NCBI RefSeq assembly: GCF_900044055.2
Contig: NZ_FCOX02000002.1
Span: 124,001 to 188,000, forward strand
Length of the DNA: 64,000 bases
DNA from: Caballeronia calidae
GTDB lineage: Bacteria; Pseudomonadota; Gammaproteobacteria; Burkholderiales; Burkholderiaceae
Direction of reading: 5' to 3'
Shown piece after piece: positions 1-64,000 of this stretch. The notes beneath the pieces were generated by a model. The model ran no database searches, was not told the origin of the DNA, and saw nothing but the letters and a program-made list of their open reading frames with translations. Numbering within the stretch: the first letter of the stretch is position 1; each line of letters starts with the position of its first letter. Both the position numbers and the translations under genes were made by a program.

Positions 1-2
1 AG

Positions 3-794
3 CGCGCGTCGCCATTCAAACGCGTCGGGCCGAAGCGCTTTCACGCGCCGCCCATCGCGCTCGACGCTCTGCCGCCGTTGCGTGGCGTGATCCTGTCGCA
101 CGATCATTACGATCATCTCGATCGCGACACCGTGCTCGCGCTCGCCGCGACGACGCAGGTCTTTCTCACGCCGCTCGGCGTCGGCGACCGGCTGATCGAA
201 TGGGGCATCGATGCATCGCAGGTGCGTCAGCTCGACTGGTGGCAGAGCGCGCAGATCGACGGTCTCTCGTTCACCGCGACGCCCGCGCAGCATTTTTCCG
301 GGCGCAGCCTGTTCGACGGCAACAGCACGCTATGGGCGTCGTGGGTCATCGTCGACGATGATGTGCGCGTGTTCTTCAGCGGCGACACCGGTTATTTCGA
401 CGGCTTTCGGACCATCGGCGAGCGCCTCGGTCCGTTCGACATCACGCTGATCGAAACCGGCGCATACGACTCGCAATGGCCGTACGTCCACATGCAGCCC
501 GAGGAAACCGTGCAGGCGCATATCGACTTGCGCGGACGCTGGCTCGTGCCGATTCACAACGGCACGTTCGATCTCGCGATGCATCCGTGGTAGGAGCCTT
601 TCGAGCGCGTGACGGGCCTCGCGCTCGCGCGCGGCGTGGCGGTAGCGACACCGCGCATGGGCGAAAGGCTCGATGTGGCAGCGCCGCATCGCGGAGAGCG
701 CTGGTGGCGCGAGATGGCCGATGTGCAGAAAGCGCCTTCGCCGTGGCGCTTTTGCGCCTCGCGCGCATCGGAACCGCTATCGCCTGACGCCTAG
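3..794 (+). pseudogene. MBL-fold metallo-hydrolase (NAPE-PLD/RomA-like), interrupted by in-frame amber stop; 5' end outside window
   Basis: The reading frame is already open at the window edge, so the gene is 5'-truncated by the window. The metal-binding signature HDHYDH lies at about 99-116. Further family features are SGDTG near 380 and the HNGTFDLAMHPW block ending at 590. The next codon (591-593) is TAG. The same frame then continues as EPFERV and carries family-like sequence to a TAG at 792-794, about 66 more codons. A Tyr codon (TAT/TAC) is expected after HPW in this family, so a single substitution to TAG is the simplest explanation. The truncated product would lose its C-terminal part but keep the metal centre. 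The frame end overlaps the convergent NmrA-like gene by 4 bp. Family assignment is confident; loss of function is inferred. Confidence 0.8.
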
Positions 795-1651
795 CGCGCG
801 ACGAGCGTGCGGATCACATCGACGAGCGGCGTCGTGCCTTTCACGATATCTTCACGGCGCCCTTCGAAATCGATCCAGCCTTCGTTGAAACCATCGAGCA
901 TGCGGATGCGCGGCGTCGGATGCTTCATGCCCTGACTCACGAACAGCGACTCCCAGGACTCACGCGGCACCGCTTGCGCACGCACGGGTTGGCCGAGCAC
1001 TTCGGCGAATGCTGCGGCAATATCGTGCGGGCTCGTGCGCTGCGGGCCTTCCAGTTCGACGACGCGCGCGCCGCTCCACTCTTCCTGCAGGAGCTTCGCC
1101 GCAAGCTCGCCGATATCGCCGGTGGCGATCATCGGAATCGCGCGATCGAGCGGTTGCAGGAACGATCGAACGATGCCTTCGTTGCGCGCCGAATCGACAT
1201 CCCATGCGCAGTTCTCCATGAACCAGCCGGGCCGCAGGAACGTCACCGGAACCGGTTGCGTCTTCAATGCCTCTTCCAGCAGTGTGCGCTGCGTCAGAAG
1301 ATTGGTCTGCGTGGTCTGAGCGCCGATGGTCGAGAGGCACACGATCTTGCGCGGCTTCGCTCTCGTCACGGCCGCGACGATCGCATCGTTCACTTCACGG
1401 GCTTCGGGAAAGCCCGGCGCCGGATCGAACTCGGGCGGCGGCAGAATGAACACGCCTTGCGCGCCTTCGAATGCGCGTGCAAGCGCGTCAGCATCGGTCA
1501 TATTGGCGAGTGCGATCTCGCAGCCGCGCGCCGCCCATGCCGCGCCCTTGTTCCCGTCGCGCACGACGGCGCGAACGGGCTTGCCCGCTTGCAGCAGCAC
1601 GTTCGCGAGCGCGCCGCCGACTTGTCCTGTGACTCCAGTGATGACGTACAT
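791..1651 (-). CDS. NmrA-like NAD(P)-binding oxidoreductase/sensor
   Basis: The 286-aa product begins MYVITGVTGQVGGALA, a Rossmann GxxGxxG nucleotide-binding motif at the extreme N-terminus. It belongs to the atypical SDR/NmrA family, which includes QOR2-type quinone reductases and NADP-sensing proteins. The conserved LRPGWFMEN stretch sits in the second half. An upstream in-frame ATG at 1738 would add 29 residues of unfamily-like sequence. The ATG at 1651 is preceded by AAAGGAG at good spacing and puts the Rossmann strand at residue 2, so it is preferred. The substrate cannot be read from sequence. The gene is convergent with the interrupted MBL gene and co-directional with the LacI gene behind it. 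Confidence 0.85.
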   Translation of the reverse strand: MYVITGVTGQVGGALANVLLQAGKPVRAVVRDGNKGAAWAARGCEIALANMTDADALARAFEGAQGVFILPPPEFDPAPGFPEAREVNDAIVAAVTRAKPRKIVCLSTIGAQTTQTNLLTQRTLLEEALKTQPVPVTFLRPGWFMENCAWDVDSARNEGIVRSFLQPLDRAIPMIATGDIGELAAKLLQEEWSGARVVELEGPQRTSPHDIAAAFAEVLGQPVRAQAVPRESWESLFVSQGMKHPTPRIRMLDGFNEGWIDFEGRREDIVKGTTPLVDVIRTLVAR

Positions 1652-1781
1652 GGTCCGACTCCTTTGTGCAATGCGTTGAGCTGCGATGGATTGCATGTTA
1701 GTGAGCGGACCGCACCGAAAAAATGGCCTGCGCGTCATGAGATCGATGACGCGATGTCATCAACCGAGGTGAATTGATGCT

Positions 1782-2813
1782 TCATGCGGCGGGCGGCAGA
1801 TTCTCCTGAAGATAGATGGATATCGGTGTTTGCAGCGGCAGCCCCGACGACGCCCCACGGTTGTAGTGCCCGAGTATGACCTCGACCGCGCGCACCGCTT
1901 CGACGAACGGGCTTTGATCGAGCACCGCATCCATCACGCCTTCGACGAGAAGCGAGCGGCTGATGTCCGTGAGTTCATGGCCGATCAGCACCGTCGAATG
2001 TTCTCTTTTCATCGCCCTCAACGCGCGCGCGATGCCTTCATCGCCGACCGAAATGTTGTAGATGCCGCGCAACGCGGAATGCTTCCTGAACGCGTCGCGC
2101 GTGAGACGTTCGGTTGAATCCGCGTCCTCGCGGCTCTCCACGGTCGCCACGACTTCGCACGCGGGAAAGCGGCGGCGCAGCACCGAGCGAAACGCGCCGT
2201 CACGTTCCTCGTGACCGAGAAACGTGCGCAGTCCCGCGATCACCATCACTTCGCCGCCCTGATCGCCGAGAAAGCGGCCCATCAATTCACCGGCGATGCG
2301 GCCCGCGCAGCGATTGTCGATGCCGACATACGCCGTGCGTCCCGTATCAGGCAAATCGCTCGCGAGCGTGACGACGGGAATGCGGCGCGCGATGCGCGAC
2401 ACCGCATCGACGACGACGGGATGCTCATAAGCGACCACGATCATCCCATCGGCCTTCTGCGACGCGCGATTGATCACTGTGGCGAGCGACTTCGGCTCGA
2501 GGTCATCGAAGAAGGTCAGATGACACACCACGCGATGCATCTCGAACGACTTTTGCGCGAGCTCGAAGCCCTGCCGCAGCGCGATGTAATAAGGCGAGAC
2601 CGGCTTCTGCGTAAGGATCGCGATACGCAGCCAGCGCACCGATACTTCATCGAGCGCGCGGTCGATCTTGAGCTTGCGCGCCGCTTCCAGAACGCGCGAT
2701 TCCTTTTCGCGCGCCACGCCGCCGCGCCCGTTCAGCACGCGCTCGACGGTCGAATAGCTGACGCCCGAGGCTTTGGCCACGTCTTCCATCGTCGGCTTTC
2801 GTCGATTGTTCAC
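1782..2813 (-). CDS. LacI-family transcriptional regulator
   Basis: The 343-aa protein has an N-terminal LacI helix-turn-helix (TMEDVAKASGVSYSTVERVL, about residues 8-27), then a periplasmic-binding-protein-like effector domain (LRIAILTQ... to the C-terminus). A GTG at 2813 preceded by AAAGGACGGCCC is taken as start. An ATG at 2873 would add 20 residues in front of the HTH and would run through the palindromic sequence at 2826-2843. It is divergent from a sugar-type binding protein gene, the usual arrangement for a local regulator whose effector is the transported sugar or inositol derivative. It probably controls the 2957-5360 genes and itself. Confidence 0.9.
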   Translation of the reverse strand: MNNRRKPTMEDVAKASGVSYSTVERVLNGRGGVAREKESRVLEAARKLKIDRALDEVSVRWLRIAILTQKPVSPYYIALRQGFELAQKSFEMHRVVCHLTFFDDLEPKSLATVINRASQKADGMIVVAYEHPVVVDAVSRIARRIPVVTLASDLPDTGRTAYVGIDNRCAGRIAGELMGRFLGDQGGEVMVIAGLRTFLGHEERDGAFRSVLRRRFPACEVVATVESREDADSTERLTRDAFRKHSALRGIYNISVGDEGIARALRAMKREHSTVLIGHELTDISRSLLVEGVMDAVLDQSPFVEAVRAVEVILGHYNRGASSGLPLQTPISIYLQENLPPAA

Positions 2814-2825
2814 CGGGCCGTCCTT

Positions 2826-2856
2826 TTGAGGAAAAGTCCTCAAGAAACCGTTTGAG
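2826..2856. promoter_or_regulatory. Candidate LacI-type operator region (two palindromes)
   Basis: The bases TTGAGGA-AAAG-TCCTCAA (2826-2843) form a perfect 7-bp inverted repeat with a 4-nt spacer. It is followed immediately by GAAACCGTTTGAG (2844-2856), whose core AAAC-C-GTTT resembles the AAACGTTT centre common in LacI-family operators. The pair lies just upstream of the lacI-type GTG start and 100-130 bp before the binding-protein ATG. Binding by the adjacent regulator is inferred. Confidence 0.5.
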
Positions 2857-2956
2857 AGCGGAAAGTCGATCAACTAAATTCTAGCCATCGAATGCGAATA
2901 AAGGCGCAAAAGAAACGGCCGTGCTTCGATCAACAAGGATTCAGGAGACAAACCCC

Positions 2957-4003
2957 ATGAACATGAATCGCTTTCGTATCGCTCATCGCGTGTCCGCGCT
3001 CTTCGCGGCCATCGCGCTCGTTTCAGGCTTCGCGGCTTCATCGACGGCATCGGCGGACGAACGCTTCGTGATGGTCAGTCATGGATCGGACTCGAACGTC
3101 TGGTGGAACACCGTGAAAAACGGCATGCGCGACGCGAGCGAAGACTTCAACGTGCCCGTCGATTACCGCAACCCGCCCTCGGGCGATACGGGCGACATGG
3201 TCCGCATCCTCGAACAGGCTTCCGCGCGCAACTATGCCGGCGTGATCACCACGGTGCCGAACTACGAGATGATCCAGAAGGGTCTGACCGGCGTGAAGGC
3301 CAAGCACATTCCGCTCGTGACGATCAACGGCGGCCCCGAACTCGGCATGAAGCTCGGCGCGATCATGCATATCGGCCAGCCCGAATACGATGCGGGCAAA
3401 GCCGCCGGCGAGCGCGCGAAAGCGGCGGGCATCCATAACTTCCTGTGCGTGAATCACGGCGCGGACATTCAGGCCTTATGGGACCGTTGCAAGGGTTTCG
3501 CCGATGCGATCGGCGCGGATTACAAGAAATCGACGATGGATAGCGGCGAAGATCCCACCGTGATTCAAAGCAAGGTCGCGGCGTACCTGCGTTCGCATCC
3601 CGACACGCAGGCAGTGCTCGCGCTCGGGCCGGATCAGGCGAGCGGCGTGCTGCGCGGCATCAACGACGCGGGCATGACGGGCAAGATCTATGTGGTGACC
3701 TTCGATCTTTCGCCCGACATCCTCAAGGCGATTCAGGCCGGAAAGATTGCGTTCGCAATAGATCAGCAGCCGTATCTGCAAGGTTATCTTTCGGTCGCCG
3801 CGATGGCCATTTCGATTCGCGACAAGACGACGGACCCGGCGCGCATCGTCGCGGCATTGAAGGACGACAAGAAGGTCGCCGCGCGGCTCGCCAAGTACGA
3901 CCTGAAGCCGGTCTATACAGGATCGACGGTCAGCTCGGGGCCGAGCTTCGTCACGAAGGACAATCTCGCGCCGGTGCAGAAGTATGCCGGCTCCTACCGA
4001 TAA
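2957..4003 (+). CDS. Periplasmic sugar/inositol-type ABC substrate-binding protein (MocB/RbsB class)
   Basis: The 348-aa product carries a classic Sec signal peptide (cleavage expected near ASA-DE, residue 33), then a Peripla_BP_4 fold beginning ERFVMVSHGSDSNVWW. CAGGAG at 2942-2947 lies 9 nt before the chosen ATG; an upstream ATG at 2921 lacks an equivalent site and would spoil the signal peptide. The protein should bind a sugar, polyol or amino-inositol and deliver it to an ABC permease. No permease or ATPase gene is in the window, so it is an orphan here. It is followed 23 bp later by a membrane desaturase/hydroxylase and then a Rieske ferredoxin, the order and families of the rhizopine module mocB-mocD-mocE. 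Confidence 0.88.
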   Translation: MNMNRFRIAHRVSALFAAIALVSGFAASSTASADERFVMVSHGSDSNVWWNTVKNGMRDASEDFNVPVDYRNPPSGDTGDMVRILEQASARNYAGVITTVPNYEMIQKGLTGVKAKHIPLVTINGGPELGMKLGAIMHIGQPEYDAGKAAGERAKAAGIHNFLCVNHGADIQALWDRCKGFADAIGADYKKSTMDSGEDPTVIQSKVAAYLRSHPDTQAVLALGPDQASGVLRGINDAGMTGKIYVVTFDLSPDILKAIQAGKIAFAIDQQPYLQGYLSVAAMAISIRDKTTDPARIVAALKDDKKVAARLAKYDLKPVYTGSTVSSGPSFVTKDNLAPVQKYAGSYR

Positions 4004-4026
4004 TCAGCATCGCGGCGGAGTAACCA

Positions 4027-5025
4027 ATGAACATCGACATGAATTCGTGGCATCGCGTCGACATCGATCGCAAGGCGCTCAAGGAGCTTTCCACGCGTAC
4101 CGATGCGCGCGGCCTCGTGCAGGTGGGCGGCTTTCTCGCGCTCGTCGTCGCTACGGGCGTGCTTGCGTGGTTCTCGCTCGGCACCGTCTGGATGATTCCC
4201 GCGTTTCTGCTCTACGGCACGGTGTTCGCGTTCAGCGAAGCCGCCGCGCACGAACTGGGCCACGGCACCGCGTTCAAGACGCGCTGGATGAACGAGGCCG
4301 CGTACTGGATCATCTGCTTCATGTCGTGGCGCGAACAGGTCTATAGCCGCTGGCTGCATGCGAAGCATCACACCTTCACGCATATCACGGCCGCGCCTTA
4401 TAAGGATCCGGAACTCGCATTCAAGCGTCCGCACAGCTATATCAAACTGATCACGGACTTCGTGCGTGTTTCGCATGGCATCCAGTTCCTCGGCGCAATC
4501 TTTCTGCATAGCTTCGGTGTTATCACGAAGGGCGCGAAGGAAGTCGTGCCTGAAGCCGAATACAGGAAGATGTGCGTCCATTCGCGCGTGCTGCTGGCGT
4601 GCTATGTCGCGATCTTCGTGTGGGCGATCCTTGCGCAAAGCTGGCTGCCGGTGATGTTCCTGTTCCTGCCGCGCGCTTACGGCACCTGGCTGCATGAGTT
4701 GTGTGCCCTTACGCAGCACACGGGCCTGAAGGAGAACGTGCTCGATCATCGCGTGTCGAGCCGCACGGTGAAGCTCAATCCGGTCGTGCGCTTTCTGTAC
4801 TGGAACATGAACTATCACATCGAGCATCACATGTTTCCGAGCGTGCCGTTTCATGCATTGCCGAAGTTCCACGCGACCGTCGCAGAACAGATGCCGACGC
4901 CTTATGCGGGACTATGGCCCGCGTGGCGCGAAATACTGACGATCTTCGCGAAGCAGCGGCGCGATCCCGAGTTCGTCGTCGTACGCGATCTGCCGGCAGG
5001 CAAGCGCGGCAACGCGGTCGCATGA
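4027..5025 (+). CDS. Membrane di-iron desaturase/hydroxylase (MocD-like)
   Basis: The 332-aa integral membrane protein has the three histidine boxes of the fatty-acid desaturase/alkane hydroxylase superfamily: HELGH (His75, His79), HAKHH (His111, His114, His115) and HIEHH (His264, His267, His268). These residues normally ligate a di-iron centre at the cytoplasmic face. Hydrophobic helices lie around residues 32-65 and 195-215. GGAG precedes the ATG. The stop codon overlaps a minor ATG of the next gene, showing tight coupling to the Rieske ferredoxin that would supply electrons. In rhizopine degraders MocD with MocE removes the O-methyl group of 3-O-methyl-scyllo-inosamine. That substrate here is an inference; lipid or hydrocarbon oxidation is possible. 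Confidence 0.85.
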   Translation: MNIDMNSWHRVDIDRKALKELSTRTDARGLVQVGGFLALVVATGVLAWFSLGTVWMIPAFLLYGTVFAFSEAAAHELGHGTAFKTRWMNEAAYWIICFMSWREQVYSRWLHAKHHTFTHITAAPYKDPELAFKRPHSYIKLITDFVRVSHGIQFLGAIFLHSFGVITKGAKEVVPEAEYRKMCVHSRVLLACYVAIFVWAILAQSWLPVMFLFLPRAYGTWLHELCALTQHTGLKENVLDHRVSSRTVKLNPVVRFLYWNMNYHIEHHMFPSVPFHALPKFHATVAEQMPTPYAGLWPAWREILTIFAKQRRDPEFVVVRDLPAGKRGNAVA

Positions 5026-5036
5026 AGGAGCACGAG

Positions 5037-5360
5037 ATGAACGTTCTGCAATGGCATCCGGTTTGCGCGTGCGATGACATCGACGAAGAAGACGTGCGCG
5101 AGTTCGAGCATGAAGGCAAGGTCTACGCGGTGTATCACACGCCGACTGGCTTTTACGCAACCGCGGGCTTCTGCACGCATGAAACTGCGCGCCTCGCCGA
5201 TGGCTTCGTGTTCGGCGAGATCATAGAATGCCCGATGCACATGGGCCGCTTCGATATCCCGAGCGGCAAGGCACAAGGCGCGCCGGTATGCGTGCATCTC
5301 GTCACACATCCGGTGAAGACCGAAGGCGGTCGGATATTCATCGGGCTGGAAGCGGCATAG
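5037..5360 (+). CDS. MocE-like Rieske [2Fe-2S] ferredoxin
   Basis: The 107-aa protein has the Rieske cluster ligands Cys46-x-His48 (CTH) and Cys65-x2-His68 (CPMH), spaced as in ring-hydroxylating-dioxygenase ferredoxins. AAGGAG (5025-5030) lies 6 nt before the ATG at 5037. A second ATG at 5022 overlaps the desaturase stop but has no ribosome site in front of it. It should pass electrons to the adjacent di-iron enzyme. A dedicated NAD(P)H:ferredoxin reductase (MocF type) is not present in the window, so reducing power must come from elsewhere. Confidence 0.88.
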   Translation: MNVLQWHPVCACDDIDEEDVREFEHEGKVYAVYHTPTGFYATAGFCTHETARLADGFVFGEIIECPMHMGRFDIPSGKAQGAPVCVHLVTHPVKTEGGRIFIGLEAA

Positions 5361-5361
5361 C

Positions 5362-5387
5362 GAAAGGGTCAATGCCCCGGCCCTTTC
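5362..5387. terminator. Possible convergent terminator hairpin
   Basis: GAAAGGG (5362-5368) pairs perfectly with CCCTTTC (5381-5387) around a 12-nt loop. It sits at the meeting point of the Rieske gene and the convergent secreted-protein gene and overlaps the latter's stop codon. The U-tract is weak on both strands, so intrinsic termination is only plausible. Confidence 0.4.
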
Positions 5388-5737
5388 TGCTCGATGCAAC
5401 TCAGCACGAGTGTGCTGTTCGTGCCGGCCTCGGGGCTCAGCATCGCGGTATGGAATTCGCTGTCCGTGCAGCGCCAGTCGGCTTGCAGGTTCTTTTTGCA
5501 GACGCGCGTGGCGTCGCTGATGCGCTTTCGGTCCGGCACGTACTCGCATGTGTCGCGGCCGTCGCATTGGCGCGTCAGATCGCGCGTCGCATTGCCGCTC
5601 ACGGCGCCGCAGTTCGCGCCATATGTGCCGGATACGATCTTGATCGTCCTTGCCTCAACGCTCGACACGCCGGCCAACAGGACTATTCCAGCCATCGCGC
5701 AAGACGTGAGTCGAGCTACCGCGCTATCGTTATTCAT
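5369..5737 (-). CDS. Secreted cysteine-rich protein, SUEL/galactose-lectin-like
   Basis: The 122-aa precursor starts MNNDSAVARL with a signal peptide ending near VEARTIK. GGGAGGAGGGAAGCC supplies the ribosome site. The mature part is rich in cysteines. Its pattern (IKIVSGTYG... C... RQCDGRDTCEY ... CKKNL ... WRC) resembles the disulfide-bonded rhamnose/galactose-binding lectin (SUEL) fold, where a YG strand is followed by C..R..C and a late K-L-x-W-x-C. Function would be extracytoplasmic carbohydrate binding, but this is a motif impression only. It lies 43 bp downstream of the ECF sigma gene on the same strand and may be co-transcribed with it. Confidence 0.6.
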   Translation of the reverse strand: MNNDSAVARLTSCAMAGIVLLAGVSSVEARTIKIVSGTYGANCGAVSGNATRDLTRQCDGRDTCEYVPDRKRISDATRVCKKNLQADWRCTDSEFHTAMLSPEAGTNSTLVLSCIEQKGPGH

Positions 5738-5780
5738 GGCTTCCCTCCTCCCGATACACGGCGGAACACGCATGACAGCG

Positions 5781-6479
5781 TTATGCCCCGCCGCTTTCGG
5801 ATACCTTCGATAGTACGCTCGCCACGACCCGATCGCACTGTGCGCCGCCGAATTCGAACACGTCGCGTTCGGCGAGATCGAACTCCTGTGCCAGCGATTC
5901 ACGCAACAAGCTGCGCGCGCGAAAATGCCGGCTGCGCACCGTCGCCTCGGGGATGTTCAAACACTGCGCGGTCTCCTCGACGCTCATCTCTTCGATCGAG
6001 CGCAGCACGAACACCATGCGAAAGAGCTCGGGCAACTCATCCAGCTTGCGTTCGAGCAGCGCGCGAACTTGCGAGCGCGCGAGTGCCTCGTCAGGGGCAT
6101 CATCGTCGTGCGTGGTCATTGCATCGGCATGTTCGATGTAGTCGGGCGCGTCCACGATCGGAATCACGTTCTGACGTCGCGCCGATCGCCGCAGGCGCGC
6201 GAAACACTCGTTCAGCACGAGCCGCGAAAGCCACGTGAAAAGCTGCGAATCCCCGCGGAACTGGCTCATCGATTTATACGCGTGCAAATAGGCATCCTGC
6301 AGCGCATCCTCGGCTTCGGCGTCGTTGCGCAAGGTCGCGCGCGCCAGGCGATAAAGACGCCGGTTATGCCGACGCATCAGCAATTCGAACGCGCTGCGAT
6401 CTCCCGCGACGACGCGGCGTGCAATGCTCAGATCGTCATCGAATGCGTTGGCTGGGGTGGTTTGCGCGGGCTCGCTCAT
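5781..6479 (-). CDS. ECF-type RNA polymerase sigma factor (RpoE/SigW class)
   Basis: The 232-aa protein shows sigma region 2 (FELLMRRHNRRLYRLARATL... EDALQDAYLHAYKSMSQFRG, residues about 34-84) and region 4 with its helix-turn-helix (MSVEETAQCLNIPEATVRSR, about 170-189). ATG at 6479 with GAGGTG is chosen over a GTG two codons earlier. It is the last gene of a tight run behind a DUF4142 protein and a cupredoxin, 7 bp after the latter. No anti-sigma factor with a transmembrane helix or zinc motif is recognisable next to it, so how it is held inactive is unclear. It presumably drives its own operon under oxidative or envelope stress. Confidence 0.92.
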   Translation of the reverse strand: MSEPAQTTPANAFDDDLSIARRVVAGDRSAFELLMRRHNRRLYRLARATLRNDAEAEDALQDAYLHAYKSMSQFRGDSQLFTWLSRLVLNECFARLRRSARRQNVIPIVDAPDYIEHADAMTTHDDDAPDEALARSQVRALLERKLDELPELFRMVFVLRSIEEMSVEETAQCLNIPEATVRSRHFRARSLLRESLAQEFDLAERDVFEFGGAQCDRVVASVLSKVSESGGA

Positions 6480-6486
6480 CGTCACC

Positions 6487-6801
6487 TCATCGAACGTTCA
6501 GGATCGCGTGCATCGTCGGATGCAGCGTGCACGAATACGCATAACTTCCCGCATCGCGCGCGACATAACTCCACGACGCATCCGGCGAAATGTCATGCGA
6601 ATCGAACGACTTCTTGTCGGCGGTCGCGGTATGGGGAAACAAGTCCTTGTTGACCCATACGACGCGATCGCCACGCGTCACCGTCAGCGCGGGCGGCTCG
6701 AAGCGCATCTGTTCGATCACGACGACATAGGTCGCGGCCATTGCCTCTGCAGGCATCGACAGCGCGCCCGCCAGCAGGAAAAGCAAGCCCCGGTCACGCA
6801 C
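6487..6801 (-). CDS. Exported cupredoxin (amicyanin/plastocyanin-like)
   Basis: With a GTG start at 6801 the product is 104 aa: a short signal peptide (LLFLLAGALSMPAEAMAA), then a cupredoxin fold with type-1 copper ligands His57 (FPHTAT), Cys91, His94 and Met97 (CTLHPTM). An ATG at 6837 would lie 44 bp inside the DUF4142 gene and put twelve charged residues before the signal peptide. GTG at 6801 overlaps that gene by only 8 bp and has GGGAAAGAG upstream, so it is preferred. The protein would carry electrons or bind copper in the periplasm. It lies between DUF4142 and sigma genes, an arrangement seen in related beta-proteobacteria. Confidence 0.85.
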   Translation of the reverse strand: MRDRGLLFLLAGALSMPAEAMAATYVVVIEQMRFEPPALTVTRGDRVVWVNKDLFPHTATADKKSFDSHDISPDASWSYVARDAGSYAYSCTLHPTMHAILNVR

Positions 6802-7327
6802 CGCTCTTTCCCAGTTCAGCCTGAACGTGCCGCGCATGTTCCAGATGCGCGACGAATGCAGGCCGCACCTTCACGAGCAACGCCTTCAATTCTTCGTTCT
6901 TCGCGCTCGGAATCAAGGTCTTGTCGAGCGCATCGAGCACGCTTTCATGATAGGCGACCTCGTGATCGATATACGACTTGTCGAAGCTCCCATCCGAAAG
7001 CGTCTTCAGCTTCGCGAGATTCGCGTCGCCGCCCTGCTTCAGGCTCTGGCTCGTCGGGTTGTCTTCGGGCGTCACGTTGAGCTTCTTCACGAGAGCCGTC
7101 GCGGCCTTGTTGACGCCGCTATGATCCGTGACCATCTGCTGCGCGAACGCCTTCACGTCCTTCGATTTTGTCTTCGATTCCGCGAGCTTTCCCGCATCGA
7201 TATCGACCTGATTGGCCGTCACGACGATGGCCGCAATCTGCGGATCGGTGGGCCCGGCATTTTGCGCGTAAGGCGCGATGCTTGCACATGCAAGCATCGC
7301 CGCCAATGCGGTGTGGATGAGTTTCAT
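6794..7327 (-). CDS. DUF4142 periplasmic protein
   Basis: The 177-aa precursor has a signal peptide (MKLIHTALAAMLACASIAPYA) and an all-helical DUF4142 domain typical of this family (VTANQVDIDAGKLAES... KAFAQQMVTDHS ... YIDHEVAYHESVLDALD). The family is ferritin-like in predicted fold, and conserved His residues appear in MVTDHS and DHEVAYHE. The molecular role is unknown. It heads the DUF4142-cupredoxin-ECF sigma operon. Confidence 0.9.
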   Translation of the reverse strand: MKLIHTALAAMLACASIAPYAQNAGPTDPQIAAIVVTANQVDIDAGKLAESKTKSKDVKAFAQQMVTDHSGVNKAATALVKKLNVTPEDNPTSQSLKQGGDANLAKLKTLSDGSFDKSYIDHEVAYHESVLDALDKTLIPSAKNEELKALLVKVRPAFVAHLEHARHVQAELGKSGA

Positions 7328-7410
7328 GTGACGTCTCCCGGTATCGGGTCATGGATACCGGCTTGGATGTCACGTCGAAAGCCTGCGTTCCCGGCGTGCT
7401 TGCGCGGCGC

Positions 7411-8142
7411 TCAGCCTTGCGAGCGCTTGAGGCGCATCGACACCGAAAAGCGCTCGGCCGGATGCACCGTGACCGACACCTCGAAGGTCGCGCCGGTTGC
7501 ATCGATATAGCGGCGCACGATCTCCAGCGCCGCCGTGCCCGCTTCCACGCGCAGGCGCTTCGCCATCTCCGCCGTCACGGTAATGGCCCGCACGTCCTGC
7601 TGAATCTCATCGATGCAGCGGCCATAACGCGCCTCGATCAGCGAACTGATGAGCGTATCGGGGTTCTCCTTCGCGGCCTCGGCGACGTCCTCGTATTCCG
7701 GATCGATATACACGTCCGTCCAGCCGACCGGCGGGCTGTCCTTGTCGCCATCGATACGCAAGCTCGATACGCGCAGCCACGGCGCGCCCTGCGCGCATCG
7801 CAAGGTCTTCGCGAGCTTTGCCGATGCAACGATCTGCTGCGTCGACTGCACGAGACGCAAATGCTCGGAACCGAACTGCACGAGATCGTCGACGGACGCG
7901 AGCGAGGGACGGAAATCATTGCGCGGCTGCATGGACTCGACGCGCGTGCCCGCATTCTTGCGCCGCGACACGAGCCCGAGTTGCTGCAACTCGTGCAGCG
8001 CGGCGCGCACGGTGTGACGGCTCGTCTGATAGTGGTCGCGCAATTCGAGTTCGGTGGGCAGATAGGAGCCGACGGGAAAGCGGCCCGACGCGATTCCCTC
8101 GGTCAGTTCGCGGGCGATGTCGGCGAAATGCGGTCTGTTCAT
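7411..8142 (-). CDS. GntR-family regulator with UTRA ligand-binding domain
   Basis: The 243-aa protein has an N-terminal GntR winged helix (FADIARELTEGIASGRFPVG... LRDHYQTSRHTVRAALHEL, residues 6-52) and a C-terminal UTRA domain (about 85-238). UTRA regulators of the HutC/FarR subfamily sense small metabolites such as amino-acid or sugar derivatives. The gene is divergent from the lyase/DctA pair. Two identical-type palindromes sit in the shared 135-bp promoter region, so it most likely represses both directions until the substrate arrives. Confidence 0.92.
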   Translation of the reverse strand: MNRPHFADIARELTEGIASGRFPVGSYLPTELELRDHYQTSRHTVRAALHELQQLGLVSRRKNAGTRVESMQPRNDFRPSLASVDDLVQFGSEHLRLVQSTQQIVASAKLAKTLRCAQGAPWLRVSSLRIDGDKDSPPVGWTDVYIDPEYEDVAEAAKENPDTLISSLIEARYGRCIDEIQQDVRAITVTAEMAKRLRVEAGTAALEIVRRYIDATGATFEVSVTVHPAERFSVSMRLKRSQG

Positions 8143-8193
8143 TGCTGCGTGGATGGTCGTTTTCGGTGGTCAGGGTAAATCATAGCTTGCCCG

Positions 8194-8209
8194 ATATGTT
8201 CGAACATAT
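8194..8209. promoter_or_regulatory. Operator palindrome 1, gntR/lyase promoter region
   Basis: ATATGTTCGAACATAT is a perfect 16-bp palindrome. Its centre lies 24 bp from that of the second palindrome. It is likely a dimer site for the adjacent GntR/UTRA regulator. Confidence 0.75.
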
Positions 8210-8217
8210 TAATCTGC

Positions 8218-8233
8218 ATATGTCCGGACATAT
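8218..8233. promoter_or_regulatory. Operator palindrome 2, gntR/lyase promoter region
   Basis: ATATGTCCGGACATAT is a perfect 16-bp palindrome differing from site 1 only in the two central base pairs on each side (TCGA versus CCGG core). It lies 45 bp before the lyase ATG, where a bound repressor would cover the promoter. Conservation of the ATATGT outer half-sites suggests the specificity bases. Confidence 0.75.
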
Positions 8234-8277
8234 TTACTGTCCCGCTCCAATCAAATTTGCTTCCGAAAGAGGTCGTC

Positions 8278-9648
8278 ATGACGAGTTCCGTTTCTCCCCT
8301 GGCCAGCACCGTGTTCGATTCCGTGCTGTTCCGCGATGCGTTCGGCACCGCGAAAATGCGCGCCGTGTTCTCGGATCGCGCGCTGGTGCAGCGTTATATC
8401 GATGTCGAAGTGGCGCTCGCGAAGGCCGAGGCGCGCACGGGCGTCATTCCGGCAGAGGCGGCTGACGTGATCGCGCGCGAATCGAGCATCGAGCGCATCG
8501 ACTTCGACCATATGCGCGAGGAAACGGACATCGTCGGCTATCCGATTCTGCCGCTCGTGCATCAGATGGTCGCGATGTGCGGCGATGCCGGACGTTATGT
8601 TCATTGGGGCGCGACGACTCAGGACATCATGGACACCGCCGTCGCGCTGCAAGTGCGCGATGCGCTCGATTCGATCGACGGCGATATTCGCGAACTGCGG
8701 GCGATTCTCGCGGATCTGGCGAAGAAGCATCGCGATACGCCGATGGCCGGCCGCACGCACTTGCAGCAGGCGCTGCCCGTGACGTTCGGCTACAAGGTCG
8801 CGATCTGGCTCGCGATGTTCGATCGTCATCAGGAACGCGTCGCGCAGATGCGTGAGCGCGTGGCCGTCGTCGAGTTCGCGGGCGCGGCGGGAACGCTGGC
8901 ATCGCTCGGCGACAAGGGCTTCGCGGTGCAGAAGGCGCTCGCCGAAGAGCTGAAGCTCGGCGTGCCCGCGACGACCTGGCATGTCGCGCGCGACGGATTC
9001 GCGGAAGCGGTCAACCTGCTCGCGCTCGTCACGGGTTCGCTGGGCAAGATCGCCATCGACATCATGATCATGGCGTCGACCGAATTCGCGGAAGTGTACG
9101 AGCCCTTCGTGAAGGGACGCGGCGCGAGCAGCACCATGCCGCAGAAGCGCAATCCGATTTCGAGCGAACTGATGCTGGCCGCGGCGAAAGCGGTACGTCA
9201 GCACGCGGGCCTCATGGTCGACGCGATGATCCAGGACTTCGAGCGCGCCACCGGCCCGTGGCACGCGGAATGGATCGCGATTCCGGAGAGCTTCATTCTC
9301 ACGTCGGGCGCGTTGCATCAGGCGAAGTTTGCACTGGGCGGTCTCATCGTCGATGAAGCGCGCATGAAGCACAACCTCGGCATCAGCAAGGGTCTGATCG
9401 TCGCGGAAGCCGTGATGATGGGCATGGCGCCGTACACCGGGCGCCAGCAGGCGCACGACATCGTGTACGACGCATGCCGCACCGTGAACGAAGCAGGCGG
9501 CACGCTCGCCGAAGCACTCGCGGCATTGCCCGAAGTGACGAAGCACTTCGACCGCGCCGCGATCGACCGCATGACCGATCCCGCGAACTACCTCGGCCTC
9601 GCGCCGCAGATGGTCGATCGGGCCATCGCGTTGTCGAACGAGATCTGA
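8278..9648 (+). CDS. Fumarase/aspartase-superfamily lyase (adenylosuccinate-lyase/CMLE-like)
   Basis: The 456-aa protein has the superfamily signature GASSTMPQKRNP (about residues 280-291) carrying the flexible catalytic Ser loop. Other conserved blocks are HWGATTQDIMDT and AGRTHLQQALPVTFG. AAAGAGG precedes ATG 8278; an in-frame ATG seven codons upstream overlaps the ribosome site. Members reversibly eliminate an N- or C-linked group from a succinyl moiety, usually releasing fumarate, or cyclise carboxymuconate. It is not in a purine or protocatechuate cluster here but is followed by a C4-dicarboxylate carrier and faces a GntR regulator. This suggests catabolism of an imported succinyl-type compound. 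The substrate is not identifiable. Confidence 0.88.
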   Translation: MTSSVSPLASTVFDSVLFRDAFGTAKMRAVFSDRALVQRYIDVEVALAKAEARTGVIPAEAADVIARESSIERIDFDHMREETDIVGYPILPLVHQMVAMCGDAGRYVHWGATTQDIMDTAVALQVRDALDSIDGDIRELRAILADLAKKHRDTPMAGRTHLQQALPVTFGYKVAIWLAMFDRHQERVAQMRERVAVVEFAGAAGTLASLGDKGFAVQKALAEELKLGVPATTWHVARDGFAEAVNLLALVTGSLGKIAIDIMIMASTEFAEVYEPFVKGRGASSTMPQKRNPISSELMLAAAKAVRQHAGLMVDAMIQDFERATGPWHAEWIAIPESFILTSGALHQAKFALGGLIVDEARMKHNLGISKGLIVAEAVMMGMAPYTGRQQAHDIVYDACRTVNEAGGTLAEALAALPEVTKHFDRAAIDRMTDPANYLGLAPQMVDRAIALSNEI

Positions 9649-9675
9649 TTACCGAAAGTCATGGAGGAGCATGCG

Positions 9676-11088
9676 ATGCATAACGAAAGCGCATCACACG
9701 ACGACACGACCGTCGCACCGCCGAAGAAGCTGCCGTGGTATCGCAAGCTCGGCATGCAGGTGCTGCTGTCGCTCGTGATCGGCATTGCCGTCGGTCTCGT
9801 CTTTCCGAAATTCGGCGCGCAACTGAAGGTGCTCGGCGATATCTTTCTCGCGCTCATCAAGGCCGGCGTCGCGCCGCTCGTGTTTCTCACGATCGTGCAT
9901 GGCATCGCTTCGGCGGGCGATGTGAAAAGCGCGGGGCGCGTCGGCTGGAGATCGATCGTCTATTTCGAAGTCGTATCGACGATCGCGCTCGCTGTCGGCC
10001 TGCTCGCGGGCAATCTGCTGCAGACCGGCAAGGCGATGACGTCCGTCACGGTCGGCGCCGTGCCCGCGACAGCCGCCAAGGCCGCGCCGCAAGGCTTCAC
10101 CGAGTTCGTCATGCATATCGTGCCGGACAACTTCATCGGCGCGTTCGCCAGGGGCGAGTTGCTGCAGGTGGTCGTGCTCGCGGTCATGGTCGGCATCGGC
10201 ATTCTCGCGATTCCCGAGCGCCGCCGCGTGCGCATCAACGAAGGGCTCGATCTCATTTCCGAAGTGCTGTTCTCGTTCATCAATCTCGTGATGAAGCTCG
10301 CGCCGCTCGGCACGTTCGGGGCGGTCGCCTATTCGGTGGGAAGCAACGGCACGGCGGTGCTGATCGCGCTCGCGCAGCTCGTTCTGAGCTTCTATGCGGT
10401 GGTCGTGCTGTTCATCGTCGTGGTGATGGGCATCATCGCGAAGCTCGCGGGCTTCAGCCTGTGGCGCTTCCTGCGCTACATCAAGGACGAGATTTTCATC
10501 GTGCTCGGCACGGCTTCATCGGAAAGCGCCTTGCCGCGTCTTCTGATCAAGCTCGAGAGACTGGGCTGCGCGAAGCAGACCGTGGGGCTCGTGTTGCCGA
10601 CCGGCTATGCGTTCAACCTCGACGGCACGTCGATCTTCATGTCGATGGGCGTGATGTTCATCGCGCATGCCTACGGCGTGCCGATCACGATCGATCATCA
10701 GATCGGCATTCTGTTGCTGATGCTGCTGACGTCGAAAGGCGCGGCCACCGTGTCGGGCGGATCGTTCGTGGTGTTCGCGGCGACGGTCACGTCGACGGGC
10801 ATCCTTCCGGTCGAAGGCCTCGCGCTCATCTTCGGCGTGTATCGCTTCATGTCGATGGCGATCGCGACGTGCAACACCATCGGCAACAGCCTCGCGACGG
10901 TGGTGATCGCGAAGTGGTCGCGCACCTTCGATGCCGCGGTGAGCGAACGGCATCTCTATCCGGAGCGTTATCCGGAGATCGCGGAAGCGGACGAGCGGCT
11001 CGCCGACGGCAATCTTCTGCCCGAAGACATGAACGACGCGAATCCTCATCCGGACGGCATTCCGCTCAGAAGCGCGGGCTCGCGCTGA
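9676..11088 (+). CDS. DctA/GltP-type dicarboxylate:cation symporter (DAACS family)
   Basis: The 470-aa membrane protein shows the family hallmarks: the serine-rich hairpin (TASSESALPRL), the unwound helix motif GYAFNLDGTSI, and the second hairpin (LTSKGAATVSGGSFVV). The substrate-binding TM8 region with NTIGNSLATVV follows. ATG 9676 is preceded by GGAGGAG; an ATG at 9661 has no site in front. It should import a C4-dicarboxylate or acidic amino acid with sodium or protons. It sits 27 bp after the lyase and probably carries that enzyme's substrate. A strong terminator follows at 11110. Confidence 0.93.
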   Translation: MHNESASHDDTTVAPPKKLPWYRKLGMQVLLSLVIGIAVGLVFPKFGAQLKVLGDIFLALIKAGVAPLVFLTIVHGIASAGDVKSAGRVGWRSIVYFEVVSTIALAVGLLAGNLLQTGKAMTSVTVGAVPATAAKAAPQGFTEFVMHIVPDNFIGAFARGELLQVVVLAVMVGIGILAIPERRRVRINEGLDLISEVLFSFINLVMKLAPLGTFGAVAYSVGSNGTAVLIALAQLVLSFYAVVVLFIVVVMGIIAKLAGFSLWRFLRYIKDEIFIVLGTASSESALPRLLIKLERLGCAKQTVGLVLPTGYAFNLDGTSIFMSMGVMFIAHAYGVPITIDHQIGILLLMLLTSKGAATVSGGSFVVFAATVTSTGILPVEGLALIFGVYRFMSMAIATCNTIGNSLATVVIAKWSRTFDAAVSERHLYPERYPEIAEADERLADGNLLPEDMNDANPHPDGIPLRSAGSR

Positions 11089-11109
11089 AACCGGGGCGAT
11101 GAGTTTTGC

Positions 11110-11137
11110 AGCGCGGCAATCGCCGCGCTTTTTTTTT
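11110..11137 (+). terminator. Intrinsic terminator after the DctA-type gene
   Basis: AGCGCGGC (11110-11117) pairs with GCCGCGCT (11122-11129) around an AATC loop. The 3' end merges into nine consecutive T (11129-11137). It separates the lyase/carrier operon from the glucosidase gene. Confidence 0.92.
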
Positions 11138-11203
11138 AACTTCGCTTATCATCGGAACACCGCGCATCGAACGCTATTGGATGGTCATCCGGTCGGAGGT
11201 CGC

Positions 11204-13945
11204 ATGCCACCGCTACGCGCAATCCATCTGCTGCAAACGAAGGAAGGCTCCCGCCTGCACGGCCCCGAACTCGACCGCTGGCGCCGCTGGGGGCCGTATC
11301 TGAGCGAACGTCAATGGGGCACCGTCCGCGAGGATTACAGCGAGTACGGCACCGCATGGGACTACTTTCCGCACGACCATGCGCGTAGCCGCATGTATCG
11401 CTGGGGCGAGGACGGCATCGCCGGCTTCGGCAACGATCCGCTCGACTGGTGTGTGTCGCTGGCGCTGTGGAACGGGCGCGATCCGATCATCAAGGAACGG
11501 CTCTTCGGGCTGACGAACGAGCAAGGCAATCACGGCGAGGATGTGAAGGAGCTGTACTTCTATCTCGACGGCACGCCGACGCATTCGTACATGAAGATGC
11601 TGTACAAGTATCCGCACGACGCGTATCCGTATCAGCAGCTCCTCGACGAAAACAGGCGGCGCGGCCCCGCGCTGCCTGAATACGAAGTGCTCGACACCGG
11701 CGTGTTCGATAACGATCGTTACTTCGATGTCTGCGTCGAATATGCGAAGCACGCGCCGGACGATATCGTGATGCGCGTCACGGTCGAGAATCGCGCGGAT
11801 GAAGCCGCGACGCTGCACGTGCTGCCGCAGTTGTGGGCGCGCAACCGGTGGGCATGGTCTAGCAAATGGGGCAAGCCGTCGCTCGTGCTGGAACAGGACG
11901 AGAAGGAAGGCCAACGGGTCGTCGGGCACAATCCGTCGCAAGGCACGATGTTCGTCACGGCTTCAGCGCACGCGCCTATTGAATGGATCTTCTGCGAGAA
12001 CGAAACGAACGTTCGTCGCATCTTCGGAATCGAAGGCGCGGGACCATTCAAGGACGGCTTCAACGACTATCTCGTCGAAGGCGATGAACAGGCTATCCGG
12101 CGAGACCGCGGCACGCGCGTCGCCGCGCATGTGAATCTGCACCTCGCGCCGCATGAGCGCTCGGTGATGTATCTGCGCTGGCGTCCCGCGTCCGTTTCGA
12201 ATGATCCGCCGCTCGATATGGAACAGCTTTTCGCGCGCCGTGAAGCGGAAGCCGACGAGTTCTATGCGACGCTGCAACACGATATCGACGATGCCGACGC
12301 GCGCCTCGTCCAACGCCAGGCGCTCGCCGGCATGTTATGGACGAAGCAGTATTACCAGTTCGATGTCACGCGCTGGCATGACGGCGATCCGGGCCAGCCC
12401 ACACCGCCGAAAGGGCGCAGGCACGGACGCAATGCGGACTGGCGCCATATGTGCAACGGCGACATCGTGTCGATGCCGGACAAGTGGGAATATCCGTGGT
12501 ATGCGTCGTGGGACCTCGCGTTTCATGCGGTCGCGTTTGCAACGATCGATCCGGACTTCGCGAAGAAGCAGTTGCTGCTGCTCGTTAAAGAGCGCTACAT
12601 GCATCCGAACGGGCAACTGCCTGCCTATGAATGGGCGTTCGGCGATGCGAACCCGCCCGTTCATGCATGGGCGACATGGCGCGTGTACGAGCTCGATCGC
12701 GAGATGACGGGCATCGGCGATCACGCCTTTCTCGAAGTCATGTTTCACAAGCTGCTGCTCAACTTCGCGTGGTGGGTCAACCGCAAGGACGCCGACGACC
12801 GCAACATCTTTCAGGGCGGTTTTCTCGGGCTCGACAATATCGGCATCTTCGATCGATCGCAGCCGCTGCCCACAGGCGGCCGCATCGATCAGGCCGACGG
12901 CACCGCGTGGATGGCCTCGTATGCGCTCGACCTCATGCAGATCGGCCTCGAACTCGCGATGACGAACGAGTCGTATGTCGAGATCGGCGTGAAGTTCTTC
13001 GAGCACTTTCTGTATATCGCCGAAGCGGTCAGTTGCGGCGAAGGCTGCCACACCGGCTTATGGGACGGCAAGGACGAATTCTTCTATGACGTGCTGCATC
13101 TTCCGGACGGCTCGCGCGTGCCCATGCGTATTCGGTCGATCGTCGGGCTGATACCGCTCTTCGCGGTGCATGTGCTCGAAGAGCGCGTGTACGGCGATCT
13201 GCCGGGACTGCGCGAGCGGCTCGTGTGGTTCCTCGATCATCGGCCGAATCTCGCGAAGCTCGTGTCGCGCTGGACCGAACCCGGCAAGGGCAATACCACG
13301 CTGCTTTCGCTGTTGCGCGGACATCGCATGAAATCACTCTTGCGGCGCACGCTCGATCCGAGCGAATTCCTTTCCGATTACGGCGTGCGAGCGCTGTCCC
13401 GCGTGCATTGTCATGCGCCGTATATCTTCGATCGCGACGGCGTGAACGTCTGCGTCAAGTACTTGCCCGCGGAATCGGACTCGCGTGTATTCGGCGGCAA
13501 TTCGAACTGGCGCGGACCGATATGGATGCCGGTCAATTACCTTTTGATCGAATCGTTGTACGAGTTTCATCGCTACTATGGCGACGAGTTTCGCGTCGAA
13601 CATCCGACGGGTTCCGGCGAGACGCATTCTCTGAGCGAGATCGCCGACGATCTTTCGCGGCGCATCTCGCGCATCTTTATGAAGGATGCGGACGGCAAGC
13701 GTCCGGTGATGGCCGCGTATCCCATGTTGCAGGCGGACCCGCGTTCGCAGGATCTGATCCTGTTTCACGAGTACTTTCATGGCGACAACGGACGCGGTGT
13801 CGGCGCTTCGCATCAGACGGGATGGAGCGGGCTCGTTGCGCTGATATTGCAGCCACGTCTGATGAAGCTGTCGCATGTGGGCCCGGAAGCGCCGGTGATG
13901 AGCGTGCGATTGCACGAGGAAGCTGCGGCGGCGATGGGGCGCTAG
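11204..13945 (+). CDS. GH63/MGH1-type glycoside hydrolase (glucosidase)
   Basis: The 913-aa protein matches the large cytoplasmic GH63-related glucosidase/mannosylglycerate-hydrolase family. The (alpha/alpha)6 barrel includes YPWYASWDLAFHAVAF (Asp of WDLAFH, likely general acid), SNWRGPIWMPVNYLLIE and LILFHEYFHGDNGRG (Glu, likely general base). The N-terminal region up to about residue 360 forms the beta-sandwich. GGAGG five nt before ATG 11204 fixes the start. The frame is open upstream through the terminator, but that part looks non-coding. No signal peptide is seen, so it acts in the cytoplasm on an alpha-glucoside such as glucosylglycerate or a glycogen-derived oligosaccharide. A universal stress protein gene follows. 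Confidence 0.88.
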   Translation: MPPLRAIHLLQTKEGSRLHGPELDRWRRWGPYLSERQWGTVREDYSEYGTAWDYFPHDHARSRMYRWGEDGIAGFGNDPLDWCVSLALWNGRDPIIKERLFGLTNEQGNHGEDVKELYFYLDGTPTHSYMKMLYKYPHDAYPYQQLLDENRRRGPALPEYEVLDTGVFDNDRYFDVCVEYAKHAPDDIVMRVTVENRADEAATLHVLPQLWARNRWAWSSKWGKPSLVLEQDEKEGQRVVGHNPSQGTMFVTASAHAPIEWIFCENETNVRRIFGIEGAGPFKDGFNDYLVEGDEQAIRRDRGTRVAAHVNLHLAPHERSVMYLRWRPASVSNDPPLDMEQLFARREAEADEFYATLQHDIDDADARLVQRQALAGMLWTKQYYQFDVTRWHDGDPGQPTPPKGRRHGRNADWRHMCNGDIVSMPDKWEYPWYASWDLAFHAVAFATIDPDFAKKQLLLLVKERYMHPNGQLPAYEWAFGDANPPVHAWATWRVYELDREMTGIGDHAFLEVMFHKLLLNFAWWVNRKDADDRNIFQGGFLGLDNIGIFDRSQPLPTGGRIDQADGTAWMASYALDLMQIGLELAMTNESYVEIGVKFFEHFLYIAEAVSCGEGCHTGLWDGKDEFFYDVLHLPDGSRVPMRIRSIVGLIPLFAVHVLEERVYGDLPGLRERLVWFLDHRPNLAKLVSRWTEPGKGNTTLLSLLRGHRMKSLLRRTLDPSEFLSDYGVRALSRVHCHAPYIFDRDGVNVCVKYLPAESDSRVFGGNSNWRGPIWMPVNYLLIESLYEFHRYYGDEFRVEHPTGSGETHSLSEIADDLSRRISRIFMKDADGKRPVMAAYPMLQADPRSQDLILFHEYFHGDNGRGVGASHQTGWSGLVALILQPRLMKLSHVGPEAPVMSVRLHEEAAAAMGR

Positions 13946-14082
13946 CGCGTTTGCCCTCGTCGGCGATTGAACGGACCGCTTCATGCGTTGGACGTGTCGC
14001 GAATCTTTCAAACGCTCGCCTATACTGGGATTGTCGGTTCGACTCTTTCCTTCATGTCCCCAGAGAGCCGGAGGACGTCATC

Positions 14083-14529
14083 ATGTTCAAGCATCTGCTG
14101 GTTCCCACAGACGGCTCGCCGCTATCCGAGGCGGCAATACATATGGCGGCGGCGCTCGCCAAGGAGAATGGCGCGCGTATCACCGGCCTTTACATGGTGC
14201 GGCCGTTTCATATGACCGTTTATAGCGCCGAGATGGTGGGCGCGGATCAGGATGAATTCCAGGCCGCGGATCGGGCGCGCGCGGAGCTCTATCTCGAGAA
14301 CGTGAAGAAGATCGCCGCTGAGGCCGGCGTGGAGTGCGATACGGAAGCGCCTTCGGGAACGCATCCTTATGAGGCCATCCTCGATACGGCCAAAGTGCGA
14401 CGCTGCGATCTCATCGTGATGGCGTCGCATGGGCATGGGGGGATTCGCGGCATGTTGCTCGGCAGCGAGACGCAGAAGGTGCTGACGCATAGTCATTTGC
14501 CGATTCTGGTGGTGAGGCCGCCGGAGTGA
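14083..14529 (+). CDS. Universal stress protein (UspA family)
   Basis: The 148-aa single-domain Usp starts MFKHLLVPTDGSPLSEAA. It keeps the ATP-binding motif G-x2-G-x9-G-S (HGHGGIRGMLLGSETQ) near the C-terminus, followed by the PILVVRPP strand. This places it in the ATP-binding Usp group. GGAGG lies upstream of the ATG. It stands between the glucosidase and a convergent aldehyde-dehydrogenase-like gene. Such proteins promote survival under energy limitation or low oxygen. Confidence 0.93.
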   Translation: MFKHLLVPTDGSPLSEAAIHMAAALAKENGARITGLYMVRPFHMTVYSAEMVGADQDEFQAADRARAELYLENVKKIAAEAGVECDTEAPSGTHPYEAILDTAKVRRCDLIVMASHGHGGIRGMLLGSETQKVLTHSHLPILVVRPPE

Positions 14530-14562
14530 GGGGTTGGGTAGAGCTTTGTTCCCGTTTGAAAC

Positions 14563-16020
14563 CTACCCCTCCAGATTCCCAAAGCAAACATACTTCGCCT
14601 CGAGATACTCTTCCACCCCCGACGACGCCCCTTCGCGCCCCATCCCCGATTCCTTGATCCCGCCGAACGGCGCGACCTCGTTGAACACGAGGCTATCGTT
14701 CACGCCGACGACGCCGCATTCCAGCGCCTCCATCACCCTGAACGCGCGGCTGATATCTGCTGTGTAGAAATAAGCCGCGAGCCCGGTGCGCGTATCGTTG
14801 GCGAGCGTGATGACATCGTCCTCGTCCCTGAACTGCAGCACGCTCGCGATGGGTCCGAGGATCTCGTCACCGCACACGCTCATCGACGGATCCACATCCG
14901 TCAGTACCGTCGGCCTGAAGAAGTTCGATCCGGGCTCCATGCGCGCGCCGCCCGCCGCGATCGTCGCGCCGAGCCTGACCGCTTCGTCGACGAGACCTTC
15001 CATCCGCGTCGCCGCCGCCTCGCTGATGAGCGGGCCGATCTGCGCGCCCTCGTCCATGCCGTCGCTCACCTTGAGCAACGCCACCTTCGACACGAGCTTC
15101 GCCACGAAGGTCTCGTACACGTCTTCATGCACGAAGAAGCGGTTCGCGCACATCGCCGCTTGCCCCGTGTGACGGAAGCGCGCATCGAGCGCGCCTTTCA
15201 CGGCGAGGTCGAGGTCCGCATCGTCGAACACGATGAACGGACAGTTCGCGCCCAGTTCGAGCGACATCTTCTTGACGGTCGGCGCGCACAAGGCCATCAG
15301 CCGCTTGCCTTCGTCGATGGAACCGGTGAACGATACCTTCCTCACATCGGGATTCGCGAGCAAGGTGCTTCTGACCGGATCGCCCTCGCCCGTCAGCACC
15401 GACAGCACGCCGCGCGGCAAGCCGGCGTTCTCGCCGAGCACGCACAGTGCGAGCGCGGAGAACGGCGTCTGGGGATCGGGATGATGAATGACCGTGCAGC
15501 CCGCGGCGAGCGCGGCGCCAACGCGCCGCGCGACCATCGACGAGGGAAAGGTCCACGACGTGATCGCGCCGCACACGCCGACCGGCTGATGCAGCACGCG
15601 GATACGCTGATTGCGGCGCGGCGCGGGAATGTTGTCGCCATAGATGCGGCGCGCTTCCTCCGCGAACCAGTCGAGGTAGTTCGCGGCCTGCGTGATTTCG
15701 GAGCGCGCTTCGTGCAGCGGCTTGCCTTGCTCGCTGCAAAGAATGATGGCGAGATCGTCGCGATGATGTTCGACGAGGCGAGCCCACTCTCTCAGCACCG
15801 ACGCGCGCTCGCGGCTGCTCCAGCTGCGCCAGTCCTGCAAAGCCGCGTTTGCGCATTCGATGGCTTCGGCCACCTGCTCCGCCGTGACCTGCGGCACGCT
15901 GCCGATGATCGCGCCCGTCGAAGGATTGGTGACGGGCACGCGCGGCAGCGAAGTGTTGTCGACCCACGCGCCGCCGATATACGCCGATTGCTCGAAAAGA
16001 CTTGGGCACTGCAATTCCAT
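14563..16020 (-). CDS. Aldehyde dehydrogenase-fold protein (GabD-like) lacking the catalytic Cys: probable pseudoenzyme
   Basis: The 485-aa protein aligns end to end with succinate-semialdehyde dehydrogenases and keeps the fold motifs FTGSIDEGKRL, LELGANCPFIVFDDADLD, EILGPIA and APFGGIKESGMGREG. The active-site block reads GQAAMCANR where the family has GQTCVCANR, so the nucleophile Cys is Ala289 (codon 15154-15156). The oxyanion-hole Asn of PWNFP is Thr157 (SWTFP). The cofactor-ribose Lys of LKPA is His180 (IHHPD). The general-base Glu remains. Length is normal and the frame intact, so it is expressed-looking but should not oxidise aldehydes by the standard mechanism. Start: GGAGCG precedes ATG 16020; another ATG lies four codons upstream. 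It may act as a regulator, binder or altered enzyme. Confidence 0.85.
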   Translation of the reverse strand: MELQCPSLFEQSAYIGGAWVDNTSLPRVPVTNPSTGAIIGSVPQVTAEQVAEAIECANAALQDWRSWSSRERASVLREWARLVEHHRDDLAIILCSEQGKPLHEARSEITQAANYLDWFAEEARRIYGDNIPAPRRNQRIRVLHQPVGVCGAITSWTFPSSMVARRVGAALAAGCTVIHHPDPQTPFSALALCVLGENAGLPRGVLSVLTGEGDPVRSTLLANPDVRKVSFTGSIDEGKRLMALCAPTVKKMSLELGANCPFIVFDDADLDLAVKGALDARFRHTGQAAMCANRFFVHEDVYETFVAKLVSKVALLKVSDGMDEGAQIGPLISEAAATRMEGLVDEAVRLGATIAAGGARMEPGSNFFRPTVLTDVDPSMSVCGDEILGPIASVLQFRDEDDVITLANDTRTGLAAYFYTADISRAFRVMEALECGVVGVNDSLVFNEVAPFGGIKESGMGREGASSGVEEYLEAKYVCFGNLEG

Positions 16021-16229
16021 GGCTCGCTCCATGCGTTCTGCGCTTTGTGCATTCCGGATGCACCGAGCTTAACGCATTTTTCGGGCCATTCGATAACGCT
16101 GGGCTTCGCTGTCGTATCAGTGCTGCGGCATGTCGCGCCGACGATGAATCGAGTGAAAAGCGACCGGCCGGTCGATGGATCGCCGATGGCGGCGGCGCAT
16201 CATCGATGCGCGCGCCGCCGCTGCGGGCC

Positions 16230-17891
16230 TCAATGGCTCGCGCCCTCCACCGCGCCGATGCCCGTCTCGGAGCGCACCGTCTGCGCTTCGAAGCCGGCCT
16301 GATCGATGCGCGCACGCGCCGACTTGTCCGTCACCGAGAAGAGCCAGATGCCGATGAAACCGATCGCCATCGAGAACAATGCGGGCGACGCATACGGGAA
16401 CGGCGCATTCGCGTAGTGGAACACATCGACCCATACGGCCTTCGAGAGCACCGTCAACACGACCGCCGAAAGCAGGCCGAGGAAACCGCCCACTGCCGCG
16501 CCGCGCGTCGTGCAGCCGCGCCACAGCACGGACATGAAGAGCACCGGGAAGTTGGCCGACGCGGCGACAGCGAACGCGAGCGACACCATGAACGCGATGT
16601 TCTGCTTCTCGAACACGATGCCGAGCACGACCGCGACGATGCCGAGCACGATCGTCGTGATGCGCGAAACCTTCAGCTCGCTCTTGCTCGACGCGTTGCC
16701 CTTCTTGAACACGGTCGCATAGAGATCATGCGACACCGCCGATGCGCCCGCGAGCGTCAGACCCGCGACCACCGCGAGAATAGTGGCGAATGCAACTGCC
16801 GAGATGAAGCCGAGGAATACATTGCCGCCGACCGCGCTGGCCAGATGTACCGCTGCCATGTTCGTGCCGCCGAGGAGCTTGCCGCCCGCGTCCTTGAACA
16901 TCGGGTTGGTGCTGACCAGCACGATCGCGCCGAAGCCGATGATGAACGTGAGAATGTAGAAGTAGCCGATCCACGTCGTCGCCCAGAACACCGACTTGCG
17001 CGCTTCCTTCGCGTTCGGAACGGTGAAGAAGCGCATCAGGATGTGCGGCAGGCCGGCCGTGCCGAACATCAGCGCGATGCCGAAGGAGATCGCCGAGATC
17101 GGGTCCTTGATGAAGTTGCCCGGACCCATGATCGACTCTTTCTTCTCGTGCACCTCGACGGCCTTCGCAAAGAGCGCCTCGGGGCTGAAGTGGAACTGCC
17201 ACAGCACCATGAACGCCATGAACGAAGCGCCCGCGAGCAGCAGACACGCCTTGATGATCTGCACCCAGGTGGTCGCGGTCATGCCGCCGAAGAGCACGTA
17301 CACCATCATCAGCGCGCCGACGATCACCACCGCGATCCAGTATTCGAGCCCGAACAGCAGCTTGATGAGCTGACCCGCGCCGACCATCTGCGCGATCAGA
17401 TAGAACGCCACCACGACGAGCGTGCCCGACGCGGCGAACGCGCGAATGGGTGTCTGCTTGAAGCGGTACGCGGCCACGTCGGCGAACGTGAAGCGGCCGA
17501 GATTGCGCAGGCGCTCCGCCATCAGGAACGTGATGATCGGCCAGCCGACGAGAAAGCCGATCGAATAGATGAGGCCGTCATAGCCATTGCTATAGACGGC
17601 GGCCGAAATGCCGAGAAACGAAGCCGCCGACATGAAGTCGCCCGCGATCGCGAGACCGTTCTGGAAGCCCGTGATGCCGCCGCCCGCCGTATAGAACTCG
17701 GCGGCCGAGCGCGTCTTCTTCGCGGCCCATTTGGTGATGAAGAGCGTCGCGATCACGAACGCGATGAACATGCAGATGGCGGTCCAGTTCGTCGCCTGCT
17801 TGACGGCCTGGCCGAGATCGCCGCCGGCGGCGAAGGCACTGGCGGATGCGGCGAAAAGCGCGCCGGCCGCGAGGAAACGTTGCGGCTTCAT
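16230..17891 (-). CDS. actP: Cation/acetate symporter ActP (SSS family)
   Basis: The 553-aa inner-membrane protein begins with a cleavable-looking signal ([21 protein letters not shown]) and contains about 13 membrane helices of the sodium:solute symporter family. Recognisable blocks are [21 protein letters not shown] and [16 protein letters not shown] near the N-terminus. Its ATG overlaps the TGA of the upstream DUF485 gene (ATGA), the arrangement of yjcH-actP. It imports acetate and related short-chain acids. Possible links are the acetate kinase pathway further on, or acetyl-CoA synthetase elsewhere in the genome. Confidence 0.93.
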
Positions 17892-18193
17892 GCAGCCTCC
17901 CGCTTGATCTTGTCGGTGAGTTCGTCGTACGTGCTGTTCGCGTGACGCACATAGAGGCCCGTGATGACCACGGTGAAGACGATCACGAAAAGGCCGATCG
18001 GCATGCCCCAGGTCATCACGCCCGCGCCCATCTTCGCGGCGAGCAGATCCTTGTTGAACGCGATCAGCAGCACGTAGCCGTAATACACGATCAACACGAG
18101 CGCCGTCAGCGTCCAGCCGAGCTTCGAGCGTTTTCGCACCAGTTCGTGATACGCGGCGCTCGACTTGATTTTTTCCACGATCTTGAGGTCCAT
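17888..18193 (-). CDS. DUF485 small inner-membrane protein (YjcH-like)
   Basis: The 101-aa protein has two transmembrane helices ([20 protein letters not shown] and [19 protein letters not shown]) and the family N-terminal motif [17 protein letters not shown] lies 6 nt before ATG 18193; an upstream ATG at 18208 is less well placed. It overlaps the start of actP by 4 bp and is always associated with acetate symporters, presumably as an accessory subunit of unknown mechanism. Confidence 0.9.
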
Positions 18194-18968
18194 CTCCGTC
18201 TCCTGCATGAAGGTCTTCTCTCTGCCTGCGAATGCGTCCGCGTTCGGCGCAATGCACGAACGATCAGCGAACCTTGGAATTAAGGACGTCCCCGAGCGGG
18301 GACATCATGCGATGCTCTCGCGCATGCTGTTTCAGGCAAGTTGTGCTTTCGATGCGCTGGAGACTAAGGTAAGAGCGTCCGCTTACCCGTTTCTTACGTG
18401 AGGCGTTTTCTTTTGGCGGGGTTTACGCGAAGCATTGGGCGTCGTCATTCGCTCGATAGCACATGGCGCCAGCATGACAGCATCGACAAAAAAGCATCGG
18501 CGTTTTCCTTCAGCGTTTCATGAACTGGCATGTCGAAGCGGACCGGACCGCCGCCGACACCAATTCACCCCCGTGACAAGGCCGACAAGTAATTGCTGCG
18601 CTTTCCGTTCCGCACGTCAAGTCAAAATGGCATCAAAGGCTATGGCGTTTTCAGCCGAGTTCAGCTATTACTAGACTCGTCACGCACGTCACGTTAAGCG
18701 ACGGCGCAGCATGAGCAGCTCTCTCGCTAAAAATCGACCGTCAAAACCGGAGGCAGCTACGACACACCACAAGCATCAGGCTCGCGCTCGTTGACGTCGC
18801 CAAAGAGTCCTGTCCCGCGCGATTTCATCGCATGGCGAACACGCTTCTGGAACACCCGCGTTTTCCAGGCGCGCATTCGCTGAACAGCACACCGCGAGCA
18901 TGCCGCGGCGACGCGCCTTCATGCGCGCTCGCTCATCAACGATCGGCCATCCCAAGAGGGAGGCGCCT
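18194..18968. other. 775-bp intergenic region between DUF485-actP and the RND efflux operon
   Basis: No convincing gene is present; the short open frames (for example a 79-codon one at 18435-18674) lack family likeness and good ribosome sites. The region must hold the divergent promoters. Visible structure: a perfect hairpin GTCCCC-GAGC-GGGGAC at 18288-18303, about 95 bp before DUF485; a GGTAAG/CTTACC inverted repeat around 18368-18388; and a direct repeat CGTCACG-CA-CGTCACG at about 18678-18693. No TetR- or LysR-type efflux regulator gene is adjacent. Confidence 0.5.
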
Positions 18969-20240
18969 ATGGCGTTCGTGTCGGAACAGTTACTGGACTG
19001 CAGCTCGTTCGTTCAACCGTCGCGCCCGATGCGCGCACTGCGTCTCTTCGCAGTCGCCGCGACCGCGTCGCTCGCGCTCGCCGCGTGCAAGAAGCAGGCC
19101 CCCGAAGCGCAGAAGCCCCCCGTCGATGTCACGGTCGTGACGGTCGCCGCGCAATCGACGCCCGTCGACTTCGAATTCACGGCGCAGACACAAAGTTCGC
19201 GCGAAGTGGAAATCCGCGCGCGCGTCGACGGCTTTCTGGAAAAGCGCATGTACACCGAAGGATCGCTCGTCAGCGAAAACCAGGTGATGTTCCTCATGGA
19301 CAAACGTCCGTTCGAGGCCGCGCTGCAGACCGCCAAGGGCTCGCTCGCGCAGCAGCAGGCGCGGCTCCTCGTCACGCAGCAGAATCTCGCGCGCGTGAAA
19401 CCGCTCGCCGCGATGAACGCGTTGAGCAAGAAGGATCTCGACGATGCCGTCGGCAACGAGAAGAGCGCCGAGGCCGCCGTGATCGCCGCGAAAGGCGAAG
19501 TGCAGACCGCCGAGCTGAACCTCAGTTACACGACGATCCGCTCGCCGCTCAAAGGGCTGTCGAGCTTCGCGCGCGTGCAGGAAGGCAGCTACGTGACGCC
19601 GACGCAATCGGGCCTGCTCACCCTCGTCTATCAGCTCGACCCGATGTGGGTGAACTTCAGCATCTCCGAAAACGAGCTGCTGACCTACCGCGAGCAGATC
19701 CAGAAAGGCCAGCTGCGCTTTCCGCCCGACGACAAGTTCGATGTGACCGTGATTCTGGCCGATGGCTCGGTCTATCCGCAGACCGGCCGCATCGACTTCA
19801 CGAATCCGGCGTTCAACACGGAAACGGGCACGTTCCTCGTGCGCGCGGTGTTCTCCAATCCGAAGGGCACGCTGCGACCCGGCCAGTTCGTGAAGGCGCG
19901 CGTAGCGGGCGCGGTGCGGCCCAACGCGATACTCGTGCCGCAGCGCGCCGTCTTGCAGGGCGCGAAGAGCCATTTCGTCTGGGTGCTGGACAACGAATCG
20001 AAGCCGCGCCAGCGTGTCGTCGAAGTCGGCGAATGGCACGGCGACAACTGGTTCGTCACGGATGGCCTGAAGGCGGGCGAACGCGTCGTCGTCGATGGCG
20101 CGATCCGGGTCAGCGCGGATTCGCATATCCGCGTCGTCGCCGCGCCCGCCGCGCCCGCCGCGGGCGAAGCGCCGGCGTCGGGCGCGCAGGAGGCGTCGCT
20201 CGACAAGACCAAGACCGACAGCGGCGGGACCGGCAAGTGA
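18969..20240 (+). CDS. RND efflux periplasmic adaptor lipoprotein (MexA/AcrA family)
   Basis: The 423-aa protein has a lipobox (SLALAAC, Cys about residue 40) and then the adaptor order: hairpin and lipoyl halves (VDGFLEKRMYTEGSLVSENQVMF, LSYTTIRSPLKGLSSFARVQEGSYV) and beta-barrel (IDFTNPAFNTETGTFLVRAVF). It ends in an Ala/Pro-rich tail. GGGAGG seven nt before ATG 18969 supports that start. It gives an unusually long N-region before the lipoprotein signal, and ATG 19029 (MRALRLF) is an alternative. It couples the RND pump to the outer-membrane factor. Confidence 0.93.
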   Translation: MAFVSEQLLDCSSFVQPSRPMRALRLFAVAATASLALAACKKQAPEAQKPPVDVTVVTVAAQSTPVDFEFTAQTQSSREVEIRARVDGFLEKRMYTEGSLVSENQVMFLMDKRPFEAALQTAKGSLAQQQARLLVTQQNLARVKPLAAMNALSKKDLDDAVGNEKSAEAAVIAAKGEVQTAELNLSYTTIRSPLKGLSSFARVQEGSYVTPTQSGLLTLVYQLDPMWVNFSISENELLTYREQIQKGQLRFPPDDKFDVTVILADGSVYPQTGRIDFTNPAFNTETGTFLVRAVFSNPKGTLRPGQFVKARVAGAVRPNAILVPQRAVLQGAKSHFVWVLDNESKPRQRVVEVGEWHGDNWFVTDGLKAGERVVVDGAIRVSADSHIRVVAAPAAPAAGEAPASGAQEASLDKTKTDSGGTGK

Positions 20241-20287
20241 TCTGATCAGACGACGACTATCCGAAGCACGTCGCGCGGAAGAGGCCA

Positions 20288-23200
20288 ATGAATATTTCAC
20301 ATTTCTGCATTGACCGTCCGATTTTCGCGTCGGTCATATCGATCGTCATCACGCTGGGCGGCGCGCTGACCATGCTCGCGCTGCCCACCGCGCAATATCC
20401 CGACATCACGCCGCCGCAAATCACGATCTCCGCGACCTATCCGGGCGCGAGCGCCGACGTCGTCGCGAACAACGTGGCCGCGCCGATCGAGCAGCAGGTC
20501 AACGGCGCGGACAACATGATCTACATGAGTTCGTCGAGCTCGTCGACGGGCAATCTGACGATCAACGCGTACTTCCAGATCGGCACGAATCCGGAGCTCG
20601 CGCAGGTCGACGTGCAGAACCGCGTGAACCTCGCGCTGCCGCAACTGCCGCAGTCGGTGACGGCGCAGGGCGTGCAGGTGCAGAAGAAGTCGCAGGCGTT
20701 CATGATGGTGCTCGCCATCTATTCGCCCGACGAGCGCTACGACGCGACCTACATCGCGAACTACGCGAACGTGTATGTCCTCGATGCGCTGAAGCGCATT
20801 CCCGGCGCGAACCAGTCGAGCATCTTCGGCACGCCCGATTACGCGATGCGCATCTGGCTCAAGCCCGACCGCATGGCGCAGCTCGGCATCACCGCCGGCG
20901 ACGTGCAGCGCGCGGTCGCGAACCAGAACCAGCAGTTCGCGGTCGGCCGTCTCGGTCAGTCGCCGACAGGCTCGCCCGTCGAGCAGTCGTTCGCGGTGAC
21001 GACCACGGGACGGCTCACGGAGCCGGCGGAGTTCGAGAACATCATCATCCGCGCGCAATCGGGCGGCGCCGCGATCGTGCGTCTGAAGGACGTGGGCCGC
21101 GCCGAGCTCGGGCAGAAGGACTATTCGATCCGCAGCCGCTTCCAGGGCAAATCCGCGACGGTGATCGCCGTGTATCAGCAGCCGGGCGCGAACGCGCTCG
21201 ACGTGTCGAAGGCGGTGCGGGCGACGCTCGCCGAGATGAAGAAGACGTTCCCGGAGGGCATCGACTACGAAATCGCGATGGACACGACCGAGTTCACGCG
21301 CGCGTCCATCTCCGATGTGATCCACACGTTCTTCGAAGCGGTCGTGCTGGTCGTGATCGTCGTGTTCGTGTTCCTGCAAAGCCTGCGCGCCACGCTGATT
21401 CCGGTGATCGCGGTGCCGGTGTCGATCGTCGGCACGTTCATGGGCATGGAAGCGCTCGGCTTCTCCATCAACATGCTGACACTGTTCGGCATGGTGCTCG
21501 CGATCGGGATCGTCGTGGACGATGCGATCGTCGTGATCGAGAACGTCGAGCGCAACATGACCGTGTTCAAGCTCGATCCGAAGACCGCCGCGAAAAAGGC
21601 CATGGACGAAGTGGCCGGGCCGGTGGTGGCCATCGTGCTGGTGCTGTGCGCGGTGTTCGTGCCGGTGGCGTTCCTCGGCGGCATCACCGGGCAGATGTAC
21701 AAGCAGTTCGCCATTACGATCGCGATATCGGTGGTGCTCTCGGGCATCGTCGCGCTGACTTTGTCGCCTGCGCTCGCGGCCTTGCTGCTGAAGCCCGGGC
21801 ATCACGAGAAGAAAGGTTTCTTCCGTTGGTTCGATAACCAGTTCGCGCGCATGACGCACGGCTACACGCGCATGGTGCGGCTCATCATCAAGCGCTTCGT
21901 GATCGCGCTGCTGCTATTCGTCGGCATGATCGCGCTCGCCGTCGTGATGATGAAGGACATCCCCACCGCGTTCCTGCCGCCCGAGGATCAGGGCTATCTG
22001 CTCGGCGCGGTCATCATGCCCGATGCCGCGTCGCTCGACCGCACCGGGCAGGTGTCCGATCGCGTCACCGAGTATTTCATGAAGCAGCCCGCGGTCGGCA
22101 GCATCACGACCGTCGACGGCTACAGCCTGCTCGACAGCCAGAACAAGAACAACTCGTCGACCTTCTTCGTCGGCTTCAAGAGTTTCGACGAGCGCTATAA
22201 ATCGGCGAATATCCGCACGCAAAACGCGCGTGCCGTGCTCGTCGACGCCTACAAGCATCTGTCGCAAATCAAAGAGGGCATCGTCGTGCCGCTGAATCCG
22301 CCGTCGATTCCGGGCCTCGGCACCACGGGCGGCACCGAGATATGGATTCAGAGCAAGGGGGACTCGACCATTTCGCAGTTCGCGGCGGTCGTCGACGATT
22401 TCGTCGCGAAGGCGAAGGCGCGGCCCGAGCTGACGGGCGTGACGAACACCTTCAACGCGTCGTCGCAGCAGCTGCTCGCCAGTGTCGACCGCGACAAGGC
22501 CGAAACGCTCGGCGTGCCCGTCGAGGACGTCTATAGCGCGATGCAGACGATGTTCGGCTCGCTCTATGTGTCGCAGTTCAACCGGTCGAGCCGGCTGTGG
22601 CAGGTGATTCTTCAGGCGGAACCGCAATATCGGCTGAAACCCGACGATCTCACGCAGATTTTCGTGAAGAGCAAGTCCGGCGAGATGGTGCCGCTCAAGT
22701 CCGTGGTCACCACGCGCTACGTCACCGGGCCGGATCTCATCACGCGCTTCAACAACTTCCCGGCGGTGAAGATCACGGCGAACGCGGCGCCCGGCTATGC
22801 GTCGGGGCAAGTGATCCAGGCGCTCGAGGAAGTCGCGGCGGGCCTGCCGTCCGATTACGGCATCGGGTGGAGCGGCGAGGCGTACGAGGCGAAGCAGGCG
22901 GGCGGCACGTCGGGGCTCGTCTTCGTGTTCGGCCTGATCATGGTCTTCCTGATCCTCGCCGCGCAGTACGAGAAGTGGAGCCTGCCGTTCGGCGTGTTGA
23001 TGGCGGTGCCGTTCGCGATCTTCGGCGCGCTGCTCGCGATCCTGTTGCGCGGCCTCAACAACGACGTCTACTTCCAGATCGGCCTCACGATGCTCGTCGC
23101 GCTCGCGGCGAAGAACGCGATTCTCATCTTCGAGTTCGCCGTGCTGAACCGCGAGTCGGGCAAGTCCGTCTACGACGCGGCGATGGTCGCCGCCGAAGAG

Positions 23201-23521
23201 CGTCTGCGCCCGATCGTGATGACCTCGCTCGCGTTCATTCTCGGCTGCGTGCCGCTCGCGATCGCCACGGGCGCATCGGCCAACAGCCGTCACTCCATCG
23301 GCACGGGCGTGATCGGCGGGATGCTCGGCGCGACCGCCATCGCCGTGTTCTTCATCCCGATGTTCTTCTGGGGACTCGAAACGCTGTCTGGGCGCTCGAA
23401 GAAGAAGGGCGGCGAAAAGAGCGCCGAAGCGCCCGCCCCCGCCGCCGACACGAAGCCGGCCCCGAACGCATCGGGAAGCGGTCCGAACGCCTCGCCGTCC
23501 GCTCCGGACAAGGGAGACTGA
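20288..23521 (+). CDS. HAE1-family RND multidrug efflux pump
   Basis: The 1077-aa inner-membrane transporter starts MNISHFCIDRPIFASVISI and has two large periplasmic loops and 12 helices. The proton-relay aspartates are in TM4 (GIVVDDAIVVIENVER). The family motif YPDITPPQITISATYPGAS is near the N-terminus. Length is slightly above AcrB (about 1050), with an Ala/Pro/Lys-rich C-terminal tail after residue about 1037. It exports amphiphilic compounds using proton motive force. The stop is 1 bp before the outer-membrane factor ATG. Confidence 0.95.
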   Translation: MNISHFCIDRPIFASVISIVITLGGALTMLALPTAQYPDITPPQITISATYPGASADVVANNVAAPIEQQVNGADNMIYMSSSSSSTGNLTINAYFQIGTNPELAQVDVQNRVNLALPQLPQSVTAQGVQVQKKSQAFMMVLAIYSPDERYDATYIANYANVYVLDALKRIPGANQSSIFGTPDYAMRIWLKPDRMAQLGITAGDVQRAVANQNQQFAVGRLGQSPTGSPVEQSFAVTTTGRLTEPAEFENIIIRAQSGGAAIVRLKDVGRAELGQKDYSIRSRFQGKSATVIAVYQQPGANALDVSKAVRATLAEMKKTFPEGIDYEIAMDTTEFTRASISDVIHTFFEAVVLVVIVVFVFLQSLRATLIPVIAVPVSIVGTFMGMEALGFSINMLTLFGMVLAIGIVVDDAIVVIENVERNMTVFKLDPKTAAKKAMDEVAGPVVAIVLVLCAVFVPVAFLGGITGQMYKQFAITIAISVVLSGIVALTLSPALAALLLKPGHHEKKGFFRWFDNQFARMTHGYTRMVRLIIKRFVIALLLFVGMIALAVVMMKDIPTAFLPPEDQGYLLGAVIMPDAASLDRTGQVSDRVTEYFMKQPAVGSITTVDGYSLLDSQNKNNSSTFFVGFKSFDERYKSANIRTQNARAVLVDAYKHLSQIKEGIVVPLNPPSIPGLGTTGGTEIWIQSKGDSTISQFAAVVDDFVAKAKARPELTGVTNTFNASSQQLLASVDRDKAETLGVPVEDVYSAMQTMFGSLYVSQFNRSSRLWQVILQAEPQYRLKPDDLTQIFVKSKSGEMVPLKSVVTTRYVTGPDLITRFNNFPAVKITANAAPGYASGQVIQALEEVAAGLPSDYGIGWSGEAYEAKQAGGTSGLVFVFGLIMVFLILAAQYEKWSLPFGVLMAVPFAIFGALLAILLRGLNNDVYFQIGLTMLVALAAKNAILIFEFAVLNRESGKSVYDAAMVAAEERLRPIVMTSLAFILGCVPLAIATGASANSRHSIGTGVIGGMLGATAIAVFFIPMFFWGLETLSGRSKKKGGEKSAEAPAPAADTKPAPNASGSGPNASPSAPDKGD

Positions 23522-23522
23522 C

Positions 23523-25010
23523 ATGCGGCGCGCCCGGCTCATTCCCTCTTGCGCGAGCGTTGCCGCCGCGCTCATGCTGAGCGGCTGCCTGCTCGGCCCG
23601 AACTACTCGCGTCAGCCGGTCGAGACGCCCGCGACCTATCGCTTCGCGGCGGCCGAAGTCTCCGATGCCGCGAACACCGAATGGTGGAAGCAGTTCCAGG
23701 ACCCGGTGCTCGACGAGCTGATCACGACGGCGCTCGCGAACAACAAGGACGTGAAGATCGCGGCGGCGCGCGTCGATCAGTTCATGGGCCAGTTCGTCAC
23801 GACGCGGGCCGCGCTGTTCCCGCAGGTCGGGGCGGGTGCCACGGCGGCGCGGCAGCGCGCGTCGGCGGCGGGGCCGCAGCCGCTGAACGGCTTCGGGCCG
23901 GTCTACAACAGCTTCGAACTGTCCATCTCGGCGGCGTGGGAAATCGATCTCTTCGGGCGCAACCGGCGGCTCACCGAGGCCGCGCGCGCGAACCTGCTGT
24001 CGAGCGAGGAAGGACGGCGTGCGACGATCCTGTCGCTGGTGGCGTCGGTGGCGTCGTCGTATCTGAATCTGCGCAGCCTCGACAAGCAACTGGAAATCGC
24101 GAAGGCGACGACCGAGAGCCGCGCCGAATCGGTGCACGTGTTCACGCTGCGCTTCGAAGGCGGCGAAGTCTCGCAGATGGAGCTCGCGCAAAGCCAGTCC
24201 GAATACGAAGCGTCTCTTTCGACGATCCCGCAGCTCGAAACGCAGATCGCGCAGCAGGAAGATGCGCTGTCGGTCCTGCTCGGCGCGAATCCCGGACCGA
24301 TCATGCGCGGCCGGACGCTCGGCGAGCTGGCGACGCCCGTGATTCCGGCGGGACTGCCGTCGGATCTGCTGGAGCGGCGGCCGGATCTGCTTCAGGCGGA
24401 ACAGGATCTGGTCGCGGCCAATGCGCTGATCGGCGCGGCGCGCGCGCTCTACTTCCCGCAGATTTCGCTGACGGGTCTGCTCGGCACCGCGAGCGGCCAG
24501 TTCTCGTCGCTCTTCACGGGACCGGCGCGCGTGTGGTCGTTCGCGGGCCAGGTCACGCAGCCGATCTTCACCGCGGGCAACATCTCCGGCCAGGTGCAAT
24601 CGGCCGAAGCGCAGCAGCAGGCGGCGCTGCTCACGTACCAGAAGGCGATACAGGTCGCGTTCCAGGAAGTCGACGATGCGCTGATCTCGTCGCAGAAACT
24701 GCACGAGCAATTCGAAGTGCAAGGCCGTCAGGTGACGGCGCTCTCCACGTATTCGCGTCTCGCGCGGGCGCGCTATGAAGGCGGCTACACGAGTTATATC
24801 GAAGTGCTCGATGCCGAGCGCAGCCTCTTCAACGCGCAACTCTCGCAGACGCAGACGCAGGCCGCCGCGCTCGCTTCGTTCGTCACGCTGTACAAGGTGA
24901 TGGGCGGCGGCTGGGTCGTCATGGCGGACAAGATGACGACGCAGCAGAGCGCGACGCCTCCCGCCGACACGGCCAAACCCGGCCAACCCGGATCGCAGAC
25001 AGTGCAATGA
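23523..25010 (+). CDS. NodT-family outer-membrane efflux lipoprotein (OprM-like)
   Basis: The 495-aa precursor has lipobox LMLSGC (Cys22) followed by LLGPNYSRQPVETP, typical of OprM/NodT proteins. Two OEP repeats follow, including WEIDLFGRNRRLTEAARAN and the second-repeat counterpart near YFPQISLTGLLG. It forms the trimeric outer-membrane channel for the preceding RND pump. The 3' end overlaps pqiA by 4 bp (ATGA), so translation is coupled into the lipid-transport genes. Confidence 0.95.
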   Translation: MRRARLIPSCASVAAALMLSGCLLGPNYSRQPVETPATYRFAAAEVSDAANTEWWKQFQDPVLDELITTALANNKDVKIAAARVDQFMGQFVTTRAALFPQVGAGATAARQRASAAGPQPLNGFGPVYNSFELSISAAWEIDLFGRNRRLTEAARANLLSSEEGRRATILSLVASVASSYLNLRSLDKQLEIAKATTESRAESVHVFTLRFEGGEVSQMELAQSQSEYEASLSTIPQLETQIAQQEDALSVLLGANPGPIMRGRTLGELATPVIPAGLPSDLLERRPDLLQAEQDLVAANALIGAARALYFPQISLTGLLGTASGQFSSLFTGPARVWSFAGQVTQPIFTAGNISGQVQSAEAQQQAALLTYQKAIQVAFQEVDDALISSQKLHEQFEVQGRQVTALSTYSRLARARYEGGYTSYIEVLDAERSLFNAQLSQTQTQAAALASFVTLYKVMGGGWVVMADKMTTQQSATPPADTAKPGQPGSQTVQ

Positions 25011-26287
25011 ACACGGTGACATCCGACGATGGCAACGCGCGCGCGCTGATCGCATGCCACGAGTGCGATCTCATGCAGCGCGAAACCGACGTGCCGCCCG
25101 GCGGCACGCTGCGCTGCTGCCGCTGCCGCGCCGTGCTGTATCGCCGGCGCGGACGCGGCTTCGACCGCGCGCTCGCCTATGCGCTCGCCGCCTGCGTGCT
25201 GTGGCTCATTTCGAACGCGTTTCCGATCGTCGGCCTCGCGGTCAACGGCGATCTCGTCGAAACGACGCTGATCGGCGCGGTGCGCGTGCTGTATCGCGAC
25301 GGCATGTGGCCGCTCGCCATCCTCATCTTCGTCACGACGGTCCTGATGCCGCTGCTCCAGGCGCTCGGCATGGTGTGGCTGCTGCTGCCGCTGCACCTGA
25401 ACCGCAGGCCGTGGCACGCCGACGCCGTGTTCCGCCTCCTGCGCATCGCACGCGACTGGGGCATGACCGAAGTGCTGATGCTCGGCCTGCTCGTCGCGGT
25501 CGTGAAGCTCGCGCATATCGCGTCGGTGGTCACGGCGCCGGCGCTGTGGTCGCTCGCCGCGCTGATGCTGCTGCTCGTCGCGGCGGCATCGGCATTCGAC
25601 GAGCGCGCGTTGTGGATGCGCCTCGAAGGCACGCTGCCCGGGATGCCCGCCGACACGCCGCTCTCCGGGCGCACGGCGGCGGCGAGCGGCATCTTCGTCT
25701 GTCACGATTGCGGCCTGTCCACGCGCGGCACGCAACGTCATGAACATGTGTGCTGCCCGCGCTGCGGCGCGCGCCTGCATCTGCGCAAGCCCGCGAGCCT
25801 GTCGCGCACCTGGGCGTACCTGATCGCGGCGGCGATCCTCTACATCCCCGCGAACCTGCTGCCCGTGATGAACACGAGCTCGCTCTTCGGCGCGCAGAAG
25901 GACACGATCATGAGCGGCGTCGCGTATCTGTGGCATTCGGGATCGTGGCCGCTCGCGATCATCGTGTTCATCGCGAGCATCGCCGTGCCGATGCTCAAGA
26001 TTCTCGCCATCGGCTATCTCGCCACGACCGCGAATCTGCGCATGTCGATGCGCAATGAGCAGCGCGCGCGCATCTACCGCATCGTCGAGCTGGTGGGACG
26101 CTGGTCGATGCTCGATATCTACGTGATCGCCGTGCTCGTCGCGCTCGTGCAGTTCAGCGCGATGGCGACGATCGAGGCCGGGCCCGCCGCGATCGCATTC
26201 GGCGCCGTCGTCGTGCTGACGATGTTCGCCGCGATGTCGTTCGATCCGCGCCTGATCTGGGATTCAGCGCCACCACGGGAAGAATGA
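25007..26287 (+). CDS. pqiA: Paraquat-inducible protein A (PqiA)
   Basis: The 426-aa polytopic protein is a tandem duplication. Each half begins with a zinc-ribbon-like Cys cluster (CHECDL...CCRCRA; CHDCGL...CCPRCGA) and has four membrane helices. The second helix block contains the conserved NLLPVMNTSSLFG. PqiA is the inner-membrane partner of the PqiB MCE tunnel. It starts inside the preceding outer-membrane-factor stop codon and its own stop overlaps pqiB. Confidence 0.95.
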   Translation: MNTVTSDDGNARALIACHECDLMQRETDVPPGGTLRCCRCRAVLYRRRGRGFDRALAYALAACVLWLISNAFPIVGLAVNGDLVETTLIGAVRVLYRDGMWPLAILIFVTTVLMPLLQALGMVWLLLPLHLNRRPWHADAVFRLLRIARDWGMTEVLMLGLLVAVVKLAHIASVVTAPALWSLAALMLLLVAAASAFDERALWMRLEGTLPGMPADTPLSGRTAAASGIFVCHDCGLSTRGTQRHEHVCCPRCGARLHLRKPASLSRTWAYLIAAAILYIPANLLPVMNTSSLFGAQKDTIMSGVAYLWHSGSWPLAIIVFIASIAVPMLKILAIGYLATTANLRMSMRNEQRARIYRIVELVGRWSMLDIYVIAVLVALVQFSAMATIEAGPAAIAFGAVVVLTMFAAMSFDPRLIWDSAPPREE

Positions 26288-27891
26288 CGATGAACACACC
26301 CGGCGATATCCCCGATGCGGAAGTCGCGCCGAAGAAGCGCTGGCGCATTCCATGGGTCTGGGTCGTGCCGGCCATCGCGGTGGCGGTCGGCATCTGGCTC
26401 GCGGTGCAGGCCGTGCTCGCGCAGGGCCCGACCGTCACGATCAGCTTCAAGACCGGCGAAGGGCTCGAAGCGGGCAAGACGAAGATCAAGTTCAAGGACG
26501 TGGACATCGGCCTCGTGAAGTCGGTGGCGCTGTCGAAGGACTACAAGGAAGTCGTCGCCACGGCGGAGCTCACGCGCGACGCGTCCAAGATGCTCGTCGA
26601 CGACACGCGCTTCTGGGTCGTGCGGCCGCGCGTGGCGGGCGGCTCGGTCTCGGGCATCAGCACCTTGCTGTCGGGAGCGTATATCGGCATGGATATCGGC
26701 CGCGCGAAAGAGAACCGGCGCGATTATGTCGGGCTGGAAACGCCGCCGGTCTTCGCGAGCGACGTGCCCGGCCGCAAGTTCGTGCTGAAGGCGCCCGACC
26801 TCGGTTCGGTCGATGTCGGCACGCCCGTCTATTTCCGCCGGCTGCAGGTGGGCCAGGTGACGTCCTTCGAGCTCGACAAGGACGGCAGCGGCGTCACACT
26901 GAATGTGTTCATCAACGCGCCCTACGACCGCTATGTGAACGCCGATTCGCGCTTCTGGCAGGCAGGCGGCATCGACGTGACGCTCGGCACCGACGGGCTC
27001 AAGGTCAACACGCAATCGCTGGTGTCGATTCTGATCGGCGGGCTCGCGTTCGAGACGCCGGCCGTGTCGCTGAACTGGGCCGAGGCGCAGCCCGACACGG
27101 TTTTCAGGCTCTACCCGACGCGCAGCGAAGCGCTGCGCGTGCAGGAGCGCATCGTCGAGACTTACGCGTTCAACTTCCAGGGCTCGGTGCGCGGACTCGC
27201 GGTGGGCGCGCCGGTCGAGTTCCGGGGCATTCAGATCGGCGAAGTGTCGGCGATCTATACGCGCTTCGACCCGGCGACCAAACGGATCAGCATCCCTGTG
27301 GAAGTGAAGCTCTATCCGGAACGCTTCACGTCGCGCTTCGCGAAAGAGCCGAAGGGCGGGCGCATGGCGAGCGATCCGAAGGCGCTCGCGGATCTTCTCG
27401 TTTCACGCGGGCTGCGCGGGCAGTTGCGCACGGGAAGCCTGCTCACTGGCCAGTTGTATGTGTCGCTCGACTTCTTCCCGACTGCGCCGAAGGCGACCAT
27501 CGACTGGAGCCATACGCCGCCCGAATTGCCGACGACTCCGAGCGGTCTCGAATCGCTGCAGGACTCGATCAACCGCATCATGACGCGCATCGACAAGCTG
27601 CCGATCGAGGAACTCACCGCGAGCGCACAACAGACCCTCAACAGCACGACCGCGCTGATGCAGGGCATCAACTCGCAGGTCGTGCCGCAAGCCGCGACGA
27701 CGCTCGCCGCCGCGCGCGCCGCGCTCGATGCCGCGCATTCGACGCTCATGCCGGATTCGGGCCTGCAGCAGGACACGGCCGAAGCGATTCGCGAGCTGAC
27801 GCGCACCGCCGTTTCGTTCCGCAGTCTCGCGGATTATCTGCAGCAGCATCCAGAAGCGCTGCTGCGCGGCAAGCCGGAGGAGAAGAAGTGA
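26284..27891 (+). CDS. pqiB: PqiB, MCE-domain intermembrane lipid-transport protein
   Basis: The 535-aa protein has one N-terminal membrane helix (IPWVWVVPAIAVAVGIWLAV), then three MCE domains (first beginning PTVTISFKTGEGLEAGKTKI; the third near GSVRGLAVGAPVEFRGIQIG). A long C-terminal helical region (about residues 420-535) can form the hollow needle spanning the periplasm. It overlaps pqiA (ATGA) and pqiC (TGATG). A second ATG at 26290 is possible. The family moves phospholipids between the membranes and supports envelope integrity. Confidence 0.95.
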   Translation: MTMNTPGDIPDAEVAPKKRWRIPWVWVVPAIAVAVGIWLAVQAVLAQGPTVTISFKTGEGLEAGKTKIKFKDVDIGLVKSVALSKDYKEVVATAELTRDASKMLVDDTRFWVVRPRVAGGSVSGISTLLSGAYIGMDIGRAKENRRDYVGLETPPVFASDVPGRKFVLKAPDLGSVDVGTPVYFRRLQVGQVTSFELDKDGSGVTLNVFINAPYDRYVNADSRFWQAGGIDVTLGTDGLKVNTQSLVSILIGGLAFETPAVSLNWAEAQPDTVFRLYPTRSEALRVQERIVETYAFNFQGSVRGLAVGAPVEFRGIQIGEVSAIYTRFDPATKRISIPVEVKLYPERFTSRFAKEPKGGRMASDPKALADLLVSRGLRGQLRTGSLLTGQLYVSLDFFPTAPKATIDWSHTPPELPTTPSGLESLQDSINRIMTRIDKLPIEELTASAQQTLNSTTALMQGINSQVVPQAATTLAAARAALDAAHSTLMPDSGLQQDTAEAIRELTRTAVSFRSLADYLQQHPEALLRGKPEEKK

Positions 27892-28475
27892 TGCGGCCTT
27901 TACTCCTGTCTCTCCTGCTCGCTGCGCTCGTCGCCGGCTGCCGTTCGCCGGGCACGAGCTTCTATCGCCTGAGCGCCGATCCCTCGCTCACCGCCACGAC
28001 CCCGCGCGCGGTCTCGCGGCCCGTGATCGTCGGACCGGTGACGGTGCCCGATCTCGTCGATCGTCCGCAGATCGTCACGCGCAACACGAACAACGAGGTC
28101 ACGCTCAACGAATACGCGCGCTGGGGCGAGCCGATCAAGAGCAGCATCGCGGACGCCATCGCCGGCGATCTCACGCTCCTGCTCGGCTCCGACAGGGTGG
28201 CGGTCGCGTCGCGCACGATCTTCGACCCGCAGGCGTTGCGCGTGCGCGTCGATATCCAGCAGTTCGAATCCGTTCCCGGCGATGCCGTCGTGATCGACGC
28301 GCACTGGGCCGTGCGCCGCTTCGGCGACGAAAGCCCCGCGGTGAGCGGCCGCTCGCTCGTGCGCGAGCCGGTCAGCGGGCCGGACTGGAATGCGCTCGCG
28401 GCCGCGCACAGCCGCGCGCTCGCGAGCGTGAGCCGCGATATCGCGACGGCGATCGCCCGCGACGCGACGCCTTGA
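27891..28475 (+). CDS. pqiC: PqiC, MCE-system outer-membrane lipoprotein
   Basis: The 194-aa lipoprotein has lipobox LVAGC (Cys17) and the family start of mature sequence, SPGTSFYRLSADP, followed by VGPVTVPDLVDRPQIVTR. It belongs to the PqiC/ABC-transport auxiliary family that docks the PqiB needle at the outer membrane. GGAGGAG precedes the ATG, which shares one base with the pqiB stop codon. It is the final gene of the efflux-lipid transport run and ends 9 bp from a convergent gene. Confidence 0.92.
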   Translation: MRPLLLSLLLAALVAGCRSPGTSFYRLSADPSLTATTPRAVSRPVIVGPVTVPDLVDRPQIVTRNTNNEVTLNEYARWGEPIKSSIADAIAGDLTLLLGSDRVAVASRTIFDPQALRVRVDIQQFESVPGDAVVIDAHWAVRRFGDESPAVSGRSLVREPVSGPDWNALAAAHSRALASVSRDIATAIARDATP

Positions 28476-28484
28476 ATCGCGCGG

Positions 28485-29501
28485 TCACAGCACCCAATGC
28501 TCCGCGCCGTCGAGCGCGGTGCCCGCGGGCGGCATGTCGCGCCGCGCGATGCGCACGAACTGGACCGCGCGCGTTTGCGGCGGCTGCATCGGCATGTGCG
28601 CGAGGCTGAGGGTCACGTTCGCGCCGCATTCGTCGCTGCCCTCTTCCACCAGCAGGTTCATCTGGTTGATGCAGAGCGTGCGCGTGTCGACGCTGATGAG
28701 CGCCGAAGGCTCGCCGAGCAGATCGACGAGCGTGCGCAACTGCACATCGACGGCCTCGGCGCGCGAGCCGAGCGCGGCGAGCGCCGCTTCGTTTTCCGCG
28801 ACATCGCGTTGCAGGCGCGCCATGTCGCCGGACGCCTCCGCCGGCGACACGAGACCGCTCATGCCCGCGCCGCGCCGGCCGAGCATCTGCATTCTCGCGT
28901 TGAGCAGCGCGCGATGTTCGTTGAGCGCGTCGCGCTGCGCTTCCTGCGCCGTGAAGCGCGACAGGGCTTCGAGCGTGAGCTGCTCGACGATGCGCAGCAC
29001 GATGTTGCGGCGAAGCGCGTCGTCGGTTTCATCGCAGATGCGGATGCGCTTGTCCTCGAAGCCGATCGTCGTGCGCGCGACATCCGAGCGCATCACGCCG
29101 CCTTCGAGCGCGGCGCCGAGCACGCGCCGCTCGACCATCCTGCTGCTCAGCACCGCGTGCACGTGGTCCGCCGCGAAGTGCTCGTCGAGCCAGCCGCGCA
29201 CTTCATTCGACAGCCCGATGACGCTCACGATATCGTCGGGCGTCGCGAACATCGCGCGCAGCAAAGGGTCGCCGGCCCAGGCGTCGGGCGTCGCATCGCG
29301 CGATGCGGGTAGCGCGAGGACGAGCTCGCGCGCATAGCCGAGCGTCTTGCCGATGACAGGCGCAAGCCGCGCTTCATAGCGATTCGCGAGCCTCACCTGC
29401 GGCGCGATCGCGACGATGCGTTCGAGCGCTTCCCGCACGTCTTCACGCGACGCGCCGTGGTCGTCCGTATCGCGATGAAAGAGCCAGCCGAAGAGATTCA
29501 T
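28485..29501 (-). CDS. Conserved protein of unknown function at the end of the fabI cluster
   Basis: The 338-aa protein starts MNLFGWLFHRDTDDHG, with its ATG overlapping the fabI stop (ATGA). No signal peptide or membrane helix is evident beyond the short aromatic N-terminus. The region around residues 190-270 is helical, rich in Ala, Glu and Arg, with coiled-coil character (ARLQRDVAENEAALAALGSR). The last 80 residues look like a beta-rich domain. I do not recognise the family. Its coupling to fabI, ackA and pta suggests a role in the same stress or fermentation programme. Confidence 0.7.
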   Translation of the reverse strand: MNLFGWLFHRDTDDHGASREDVREALERIVAIAPQVRLANRYEARLAPVIGKTLGYARELVLALPASRDATPDAWAGDPLLRAMFATPDDIVSVIGLSNEVRGWLDEHFAADHVHAVLSSRMVERRVLGAALEGGVMRSDVARTTIGFEDKRIRICDETDDALRRNIVLRIVEQLTLEALSRFTAQEAQRDALNEHRALLNARMQMLGRRGAGMSGLVSPAEASGDMARLQRDVAENEAALAALGSRAEAVDVQLRTLVDLLGEPSALISVDTRTLCINQMNLLVEEGSDECGANVTLSLAHMPMQPPQTRAVQFVRIARRDMPPAGTALDGAEHWVL

Positions 29502-30280
29502 CCCATGATGTGCACGCCGCCGTCCACGTAGAGCGTTTCCCCCGACAGGCGCCGCGCGAAAGGCGTCGCGAGAAAAGCGCACGTGAAGCCGACGTCCATG
29601 ATGTCGACCAGCTCGCCGAGCGGCGCGCGCTCCGCGGCCTCGGTCAGCAGCAGATCGAAGTCCTTGAGCCCCGATGCGGCGCGCGTCTTGAGCGGCCCCG
29701 GCGAGATCGCGTGCACGCGGACACCCTGCGGGCCGAGCTCGTAGGCGAGATAGCGCGCGCACGCTTCGAGCGCGGCCTTCACGGGGCCCATCACGTTGTA
29801 ATTGGCGACGACCTTGTTCGCGCCGTGATAGCTCATCGTGAACATCGTGCCGCCGTCTTTCATCAGCGGCGCCGCGAGCCGCGCCATGCGCACGAACGAA
29901 TGGCAGGAGATGTCCATCGCTTTCCCGAAGCCTTCCGCCGAGCAGTTCAGAAGCCCGCCTTGCAAGTCCTCCTTCGGCGCCCATGCAATCGAATGCACGA
30001 GGATATCGAGCTTGCCCCATTCGCTGCCGATCCGCTCGAACACCGCATCGAGCTCGTCCTGGCTCGATGCGTTGAGCGGCATGAAGATCGGCGCTTCGAG
30101 CGCCTGCGCGACCGGCTCGACATAGGGCCGCGCTTTCTCGTCGGCATAGGTGATGGCGAGATCGGCGCCCAGCTCGCGAAACGCCTTCGCGCATCCATAC
30201 GCGATCGAATGCTCGTTGGCGATGCCGGTGACGAGCGCCTTCATGCCCTTCAAAACAGGCTGCGGAACGTTCATCGTCAT
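29498..30280 (-). CDS. fabI: Enoyl-[acyl-carrier-protein] reductase, FabI type
   Basis: The 260-aa short-chain dehydrogenase has the FabI-style cofactor loop (GIANEHSIAYGCAKAFRELGA) and the catalytic pair in NYNVMGPVK (Tyr-x6-Lys), followed by ISPGPLKTRAASGLKDF. Key residues are intact. ATG 30280 overlaps the ackA stop by ATGA and has AAGGAG 8 nt upstream. It is linked to ackA and pta rather than to the fatty-acid synthesis cluster, so it may be a second FabI used in a special condition, for instance reducing crotonyl-type intermediates or supporting redox balance. Confidence 0.92.
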   Translation of the reverse strand: MTMNVPQPVLKGMKALVTGIANEHSIAYGCAKAFRELGADLAITYADEKARPYVEPVAQALEAPIFMPLNASSQDELDAVFERIGSEWGKLDILVHSIAWAPKEDLQGGLLNCSAEGFGKAMDISCHSFVRMARLAAPLMKDGGTMFTMSYHGANKVVANYNVMGPVKAALEACARYLAYELGPQGVRVHAISPGPLKTRAASGLKDFDLLLTEAAERAPLGELVDIMDVGFTCAFLATPFARRLSGETLYVDGGVHIMG

Positions 30281-31467
30281 GCGGATGCTCCTTCGATCAG
30301 CGCCAGCGTATGACGCGCGATCATCAGTTCTTCGTTCGTCGGAATCACCCACGCGCTCACCTTGCTCGACGCCGTGCTGATGCGCGGGTCGCCGCGATCG
30401 TTGGCCTGCGCGTCGAGCTCGATGCCCCACCACGCTGCCTGTTCGCATACGCGCTGCCGTATCTCTTTCGAATGCTCGCCGATGCCCGCCGTGAACACGA
30501 TCGCATCGAGCCCTTGCAGCGCCGCGCCCATCGAGCCGAGCTCGCGGCCGATGCGATACACGTACAGATCGATGGCGAAGCGCGCGCGTTCGTCGCTGCT
30601 CGCAAGGAGCGCGCGCATATCGCCCGAGATGCCGGATACGCCGAGCAGGCCCGACTTGCGATACAGCACGTCTTCGATGTCGCGCGCGTTCATGCCGAGC
30701 TCATCGAGCATGTAAAGAATCACGCCCGGATCGATATTGCCGCTGCGCGTGCCCATCATGAGACCGTCGACGGCGGTGAAGCCCATCGTGCTCGCGACGC
30801 TCTTGCCCGCGTGCATCGCACAGAGGCTCGCGCCGTTGCCCAGATGCGCGACGACCGTGCGCCCTTTCGCCGCATCGGGTGCGATACCCGGCAGCGCGCT
30901 CGCGATGTATTCATACGAGAGGCCATGAAAGCCGTAACGCTTCACGCCCTGCTTCGTGATCGATTCGGGCAGCGCGAACGCCTGCGCGAGCGGCGCCTGC
31001 GTCGCATGAAACGCCGTATCGAAGCAGGCGACTTGCGGCAGCCCCGGATTGCGCTCCGCGATGATGCGGATCGGCTTCAGGTTATGCGGCTGATGCAGCG
31101 GCGCGAGCGGTGTGAGCGTCTCGAGTTCGTCGAGCACCTCGTCGTTCGTCAGCACCGGCTTCGTGAAACGCGCGCCGCCATGCACGACGCGATGTCCCAT
31201 GCCAACCAGACTATGCCCGGCGGCGCGTCCGCGCAGGAAAGCGACGAGATGCAGGATGGCATCGGCATGTTCGAGCTTCGTGCCCTCGGCCCATGCATGC
31301 TCGCCGGTCTTCTCGCCCTTCGCGTTGAACGCGACGAAACGTGGCGAGCTGAAGAGTCCTTCCACTTGCCCATGCGCGGCGAGATCGAGCGCGCCGCCCG
31401 CCACGTCGAAGGCGCTGAACTTGATGCTCGACGAGCCCGCGTTGAGAACCAGAATGACATCGGCCAT
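30277..31467 (-). CDS. ackA: Acetate kinase
   Basis: The 396-aa protein has all family signatures: VLNAGSSSIKF at the N-terminus, MGHRVVHGG, FDTAFH, RYGFHG, AHLGNGAS and GLMMGTRSGNIDPG, then FTAGIGEHS. It converts acetyl phosphate and ADP to acetate and ATP. It lies 4 bp behind pta and overlaps fabI, so the three genes are one transcription unit giving substrate-level ATP when respiration is limited. Confidence 0.95.
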   Translation of the reverse strand: MADVILVLNAGSSSIKFSAFDVAGGALDLAAHGQVEGLFSSPRFVAFNAKGEKTGEHAWAEGTKLEHADAILHLVAFLRGRAAGHSLVGMGHRVVHGGARFTKPVLTNDEVLDELETLTPLAPLHQPHNLKPIRIIAERNPGLPQVACFDTAFHATQAPLAQAFALPESITKQGVKRYGFHGLSYEYIASALPGIAPDAAKGRTVVAHLGNGASLCAMHAGKSVASTMGFTAVDGLMMGTRSGNIDPGVILYMLDELGMNARDIEDVLYRKSGLLGVSGISGDMRALLASSDERARFAIDLYVYRIGRELGSMGAALQGLDAIVFTAGIGEHSKEIRQRVCEQAAWWGIELDAQANDRGDPRISTASSKVSAWVIPTNEELMIARHTLALIEGASA

Positions 31468-31471
31468 GAGC

Positions 31472-32410
31472 TCACCCCGCCACTTGCGCTTCTTCGCGGC
31501 GTTTCGACGCCACGAGCGACGCGATAGCGCACGACGCGAGCCGCGATTGCAGCGAATCGGCGCGGCTCGTCAGGATGATCGGCACGCGCGCGCCGAGCAC
31601 GATGCCCGCCGCATCCGCGCCCGCGAGAAACGACAGGCTCTTCGCGAGCATGTTGCCCGCTTCGAGATCCGGCACGATCAGCACGTTCGCGCGGCCCGCG
31701 ACGGGCGAATCGATCTTCTTCGTCTGCGCGGCTTCGAGATCGATCGCGTTGTCGAGCGCGAGCGGACCGTCGACGAGCGCGCCCGTGATCTGATGCCGGT
31801 CGACCATCTTGCAGAGCGCCGCCGCCTCGATCGTCGACGGCACTTTCGGGTTCACCGTCTCCATCGCGGAGAGAATCGCGACGCGCACCTCGTCCAGGCG
31901 CAACGCATGGCCGAGATCGATCGCGTTTTGCAGGATATCGACCTTGTCGGCGAGCGTCGGCGCGATGTTGATCGCCGCGTCGCTGATGATGAGCACGTTC
32001 TCGTGTCCCGGCACGTCCATGATGAAGCAGTGCGACACGCGCCGCTGCGTGCGCAGGCCCCCGTCGCGCTTCACGACTGCGGCCATCACTTCGTCGGTGT
32101 GCAGGCTGCCCTTCATGAGCGCCTCGGCCTTCGCCTCGCGCACGAGTTCCACCGCCTTTTCCGCCGACGCGTGACTGTGCGGCGCATCGACGATGGGAAA
32201 GCCCGCGATGTTCAGCCCGCATTCCGCCGCGACCTCGCGGATGCGCTCCTGCGGCCCGACCAGAAACGGCGCGATCAGGCCCATCTCGTGCGCCTTCACC
32301 GCGCTCTCGAGCGATGTCCGGTCGCAGGGATGCGCGATGGCCGTCGCGAGCGGCGGCAATGTCCGGCAAACCTCGATGAGCCGCTCGTACTTCTCATGCG
32401 TGTGATCCAT
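31472..32410 (-). CDS. Phosphate acetyl/butyryltransferase
   Basis: The 312-aa protein is a stand-alone PTA_PTB domain with motifs ALMKGSLHTDEVMAAV, SHCFIMDVPGHENVLIISDAAIN and GIVLGARVPIILTSRAD. It lacks the N-terminal CobB/DRTGG extensions of long Pta enzymes, so it could act on acetyl- or butyryl-CoA. It supplies the acyl phosphate for the adjacent acetate kinase. The N-terminal region is His- and acid-rich (MDHTHEKYERL). Confidence 0.92.
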   Translation of the reverse strand: MDHTHEKYERLIEVCRTLPPLATAIAHPCDRTSLESAVKAHEMGLIAPFLVGPQERIREVAAECGLNIAGFPIVDAPHSHASAEKAVELVREAKAEALMKGSLHTDEVMAAVVKRDGGLRTQRRVSHCFIMDVPGHENVLIISDAAINIAPTLADKVDILQNAIDLGHALRLDEVRVAILSAMETVNPKVPSTIEAAALCKMVDRHQITGALVDGPLALDNAIDLEAAQTKKIDSPVAGRANVLIVPDLEAGNMLAKSLSFLAGADAAGIVLGARVPIILTSRADSLQSRLASCAIASLVASKRREEAQVAG

Positions 32411-32449
32411 AACGTCTCCGGTGAGAACGTGAGATGCGCCGCCGACGCC

Positions 32450-34789
32450 TCAGTGCGCAGGCGCGGAACGTCTTGCCGTGCGCGCGGCCTTCAGCGGCAG
32501 CGCCGCGCGGATGCGCGCGAGCATGTCCTCCTGCGCGGGCGTCGGCTCGAAGCCTTGCAGACGGCTATCGGCGTGCAGCTTGTCGAAGAGCGTGAGGAGC
32601 TTCTTGCGATCGTCGTTGTCGTCGAGAAGATCGGGCAGGGTCGAGAACGCCTGCTCCGGCTCGTAGCGCACGATGATTTCCTGCTCGCCGCGCATGCGCC
32701 GCCATTCGTCGCGCGGCATCTGCGGCAGATATTCCGCATAGTCCGCCGCGAGCTCCTGCCGAAGCACCATGCGCGCGAGCGGCAACGGTTCGTCGTGACG
32801 CCCCAGCAGGCACGCGACCCGCGCCACGGCTTCCGCATAGCCGCCGTGCGCGATGGATTCGAGCGCTTCCTGAACGAAAGGCAGTTCGCGCGGATCGGCC
32901 GGCAGCGCATCGGCCTTCTGTGCCTGCGCTTCGTGCTCTTGCGCACGATGCACCGAGAACATGTTGCCGTACACGGAGAAGAACATCGCCTCGGTGGCGG
33001 CATCACGCATCGCGCGATAGAAGTCGAGGCCCGCGCTGATCATGTCGGAGCCGCAATGTTCCGCGCGGCGCAACACGTCGCGTTCGGTATCGGGCTTGCG
33101 CGCGGCCCTCACCGCATCCGCCGCCGGGCCGAGCCATGCGAGCCACGGGTTGTAATCGGAGAACATCCAGCGTTGCGCGCGCAAGGGATGGAAGGCGCGC
33201 AGCATCTTCGCGGTGTTGTCGTTCGCCATCGCCTGCACGAAGGGTTGCGCGAAGAGTTCATAGGCGCGCTGATTGAAATCCGATACCTGTTTCACCGCTT
33301 CGAACGGCAACTCGTCGGCGCGCTCGAAGCGATTGAAGCGTTCGGTCACATCCTCGAGACGACGCTCGTGGAAGGTCACGTCGTATTCGATCTTGCCGTC
33401 GTCACCCTTTCGTTCGGCGATCTCCATGCCGTACAGCCCCGGCGGAAACGATTCGATCGCCTCCAGCACCGATGCGATCTGCGTGTATTCCTTCTTCGCG
33501 ACCTTGCCGCTCACGAAGATGCCCAGGTGCCCGATGCTCTTGTGCATCAGCCCGACGATCACCTGTCCGCGCGCCTTGATTTCCTCCGTGCTGCCGTAGA
33601 CATCGGCGACCCAGTTGAAGGCCTGCTGCGGCGGCGTGATGTTGTCGCCCATCGACGCGAAGAGAATGATCGGCGTCTTGATCGCGCGCAGGTCGAACGA
33701 CGTGCCCGACACGCCGCGCACTTCGCCGGACCACAGCTTGTTGCCGACGAAGAGATTGCGCGTGATCCATTCGATCTCTTCGCGGTTCATCAGGTAGTAG
33801 CCGCCCCACCAGCGCTCGAAGTCGAGAAAGCGCGGCGGCTCGGTATCGATCTTGTCGAACAGCGTGTAGTACTTGTCCCAGAAGCTGTTCGCGGGATTGA
33901 GGTTCTCGAAGTTCTCGACCAGATACGCGCCGTCGAACTTGCCGTTGCCGAGATCGGCCGTGAGCGACGCGAGCCACGTGCCGCCCAGCATGCCGCCCGA
34001 ATAGCGCATCGGGTTGTCGCCCTCGCCTTCGCTCCACGCGCCGCTCCAGTACGACATCGGCGCGCCGTTGATGACGAGCGGTCCGGTGTCGTCGGGCTGC
34101 GAGCTCGCGAGCATCATCGCGGCCCAGCCGCCCTGGCAATTGCCGACGATCGCGGGCTTCGGGCTGTCGGGATGCAGCTCGCGCACGTGCTTCACGAACT
34201 GCTGCTCGGCCGCGCAGACATCGAGCAAGGTCTGGCCCGGCTGCGGATCGCGGAAGAACGTGACGAAGTACACCGGATGCCCCGCGCGCAACGCGACGCC
34301 CACTTGCGAATCGTCCTTGAAGCCGCCGATGCCGGGACCGTGCCCCGCGCGCGGATCGATGATGAGATAGGGACGCTTCAGCGGATCGATGCTCACGCCT
34401 TCGGGCGGCACGATGCGCAACAGCGCGTAATTCACGGGCCGCGCGAAGGTGCGGCCATCGACCAGCATTTCATGATCGAAATGCAGCACGGGTTCGAGGC
34501 CGCGCTTCGTCTGCTCGATGAAATTGTTGCCGCGCTGACGCAGCGTGTCCCAGAAGAGGATCGAGCGCTGCATGCGATCGACCGCATAGCCGAACCCGTT
34601 GTACTGGCCGAGTTCGCTTGCACCGGCATCGCCGAATTGATGCGCGCCGCCGTTGCCGTAGAGACGCATGCCCGCATCGCGTGCGCGCTCGCTGATTTGC
34701 TGCTGCGCCAGTTCCGCGCGCTTCTGAAACACGCGTGTGACCTTCTCCGCGATTTCCTGGCTTCGCGCCAGCTGACTTGCATACGTCAT
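32450..34789 (-). CDS. DUF3141 alpha/beta-hydrolase, PHA-synthase-like
   Basis: The 779-aa protein starts at ATG 34789 with GGAGG eight nt upstream; in-frame codons further up (to 34891) lack such a site. The central alpha/beta-hydrolase region has GNCQGG, a G-x-C-x-G nucleophile elbow with Cys as in PhaC polyester synthases. It is followed by an Asp segment (ASMGDNITPP) and a His segment (HKSIGHLGIFVSG) that would complete a Cys-Asp-His triad. The N-terminal 90 residues are helical. The C-terminal 250 residues are helical and of unclear role. It heads the pta-ackA-fabI operon, suggesting a link between polyhydroxybutyrate or acyl-thioester metabolism and acetate formation. Confidence 0.82.
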   Translation of the reverse strand: MTYASQLARSQEIAEKVTRVFQKRAELAQQQISERARDAGMRLYGNGGAHQFGDAGASELGQYNGFGYAVDRMQRSILFWDTLRQRGNNFIEQTKRGLEPVLHFDHEMLVDGRTFARPVNYALLRIVPPEGVSIDPLKRPYLIIDPRAGHGPGIGGFKDDSQVGVALRAGHPVYFVTFFRDPQPGQTLLDVCAAEQQFVKHVRELHPDSPKPAIVGNCQGGWAAMMLASSQPDDTGPLVINGAPMSYWSGAWSEGEGDNPMRYSGGMLGGTWLASLTADLGNGKFDGAYLVENFENLNPANSFWDKYYTLFDKIDTEPPRFLDFERWWGGYYLMNREEIEWITRNLFVGNKLWSGEVRGVSGTSFDLRAIKTPIILFASMGDNITPPQQAFNWVADVYGSTEEIKARGQVIVGLMHKSIGHLGIFVSGKVAKKEYTQIASVLEAIESFPPGLYGMEIAERKGDDGKIEYDVTFHERRLEDVTERFNRFERADELPFEAVKQVSDFNQRAYELFAQPFVQAMANDNTAKMLRAFHPLRAQRWMFSDYNPWLAWLGPAADAVRAARKPDTERDVLRRAEHCGSDMISAGLDFYRAMRDAATEAMFFSVYGNMFSVHRAQEHEAQAQKADALPADPRELPFVQEALESIAHGGYAEAVARVACLLGRHDEPLPLARMVLRQELAADYAEYLPQMPRDEWRRMRGEQEIIVRYEPEQAFSTLPDLLDDNDDRKKLLTLFDKLHADSRLQGFEPTPAQEDMLARIRAALPLKAARTARRSAPAH

Positions 34790-35117
34790 GACGTTGACCT
34801 CCGTGACTGGAACGTGCAGGGGATAACGCTGGAAGCGAATGCATCGACCGGTCCGACGAACGCACGGACCGATGAATTTGAATACCACCATTAAAATATA
34901 TGTGCAACGTGCGACAGGGAAGAGGCAAAAATTCGCGACTTATCGACGCGTGACGTAATCGTCAGCAACGTGACGATTCGCTGATATTTCGCAACACCCG
35001 CTGTTGGATTGCGCAGCGTGCGCGCTGCGCCGGGCGGCGAGCGCGAGCGTGCTGCGCGCGCACTGTTTCCGGCAGCGAAACGATCATCCGAAAACCATGC
35101 ACGCGCGCCGCACCCGG
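34790..35117. other. 328-bp intergenic region, promoter of the DUF3141-pta-ackA-fabI run
   Basis: No gene is visible. It holds an inverted repeat CGGTCCG/CGGACCG (34849-34855 and 34865-34871) in the probable leader, an AT-rich stretch around 34889-34905 that on the minus strand could supply a -10 element, and an 8-bp inverted repeat at 34957-34978. Confidence 0.5.
34957..34978. promoter_or_regulatory. Candidate operator upstream of the DUF3141-pta-ackA-fabI operon
   Basis: AATCGTCA (34957-34964) and TGACGATT (34971-34978) form a perfect 8-bp inverted repeat with a 6-nt spacer. It lies 168 bp upstream of the DUF3141 ATG and beyond the AT-rich promoter-like patch, a position typical of an activator site. 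It does not match the FNR/ANR consensus TTGAT-N4-ATCAA. Confidence 0.4.
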
Positions 35118-35933
35118 TCAGAAGCGCTCGGGCACGTACCGGAGCGGCCGGTCGCTCTCGCGATAATCCCCCGCCTTTTGCCGCTTCGGCAGCTTCACTT
35201 TCTCTCGCGGCACGGCCTTGTAAGGAATGCTCGACAGCAGATGGCTGATGAGATTGAGGCGCGCACGGCGCTTGTCGTCGGAATGCACGACGTGCCAGGG
35301 CGCGATATCGGTATCGGTGGCTTCGAACATCTCGTCGCGGGCGCGCGAATAGTCGTACCAGCGGCTATACGAGCGCAGGTCCATCGGCGAAAGCTTCCAG
35401 ATCTTGCGCTCGTCGTGGATGCGCGCCTCGAGACGCCGCGTCTGCTCTTCCTGACCCACCTCGAGCCAGTATTTGATCAGAATGACGCCCGAATCGATGA
35501 TCGCGCGCTCCACGAGCGGCACGCCTTTCAGGAAGGTCGTCGCCTGCTCCTCGGTGCAAAAACCCATCACGCGCTCGACGCCCGCGCGGTTGTACCAGCT
35601 CCGGTCGAACAGCATGATCTCGCCCGCCGCCGGAAGATGCGGCAGATAGCGCTGCACATACATCTGCGTTTTCTCGCGCTCGGTGGGCGCGGGCAGCGCG
35701 ACCACGCGGAAGATGCGCGGGCTCACGCGCTCGGTGATCGCCTTGATCGTGCCGCCCTTGCCCGCGCCGTCGCGTCCCTCGAAGACGATGCAAATCTTCG
35801 CGCCGGAATACACGACCCATTCCTGCAATTTCACGAGTTCGACATGCAGGCGCGCCAGTTCCTTCTCGTACTCCTTGCGGCTCAGGCGCTCATGCGCGGC
35901 GTTCGGCTCCTTGACAGCCTTGTCTTCCTTCAT
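35118..35933 (-). CDS. ppk2: Polyphosphate kinase 2 (PPK2 family)
   Basis: The 271-aa protein has the PPK2 Walker A (FEGRDGAGKGG), the Walker B-like DRSWYNRAGVERVMGF and the lid/polyP region (EEQTRRLEARIHDERKIWKLSPMD). ATG 35933 follows GGGGAGA; a longer open frame upstream is not family-like. Such enzymes phosphorylate nucleoside mono- or diphosphates with polyphosphate, regenerating ADP/ATP or GTP during starvation. The neighbourhood of acetate kinase and stress proteins fits that use. Confidence 0.93.
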   Translation of the reverse strand: MKEDKAVKEPNAAHERLSRKEYEKELARLHVELVKLQEWVVYSGAKICIVFEGRDGAGKGGTIKAITERVSPRIFRVVALPAPTEREKTQMYVQRYLPHLPAAGEIMLFDRSWYNRAGVERVMGFCTEEQATTFLKGVPLVERAIIDSGVILIKYWLEVGQEEQTRRLEARIHDERKIWKLSPMDLRSYSRWYDYSRARDEMFEATDTDIAPWHVVHSDDKRRARLNLISHLLSSIPYKAVPREKVKLPKRQKAGDYRESDRPLRYVPERF

Positions 35934-36036
35934 CGCGGTCTCCCCATGATTCACGATGCGCGTCCGCGCGGCCACGGCAGGGCGGCCGTCGCTACGATCG
36001 CGCGCGGCATGCGCTTTCAGGCATGTCACGACGACG

Positions 36037-36294
36037 TCAGGTTTCGTTGCGCCCGGGCATGACCTGCACCACGAGCGTGCGATTCTTCCAGAACATGTTG
36101 TGGATGCGCGGCTGAAACGTGCGCAGCACGTGCGGCTCGATCCCATCGAAGGTCACGACCGCGGCCGGATGCTCGCCGGTGCCGGGCACGCGCTGGATCG
36201 AATCGTACGGAGGAAAGCCGTAGTTGCAGAGAAAATCCCGGATTTCGTCGTCGGTCGTCGACTCTTCTACATTGCCTAGCCAGAGTTCACCCAT
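36037..36294 (-). CDS. Small RRM-type RNA-binding protein
   Basis: The 85-aa protein starts MGELWLGNVEESTTDDEIRDFL with GGAG ten nt upstream. The LWLGNV strand matches RNP2 of an RNA recognition motif. The later AAVVTFDGI strand occupies the RNP1 position but lacks the usual aromatic residues. It is a single-domain RRM-like protein, perhaps a post-transcriptional regulator. It stands alone between the ppk2 and small membrane protein genes on the same strand. Confidence 0.75.
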   Translation of the reverse strand: MGELWLGNVEESTTDDEIRDFLCNYGFPPYDSIQRVPGTGEHPAAVVTFDGIEPHVLRTFQPRIHNMFWKNRTLVVQVMPGRNET

Positions 36295-36352
36295 TGCGAA
36301 GTTCTCCAGTGAGTCCTGCGATGCTTCCAAAGCCTGGCGCATGAACGAGCGG

Positions 36353-36565
36353 TCAGGCCGACTTGTCGCGCTTTCCCGACTTGCGCTGCGCAAGCGGATT
36401 CAGCGCGACGACGAATGTCACGATGCCGATGCCGAGCGCCCACATGCCGTAGCGGAATTCGGGCTTCACCTCGTACAGGAGGCCGTGAATCGTGAAGTAA
36501 AGCCCGGCGAGCCAGATGAAGACGCCGATCGAGGCAACCACCATGCGAGGCTCGTTCAGTCTCAT
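36353..36565 (-). CDS. Small two-helix membrane protein
   Basis: The 70-aa protein has GGGAGA before its ATG, two hydrophobic helices (VVASIGVFIWLAGLYFTIHG and YGMWALGIGIVTFVVALNPL) and a basic tail (QRKSGKRDKSA). It is likely an inner-membrane protein with the charged tail in the cytoplasm. Function is unknown. Confidence 0.75.
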   Translation of the reverse strand: MRLNEPRMVVASIGVFIWLAGLYFTIHGLLYEVKPEFRYGMWALGIGIVTFVVALNPLAQRKSGKRDKSA

Positions 36566-36796
36566 CGAATTCTCCCGGATGCATTTGGCGAGATAGCTTC
36601 AGTTTAGGAAATCCTTGGCCGCCTTGTGAACACTCTCGTACGGAACGTGCTTGGCGCGCGGCGATCGGTACGATACATTTGCTGCGTGTCACCGTGGAAC
36701 CGGGCAACGTCTCCGTTCATTCGACCGAAGGCGGCCAGGTGGCCGAATGAAACTCACGACCAACCAGCCGTTCAACGTTCAAGCAAACGCCGGACA

Positions 36797-37771
36797 ATGC
36801 GAAAGCCGATACTCTCTCCGAGCCGGTTGCGTATCTTCTCGACGCTCGTCATTCTGTTCACCATGACGGCGGGCAGCGCGCGGGCCCAGGGCACGCCCGA
36901 TCGCACCGTCGTCGGTACGAACGTGCAGCGGTACGCCAACGCCGTGCTCGCGGTCATGTCGTACACCGCCGTACCCGACGTCACGACGAGCTCGCTTTCC
37001 ATCAACAGCGGCACGAGCGGCAATCCGGGCTTCGGCCAGACGCAGCTCGGCGGCGGCTTCACCCTCAGCAAGTCGTTTCCGCTCTACCTCGAAGGCACGG
37101 TCGCCTACAGCCGCTACGATCCGACGTTCGTCGCCAACGACGGCGACGTGGAGCGCGCCGTGCCGACCAAGTGGAACACGGTCAGCACGACGATCGGCGT
37201 CGGCTGGGACTTCCCGATCACGAGCGAGCTGCGCCTGCGTCCGATCATCAACGGCATGATCGGACGCGTCGCGAGCGACGTGCGCGTCGCGCAAACGGTT
37301 TTCAATCATGTCGCCGACGCCAATCTCCAGTTCCTCGAAGACGGCGCGCTCAACGCCTACGGCGTCGGCGGCTCGCTCATGCTCGATCTGGAGCATTACC
37401 GCGAGCACTACGAGATCGATCTCGAACTCCGCGCAACCGATATCTACCTGCGCAGCTTCGGGGGATCGTCGCAGGCCGTGCAGGGCTCCGCGACCGCGCA
37501 GCAGTTCAGCCTGTGGGCGCGCTGGCGTGCGCCCACAGGCTTGGCCGCGCTCGACCGGCCGGTGCGCTACGTGCTCGAAACCGCCTACTCGCATTACTTC
37601 GGCGACAGCGCCGGCGTACTCGGTTTCAACGACCTGACGTCACTCGGGGTCGGCCTGGAACTGGACAGCAGCCGGTATCCGGTCATCGTCACGCGCACGC
37701 GCGCGATGGTGCGTTATGTGTTCGGCCATAACGTTCACGGCGTGTCGTTCGGCTTCGCGGTGAGCTTCTGA
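36797..37771 (+). CDS. Outer-membrane beta-barrel protein (autotransporter-barrel-like)
   Basis: The 324-aa precursor has a Sec signal (LRIFSTLVILFTMTAGSARA) and mature sequence rich in alternating polar/aromatic strands (LYLEGTVAYSRYDPTF, YEIDLELRATDIYLRSF, YVLETAYSHYFGDSAG). It ends in a C-terminal Phe (GFAVSF), the usual BamA recognition end. No passenger domain exists. The ribosome site before ATG 36797 is weak (CGGAC). A TTCATTCG/CGAATGAA inverted repeat at 36716-36751 lies in the probable leader. Role unknown: porin-like or an adhesion-type barrel. Confidence 0.75.
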   Translation: MRKPILSPSRLRIFSTLVILFTMTAGSARAQGTPDRTVVGTNVQRYANAVLAVMSYTAVPDVTTSSLSINSGTSGNPGFGQTQLGGGFTLSKSFPLYLEGTVAYSRYDPTFVANDGDVERAVPTKWNTVSTTIGVGWDFPITSELRLRPIINGMIGRVASDVRVAQTVFNHVADANLQFLEDGALNAYGVGGSLMLDLEHYREHYEIDLELRATDIYLRSFGGSSQAVQGSATAQQFSLWARWRAPTGLAALDRPVRYVLETAYSHYFGDSAGVLGFNDLTSLGVGLELDSSRYPVIVTRTRAMVRYVFGHNVHGVSFGFAVSF

Positions 37772-37792
37772 GCGGCGCGCTTCGCTGCTTCC

Positions 37793-37820
37793 TGCTCACT
37801 GCTTCTTGCTCACTGCTTCT
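37793..37820. repeat. 14-bp perfect tandem duplication across a stop codon
   Basis: TGCTCACTGCTTCT occurs twice in direct succession (37793-37806 and 37807-37820). The second copy contains the TGA stop of the minus-strand gene at 37810; the first copy lies just beyond it. It is probably a slippage duplication. Confidence 0.85.
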
Positions 37821-38193
37821 TGATTTGCCACTCCGCGCCGCCTTTCTTGCAGGCGGTCGGCGTCCAGGTCTGCGTCTGCCCCTTCGCGACCGCCGTGATC
37901 GTGACCTTGCGGCACGTCTCGCCTTCGCGCTGGACCGTATCGCGCGGCGTGACCGTGCCCTCGATAGGCACGGTGTTGCCCGTGCCTTCATTGCTCCATT
38001 TGGCCGTTTCGCCGTCCTTCTTCGTGTCGAGCGCCTGCTGGGCCGCGCGATTGAGCGCTTTCCGGTCAGCGGGCTTCATATAGCTGATCGGCGTGTCCTT
38101 GAGGAAATTCAGGTTCGCGGCCTGCGCGCACGTGCATGACAGGAAAAGCGTGGCGAGCACGCCACCGGTGAGACCACCTGGTTTGGCGCTCAT
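37810..38193 (-). CDS. Exported RT0821/Lpp0805-like surface protein
   Basis: The 127-aa precursor has a signal peptide (VLATLFLSCTCAQA). Its mature region contains the family-like stretch of charge-neutral strands around a disulfide pair (GETCRKVTITAV... PTACKKGG). The pattern W-S-N-E-G-T-G-N followed by a T-V-P/R-D-T strand matches 17-kDa surface-antigen-type proteins. It is 12 bp downstream of a lipoprotein gene and probably in the same transcript. Its last codons lie in the 14-bp tandem duplication. Confidence 0.65.
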   Translation of the reverse strand: MSAKPGGLTGGVLATLFLSCTCAQAANLNFLKDTPISYMKPADRKALNRAAQQALDTKKDGETAKWSNEGTGNTVPIEGTVTPRDTVQREGETCRKVTITAVAKGQTQTWTPTACKKGGAEWQIKKQ

Positions 38194-38205
38194 GTCCCTC
38201 TCCGT

Positions 38206-38718
38206 TCAGAACTTGTTACGCTGGCTGGGATCGAATTTCGGGTCCGGCTGCTTCTGCGTCTGCCTGAGCACGCCCTGCGGATCGAAATAGAAATTGAAGA
38301 TCATGTGGCTGATGTTGTTTTCCATGTATCGGTACGACCACACCTCACGATCCATCCGCTTGAAATACGCCGTTTCGAATGGACGGCCGAACGTGGTCAT
38401 CACGTCGTTGCGCGTCCACTTGTTGACCTCGGCGCGATAAAACTCGTTCTCCTGGAGCACCTGCCGCACGCTGACGGCGTTGCCCGACGCATCGAGATCG
38501 ACGGCGGTGGTCGTCGATCCCATCGGCTGCGTGGGCCACATCAGACGCTTGCCGCCGTTGGGCAGATCATAGGTTTCCTTCGGCGGCCCGAGCTTCGCGA
38601 TGATCGCCTGCTGATCCATGCCGGCCTGAACGCGCTGCTCGGGCTGCGCGCAACCCGCCAGCGCGAGCGCGACGGCGCACGCGCCGTGCGTCAACGCGAA
38701 TGCAAAGCGCTTTTTCAT
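38206..38718 (-). CDS. Lipoprotein of SmpA/BamE-like appearance
   Basis: The 170-aa precursor has lipobox ALAGC and an N-terminal mature segment (VQAGMDQQAIIAKLGPPKETY) resembling the SmpA/BamE/OmlA fold start, repeated later as KWTRNDVMTTFGRPFETAYF, so it may contain two such repeats. GGGAGAG precedes the ATG. Probably an outer-membrane-anchored periplasmic protein. Confidence 0.75.
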   Translation of the reverse strand: MKKRFAFALTHGACAVALALAGCAQPEQRVQAGMDQQAIIAKLGPPKETYDLPNGGKRLMWPTQPMGSTTTAVDLDASGNAVSVRQVLQENEFYRAEVNKWTRNDVMTTFGRPFETAYFKRMDREVWSYRYMENNISHMIFNFYFDPQGVLRQTQKQPDPKFDPSQRNKF

Positions 38719-38753
38719 TGGTCTCTCCCGCGTTGCCCTCTGCCGGTTCCCGG

Positions 38754-39341
38754 CTATTTTGTCGCGGCCGGTTCGACGGAAATCGCGAACGCTTCCGTAT
38801 AGACCGCTTTCACCTGATCGCCTTTCTTCACGCGCTTGAGGCGCTCCGGGTCCTCCACATGCAGATCCACCATCCCGCCCTTCGGCCCGCGCAAGGTGAC
38901 CGTTTTCGTGTGCTTGTCGACGGCCACCACGTCCGCGATGATCGTCACTTCGCGCCCGACCTCGCCGCCCGGCTTCGCGCCCTGCGGCGAGCGCTGCTCC
39001 GTTTCGCTCTCGGCGGCCGACGCCTGCGTCTTCTTGTCGAGGAGGCTCAAGGTGAGCGATTCCCGATACTGCGCGTTGACGACATCGCCGATCTTGAGTT
39101 GATCGAAGTTGCGCGCCTCCTTCGTGACTTCGAGCTCGATCACCTTGCCCGATGCGGCTTTCAGCGTGACGGTGCGGGTCGCCGGATCGATGCCGACGAT
39201 CGTGGCCGTCACCTTCGCGACGCCCTGCACCGTGGCGCCGCTGGCATTGCGCGTGACGCTCATGTCGGTCACGGGGTCGGCGGAATAAGCGCTTGCGGAG
39301 ATCGCAAGGCACGACAGGACAGCGAGGCTCATGCGCTTCAT
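38754..39341 (-). CDS. Exported protein with two repeated beta domains
   Basis: The 195-aa precursor has a signal peptide (MKRMSLAVLSCLAISASAYS). The mature part contains two similar copies of a small beta domain: VTATIVGIDPATRTVTLKA..KVIELEVTKEARNFDQLKIGDVV and VTIIADVVAVDKHTKTVTLR..MVDLHVEDPERLKRVKKGDQV. The repeat resembles DUF5666-type OB-like modules. Function unknown; co-directional with the neighbouring exported proteins. Confidence 0.75.
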   Translation of the reverse strand: MKRMSLAVLSCLAISASAYSADPVTDMSVTRNASGATVQGVAKVTATIVGIDPATRTVTLKAASGKVIELEVTKEARNFDQLKIGDVVNAQYRESLTLSLLDKKTQASAAESETEQRSPQGAKPGGEVGREVTIIADVVAVDKHTKTVTLRGPKGGMVDLHVEDPERLKRVKKGDQVKAVYTEAFAISVEPAATK

Positions 39342-39376
39342 GATGGCGCTCCTTTTTTATTGACGCTGGAAGGGTT

Positions 39377-39850
39377 TTACTGGATCGTGTAACCGCGTCC
39401 CTGCATGCAGGCGGCCCACGCGCGGTAGTAGGTGGACATCGCGTTCTGGCTCTGCGCCTGCGCGTTGGATTCCTGCGCGCGCTTGTTCTGCCGGGCGCGC
39501 GCGCCGCCCGCCATGGTTCCGGCTGTCGCGCCGATGGCCGCGCCCTTGCCGGCATCGCCCGCGATCGCGCCGATCACCGCGCCGCCCGCCGCACCGCGCG
39601 CCGCGCCGCCCACACGTTCGCCGCCGCCCACGGCCGGCCCGCCTTGCGGAGGCGGCGCCGCCGATGCCGTGGCAGGGTCGATGCCCGTGTTGCTCTTCGC
39701 CCAGCTATAGCACGCGCCGTCGTCGCTTTGCTGCTTCTGTGGGCTCTGTCCTTTGGCGGGATACGCGATGGGCTTGCTCTGCGCCATGGCATCGAGCGCC
39801 AGTACGGCGATCACGATGGCGCAGCCCGCACGCAATTTCGTGGCATTCAT
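39377..39850 (-). CDS. Glycine-zipper envelope protein (YMGG-like)
   Basis: The 157-aa precursor starts at ATG 39850 with AAGGAG upstream; an ATG at 39928 is less likely. After the signal peptide comes a Cys-containing segment (GACYSWAKSNTGIDP), then a glycine zipper (ARGAAGGAVIGAIAGDAGKG, AAIGATAGTMAGGARARQNK). A C-terminal helix ends CMQGRGYTIQ. Such zippers form membrane-spanning or oligomerising helices. Confidence 0.75.
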   Translation of the reverse strand: MNATKLRAGCAIVIAVLALDAMAQSKPIAYPAKGQSPQKQQSDDGACYSWAKSNTGIDPATASAAPPPQGGPAVGGGERVGGAARGAAGGAVIGAIAGDAGKGAAIGATAGTMAGGARARQNKRAQESNAQAQSQNAMSTYYRAWAACMQGRGYTIQ

Positions 39851-39931
39851 GGGGACTCCTTGCTTGATTTGATCGGCTAATGACTTTATCACTCCCGGGA
39901 TCGCACGAGATCGGCGCCGGTTCGTCATTCG

Positions 39932-40846
39932 TCAAGGCTCCTGCACACGGGTCCAGGATGCGTCGGGATCGAATTCGCTCAGCGGCGGCGCCGATGCGCC
40001 ACGATTCTTTTGATACACGACCCCGTTGTTATTGACAATAAAAGTCATCACGCCGCTTGCGCCATATTGCGCGGGATACGCGGCCAACGCGAAGCCCGCC
40101 AGCATGCGCCCGTTGATGATATAGCTGAACGCGCCGCCCGGCGCGTGCTTTCCCTGCCTCGTGAGGATGCGAAAGTAGTATCCGTGATAAGCGTCGCCCG
40201 GGTTCCGATCCTTGAAATAATTCGCGCTCGCCGCGATCAAGGGTCCGAAGGGGCTCGGCTCCTCGCCCTTCGCTTCATTGGCGGGCCAGTAGAGTCCGTC
40301 GCGCTTGCCGGGCGAGCTGCCGAGCTTGCGGGCGTACTGCAGCACGCCGTCGCCCATGCGATCGCGCGTCGCGTATTCGCGTTGCGCATCGAGATAGGCG
40401 CGCAGCACCTTGATCGCCTCACGCTCGCTCGCGCCGATGCGCCGGTCCAGCACCTCCTGCTCGCCCTCTTCCGTCGCGAAGCGCCACGCACCTTTTTCGC
40501 GCACGAGCGGAATCGGCATCGGCCATGCTTCGTCGCCGATACGCAAAATGCGCCGGTCCGGCGATGTTTCCTCCAGCATGTGATACGCGTTGAATTCCGC
40601 GAGCGCATTGGCGCGCAACTCGCGATTCTCGGCTTCGTCGGGCGTCACGACGAGTGACTTGTGCGCGTTGCCGAAGATCGCGATGAGCGCAGCATCGTCG
40701 TTCGATTTCAGCGCCTGTTCCAGCGCGCTGACCGCTGCCTCGGGCGTCGCGAAGGTCTGCTGCCTGTCGGCGGCGAGAATGCGCGGTGGCGCGAGCAGCA
40801 TCGCGATGGTTGCAAGTGCAAGCAACAGACGCGTCGATCCGTTCAT
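39932..40846 (-). CDS. DUF2950 exported protein
   Basis: The 304-aa precursor has a signal peptide (LLLALATIAMLLAPPRILA). DUF2950 features follow: FATPEAAVSALEQALKSND at the N-terminus, GLYWPANEAKGEEPSPFGPL mid-protein and HGYYFRILTRQGKHAPGG toward the end. It lies 9 bp behind a DUF3300 gene, the usual genomic pairing of these two families. Function unknown. Confidence 0.9.
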   Translation of the reverse strand: MNGSTRLLLALATIAMLLAPPRILAADRQQTFATPEAAVSALEQALKSNDDAALIAIFGNAHKSLVVTPDEAENRELRANALAEFNAYHMLEETSPDRRILRIGDEAWPMPIPLVREKGAWRFATEEGEQEVLDRRIGASEREAIKVLRAYLDAQREYATRDRMGDGVLQYARKLGSSPGKRDGLYWPANEAKGEEPSPFGPLIAASANYFKDRNPGDAYHGYYFRILTRQGKHAPGGAFSYIINGRMLAGFALAAYPAQYGASGVMTFIVNNNGVVYQKNRGASAPPLSEFDPDASWTRVQEP

Positions 40847-40855
40847 GATCCGCTC

Positions 40856-42088
40856 CTATCGTCGACCCGCGCGGCCGCCGCCGCCTCCGAATCCGCCGCG
40901 GCCGCCGCCGGAGAAGCCTCCGCCGCCCTGGAAGCCGCCGCCTCCGCCGCCCTGGAAACCGCGGCCTCCCTGACCGCCCGACATCGACTGCCGGCTCGCC
41001 GCGCCGCGCGCGCTGTCCGCACGCGCGGCCTGCGCGGAGCCGTATCCGCTGAACGCGTCGCCGCCGCGTCCCTGTCCCTGATAGTTGCCCGTGTTCTGCG
41101 CGCGCGCTGCGTTCTGCGTGCCCGTCGGCGTGCGCGCGGCGGCGCGCTCGGTGCCGCCGGATGCGCCGGGACTGCCGCTGCCCGCGCGCGACGGCGCATC
41201 GCCCACACGTGGCGTCGATGCGCGCGCGCCGGTGCCCGACACCTGTCCGGGCTGTTTCTCGGAGCGCCACGTGCTCGACTGCTGCGTCCCCGTTCCGCTG
41301 CGGTTCGCCGCGCGATTGCTCAGCTCGTTCCTGACTTCGGTGCGATTGACATTGCTCTCGCGATTGATGTTGATCGTGTTGTTGCCGCCGCTGTAGTGGG
41401 TCTCGTAATGCCCGCCATGCCACGCCGCCGTGATCGCCGCGCCCCAGATGAGGCCGGTCGCGAAGGCCGCGCCGGGCGCATACGGATAGTAATAGACGGG
41501 ATACGGCGCGGGCGCATAGGTATAGACGGGCGTCGGGCTGCTCACGATCACCGTCGACGGGTTGTACTGCGGCACGTAGATGACTTCCGGATTCGACGGC
41601 ACGATCCTGATCACTTCCTTCTCGACCACCACCGTCTGCTTGTCATCGGTCTTCAGATTGCCCACCGATTGCGTCTGCCGGCGAAAGCGCTGCACCGCCT
41701 GCAAGACGGCGCTCTGATCCGCGACGACCGCTTCGCCGAGCGCGACGGTCCAGTCGAGATCCGCGCTCATCTTCTTCACGATTTCCGGGTAATTGAGAAG
41801 CGCTTTCACCGGGTCTTGCCATGCTTCGTTCACAGGCAGATCCTTTTGCGTTTTTCTGCGATCGAGAAAACGGTCCGCCTGCACGACTTCCACCGGATAA
41901 GTGGATGCGGGAAGAATGATCGCGATGAGATCGTCGGGATAGAGCGCGATCGGGCCGACGAGCGTGTCGAGGTCGGCCGGATTCATCGCAACGGGCACTT
42001 CTCCGCTCGCCGCCGGCGCCTGCGCCTGCACGCTTGCGCCGAATGCGAGCGCGGACGCCACGATCAGCACGCCGATGAAGTTGCGCAT
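40856..42088 (-). CDS. DUF3300 exported protein with Gly-rich tail
   Basis: The 410-aa precursor has a signal peptide (MRNFIGVLIVASALAFGASVQA) and a DUF3300 domain (LDTLVGPIALYPDDLIAIIL... YPVEVVQADRFL) up to about residue 220. The C-terminal 180 residues are low-complexity, Ser/Thr/Gln/Arg-rich, ending in Gly-Phe/Gly-Gly repeats (about residues 375-410). The start at 42088 has only a weak ribosome site. The Gly-rich tail suggests a surface-exposed or polymer-binding role. It is probably the first gene of the DUF3300-DUF2950 pair. Confidence 0.88.
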   Translation of the reverse strand: MRNFIGVLIVASALAFGASVQAQAPAASGEVPVAMNPADLDTLVGPIALYPDDLIAIILPASTYPVEVVQADRFLDRRKTQKDLPVNEAWQDPVKALLNYPEIVKKMSADLDWTVALGEAVVADQSAVLQAVQRFRRQTQSVGNLKTDDKQTVVVEKEVIRIVPSNPEVIYVPQYNPSTVIVSSPTPVYTYAPAPYPVYYYPYAPGAAFATGLIWGAAITAAWHGGHYETHYSGGNNTININRESNVNRTEVRNELSNRAANRSGTGTQQSSTWRSEKQPGQVSGTGARASTPRVGDAPSRAGSGSPGASGGTERAAARTPTGTQNAARAQNTGNYQGQGRGGDAFSGYGSAQAARADSARGAASRQSMSGGQGGRGFQGGGGGGFQGGGGFSGGGRGGFGGGGGRAGRR

Positions 42089-42362
42089 CGTCTTGTACTC
42101 GCCCCGAACCTCGATGCGGCTGATGCAACACCGCGTTTTTCGGCTATCCGGGTCACGCCGCAACCGGGAATCGAATGCGTGCGCAATGCCGTGACCGGAA
42201 CAGCGTTTTTGTCGTTTCGTATTGCCGTTTGCAGCCTGATGCGCGTTGAAAGACCGATCGTGCCAAAGGATGATGATTGGAAGATATGCGAACCCTTTAG
42301 CGATTTCAAGAATCCGGGCGTAGGTGTTTATTCGATCTCATGCCGCGCGCCCGCGCTTTTAA

Positions 42363-43034
42363 TTACCCGCCTAAAGCGATGATCGCCATGGTCAGAAGCA
42401 CGCCCAGCGCCATCATCGAAAGACCGGCTTTCCAGCCTCGCCAGCCCGCATAGCCGCCCAATGCATACCCGCAGATGAACAGCATCGCGAGTGTCAGGAT
42501 GCGCGAAATCAGCAATGCTGTCGGAACATGTTCAAGGATGACGAAGGGCAGCGCGACAGGAAAGGTCGACAGCACGATGATGATGAAAATGCCCAGCGCC
42601 GCGAGAAAATCGTCACGCACGAAGCGCGCGCGCTCGGGCAGGCGGTCGTTCGCGGCGATGCGCTTGCGTATCGATTCGAGATCGGCGTCGGAAAAGAAGC
42701 TGTCGAGCGCCGCGGGCACCCTGTCGCGCAACGCACGCAGCCCTGCCGCCGCATCGTAGTCGCGCTGTATCGCGAGTGCGAGCGCATGCCTGCGCCCGCG
42801 GTTCACGATCGTGCGCACCAGATACATGACGGCATCGGCGAGGCCCCACGCGAGATTGCAGCCGAGCGCCGTGTAGAGCATCTTGCGCCCGGCGTCCTCT
42901 CCGCCCGTCGCCGCCGACACCGTGCCGACGAAGGTCAAGGCCATGAAGAGGCCGAAGCACAGTTCCGACACGCGATCGACGGTATCGAGCACGGGCTCCC
43001 GCGCGCGTTCTTCCTGCGAAGTCTCCGCAAGCAT
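42363..43034 (-). CDS. VIT-like multi-helix membrane protein
   Basis: The 223-aa protein has four to five hydrophobic helices, including ELCFGLFMALTFVGTVSAA at residue about 25 and three in the last 90 residues, with a soluble helical insertion between. The overall layout resembles VIT1/CCC1-type iron/manganese transporters, but characteristic metal-binding Glu residues are not obvious. GGAG lies 7 nt before ATG 43034; ATG 43040 would be too close to it. It is 12 bp behind the 2-hydroxyacid dehydrogenase gene on the same strand. Confidence 0.65.
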   Translation of the reverse strand: MLAETSQEERAREPVLDTVDRVSELCFGLFMALTFVGTVSAATGGEDAGRKMLYTALGCNLAWGLADAVMYLVRTIVNRGRRHALALAIQRDYDAAAGLRALRDRVPAALDSFFSDADLESIRKRIAANDRLPERARFVRDDFLAALGIFIIIVLSTFPVALPFVILEHVPTALLISRILTLAMLFICGYALGGYAGWRGWKAGLSMMALGVLLTMAIIALGG

Positions 43035-43046
43035 GGGCATGCTCCG

Positions 43047-44042
43047 CTATCCGACCTTGACCTCGTTTTCCAACGGCTGATTCTTCTCGAACGCCGTGAC
43101 GCTCTGCAACGTGGTCTCGCAGATGGTCGTCAACGCTTCGCGCGTCAGATAAGCCTGATGCCCGGTCACGATGACATTGGGGAACGAGACGAGCCGCTGA
43201 AAGACATCGTCGGTGATGATCTCGCTCGACAGATCGCGAAAGAAGAGATCCGCTTCCTGTTCGTACACATCGATCGCGAGGCCGCCCAGCTGGCCGCTCT
43301 TCAGCGCTTCGATGACCGCTTCCGTATCGATCAGCCCGCCGCGGCTCGTGTTGACCAGCAGCGCGCCGGGCTTCGCGCGCTTGAGCGATTCCGCATTGAT
43401 GATGTGATGCGTCTGCGGCGTCAGCGGACAAAAGAGCGCGACGATATCCGCGCGCTCGCCGATCTCGCCGGCCGTCGCGTACTTCAGCCCCAGCGCCTCG
43501 AACTGCTTCGATGGATAAGGATCGTAGCCGAACACGTGGCAGCCGAAGCCCTGCATGATCTTCGCGAACACGCAGCCGATCTTGCCGGTGCCGACCACCG
43601 CGACCGTCTTGCCGTACAGGTCGAAGCCGATCAGGCCGTCGAGCGAAAAGTTCGAATCGCGCGTGCGGTTGTAGGCGCGATGCACCTTGCGATTGATCGC
43701 GAGCAACAGCGCGACGGCATGTTCCGCCACCGAGTTCGGCGAGTAGTTGACGACGCGGACCACCTTCATGCCGAGCCTCGCCGCCGCTTCGAGATCCACG
43801 TTGTTGAAGCCCGTGCAGCGCAGGGCGACGAGCCGCGTGCCGCCCTTGTGCAGCGCTTCGAGCACCTCGGCATTCGCCTTGTCATTCACGAACACGCACA
43901 CGGCGCCATAGCCCGCCGCGAGCTCGACGGTATCCATGTCCAGCGACACGTCGATGTACTTGAGCTTGTGATGCTCGGCCTTGTTCGCTTCGTCGAGATA
44001 CTGCCGCTCGTAAGGCGTCGAACTGAATATCGCCACTTCCAT
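43047..44042 (-). CDS. D-2-hydroxyacid dehydrogenase (D-lactate dehydrogenase LdhA type)
   Basis: The 331-aa protein has the NAD Rossmann motif VGTGKIG (about residue 150) and the catalytic triad expected in LdhA: Arg in NTSRGGLIDT, Glu in DVYEQEADLFF and His in VTGHQAYLT. The insert YEQEADLFFRD is typical of fermentative D-lactate dehydrogenases. GAGGAGCACATC precedes the ATG. It would reduce pyruvate to D-lactate to reoxidise NADH, fitting the acetate kinase and glycogenolysis genes in the window. Confidence 0.92.
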   Translation of the reverse strand: MEVAIFSSTPYERQYLDEANKAEHHKLKYIDVSLDMDTVELAAGYGAVCVFVNDKANAEVLEALHKGGTRLVALRCTGFNNVDLEAAARLGMKVVRVVNYSPNSVAEHAVALLLAINRKVHRAYNRTRDSNFSLDGLIGFDLYGKTVAVVGTGKIGCVFAKIMQGFGCHVFGYDPYPSKQFEALGLKYATAGEIGERADIVALFCPLTPQTHHIINAESLKRAKPGALLVNTSRGGLIDTEAVIEALKSGQLGGLAIDVYEQEADLFFRDLSSEIITDDVFQRLVSFPNVIVTGHQAYLTREALTTICETTLQSVTAFEKNQPLENEVKVG

Positions 44043-44088
44043 GATGTGCTCCTCCTCAACAGTCGTTCGGGCGCCGCACGGCGAAAGT

Positions 44089-45678
44089 CTAGCCTGCTGC
44101 GAGCGATATGGCGATCTGCACGAAAAGTACCTTGACGATGGTCATCGACGGGAAAATCATCGCGTACATGATGTCGGGCTGATCCGTCGGCGCGATGCGA
44201 TTGGCGAACGCGAGGATCGCCGGATTGCCGGTCGCGCCGCAGATCACGCCCACGGACGTATCGAAGGGCAGCTTGAAGATCCACAGACAGCACACGGCGG
44301 TGACGCCGACGAGAACCAGCAGCGTGATCACGCCGTAAAGCAGCAGCAGCGGTCCGGCGGTGCCCACCGTGGCGACGAACTTCGGCCCGCACGATATGCC
44401 CACCTGCGCGAGAAAGATCGTGAGGCCGAGATTGCGCAGCACGAGATTCGCGGAGAGCGGCATCACCCAGACGAACGGGCCGTTGCGCCGCGCCTTGCCG
44501 AGACACAGCGCGACCAGCAGCAGCGCGGCGAGCCCCAGGCTGAAGGCGGAAAGCCCGGGCACGGGCAGCGGAATCGCGCCCGCGAGCAGGCCCACCGCCG
44601 CGCCGATGCCGAGGCAGATGAAACTCAGGTCGGCCGTGCCCTTGATCGAATCGCCGAAGAACGTGCGCATCGTCGCCTGATGCGCGCGGTTGACGAGCAG
44701 GCCCACGCGGTCGCCCGCTTCGAGAATGAGATCGGGCGTCGAGAGCATGTCGGCGTCGCCGCGGCGCACGTGCGCGATCGCGCAGTTCACGCCGTCGGGG
44801 AAACGGATATCGCCGAGCGCCATGCCGACGACCGCCGGATTCGACGCGAACACGCGCATGTAGTCGAGGTCTTCGCGATGGCTCGCCATGCGTCCCGGCT
44901 GAAGCTCGCCGCACAGCGCGGTGGCTTCGTCGAGCAGACGCCGGTCGGTGGCGGTGGCGAGCAGCACGTCGTCGGCGCGCAGCGTGAAATCGGCCGTGGG
45001 AAGCTGATTGTGATGCGCGCGCCGCACCGCCGCGATCACGACGCCCGAAGGCAGACGGCTCGCGAGCTCGGCCATCTTGAGACCGACGAGGTTCGCGTTT
45101 TTCAGCGCGATCTCCGCCGTTTCGAGAATCTTCGCGGGCGGCTTCTGAATCTTTACTTTCAGCGCGACGTTGAGCATGTAAAGAAACAGGATCGGCCCGG
45201 CGACGCCGAACGGATACGAGACGCTATAGGCGACGGCCGCATCGTTGCTCTTCATCGATGCGATCGCGACCTGCAGACTCGCCGTGCTGGTGCCGCTGCC
45301 GGCGAACATGCCGAGTGAATCGGCGAGCTTGATGCCGAAGTGAATGAAGGCGCACGACACGAGACCCGACGCGATCACGCCGATGCACGCGGCCACGTTC
45401 GCCTTCATGCCGTCGCGGCTCGTGAGGCCGTGGAAGAACTGCGCGCCGTACTGGATGCCGATTCCGTACAGGAACAGCAGCAGCCCCAGCGTGCCCAGCA
45501 ACGCGGGCGGCGCCGATTTCGGCGCGAATGCACCAATCGCGAGCCCGACGAACAGCACCGCGCCGGAGCCGAGCGCCACGCCCTTGACGTTGATCTCGCC
45601 GATGAGATAGCCCAGCGCGATCGTCAGAAAGAGCGCGAACAACGACTGATTTTCGAGGAAGGTTCTGACTGCATCCAT
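44089..45678 (-). CDS. AspT/YidE/YbjL-type exchanger
   Basis: The 529-aa membrane protein has two blocks of hydrophobic helices (residues about 10-170 and 360-529) flanking a cytosolic region with two RCK_C/TrkA-C-like domains. This is the layout of aspartate:alanine exchangers. GGAGG precedes ATG 45678. The AspT paradigm swaps aspartate for alanine and generates proton motive force after decarboxylation, useful without respiration. The actual substrate here is unknown. Confidence 0.88.
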   Translation of the reverse strand: MDAVRTFLENQSLFALFLTIALGYLIGEINVKGVALGSGAVLFVGLAIGAFAPKSAPPALLGTLGLLLFLYGIGIQYGAQFFHGLTSRDGMKANVAACIGVIASGLVSCAFIHFGIKLADSLGMFAGSGTSTASLQVAIASMKSNDAAVAYSVSYPFGVAGPILFLYMLNVALKVKIQKPPAKILETAEIALKNANLVGLKMAELASRLPSGVVIAAVRRAHHNQLPTADFTLRADDVLLATATDRRLLDEATALCGELQPGRMASHREDLDYMRVFASNPAVVGMALGDIRFPDGVNCAIAHVRRGDADMLSTPDLILEAGDRVGLLVNRAHQATMRTFFGDSIKGTADLSFICLGIGAAVGLLAGAIPLPVPGLSAFSLGLAALLLVALCLGKARRNGPFVWVMPLSANLVLRNLGLTIFLAQVGISCGPKFVATVGTAGPLLLLYGVITLLVLVGVTAVCCLWIFKLPFDTSVGVICGATGNPAILAFANRIAPTDQPDIMYAMIFPSMTIVKVLFVQIAISLAAG

Positions 45679-45767
45679 GCCGCCTCCTGTGGATGGACAA
45701 AGCAACTCAGCAGTACACGAACATTAAAGGCGCTTTGTGGCGCGCAGTCCAGCACCACCGTGCGCAT

Positions 45768-47861
45768 TCAGTGCGATTCCAGCACGACGACACTGCGCGC
45801 CTCCACGCGGCATGCGCCGCGCTCGATATCCGCCGTTTCGACATCCGGCACAATGTCCTGCGGCGATTCGCGCGCCGTATCGACGATGCGCCGCCAGCTC
45901 CGGTTGTCGAGGACGGGCAGCGCGACGTCGCGCGCATCGTCGTTCATGTTGAAGACGATGTGCAACATCGGCTCGCCCGGCGCCTGCTCCGCGAGCGTGA
46001 ACGCGACGAAGCGCGCGCCGGGATCGTGCCATGCGGGCGCGTCGAGCCGCTCGCCGTGCCACGCGACATCGGGATGACCCTGCCCGTTCGCCGGACGCCC
46101 CGTGAGAAAGCGGCGGCGGCGCAGGCTCGCATGACGCTTGCGCAGCGCGATCATCTCGCGCACGAAGCGCAGCATGTCTTGCGCGTCGTCGGAGAGATGC
46201 CAGTCCATCCACGAGAGCGCGTTGTCCTGACAGAACGCGTTGTTGTTGCCGCGCTGACTGCGCAGGATTTCATCGCCCGCGAGAAGCATCGGCACGCCCT
46301 GACTCAATAGCAGGATCGCCATGAAATTGCGCGCCTGCCGCAGACGCAGCCCGAGGATCGCCGGATCGGCCGTGTCGCCTTCCGCGCCGCAATTCCACGA
46401 CAGATTGTCGTTGCTGCCGTCGCGATTGTCCTCGCCGTTCGCCTCGTTGTGCTTCGCGTCGTAGCTGACGAGATCGTTCAGCGTGAAGCCGTCGTGACAG
46501 GTGACGAAGTTGATGCTGTTGGTGGGCAGCCGGCCGTCGTCCTGATAGATATCCGCGCTGCCCGCGATGCACGTGCACATTTCGCCGACGATGCCCGGAT
46601 CGCCGCGCACGAAGCGCCGGATCGCATCGCGGTAACGTCCGTTCCACTCGGCCCACGCCATGCCCGGAAACGCGCCGACGTGATAGAGGCCGCCCGCGTC
46701 CCACGCTTCGGCGATCAGCGGCACGCGCGCGAGCACCGGCGATGCTTCCATCGCCCAGGGCAAGGGCGGCGTGCGCAACAGCTCGCCCTGCTCCCCGCGC
46801 ACGAACACGCTCGCGAGATCGAAGCGGAAACCGTCCACGCCCAGTTCGCGCACCCAGTATTCGAGGCAGCGCATGATGAACGCCGATACGAGCGGATGAT
46901 TGCAGTTGACGGTATTGCCGCAGCCCGTGAAGTCGCGATAATGCCGCGCGTCGTTCTTGTCGATCTGATAAAAGGCCTCGTTGGCGAAGACCTTGAAGTG
47001 GATCACCGGCCCGTTGTTGCCCGCTTCCGATGTGTGATTGAACACGACATCGAGCAGCACGCGAATCCCCGCCGCGTGCAAGGCATCGACGAAATCGCGG
47101 AACTCCTGCGGCGCGCGCGTCGGTTCCACGCAATAGCGCGGATGCGGACTGTAGAAGCTATGCGTGCTGTAGCCCCAGTAATTGCGGAGGCCGCGCTCGG
47201 CGGCGACGGCGGGAATGTCCTGCTCGTCGAAGGCCATCACCGGCAGCAGTTCGACATGGGTGACACCGAGCGCCTTCAAATAAGGTATTTTCTCGATGAG
47301 ACCCGCGAACGTGCCCGGATGACGCACGCCGCTCGACGGATGCCGCGTGAAGCCACCGACGTGCAGCTCGTAGATGATCGCGTCGTCGAGCGTGCGGATG
47401 TCGATATCGTCGTCGCGCGGATCGAGCGGCTCGGTGACGATGCCCCTGAGCGACGCATGTTCCGCCGCATCGGGCGCGGTGGCCTGCCGGCGGTCGTAGA
47501 AGCGGTCGCTCACGGCGCGCGCGTGCGGATCGAGCAGTTCCTTGCGGCTCGCGGCTTCGTCGCTCATCTGCGGCACACCGAGCGGGCCGTACACGCGCCA
47601 CGTATAGCAGCAGCGCAGCGGAATATCCTCGACGAGCACGTGCCAGAAGAAAAACGTGCGGTGCTCGTCGGCGGCGAGCGTAATGACCTGAAAGGGCTCC
47701 GTGCTGTCGGGACCGTCGTAGAGCAGCAGCTCCACGCGCGTCGCGTGCCGGCAGAACGCGCAGAAATTGACGCCGCCCGGCACGACCGTCGCGCCGAGCG
47801 GAAAGCGCGAGCCGGGCTTCGTGCCGTAGCTGCGCTGGACGTGCGCTTCAGGGCTGAGCAA
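45768..47861 (-). CDS. glgX: Glycogen debranching enzyme GlgX
   Basis: The 697-aa GH13 protein has an N-terminal CBM48 (GSRFPLGATVVPGGVNFCAFC) and the catalytic residues Asp in DGFRFDLASVF, Glu in LIAEAWDAGG and Asp in VTCHDGFTLND. It uses a TTG start at 47861 with GAGG seven nt upstream and overlaps the glgP 3' end by 14 bp. It cleaves the maltotetraosyl stubs left by phosphorylase. No synthesis genes (glgA, glgB, glgC) are adjacent. Confidence 0.93.
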   Translation of the reverse strand: MLSPEAHVQRSYGTKPGSRFPLGATVVPGGVNFCAFCRHATRVELLLYDGPDSTEPFQVITLAADEHRTFFFWHVLVEDIPLRCCYTWRVYGPLGVPQMSDEAASRKELLDPHARAVSDRFYDRRQATAPDAAEHASLRGIVTEPLDPRDDDIDIRTLDDAIIYELHVGGFTRHPSSGVRHPGTFAGLIEKIPYLKALGVTHVELLPVMAFDEQDIPAVAAERGLRNYWGYSTHSFYSPHPRYCVEPTRAPQEFRDFVDALHAAGIRVLLDVVFNHTSEAGNNGPVIHFKVFANEAFYQIDKNDARHYRDFTGCGNTVNCNHPLVSAFIMRCLEYWVRELGVDGFRFDLASVFVRGEQGELLRTPPLPWAMEASPVLARVPLIAEAWDAGGLYHVGAFPGMAWAEWNGRYRDAIRRFVRGDPGIVGEMCTCIAGSADIYQDDGRLPTNSINFVTCHDGFTLNDLVSYDAKHNEANGEDNRDGSNDNLSWNCGAEGDTADPAILGLRLRQARNFMAILLLSQGVPMLLAGDEILRSQRGNNNAFCQDNALSWMDWHLSDDAQDMLRFVREMIALRKRHASLRRRRFLTGRPANGQGHPDVAWHGERLDAPAWHDPGARFVAFTLAEQAPGEPMLHIVFNMNDDARDVALPVLDNRSWRRIVDTARESPQDIVPDVETADIERGACRVEARSVVVLESH

Positions 47862-50346
47862 GGTCGATCCTCACGGGACGCGTCTTCCAGATGCGCTCGC
47901 AATACTCGCTGATCGCGCGGTCCGACGAGAACTTGCCCGAGCGCGCCGTATTCATGATCGACATGCGCGTCCATTGCCGCGTGTCGCGCCATGCTTCGCT
48001 CACACGGTCCTGACACGCGACGTAATCCGCGAAATCGGCGAGCACGAGGAAAGGATCGTGTTGCAGCAGGTTATCGAGCAGCGGGCGGAACATGTCCTTA
48101 TCGCCGCGCGAGAAGCGGCCTTGCGCGATCTGATCGAGCGCATCGCGCAGATCGTCGCTTCCTTGCGCGTACTCCGCCGGGCGATATCCCGCGCGTTTCA
48201 ATTCATCCACCTGCTGCGCGGTGAGGCCGAAGAGAAAGAAGTTCTCCGCGCCCGCTTCTTCCCGAATCTCGACGTTCGCGCCATCCAGCGTGCCGATGGT
48301 CAGCGCGCCGTTGATCATGAACTTCATGTTGCCCGTGCCGGACGCTTCCTTGCCCGCGGTCGAAATCTGCTCGGAGAGATCGGCGGCGGGATAGACCCAG
48401 TGGCCGTTCTTCACATTGAAGTCCGGATAGAACACGACTTTCATCCGGCCTTTGATCGCCGCATCGTTGTTCACGACTTCCGCGATGCCGTTGATGAGCC
48501 GGATGATGAGCTTCGCCATCGCATAACCTGGCGCGGCCTTTCCGCCGAAGATGAAGCAGCGCGGCGCGGTGCCGAGATCCGGATTGCGGCACAGACGCCG
48601 ATAAAGACTGATGATGTAGAGCGCGTTCAAATGCTGGCGCTTGTATTCGTGGATGCGCTTCACCTGGATATCGAAGAGCGCGTCGGGATCGACGTCGATG
48701 CCCGTCGTGTTCCTGATGCGCGCCGCGAGCGCCGTCTTGTTGCCGCGCCGTATCGCGCGCCATGCGTCGTGAAAGGCGGGATCGTCGGCGTGAGCGACGA
48801 GTGCGTCGAGCCGTGCGAGATCGCGGGTCCAGTCGTCGCCGATCGTCTGGTCGAGCAGGCGCGCGAGGCCGGGATTGCTCAGCATCAGAAAGCGGCGCGG
48901 CGTGACGCCGTTCGTCACATTCGTGAAATGCCCGGGATACATCTCGGCGAAATCGCGCAGCACCGTCTGCTTCAGCAGGTCGGAATGCAGCGCGGCCACG
49001 CCGTTGACCGCATGACTGCCGACGGTCGCGAGATTCGCCATGCGCACTTTCCTGTCGCCGGTTTCGTCGATGAGCGACATGCGCTTCACGCGCGCTTCAT
49101 CGCCCGGATATTGGCGGCGCACTTCATCGAGAAAACGTCGATTGATTTCGTAAATGATTTCGAGCGGACGCGGCAGCAGGCTTTGAAAGAGCGGCAAGCC
49201 CCATGTTTCGAGCGCCTCGGGCAACAACGTGTGATTCGTGTAAGCCAGCGTGCGCTGCGTGATGTCCCATGCGGCATCCCATGAAAGCAGGCGCTCGTCG
49301 ATCAGGAGGCGCATCAGCTCGGCCACCGCGACGGACGGATGCGTATCGTTGAGCTGTGCGGCGAAAAGGTCCGCGAAGCGCTCGATCGGCGTGCCCTTCG
49401 CATCCATCAGACGCAGCATGTCCTGCAACGAGCACGAGACGAAGAAGTATTGCTGCGCGAGACGCAGACGCTTGCCGGCCTCGGGTTCGTCGTTCGGATA
49501 GAGCACTTTCGAAAGCGTCTCCGAAACGACCTTCTCCTCCACCGCCTCGTAATATTCGCCTGCGTTGAAGTCCTGGAAGTCGAAGGACTCGACGGCCTCG
49601 CTCTTCCACAAACGCAGGATGTTGCACGTATCGACGCGATAACCCTGCATCGGCATGTCGCACGCCACGCCTTTCACCTGTCGCGCCGGAATCCAGCGCA
49701 CGCGCAGCCGGCCTTCCGCATCCGTCGTGCTTTCCGTGCGTCCGCCGAACGAGACGTAATAGCTGACGTCCGGGCGCACGATCTCCCACGGATTGCCCTT
49801 CTGCAGCCACTTGTCCGTGCTTTCCGCCTGCCAGCCGTCGCGGATCTCCTGATCGAAGATGCCGAACTCATAGCGGATGCCATAGCCGATCGCGGGTATT
49901 TCCAGCGTCGCCAGCGAATCCAGATAGCACGCGGCGAGACGTCCCAGGCCGCCATTGCCGAGGCCCGGTTCTTCTTCGAGCGCGAGCAGATCGTCGAGAT
50001 GCTGGCCGAGCGCGCGCATCGCGTCGTGCGCTTCCGCCTCCATGCCGAGATTCAGGAGGTTATTGCCGAGCTGCGGCCCGATCAGAAACTCCGCGGAAAG
50101 ATAGCAGGCGACCTTCACGTCCTTCGCCGCATAGGTTTTCGTCGACGCGGCCCAGCGCGCGAGCATGCGATCCCTCACGCTGAAGGCGAGCGCCATGTAC
50201 CAGTCCTGCGGCGTGGCGATGTCGGGATAACGCGCCTGACGGCAGATCAGATTCCTCACGACATCGTGCTGAAACGCATAACCGGGCACATCGCTCGCGG
50301 CTGCTTTGGCGTTCGCGACTGCTTCGGCTGCAGGAACATCGCTCAT
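47848..50346 (-). CDS. glgP: Glycogen/starch phosphorylase GlgP
   Basis: The 832-aa protein is full length for GT35 phosphorylases and contains the pyridoxal-phosphate lysine motif EASGTGNMKFMINGALTIGT and the conserved LGNGGLGRLAACYLDSLATL near residue 125. GGGGGACGACC precedes the ATG. It releases glucose-1-phosphate from glycogen, saving ATP during energy limitation. It is translationally overlapped with glgX, giving a dedicated glycogen-breakdown pair. Confidence 0.95.
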   Translation of the reverse strand: MSDVPAAEAVANAKAAASDVPGYAFQHDVVRNLICRQARYPDIATPQDWYMALAFSVRDRMLARWAASTKTYAAKDVKVACYLSAEFLIGPQLGNNLLNLGMEAEAHDAMRALGQHLDDLLALEEEPGLGNGGLGRLAACYLDSLATLEIPAIGYGIRYEFGIFDQEIRDGWQAESTDKWLQKGNPWEIVRPDVSYYVSFGGRTESTTDAEGRLRVRWIPARQVKGVACDMPMQGYRVDTCNILRLWKSEAVESFDFQDFNAGEYYEAVEEKVVSETLSKVLYPNDEPEAGKRLRLAQQYFFVSCSLQDMLRLMDAKGTPIERFADLFAAQLNDTHPSVAVAELMRLLIDERLLSWDAAWDITQRTLAYTNHTLLPEALETWGLPLFQSLLPRPLEIIYEINRRFLDEVRRQYPGDEARVKRMSLIDETGDRKVRMANLATVGSHAVNGVAALHSDLLKQTVLRDFAEMYPGHFTNVTNGVTPRRFLMLSNPGLARLLDQTIGDDWTRDLARLDALVAHADDPAFHDAWRAIRRGNKTALAARIRNTTGIDVDPDALFDIQVKRIHEYKRQHLNALYIISLYRRLCRNPDLGTAPRCFIFGGKAAPGYAMAKLIIRLINGIAEVVNNDAAIKGRMKVVFYPDFNVKNGHWVYPAADLSEQISTAGKEASGTGNMKFMINGALTIGTLDGANVEIREEAGAENFFLFGLTAQQVDELKRAGYRPAEYAQGSDDLRDALDQIAQGRFSRGDKDMFRPLLDNLLQHDPFLVLADFADYVACQDRVSEAWRDTRQWTRMSIMNTARSGKFSSDRAISEYCERIWKTRPVRIDLAQP

Positions 50347-50559
50347 GGTCGTCCCCCGTTCGGCTCATCACACTGAGCAAGAATATGTTAGGCGCGGGGG
50401 ATTACAAGCAGCACGCGCGATCGAATATTGCATCGATGCGTCTTAAGCGCTTCATTATTCTCATCGCTCAACACGATCGCGATGTGTGCGCCCGGGCACT
50501 TGGACCGCGACCCGATTCCATGTACAACAGAATCAGTGCACACGCCGCATGGATCGCTC

Positions 50560-52311
50560 ATGTCATCCGATCAATCCGTTCGATCAGCACAGCGCGCCGA
50601 CGGCATCGCGCACGGCTGGCTGCGTTATCTGCCCGGCGTCGCGATGCTCAGGGAATACCGCGTGGGCTGGCTTCGGAACGACATCGTCGCCGGTCTCGTG
50701 CTGACGACGATGCTCGTGCCGGTCGGCGTCGCCTATGCGGAGGCGTCCGGCGTGCCCGGCGTATGCGGCCTGTACGCGACGATCGTCCCGCTCATCGCCT
50801 ATGCGATCTTCGGCCCGAGCCGGATTCTCGTGCTCGGCCCCGATTCGGCGCTCGCCGCGCCCGTGCTCGCCGTCGTCGTGCTGAGCGCATCGGGCGATCC
50901 ATCGCGCGCGATGGCCGTGGCGGGCATGATGGCGGTCGTCTCGGGGCTGGTGTGCGTCTTCTTCGGCGTGCTGAAGCTCGGCTTCGTCACGGAACTGCTG
51001 TCGAAGCCCATCCGGTACGGCTATATGAACGGCATCGCGCTGACGGTGCTGATCAGCCAGTTGCCGAAGCTCTTTGCCATATCCATCGACGATCACGGCC
51101 CGATTCGCGATCTGCTCAGTCTCGGCAAGGCGCTCGCCGCGGGCCAGGCGAACTGGTATAGCTTTGCCGTCGGCGCCGGCAGTCTCGTGCTCATTCTTTT
51201 GCTCAAGCGCTTCGACAAGGTGCCGGGCATCCTGATCGCCGTCGTGTTCGCGACGCTGTGCGTGTACCTGTTTCAGCTCGATCGCATGGGCGTGAAAGTG
51301 CTCGGGCCGATTCCGCAAGGGCTGCCCGCGTTCTCGTTGCCGTGGCTGAGCGATGCCGATTTCGTCCGCATCGTGCTCGGCGGCTGCGCGGTCGCGCTCA
51401 TCTCCTTCGCCGATACCAGCGTGCTGTCGCGCACCTTCGCCGCGCGCGCCAACACGCGCGTCGATCCGAATCAGGAGATGATCGGGCTCGGCGTGGCCAA
51501 TCTCGCGACCGGCCTGTTTCAAGGCTTTCCGATCAGCAGCAGCTCGTCGCGCACGCCGGTGGCCGAAGCGGCGGGCGCGCGAACGCAGGTGACGGGCATC
51601 GTCGGCGCGCTGGCCGTCGCGGCCGTCCTGCTCGCGGGGCCGAACCTGCTGCGACATCTGCCGAACAGCGCGCTCGCCGCCGTCGTGATCGCCGCTGCGA
51701 TCGGCCTGTTCGAGTTCGCGGACCTGAAGCGCATCTACCGCATCCAGCAGTGGGAGTTCTGGCTGTCGATCTCCTGTTTCGTCGGCGTGGCCGTGTTCGG
51801 CGCGATTCCCGGCATCTGCATCGCCGTGGTGATCGCGGTCATCGAATTCCTGTGGGACGGATGGCGCCCGCACTTCGCCGTGCTCGGACGCGTGGAAGGG
51901 CTGCGCGGTTATCACGACATGAAGCGCTACCCGCATGCCGCGCAGATTCCGGGGCTGCTGCTGTTTCGCTGGGACGCGCCGCTCTTCTTCGCGAACGCGG
52001 AGCTGTTCCAGCAACGCGTGATGGAAGCGGTGGCGGAAGCGCCCACGCCGGCGAAGCGCGTCGTGGTGACGGCGGAGCCGGTGACGAGCGTGGATGTCAC
52101 CTCCGCCGACATGCTGCGCGAGCTGCATCGCGTGTTGAAGGAGCGCGGCGTCGAGCTGCATTTCGCCGAGATGAAAGACCCCGTGCGCGACAAGCTCAGG
52201 CGCTTCGAACTGATGTCGATTTTCCCCGACGCGTGCTTCCATCCGACCATAGGCAGCGCGGTCGACGCGTACGTCGACGCCGCGCGCGACGATCAGACGC
52301 CGTTCGTCTGA
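50560..52311 (+). CDS. SulP-family anion transporter with STAS domain
   Basis: The 583-aa protein has the SulP entry motif (YRVGWLRNDIVAGLVLTTMLVPVGVAYAEASGVPG), about 12-14 membrane helices to residue 430, and a C-terminal STAS domain (LLFRWDAPLFFANAELFQQRV... SVDVTSADMLRELHRVLKERG). It imports sulfate, bicarbonate or a dicarboxylate. The ATG at 50560 has only a weak ribosome site. It faces glgP across a 213-bp promoter region and converges on the LuxR-type regulator, 7 bp away. Confidence 0.9.
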   Translation: MSSDQSVRSAQRADGIAHGWLRYLPGVAMLREYRVGWLRNDIVAGLVLTTMLVPVGVAYAEASGVPGVCGLYATIVPLIAYAIFGPSRILVLGPDSALAAPVLAVVVLSASGDPSRAMAVAGMMAVVSGLVCVFFGVLKLGFVTELLSKPIRYGYMNGIALTVLISQLPKLFAISIDDHGPIRDLLSLGKALAAGQANWYSFAVGAGSLVLILLLKRFDKVPGILIAVVFATLCVYLFQLDRMGVKVLGPIPQGLPAFSLPWLSDADFVRIVLGGCAVALISFADTSVLSRTFAARANTRVDPNQEMIGLGVANLATGLFQGFPISSSSSRTPVAEAAGARTQVTGIVGALAVAAVLLAGPNLLRHLPNSALAAVVIAAAIGLFEFADLKRIYRIQQWEFWLSISCFVGVAVFGAIPGICIAVVIAVIEFLWDGWRPHFAVLGRVEGLRGYHDMKRYPHAAQIPGLLLFRWDAPLFFANAELFQQRVMEAVAEAPTPAKRVVVTAEPVTSVDVTSADMLRELHRVLKERGVELHFAEMKDPVRDKLRRFELMSIFPDACFHPTIGSAVDAYVDAARDDQTPFV

Positions 52312-52318
52312 GCGGAAC

Positions 52319-55003
52319 CTACTGCACGCCTTCGAGCAGACCGAGCGCGATGGCGCGCCGCACCGCGTGCTTGCGCGAGCTCGCGTCGAGCTTGCCGAAC
52401 AGATTCTTCAGATGCCACTTGACCGTGCCCTCGCCGACCGCCGCCGCGAGCGCAATTTCCTTGTTGGTCAGATTGCGCGCGAGCAGTTCGAGAATCTCGC
52501 GCTCCTTCGGCGTGAGAATCACGCTCGGCAACGCGCGCGGCCCGCCCTCGCCCGAGCGCGGCGGCACGCGCACGACATGCGGCGGCACGATCGGGCGCTC
52601 GCCGGGCTCCGTCTCTCCTTCCTCGCTCACGCGCCGGGCCCAGTCGGCGAGCGCGGGATGCGCGTCGATCAGCACGCGCCCGAGCCGATACGCGCGGGCG
52701 AGGTTCAGCGCTTCGACGAACAGCGTGCGCCCCTCGCCGCTCGTGCGTTCGAGCGCGAGCGCGCGCAAGGCCATCAGCTCGATGCGCTGGCGGCCGAACT
52801 TCGTCGTCGTGGCGATCTGTTCCGCGCGCTCGAACGGCTCGATCGCGGCCTGCCAGTCCTGTCGCGCGAGCGCGGCGCTGCCGCGCGCCATCGCCTGGAT
52901 CGTCTGCGCCGACTGACGCCAGATCGGGCCGCGCGCGCCGATGTGCTCATCGACGATCGCATCGATGCGCTCGACGAGCGCGTCGCAGGTCTGCGCGCGG
53001 TAGCGGCCCGCGTGCGCGCGCACCTGCTCGACGAGGCTTATCAGGCACAGACGCGGCAGATTGCGCGCGACGCCCATCGCGTGAAGCATTTCGAGCAGAT
53101 CGAGCGCGCGATGCTCGTCGCCGCGCAAGGCCGCGATGCGCGCCGCCGTGCGATACGCGAGCACGACGGTCTCGGGCAGCGCCGCGCGCTCGAGCACGTC
53201 GAGGCGGTTGGCGAGCAGCGCGCCGGCTTCGTCGATGCGATCGTCCTCATACGCGATCGACGCGCACGTCGCCGCGAACATGCACGTCAGCGGATGACGC
53301 CGCCCGAGGTCCTCTTCGGCGCTCGCGAGCGCGGGCAGAAGCACGCTTTCGGCAAGTTTCACCTGCCCTTCGCGCATCCACGTGAGACCGACCATGTGAT
53401 CGCCCCAGCGCGCGAGATAGCCGAGGCCCTTGCCGATCTGCGCGCGCGTCACCGACTGCTGCAGACGCCTCGCCTGCGCGGGCTCGCCGAGGAGCATCGC
53501 GCGGGCGACGAGGCGGTTCGCGTGCGCCTGCGCGAGCCACGAGTCCTTCGGAGGCGGCTTCTGCGCCCACGGCTCGAAAAGCGCGAGGAAGCGGTCGGGA
53601 TCGTCGGCGTACCAGGCGGCCGCGCTCGTGATCAGCGCGCATTCGTAGCGCAGGGCATCGTCGGCGCCCGGCGATGCGAGCACGCGCTCCACCTGCACCT
53701 CAGCCTCCTGATGACGTTCGCCGAGCGCGAGCGCCCACGCGACGGCCAGACGCAGCCGCGGACGCTTCTCCAGCTCCGGCTCCGGCAGGCGCTCCAGCCA
53801 GTCGAGCACGGTGCCGAGCTGGCCCTGCTTCACGGCATCGTGCAGCGATTGTTCCGCGAGTTCGTACGCATGCTCGCGATCGCCCGCGTCGTGCGCGTGG
53901 CGCGCCGCCTGTTCGAGCATGCCGCGACCCGCGAGCCAGCGCGCCGCGCGCCGATGCAGTTCCGCGCGCTCGGGCTCCGGGAGCGCGGCGAAGCGCGTCT
54001 GCAGCACGTCGCGCACGAGCGGATGCAGACGGCACCATTCGCTTTCTTCGGCGGTGACGAACACCGGCGTATCGCGCGTGAGGTGCGCGAGGTGCTGCGG
54101 GGCGTCGTCGTCGTCCGTGAGGGCGGCGCACAGGTCGGGATGCAGCACGTCCGCCACGCTGATGCGCGTGAGAAAACGCTCGTCCTCGCGCGAGAGTTCC
54201 TTGAGCAGCGCCGCGACGAGCGGTTCGCGCAGGCCGCGCGGCCCCGCCGCGAGATTGTCGAGCGCCGCGCGCGGATCGTGTGCGCGCGCCATCGCGGTCA
54301 GCGCGAGCTGCAGGCCGAGCGGCCAGCCATCGGTGATTTCGAAGAGGCGCGCGCTGGCGTCGGCGTCCACGCGCGCGCCGAAGCGCTGCGTGACGAGCGC
54401 GATGGTCTCATCGACGCGAAAGCGCAGCGCCTCCGGACCGACCAGCTCGGCCTGCCCGTAGGCGAGCAATTCCGCCGCGGGCTTGTCGAGACCCTGCCGC
54501 CCCGCGGCGACGATGCGCAGATTCTGCGGCGCGTTGTGCATCACGTAGTCGAGCAGTTGCGCGCCGGAAGGCGGCAGCCTGTCCGCTTCGTCGACGATCA
54601 GCACGACATCGAGCGAAAGCTGCGCCAGTTCGGCGAGCCACGCGGTCGCGAGATCGAACGCGCCGGTGGCCGCGCCCGGGCTTTCGGCGATCACCCGGCC
54701 GAACGCGGGCCGCGCGCAGCCGGTGCGGATCGCGTGGACGAGCGCGCGCAGAAAGCGTTCGGCGTCGTCGCGGTCGTCGGCGAGCAGCCACGCCACGGCC
54801 GCGCCGCGCGCCAGAAATTCGCGCCGCCATTGCGCGAGCAGCGAGGTCTTGCCGTAGCCCGCGCCGGCCTGAACCAGCACGATCTGGCGCCCCGCGCCGG
54901 CGGCGCTTTCGGCGGTGAGGCGCGCGCGCGCGAGCAGGCCGGATGGCGCGCGCGGGGCCATCGTCTTCAATACGAGTTCGGTGGAGGGGGCGTCGTTGGG
55001 CAT
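52319..55003 (-). CDS. MalT-like large ATP-binding LuxR regulator (LAL family)
   Basis: The 894-aa protein has an N-terminal NTPase with Walker A GAGYGKTSL (residues 47-55) and a Walker B-like VVLIVDEADRLPP. A long TPR-type helical sensor region (about 330-800) follows, and then a C-terminal LuxR helix-turn-helix (LTPKEREILELLARNLTNKE, then GEGTVKWHLKNLFGKL). This is the STAND architecture of MalT and AlkS regulators. Only a weak AAGAAAA site precedes ATG 55003. It is divergent from the Usp-hemerythrin-like gene, its most likely target. Confidence 0.92.
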   Translation of the reverse strand: MPNDAPSTELVLKTMAPRAPSGLLARARLTAESAAGAGRQIVLVQAGAGYGKTSLLAQWRREFLARGAAVAWLLADDRDDAERFLRALVHAIRTGCARPAFGRVIAESPGAATGAFDLATAWLAELAQLSLDVVLIVDEADRLPPSGAQLLDYVMHNAPQNLRIVAAGRQGLDKPAAELLAYGQAELVGPEALRFRVDETIALVTQRFGARVDADASARLFEITDGWPLGLQLALTAMARAHDPRAALDNLAAGPRGLREPLVAALLKELSREDERFLTRISVADVLHPDLCAALTDDDDAPQHLAHLTRDTPVFVTAEESEWCRLHPLVRDVLQTRFAALPEPERAELHRRAARWLAGRGMLEQAARHAHDAGDREHAYELAEQSLHDAVKQGQLGTVLDWLERLPEPELEKRPRLRLAVAWALALGERHQEAEVQVERVLASPGADDALRYECALITSAAAWYADDPDRFLALFEPWAQKPPPKDSWLAQAHANRLVARAMLLGEPAQARRLQQSVTRAQIGKGLGYLARWGDHMVGLTWMREGQVKLAESVLLPALASAEEDLGRRHPLTCMFAATCASIAYEDDRIDEAGALLANRLDVLERAALPETVVLAYRTAARIAALRGDEHRALDLLEMLHAMGVARNLPRLCLISLVEQVRAHAGRYRAQTCDALVERIDAIVDEHIGARGPIWRQSAQTIQAMARGSAALARQDWQAAIEPFERAEQIATTTKFGRQRIELMALRALALERTSGEGRTLFVEALNLARAYRLGRVLIDAHPALADWARRVSEEGETEPGERPIVPPHVVRVPPRSGEGGPRALPSVILTPKEREILELLARNLTNKEIALAAAVGEGTVKWHLKNLFGKLDASSRKHAVRRAIALGLLEGVQ

Positions 55004-55141
55004 CGGAATTTTCTTGTAATTCGCACAAGGATGGTTCGTTTGGCGCACTGGCGTCAAGCCCCTCCCGACGCGAGAGGGGCGCGAGCCCGCCCCCCGCACT
55101 ACGATGCATTCAATCGTGCAACTGCAAGCGGAAGGATCATC

Positions 55142-55909
55142 ATGTACCGACACCTGCTCGTGCCCGTCGAGCGCAGCGACGCGTGCGTCGAGGCGATTGG
55201 CCATACGGCCGAGCTCGCGCGTTCGCTCGGCGCGCGCATCACGTTCGCCTGCCGGAACGGCGGAAAAGGCGGCGACGCAGCGCAGCATCGGCATGCCGAA
55301 GCGCTGCTCGCCCGCGCTCAGGCCGCGGCGCGCGCCCAGGGCGTGGCGGCGTCGGTGCTGGCCGTGCCCGGCGGGTCGACGCTCGGCGATATGGGCCGCG
55401 AGGCATCGCGTGACTACGACCTCGTCTGCATCGCGCAGGGCAGCGCCGTGCCGCCGGTTCCGGGCGTCGCCGTTCTGGTCTGCCCGAGCGACGCGCGCCC
55501 GGCGGTGGCCAAGGTGGTCGGCGCGCTGCTCGCCGCGCATCGCAGGCAATCGGATACCTACGACGACGCGCTCGCCGCGCTGCACATGAAGCGGTTCGAT
55601 CCGCGAACGATTGAAGGACTTTGCGAAGAACATCGCGAAGAGACGGCACTGACGACGGCATTGCGCGAGCGAACCTCCGCGCTCGATGCCGAGCTCGATG
55701 AACTCGCCCGCCTCGCCGAACGCGAAGCGGCACTGCTCGCGGGCATCGCGGAATCGCCCATGAGCGACGTGGTCATCGAAGATGCCCTGCATGCGTGCGC
55801 GCGCTTCGCGTGGGAACGCATGGGACGAATCGAAGGCGCCGTGCTGCCGGCAGCGCGCCGCTATTTGCGCGACGCCGACTGGACCGCACTCGCCGACAAG
55901 GCGCGCTGA
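55142..55909 (+). CDS. Usp domain fused to a degenerate hemerythrin-like half domain
   Basis: The 255-aa protein starts MYRHLLVPVERSDACVEAIG, a Usp fold lacking the usual ATP-binding G-x2-G-x9-G-S (here AQGSAVPPVPGVAVLVCP), to about residue 120. The C-terminal half (about 155-250) matches the last helices of HHE/hemerythrin domains: CEEHREETALTT and FAWERM..IEGAVLPAARRYL. The positions normally carrying metal-ligand His and Glu (FHWxHMRxEExxVLP) are Ala, Arg and Ile. Only the His of EEH remains, so iron binding is unlikely. GGAAGGA precedes the ATG. It probably has a regulatory or structural stress role, under control of the divergent LAL regulator. Confidence 0.75.
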   Translation: MYRHLLVPVERSDACVEAIGHTAELARSLGARITFACRNGGKGGDAAQHRHAEALLARAQAAARAQGVAASVLAVPGGSTLGDMGREASRDYDLVCIAQGSAVPPVPGVAVLVCPSDARPAVAKVVGALLAAHRRQSDTYDDALAALHMKRFDPRTIEGLCEEHREETALTTALRERTSALDAELDELARLAEREAALLAGIAESPMSDVVIEDALHACARFAWERMGRIEGAVLPAARRYLRDADWTALADKAR

Positions 55910-55943
55910 CACTACCGGTAACGAATATCAGGAGATGAAGACA

Positions 55944-56924
55944 ATGGCACATGCAATCCGCTTTCACGAAACCGGCGGCCCCGAAGTCCTGCGCTGGGAA
56001 GAAGTCAGCGTCGGCGAGCCCGGCCCGACGGAGGTCCGTCTGCGCCACGAGGCGGTCGGACTCAATTTCGCGGACACCTACTTCCGCTCCGGCCTGTATC
56101 CGGTGCCGCTGCCCGCGGGCATGGGCGTCGAGGCCGCGGGCGTCGTCGAGAAGGTCGGCGCGAACGTCACGCACCTGAAGGAAGGCGATCGCGTGACCTA
56201 CACTGGATTCGTCAACACGCTCGGCGCGTACAGCACGGAGCGCATCATCTCGGCCGCGCCGCTCATCAAGCTGCCCGATGCGATCGACTGCACGCGCGCC
56301 GCCGCGATGACGATGCGCGGCCTCACCGCCGCCTATCTGATGACGCGCATCCGCCGCTTCGAGCGGGGCGACACGCTGCTCTTGCACGCAGCGGCGGGCG
56401 GCGTCGGACTGATCGTGTCGCAATGGGCGAAGCTGCTCGGCGTGACGGTGATCGGCACGGTGTCGAGCGAAGAGAAAGCGCGCGTCGCGCGTGAGCACGG
56501 TGTGGCGCATGTGATCGACTACAGCCGGGAAGACGTCGCCGCGCGCGTGCGTGAGCTGACCGATGGCAAAGGCGTGAATGCGGTGTTCGACAGCGTCGGC
56601 AAGACCACCTTCAACGCATCGCTCGATTCGCTCGCGCGCCGCGGCCTGATGGTCTGCGTCGGCACGGCATCGGGTCCGATTCCGCCCTTCGATCCGCAAC
56701 TGCTCGCGATCAAAGGCTCGCTGTATCTGACGCGCCCGGCGCTCGCGGATTACATCGCCGATCCGGCCGAAAAGAACGCGCTCGCCGCCGAATTGTTCGA
56801 TCACGTCGCGAACGGGCGCATTCGCATCGAAATCAATCAGCGCTACGCGCTCGCCGACGCACAGGACGCGCACCGCGATCTCGAAGCGCGCAAGACCACG
56901 GGTTCGTCCGTGTTCGTCGTCTGA
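55944..56924 (+). CDS. NADPH:quinone oxidoreductase (zeta-crystallin type)
   Basis: The 326-aa MDR protein has the QOR pattern GLNFADTYFRSGLYPVPLP at the N-terminus and the cofactor motif LHAAAGGVGLIVSQWAKLLG (about residue 142 on). There are no zinc-ligand residues. AGGAG nine nt before ATG 55944 supports the start; an ATG three codons upstream overlaps it. It reduces quinones or enones with NADPH. It lies 9 bp before the dioxygenase gene, so the two are co-transcribed. Confidence 0.93.
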   Translation: MAHAIRFHETGGPEVLRWEEVSVGEPGPTEVRLRHEAVGLNFADTYFRSGLYPVPLPAGMGVEAAGVVEKVGANVTHLKEGDRVTYTGFVNTLGAYSTERIISAAPLIKLPDAIDCTRAAAMTMRGLTAAYLMTRIRRFERGDTLLLHAAAGGVGLIVSQWAKLLGVTVIGTVSSEEKARVAREHGVAHVIDYSREDVAARVRELTDGKGVNAVFDSVGKTTFNASLDSLARRGLMVCVGTASGPIPPFDPQLLAIKGSLYLTRPALADYIADPAEKNALAAELFDHVANGRIRIEINQRYALADAQDAHRDLEARKTTGSSVFVV

Positions 56925-56933
56925 GGAGACATC

Positions 56934-57782
56934 ATGCGTATTGAACAACTCACGTGCGCCATCGGCGCTGAACTCAAGGACGTCCATCTCGCGGACGCCA
57001 TTCACGACGATTCGCTCTTCGCCGAGATCCGCGCCGCGCTGCTCGCGCACCGCGTGCTCTTCTTGCGCGACCAGGAAATCACGCGCGCCGAGCATGTCGC
57101 GTTCGCGCGCCGCTTCGGCGAGCTGGAGGATCATCCGGTCGCGGGCAGCGATCCGGACCATCCCGGCCTCGTGCGCATCTACAAGAATCCGGATCAGCCG
57201 AACGATCGCTACGAAAACGCATGGCACGCGGATGCCACGTGGCGCGAAGCGCCCCAGTTCGGCGCCGTGCTGCGCTGCCTGGAATGCCCGCCGGTCGGCG
57301 GCGACACGATGTGGGCCAACATGGCGCTCGCGTATGAAAGACTGCCCGCGAACGTGAAGGAGCAGATCGCGGATCTGCGCGCGCGGCACAGCATCGAGGC
57401 GAGCTTCGGCGCGGCCATGCCCATCGAGAAGCGTCTCGCGCTCAAGGCGCAGTTTCCCGATGCCGAGCATCCGGTCGTGCGCACGCATCCCGAGACCGGC
57501 GAGAAGGTGCTGTTCGTCAGCGCGTTCACGACGCACTTCACCAACTATCACACGCCCGAGCGCGTGCGCTTCGGCCAGGATGCGAATCCGGGCGCGGGCC
57601 AGTTGCTCGCCTATCTGATCAGCCAGGCGTATATCCCCGAGTATCAGGTGCGCTGGCGCTGGTCGAAGAACAGCATGGCGATCTGGGACAACCGCAGCAC
57701 GCAGCACTATGCGGTGATGGACTATCCGCCGTGCCATCGCAAGATGGAGCGCGCGGGCATCATCGGCGACGCGCCCTTCTGA
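56934..57782 (+). CDS. TauD/TfdA-family Fe(II)/2-oxoglutarate dioxygenase
   Basis: The 282-aa protein has the iron-binding facial triad: His-x-Asp in WHADATW (about residues 98-100) and the distal His in TQHYAVMDY. An Arg in RKMERAGI binds 2-oxoglutarate. Length and motifs match the taurine/2,4-D dioxygenase group. TGAGGAGACATC gives a good ribosome site. The preceding quinone reductase may reduce the product. Substrate unknown. Confidence 0.93.
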   Translation: MRIEQLTCAIGAELKDVHLADAIHDDSLFAEIRAALLAHRVLFLRDQEITRAEHVAFARRFGELEDHPVAGSDPDHPGLVRIYKNPDQPNDRYENAWHADATWREAPQFGAVLRCLECPPVGGDTMWANMALAYERLPANVKEQIADLRARHSIEASFGAAMPIEKRLALKAQFPDAEHPVVRTHPETGEKVLFVSAFTTHFTNYHTPERVRFGQDANPGAGQLLAYLISQAYIPEYQVRWRWSKNSMAIWDNRSTQHYAVMDYPPCHRKMERAGIIGDAPF

Positions 57783-57785
57783 TAT

Positions 57786-57814
57786 TCGATGCCGGACCTC
57801 GGGTCCGGCATCGA
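57786..57814 (+). terminator. Strong hairpin just after the TauD-like gene
   Basis: TCGATGCCGGAC (57786-57797) pairs perfectly over 12 bp with GTCCGGCATCGA (57803-57814) around a 5-nt loop, 4 nt after the stop codon. There is no U-tract, so it may stabilise the 3' end or act as an inefficient terminator. Confidence 0.55.
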
Positions 57815-57933
57815 TGACCATTGAGGTCGTCATCACCGTCGCGCTGTATGGGCCGAAGTGGATGCCCGCGGACATCCCCATGACGATGCACGAGCACGTG
57901 CAGAACGCCGTCGACTGCTACGACGCCGCGTAA
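57814..57933 (+). pseudogene. N-terminal remnant of a BKACE (DUF849)-like gene
   Basis: From ATG 57814, 39 codons read MTIEVVITVALYGPKW..., then MPADIPMTMHEHVQNAVDCY and DAA before TAA at 57931-57933. This resembles the first strand and helix of beta-keto-acid cleavage enzymes (VIITCALTG... PVTPDEIA... AAGA), breaking off where the family continues with Gly-Ala. No further family sequence follows on this strand before the convergent gene, and no ribosome site is obvious. It is probably a degraded leftover; a chance similarity cannot be excluded. Confidence 0.4.
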
Positions 57934-57949
57934 AACGCGTCCCGGGAAC

Positions 57950-57970
57950 GGTCCGGCCATGCGCCGGACC
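57950..57970 (-). terminator. Hairpin downstream of the M20 hydrolase gene
   Basis: GGTCCGGC (57950-57957) pairs with GCCGGACC (57963-57970) around a 5-nt loop, 17 bp beyond the minus-strand stop codon. No clear U-tract. Its stem shares the GTCCGGC core with the 57786-57814 hairpin. Confidence 0.4.
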
Positions 57971-57987
57971 GCGTAGTCGAGGATGGC

Positions 57988-59232
57988 TTATCGCGGAGAC
58001 TGGCCGGCCAGGTGCCGGAGGATGTCGGCGGCCGCCTGCGCCGCCACTTCGCAGCCCAGTACGATATGCGCGTCGGCCGTGTCTTCGATGAAGTCGTGAC
58101 TGACTCCGCCGATGCTCGGCACGAACAGCATGCACGCCGGCACATGATGCGCGATGACCTGCGCATCATGTGACGCGCCGCTCGGCATGCGCTCCCATTG
58201 TCCCGGCGCGAGCGCTTCGGCGGCGCCGGCGATATGCGCCTGCAATGCGGCGTCCATCATCACCGGTTCTTCGGGCGGCTCGCTGTCGGTCATCGCGACG
58301 CTCACTTTTCCTTCGGCGTTGAAGTCGCGGATGAGCGCCGCGAGCGCGGTCTCCATCGCGCGCAAACGCCCGGCGCTGGCGTCGCGGAATTGCAGGTACA
58401 TGTCCGCCGCGCCCGGCACCACGCTGAACGAGCCCGGATCGAGGTCGATGCGTCCGACGGTCCACACCGTATCCGCATCCGCGAGCTGGCGGAAGGCTTC
58501 GTCCATGCGCGCGATGAACGCGACGAGCGCCGCACCCGCGTCGCGGCGAATCGACATCGGCGTCGTGCCCGCGTGGTTGCGCTGCCCGATGAAGCGCAGC
58601 TTGAGTTCGCGTATGCCGACGATCGTCGTCACCACGCCGATCGACTTGCCATGCGCCTCCAGACGCCCGCCCTGCTCGATGTGCGGCTCCATGTACGCCT
58701 TGTGCCGCGCCTTTTCGAGGCGCACGCGCGGCGCTTCGGCGAGTCCCGCCTGCTTTAGTGCATCGCTGAGCAGCACGCCTTCGCGATTGCGCGCGCTCCC
58801 GATAGCCTCATCGACCCGTTCGCCGACGAAGCTGCGGCTGCCGAGAAAGCCCGAGAACGTGCCCTCTTCGTCGATCCACGATGCGACGTCCACCGCGAAA
58901 TGACGCGTCTCCTCGCATTCGGCGAGCGCGCGTGCGATCTCCAGGCCGTAGATGACGCCGAGCGCGCCGTCGAGCCAGCCGCCGGTCGGCTGCGTGTCCG
59001 TGTGCGAGCCGATCAGAAGCGCGGGGCCGGCGTTGCGCGAGCGGCCGAACACCGTGCCGACGCCGTCGATCGTGGTGCTCAGGCCGGCGTCGTTCAGGCG
59101 CCCCGCGAGCCAGCGGCGCGCGTCCATATCGACCGGCGACAGCGAAAGACGCACGACGCCCGGCCCTGTCGCGCCGAACGTGCGCAGATGTCCGAGGTCG
59201 TTCAGCAAGCGGTCCGGATCGATCTTCAACAC
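57988..59232 (-). CDS. M20-family Zn-dependent amidohydrolase (N-carbamoylase/allantoate-type)
   Basis: The 414-aa protein has metal-binding residues in GSHTDTQPTGGWLDGALGV (His, Asp) and WIDEEGTFSGFLGSRSF (Glu-Glu), and the late His in GVSHDFIEDT. The substrate-binding HIEQGGRLEAHGKSIGVV is typical of the hydantoinase/carbamoylase subgroup. GTG 59232 follows GAGGGA and is taken as start. It would hydrolyse an N-carbamoyl amino acid, ureidoglycolate or similar amide. The MFS gene lies 52 bp upstream on the same strand. Confidence 0.9.
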   Translation of the reverse strand: MLKIDPDRLLNDLGHLRTFGATGPGVVRLSLSPVDMDARRWLAGRLNDAGLSTTIDGVGTVFGRSRNAGPALLIGSHTDTQPTGGWLDGALGVIYGLEIARALAECEETRHFAVDVASWIDEEGTFSGFLGSRSFVGERVDEAIGSARNREGVLLSDALKQAGLAEAPRVRLEKARHKAYMEPHIEQGGRLEAHGKSIGVVTTIVGIRELKLRFIGQRNHAGTTPMSIRRDAGAALVAFIARMDEAFRQLADADTVWTVGRIDLDPGSFSVVPGAADMYLQFRDASAGRLRAMETALAALIRDFNAEGKVSVAMTDSEPPEEPVMMDAALQAHIAGAAEALAPGQWERMPSGASHDAQVIAHHVPACMLFVPSIGGVSHDFIEDTADAHIVLGCEVAAQAAADILRHLAGQSPR

Positions 59233-59284
59233 AGTTGTCCCTCTTCGTGCGTGGAGAAAGCCGTAGCGTATCAGCGGCGCGCGC

Positions 59285-60481
59285 TCAAGGCTGCGTGCGC
59301 GGCGTCATCGTGCACATGATGAGCGGTATGACGGCGATCGCGGCGCCCGCGAAGAATGTCATCGACGCGCCGTGGCGGTCCCAGATCCAGCCCGCGATCA
59401 CGCTCGACAGCACCATGCAGACGCCGCTCGCGAGATTGAACACGCCGAACGCGGTGCCGCGCAGCGCGGGCGGCGCCGATTCCGCGACCATCGCCGCGAG
59501 AATGCCCTGCGTGAAGCCCATGTGCAGCCCCCACACGGCGACGCCCGCGAACAGCGCGATCATCGAGTCGCGGGAACCGAGCAGCACATCGGCGGCGATC
59601 AGCAGAACGAGGCCGCAGGCGAGCAGCGCGCGGCGGTCCCAGCGATCCGACAACACGCCGGCCGGATACGCGCTGAGCGCATAGGCTAGGCTCATCACGA
59701 CCATCACGCCGGGAATCCAGGCGATATCGAGGCCGGTCTGCTGCGCGCGCAGCACGAGGAACGCCTCGCTGAAGCGCGCGAGCGTAAAGGTCGCGCCGAT
59801 GCCGACGACATACCAGTAGCGCCCGGAAAACTCGCGCATCGACTTCCAGTGCAGCGGCGCACGGAACGCGCGTTGCGCGGGCGCGGAGTCGGGTTCGCGA
59901 ACGCCGACGAGAATGATGCCCACCGCGATGAACGCCGGAATGGCGGCGAACCACAGCACGGTGCGGATGTGATCGGAGAACGCGAGCATCAGCACGATGG
60001 CGAGCAGCGGGCCGGCAAACGCGCCGATGGTGTCCATCGACTGGCGCAGGCCGAAGCAGGCGCCACGGATCTCGGGCGGCGCGACATCCGCGACCAGCGC
60101 ATCGCGCGGCGCGCCACGGATGCCCTTGCCGAAGCGGTCCAGCAGGCGCGCCGCCGCGACGACCGCGGGCGTTTCGGCGAGAGGGAACAGCGGCTTCGTC
60201 AACGCGGCGAGGCCGTAGCCGAAGAGCAGCAGGCCCTTGCGCCGGCCGAGCCAGTCGCTCAGCGAGCCGGAAAAGACCTTCACGATCATCGATGTCGCTT
60301 CGGCCGCGCCTTCGAGCGCGCCGAGCGCGGTGACGCTCATGCCCATCGTGGTCACGAGGTAGATCGGCAGCAGCGCATGAATCAGTTCGGACGACAGGTC
60401 CATGAACAGACTGACGAGGCCGAGCGCCCAGATGGTGCGGGGCATGGGCGGACGTCGGGGCGATGTGGCGCGGGAGGGCAT
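59285..60481 (-). CDS. MFS transporter
   Basis: The 398-aa protein has 12 predicted helices and the MFS loop 2-3 motif GSLSDWLGRRKGLLLFGYG, plus the second-half equivalent GVLSDRWDRRALLACGLV. The family of MFS proteins with LDRFGKGIRGAPRDALVAD is widespread and of unknown substrate. ATG 60481 is used; ATG 60445 (MPRTIWALGL) is also possible, as neither has a strong ribosome site. It may serve the downstream M20 hydrolase. Confidence 0.85.
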   Translation of the reverse strand: MPSRATSPRRPPMPRTIWALGLVSLFMDLSSELIHALLPIYLVTTMGMSVTALGALEGAAEATSMIVKVFSGSLSDWLGRRKGLLLFGYGLAALTKPLFPLAETPAVVAAARLLDRFGKGIRGAPRDALVADVAPPEIRGACFGLRQSMDTIGAFAGPLLAIVLMLAFSDHIRTVLWFAAIPAFIAVGIILVGVREPDSAPAQRAFRAPLHWKSMREFSGRYWYVVGIGATFTLARFSEAFLVLRAQQTGLDIAWIPGVMVVMSLAYALSAYPAGVLSDRWDRRALLACGLVLLIAADVLLGSRDSMIALFAGVAVWGLHMGFTQGILAAMVAESAPPALRGTAFGVFNLASGVCMVLSSVIAGWIWDRHGASMTFFAGAAIAVIPLIMCTMTPRTQP

Positions 60482-60524
60482 CGGCTGGCACTCGGGAGGG
60501 CGAGTTGATTCGACTCCATCGCAC

Positions 60525-60555
60525 CAAAAAAATGCCCCGCTCGAAGCGGGGCATT
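60525..60555 (-). terminator. Intrinsic terminator of garD
   Basis: On the minus strand an 11-bp perfect stem (AATGCCCCGCT at 60531-60541 with AGCGGGGCATT at 60545-60555, 3-nt loop) is followed by a run of U (A-run 60526-60532 on the plus strand). It lies 27 bp after the garD stop codon. Confidence 0.93.
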
Positions 60556-60581
60556 CGTTCCTGCGACCCGCACGGTTCGCA

Positions 60582-62174
60582 TCAGGTCACCGGCGCCGGA
60601 TTGAACAGCACGAGCGCGTTGTGCAGTTTCAGCGCCTCGGCCTTCGTCTGCTGCTTCCCGCTCGCGACATCGAGCATCAGGCGGAACAGCTCCCAGCCCA
60701 CATCCGCGATGGTCGCTTCGCCCGTCGCGATGGTGCCCGCGTTCACGTCCATCAGATCGTGCCAGCGGCGCGCGAGATCCGAGCGCGTCGCGACCTTGAG
60801 CACCGGCACTTCCGCGAGGCTGTACGGCGTGCCGCGCCCCGTCGTGAACACATGCAGGTTGATGCCCGCCGCGAGCTGCAGCGTGCCGCAGATGAAATCG
60901 CTCGCGGGCGTCGCCGCGTAGATCAGACCCTTCTGCTTCACCTTCTCGCCCGGCGACAGCACGCCGGAAATGGCCGAGCTTCCCGACTTGACGATGGAGC
61001 CCATCGCCTTCTCGACGATGTTCGACAGCCCGCCCTTCTTGTTGCCCGGCGTCGTGTTCGCGCTGCGGTCCGCGCCGCCGCGCTTCAGGTAATCGTCGTA
61101 CCACTGCATCTCGCGGATGATGGCCTGCGCCACTTCGCCGTTCGCCGCGCGCGCCGTCAGTTGCGCGACGCCATCGCGCACTTCCGTGACTTCCGAGAAC
61201 ATCACCGTCGCGCCCGCGCGCACCAGCAGATCCGTCGCGAAGCCGACAGCCGGATTCGCCGTCAGGCCCGAAAACGCATCGCTGCCGCCGCACTGCACGC
61301 CGACGACGAGATCGGCCGCGGAGCACGTCTCGCGCCGGCGATTGTTCAGGCGCTTCAAATGAGTTTCCGCCATGCGCATGATCGACTCGATCATCGACGC
61401 GAAGCCGACGTGCGATTCGTCCTGCAGCACGACCGTGCCGCCGTTGTCGTCGTGCGTGTTGTCGCCGATATCCGCGACGTCTTCCGTTTCCGCCGACGCC
61501 GACGCGATCGGAATGGTGCCCGGCGGCATCAGGCGTTCCGGCTGCAGCTTCTCGCAGCCGAGGGACACCATCATCACTTCGCCGCCGAAGTTCGGATTCA
61601 GCGCGATGTTGCGCACGGTGCGGATGGGCACCATCGCGTCGGGCGCGTCGATGGCGACGCCGCAGCCGTAGGTGTGGCCGAGGCTCACGACATCGTCGAC
61701 ATTCGGGTATTGCGGCAGCAATTCCGCCTTGATGCGCGTGACCGCGTGCTGCACGACATCCGCGACGCATTGCACGGTGGTCGTGATCGCGAGGATGTTG
61801 CGCGTGCCGACCGAGCCGTCCGCATTGCGATAGCCCTCGAACGTGAAGCCTTCGAGCGGCGATTCGTCCGGCGCCTTGATCGTCGCGATGGGCAGGTCGT
61901 GCAGTTCGGGCGGCGTCGGCATGCGCGTGACGTGCTCGTTGATCCAGCTTCCCTTCGGCAGCGCTCTGGTCGCATAGCCGATCACCACGTTGTAGCGGAT
62001 CACCGCGTCGCCTTCCGCGAGATCCTTCAGCGCGACCTTGTGACCTTGCGGCACGCGCTCGCGCAGCACGAGGCCATCGGCGAACGTGGCGCCTTCGCCG
62101 AGACCGCCGTCGTTCACCACGATCGCGACGTTGTCGTCCGGATGGACGCGAATATAGAGAGGGGACTGATTCAT
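60582..62174 (-). CDS. garD: Galactarate dehydratase GarD
   Basis: The 530-aa protein has the N-terminal SAF-like domain ([20 protein letters not shown]) and the large GarD/UxaA domain with [40 protein letters not shown] and [21 protein letters not shown] precedes ATG 62174; a codon at 62198 gives a longer frame without support. It dehydrates galactarate to 5-dehydro-4-deoxy-glucarate, the substrate of the divergent kdgD product. A shared operator pair lies between the two genes. Confidence 0.95.
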
Positions 62175-62222
62175 TCTGACGAATCCTTGAGCGAACACCG
62201 CGCGGCTGCGGCTTGGAGTTAT

Positions 62223-62245
62223 GTCATCCTACAACATAGACAGTC
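62223..62245. promoter_or_regulatory. Operator arm facing garD
   Basis: A 23-nt arm whose reverse complement matches 62306-62328 at 22 of 23 positions. It contains CTACAACATAGAC, a GntR/FCD-like half-site pattern. Its centre is 60 bp from the garD ATG, and a TATAAT-like ATAACT lies on the minus strand immediately after it. Confidence 0.75.
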
Positions 62246-62305
62246 ACAATTGGTAAGTATTTACCCGAGTCGATTGATCTTACTGGCTTAAATCGATTGT
62301 ACGAC

Positions 62306-62328
62306 GACTGTCTATGTTGTACGATGAC
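62306..62328. promoter_or_regulatory. Operator arm facing kdgD
   Basis: Inverted copy of the 62223-62245 arm with one mismatch (C at 62322 against C at 62229). Its centre is 58 bp from the kdgD ATG, and the following TATAAG at 62330-62335 is a good -10 candidate, so the site would overlap the -35 region and suit repression. Centre spacing between arms is 83 bp, about eight helical turns. Confidence 0.75.
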
Positions 62329-62374
62329 TTATAAGCTCGGCAACCGCCGGTCGCTGACCAACGAGATCCACACC

Positions 62375-63292
62375 ATGACGACACCGCAAGAACTGAAGCA
62401 AATCGTTTCTGAAGGCCTGCTCTCCTTCCCCATCACGGACTTCGACAAACAAGGCAACTTCCGCGCGGACACCTACGCGCAGCGCCTCGAATGGCTGGCT
62501 CCGTATGGTGCTTCGGCGCTGTTCGTCGCGGGCGGCACGGGCGAGTTCTTCTCGCTGACGCAACCCGAATATTCGCAGATCGTGAAGACGGCCACCGAAG
62601 TGTGCCGCGGCAAGGTGCCGATTCTCGCGGGCGCGGGCGGCCCGACCCGCACGGCCATCGCGTTCGCGCAGGAAGCCGAGAAGCAAGGCGCGCAAGGCAT
62701 TCTGCTGATGCCGCACTATCTGACGGAAGCGTCGCAGGAAGGCATCCGCGCGCACGCCGAAGAAGTCTGCCGCGCCGTGCCGAACATGGGCGTCATCATC
62801 TACAACCGCGCCAACTCGAAGCTCAACGCAGACATGCTGGAGCAACTCGCGGACACGTGCCCGAACCTGATCGGCTTCAAGGACGGCGTCGGTGAAATCG
62901 AGAACATGGTGACGATCCGCCGCCGTCTCGGCGACCGCTTCTCGTACCTCGGCGGCCTGCCGACGGCCGAAGTCTACGCCGCCGCATACAAGGCGCTGGG
63001 CGTGCCGGTGTACTCGTCGGCGGTGTTCAACTTCATCCCGAAGACCGCGATGGAGTTCTACCGCGCGATCGCCGCGGACGACCACGCGACCGTCGGCAAG
63101 CTGATCGACGAATTCTTCCTGCCGTACCTGAAGATCCGCAATCGCAAGGCGGGCTATGCGGTGTCGATCGTCAAGGCAGGCGCGAAGCTCGTCGGCCACG
63201 ACGCGGGTCCGGTGCGCGCGCCGCTGACCGATCTGACCGAAGAAGAGCTCGAGCAGCTCGACGTGCTGATCAAGAAGCTCGGCGCGCAGTAA
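62375..63292 (+). CDS. kdgD: 5-dehydro-4-deoxyglucarate dehydratase KdgD
   Basis: The 305-aa DHDPS/NAL-family protein has [16 protein letters not shown] at the N-terminus, the [10 protein letters not shown] substrate loop, YNRAN and the Schiff-base lysine in [12 protein letters not shown]. It dehydrates and decarboxylates 5-dehydro-4-deoxyglucarate to 2,5-dioxopentanoate (alpha-ketoglutarate semialdehyde). ATG 62375 gives family length; the upstream frame from 62297 lies in the promoter region. It acts directly after GarD. Confidence 0.95.
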
Positions 63293-63302
63293 GCAATACG
63301 AC

Positions 63303-63467
63303 ACGCAATGAAGTTGCGTAGCACCGGAGCGAGGCGCTGAAGCGCCAGCTCCGGTCGCAGGAGACAAGCGAAGCGGGGGAACGCGTGACGCCGCAAGGCG
63401 TGGTGCGTCGCTTCGCACACGAGGGCCGCTCGAGGACGAACCGAGTGGCCCTGCGTGCATCAGCACG
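63303..63467 (+). other. Structured intergenic RNA element: six consecutive hairpins
   Basis: Between kdgD and the MFS carrier gene every stretch can fold locally: ACGCAA/TTGCGT (63303-63319); ACCGGAGC..GGCGC-TGAA-GCGCC..GCTCCGGT (63323-63355); ACGCC-GCAA-GGCGT with a GNRA loop (63388-63401); GTGCG/CGCAC (63403-63418); an 11-bp arm AGGGCCGCTCG/CGAGTGGCCCT with one G-U pair (63422-63452); and CGTGC-ATCA-GCACG (63454-63467). The MFS ribosome site follows about 15 nt later. It may be a leader or processing element; not a family I recognise. Confidence 0.6.
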
Positions 63468-63488
63468 TTCGAGTGAAAGGGGAAGTCC

Positions 63489-64000
63489 ATGTCCATGAGC
63501 CGCACCGCGAATCCCGCGGACGTCATGAAGCGCACCAAGGTGCGTTATCTCATTCTGTTGCTGATCTTCGTGATCACGACGTTCAACTACGCGGACCGCG
63601 CGACCTTGTCCGTGACCGGCTCCGCGATGCGCGCCGAATTCGGCTTCGATGCGATCCGCATGGGTTACATCTTCTCGGCCTTCAGCTGGGCGTATGTGCT
63701 CTCGCAAGTGCCCGCGGGCTGGCTGCTCGACCGCTTCGGCGCGCGGCGCGTGTATGCGGCGAGCATCTTCCTGTGGTCGCTCTTCACGCTGCTGCAGAGC
63801 TCGATCGGCCTGCTCGGCAGCGCGGCCACCGCCGTGACCGCCCTCTTCGTGCTGCGTTTCGCGATGGGCGCGGCGGAAGCGCCCGCGTTCCCGGCCAATG
63901 CGAAAGTCGTCGCGAGCTGGTTCCCGACGAAGGAGCGCGGCACCGCATCGGCGATCTTCAACTCCGCGCAGTATTTCGCGGCTGTCGTCTTCACGCCGTT
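63489..64000 (+). CDS. MFS aldarate transporter (GudP/GarP-like), 3' end outside window
   Basis: The open frame from ATG 63489 (AAAGGGGAAG upstream) runs through the window edge, 170 codons visible. It begins MSMSRTANPADVMKRTKVRY and has the anion:cation symporter hallmarks TTFNYADRATLSVTGSAM in helix 1 and AGWLLDRFGARRVYA in the 2-3 loop, then GAAEAPAFPANAKVV. This fits glucarate/galactarate:proton symporters. It follows kdgD by 196 bp and should import the substrate of GarD. Confidence 0.88.
   Translation, partial: MSMSRTANPADVMKRTKVRYLILLLIFVITTFNYADRATLSVTGSAMRAEFGFDAIRMGYIFSAFSWAYVLSQVPAGWLLDRFGARRVYAASIFLWSLFTLLQSSIGLLGSAATAVTALFVLRFAMGAAEAPAFPANAKVVASWFPTKERGTASAIFNSAQYFAAVVFTP

Follow-up and report, generated by a model that had tools for sequence, protein, structure and literature searches.

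A clade of ALDH5/GabD-like proteins in Caballeronia with alanine in place of the catalytic cysteine

The pseudo-ALDH gene and its surroundings

The window, by which we mean the whole 64,000-nucleotide stretch of Caballeronia calidae DNA that was analysed, carries on its reverse strand an open reading frame for a protein of the aldehyde dehydrogenase (ALDH) type in which the catalytic cysteine is replaced, here called pseudo-ALDH. The frame (14563–16032) encodes 489 aa and has no internal stop. An ATG at 16020, giving a protein of 485 aa (14563–16020), was preferred as the start codon, because it is shared with the homologues and has a GGAG directly upstream. Residue numbers refer to the 485-aa protein unless they are marked as 489-aa numbering, which starts from the ATG at 16032.

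The protein consists of a single Pfam Aldedh domain (PF00171), which matched residues 23–482 of 489 with 523.8 bits against a gathering score of 23. This whole-length match above the gathering score places pseudo-ALDH in the ALDH superfamily. Within the superfamily, it is kin to the ALDH5/GabD family. The best NCBIfam models are those of succinate-semialdehyde dehydrogenases (SSADHs), although both curated cut-offs were missed (TIGR01780, 589.5 bits against 646.35; GabD NF008415, 600.6 bits against 828), and the nearest solved structures by sequence are also SSADHs, from E. coli and other organisms. The host genome is 9.6 Mb in size, and its nearest relatives, as judged by the pseudo-ALDH gene, are other Caballeronia species.

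Upstream on the same strand lies actP, encoding a cation/acetate symporter (16230–17891; NF006903.2, 976 bits against a cut-off of 750). Besides the host locus, actP was found in this position in all 16 of the named close Caballeronia loci. On the other side, a universal stress protein gene (14083–14529, forward strand; Pfam Usp) converges on the pseudo-ALDH gene; it is the neighbour in nine of the 16 loci, and a glycoside hydrolase is present in 15. In the window, the universal stress protein gene is adjoined by a gene for a 948-aa protein (11099–13945) with mannosylglycerate hydrolase-like and GH63 domains, which scored far under the cut-off of the one NCBIfam model that it matched, an α-glucosidase. 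The arrangement changes outside the close Caballeronia group. All ten other loci with enough flanking sequence (Paraburkholderia, subclade 2, and the loci L059 and L063 described below) lacked actP, while L045 was too short, and among the loci read there was no neighbour common to all those outside the group. In Paraburkholderia sp. UYCP14C (L048:2779–7452), another ALDH-family gene, an MFS/sugar transporter gene and the pseudo-ALDH gene stand in a row on one strand.

Between actP and the pseudo-ALDH gene is a promoter-like block of 16 bases, AAATGCGTTAAGCTCG (16064–16079, reverse strand), which was identical in all 17 of the Caballeronia upstream regions that were aligned, while much of the surrounding intergenic DNA is variable. 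Its core begins 40 to 70 bases ahead of the start codon. We read the TTAAGCT in this block as a putative −10-like element, which would give pseudo-ALDH a promoter of its own; a scan of 14000–19000 with the σ70 consensus found no promoters, where 1.1 would be expected. With up to two mismatches allowed, the genome contains the block only once (a reversed control pattern occurred four times), and the block therefore points to no further regulon gene. A terminator-like hairpin (16161–16174, reverse strand) was also picked up between the two genes by a consensus scan, which returned seven such sites in 5 kb against 3.7 expected. The possibility that an operon with actP gives a clue to function was considered and rejected, since the block and the hairpin intervene and the two genes are linked only in close Caballeronia. 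Because the neighbours differ between lineages and the gene has its own promoter-like block, pseudo-ALDH most likely acts in trans.

The active site and the predicted fold

The initial annotation had recognised three replacements relative to GabD, and all three were borne out when the codons were checked. The position of the catalytic Cys is occupied by Ala289 (GCG, 15154–15156), that of the oxyanion Asn by Thr157 (ACC, 15550–15552), and that of the cofactor Lys by His180 (CAT, 15481–15483), all on the reverse strand. The same annotation had described an intact ALDH without a stop codon and with the general-base Glu kept, which agrees with the open frame, the whole-length Aldedh match and the presence of Glu255. 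The ALDH2 numbers and residue roles used below are those that we take to apply at the corresponding positions of pseudo-ALDH; equivalents of human residues were assigned by constant offsets and not from a printed alignment.

Several further replacements were found beyond these three. Ala288 replaces a Thr and His284 an Asn, and Met290 and Ser443 are likewise substitutions. Leu388 stands in place of Phe (F401 equivalent), Ala258 in place of Gly (G270 equivalent) and Arg217 in place of a Gly of the NAD region. Phe446 occupies the position of the Ser that binds succinate semialdehyde (SSA; equivalent to S498 of human SSADH), and Arg166 replaces the Lys equivalent to human K214. The SSADH set of catalytic Cys, oxyanion Asn and SSA-binding Ser is thus represented by Ala, Thr and Phe. 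Other elements of the SSADH site are kept, as mapped by constant offsets: the general base Glu255, the carboxylate-binding Arg165 and Arg283 (Arg213 and Arg334 equivalents), the equivalents of E399 and E515, the Trp of WNFP, and Cys291, the second Cys of the CxC motif. In human SSADH, according to PMC11681614, Arg213, Arg334 and Ser498 bind the substrate, and a Lys214Ala mutant has 1.2% of its activity left. With two Arg and the Glu kept, the site in pseudo-ALDH could in principle still bind a carboxylate, and the exchange of Ser for Phe should change which carboxylate binds.

The structure of pseudo-ALDH was predicted with AlphaFold2, giving a mean pLDDT of 84.8 and a pTM of 0.86. A Cys-bearing control, P0041, predicted from the same 51 sequences, gave the same values (84.8 and 0.86). 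Both models had a stretch of low confidence near the C-terminal loop, at 444–469 in pseudo-ALDH and 442–466 in P0041. The catalytic loop (289–293 in 489-aa numbering) fell below 50 in pseudo-ALDH only, with a block mean of 65 in P0041. We considered whether this low confidence could be a sign of disorder, and set the idea aside, since the control was weak there too. A Foldseek search with the pseudo-ALDH model returned SSADH-like enzymes as the best matches, with TM scores of about 0.91–0.92. The likeness to GabD/ALDH5 enzymes, such as E. coli 3jz4 and human ALDH5A1, thus extends over the whole length of the fold, with 52% of the residues identical to those of E. coli GabD when aligned by Foldseek, and includes the general-base Glu, the two carboxylate Arg, the second Cys of CxC and the E515 equivalent. 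The differences are the missing nucleophile Cys and oxyanion Asn, the Phe at the position of the SSA-binding Ser, and the altered NAD(P) site.

A conserved clade and the selection acting on it

A homologue search scored 8,000 candidates, of which 5,239 had E ≤ 1e-150; the 120 matches listed were analysed together with the query. Among these 121 sequences, the nucleophile position was Ala in 42 and Cys in 79. The Ala sequences were 65–93% identical to the query (up to 94% for genomic copies), compared to 57% for the nearest Cys-bearing sequence among the matches listed. Asn occupied the oxyanion position in all 79 Cys-bearing sequences, whereas the 40 clade members in which this position was present had Thr (31), Ala (8) or Met (1). 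A tree was built by a quick method, and drawn from its midpoint, from 38 Ala and 24 Cys sequences (21 of the 78 other Cys-bearing proteins and three gabD), after five partial or odd sequences (P0030, P0039, P0040, P0049 and P0081) had been dropped. All 38 Ala sequences fell on one side of a single branch with an SH-aLRT support of 100, and the stem of the Ala clade measured 0.57 changes per column.

The cofactor Lys divides the clade. It is substituted by His, Gln, Tyr or Ser in 35 of 35 members of subclade 1, to which the query belongs, and retained in all seven members of subclade 2. In the tree, the seven Lys-keeping sequences lie outside a group of 31 sequences that lack the Lys (support 99). 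By parsimony, this placement suggests that Cys and Asn were lost first, and the cofactor Lys later. The question of whether the same Ala, Thr and His recur in an orthologous clade, which had been raised with the initial annotation, is thus answered in favour of recurrence: Ala recurs in one clade, and Thr in most of it (31/40), although the change from Lys to His is not clade-wide, as 7/42 sequences keep the Lys.

At the genome level, the GQAAMC motif and an open frame were present in 35 of 35 genomic copies, of which 30 were distinct and five were repeats. Within the genus, 25 of the 58 genomes have the gene, that of the host included, with one match each at E ≤ 1e-180; it is dispensable, as the remaining genomes do without it. 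Among 398 genomes sampled from the family, 26 contained it, 25 of them within this genus; it also occurs in named Paraburkholderia records. Caballeronia arvi has, besides an intact copy (L037), a second, diverged copy in three pieces (L059:6001–7449) that are 78–84% identical by piece, and in Candidatus Burkholderia humilis (L063:6001–6576) only about the C-terminal 190 residues remain.

Selection on the gene was compared to that on Cys-bearing gabD from 14 genomes that also hold pseudo-ALDH. By the NG86 method, the median dN/dS in the matched genomes was 0.093 for pseudo-ALDH and 0.089 for gabD (91/91 pairs), and a one-ratio codon model gave ω = 0.053 (24 sequences, 19 distinct) and 0.045 (14 sequences), respectively. 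The dN/dS comparison proposed with the initial annotation thus gave a value as low as that of gabD in the same genomes. When all 35 copies were included, distant pairs among them, the NG86 median rose to 0.108 and the highest value was 0.374 (dS was usable in 428 of 595 pairs), so pseudo-ALDH moved faster between the subclades. The codon for Ala289 was GCG in 22 and GCC in 13 of the 35 copies; it is therefore the alanine that is conserved, and not a frozen codon. Essential catalytic residues are thus missing throughout a clade that is under purifying selection, which is one general mark of a pseudoenzyme. The suggestion in the initial annotation that the gene had been selected for a non-dehydrogenase role, rather than being in decay, is supported by the recurrence in one clade and the gabD-like dN/dS.

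The replacements are not spread evenly over the protein. Of 167 positions that are at least 97% conserved in the Cys-bearing sequences, 19 are replaced in >90% of the Ala clade, and 15 of these 19 fall in the active-site segments, which hold only 52 of the 167 conserved positions (Fisher p = 7e-6, odds ratio 11). This concentration argues for targeted change and against even erosion. Conservation was then compared by entropy after redundancy filtering, which left 32 of 38 Ala and 45 of 78 Cys sequences. The pocket segments on the nucleophile side had a mean entropy of 0.19 in the Ala clade, compared to 0.75 elsewhere in the protein; the corresponding values for the Cys-bearing sequences were 0.32 and 0.96. 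A single new residue was found in 32/32 Ala sequences at positions 161, 281, 284, 288, 289, 290, 385, 388 and 446, and in 31/32 at positions 258 and 443. The role as a mere shell for a partner, which the initial annotation had also entertained, is disfavoured, because conservation in the pocket segments still far exceeds that of the remaining protein.

Other parts of the protein behaved differently. In the NAD(P)-site segments (adenine, ribose and phosphate), conservation was relaxed, with a mean rank of 0.65 in the Ala clade vs. 0.51 in the Cys sequences, and a stretch just after the general base (261–275 in 489-aa numbering) had lost conservation in the Ala clade (0.50 vs. 0.08), so the surroundings of the active site were not kept tight throughout. 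The oligomerisation arm was instead tightened (mean rank 0.41 vs. 0.57), and residues 133–147 (489-aa numbering) came first of 458 15-residue stretches in gained relative conservation. This pattern of a drifting cofactor site, a tightened arm and a fixed pocket is a strong hint rather than proof, since the segments were set from motifs, no adjustment was made to the entropy p-values, and the arm was picked after seeing the data.

Possible functions and related proteins

Taken together, the sequence comparisons point to a protein whose old dehydrogenase chemistry is likely lost, and which has probably been re-tuned to bind a small molecule without NAD as its cofactor. The reading that we favour, and rate as evenly balanced between right and wrong, is that pseudo-ALDH is an ALDH5-derived pseudoenzyme that would bind a ligand without a cofactor and act through protein contact. 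By analogy with human SSADH Cys340Ala, it would be dead as a dehydrogenase, with no turnover, and NAD(P) binding would have been lost as well. A small carboxylate may be bound in the re-tuned pocket, formed by His284, Ala288, Ala289, Met290, Leu388 and Phe446 together with the retained Glu and two Arg. The protein would presumably be an oligomer, and ligand binding could be passed on through contact with another protein. The neighbouring genes point to no such partner, as actP is linked to the gene in the close Caballeronia loci alone. Full loss of the cofactor may not apply to the whole clade, part of which might still bind nucleotide, because subclade 2 keeps the cofactor Lys in all seven members.

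The retained and newly fixed Glu, His and Arg would suit a new non-redox enzyme equally well. In such a protein, a pocket rebuilt around the old residues Glu255, Arg165 and Arg283 and the new ones His284 and Phe446 would carry out cofactor-free hydrolysis, hydration, isomerisation or decarboxylation of a carboxylate. Such an enzyme would account for pocket segments as tight as those of the Cys-bearing relatives, with nine positions newly fixed in every sequence and two in 31 of 32, and for the retention of the Glu, both Arg and the E515 equivalent. We consider it unlikely, though worth keeping in view, as no catalytic triad or metal site was recognised in pseudo-ALDH and the lineage-variable neighbours name no pathway. 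Less probable still is that pseudo-ALDH forms mixed assemblies with one of the cell's Cys-bearing GabD paralogues, as a regulatory subunit that alters the activity or stability of that paralogue. According to PMC11681614, most ALDH5 enzymes are presumed to be tetramers, the genome has at least three Cys-bearing GabD-like paralogues, and the arm includes the segment that gained most in conservation. However, the arm matches that of the cell's own GabD (L117) in only nine of 25 residues, below the 51% identity of the whole protein, so self-association fits better than mixing, and a pure assembly role would leave the conservation of the pocket unexplained.

A working dehydrogenase is harder to reconcile with the data. 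The initial annotation had raised the possibility that Cys291 might be recruited in place of the missing nucleophile, and this residue is indeed invariant in the clade (42/42), but the same holds for all 79 Cys-bearing sequences, and both the loss of the oxyanion Asn and the altered NAD site stand against the idea. Moreover, according to PMC11681614, the equivalent residue in human SSADH, Cys342, is a redox-regulatory Cys, and the Cys340Ala and Cys340Ser mutants had ≤0.1% activity and did not bind NAD+, even though Cys342 was still present. Cys291 would therefore be a poor rescuer, and by analogy dehydrogenase activity of pseudo-ALDH is very unlikely; we give recruitment of Cys291 very little credence. 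Least credible of all is that the gene is decaying or the product of a sequencing error. That copies can be lost is clear from the broken second copy in C. arvi (L059) and from the C-terminal piece left in Ca. Burkholderia humilis (L063), but 30 distinct intact copies carry the same motif. Decay of the copy studied here is very unlikely, because dN/dS is as in gabD, the motif is kept and the Ala289 codon varies synonymously.

More broadly, and as a tentative proposal that may well be wrong, a whole bacterial lineage may have turned an NAD(P)-dependent ALDH into a protein that needs no cofactor and has a pocket that is both new and strictly conserved (Ala-Ala-Met, His284, Phe446, two Arg and Glu255). 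This protein would serve either as a carboxylate sensor or as a new class of non-redox enzyme on the ALDH fold. ALDH pseudoenzymes are already known from animals; a search of the open-licence PMC literature found no stand-alone conserved clade of bacterial ALDH pseudoenzymes within the SSADH family. The animal protein ALDH16A1 is an inactive pseudoenzyme that likewise has an ALDH fold without the catalytic Cys and Asn, according to PMC10650815. Pseudo-ALDH does not fit the ALDH16 type, which has about 800 aa (802 aa in ALDH16A1) and lacks the whole catalytic triad, including the Glu: it is a single-domain bacterial protein of 485 aa in which the Glu is kept. The Cys340Ala mutant of human SSADH (2w8p, titled human C340A SSADH) has the same replacement at the same position, but by one engineered change, whereas the clade described here is natural and differs at 19 otherwise conserved positions. 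In the ALDH-derived lens crystallins, as described in the same paper (PMC10650815), an ALDH fold has also taken on a second, structural job; those, however, are animal lens proteins in which the crystallin and the enzyme are the same protein, and pseudo-ALDH has no such context.

The drifting cofactor site, set against the fixed new pocket, makes the clade a natural experiment on the re-use of an enzyme fold. There is also a practical side to its recognition. Those members of the Ala clade that carry a name in their sources are called succinate-semialdehyde or glutarate-semialdehyde dehydrogenase, or aldehyde dehydrogenase family protein, and these names would lead pathway reconstructions to include an enzyme activity that is probably absent.

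Loss of the catalytic Cys is rare even in this ALDH-rich genome. A search of the host genome gave 67 ALDH matches, in 60 of which the nucleophile position could be read; 58 had Cys, one was pseudo-ALDH with its Ala, and one had Leu. The last of these is a PutA-like protein of 1268 aa (L158:7018–10824, on contig C24 of the host genome, G000), with DNA-binding, proline dehydrogenase and ALDH domains, in which the ALDH domain also has PSASP in place of PWNFP. Its gene lies about 3.5 kb downstream of that for a Cys-bearing stand-alone ALDH, which may supply the missing step.
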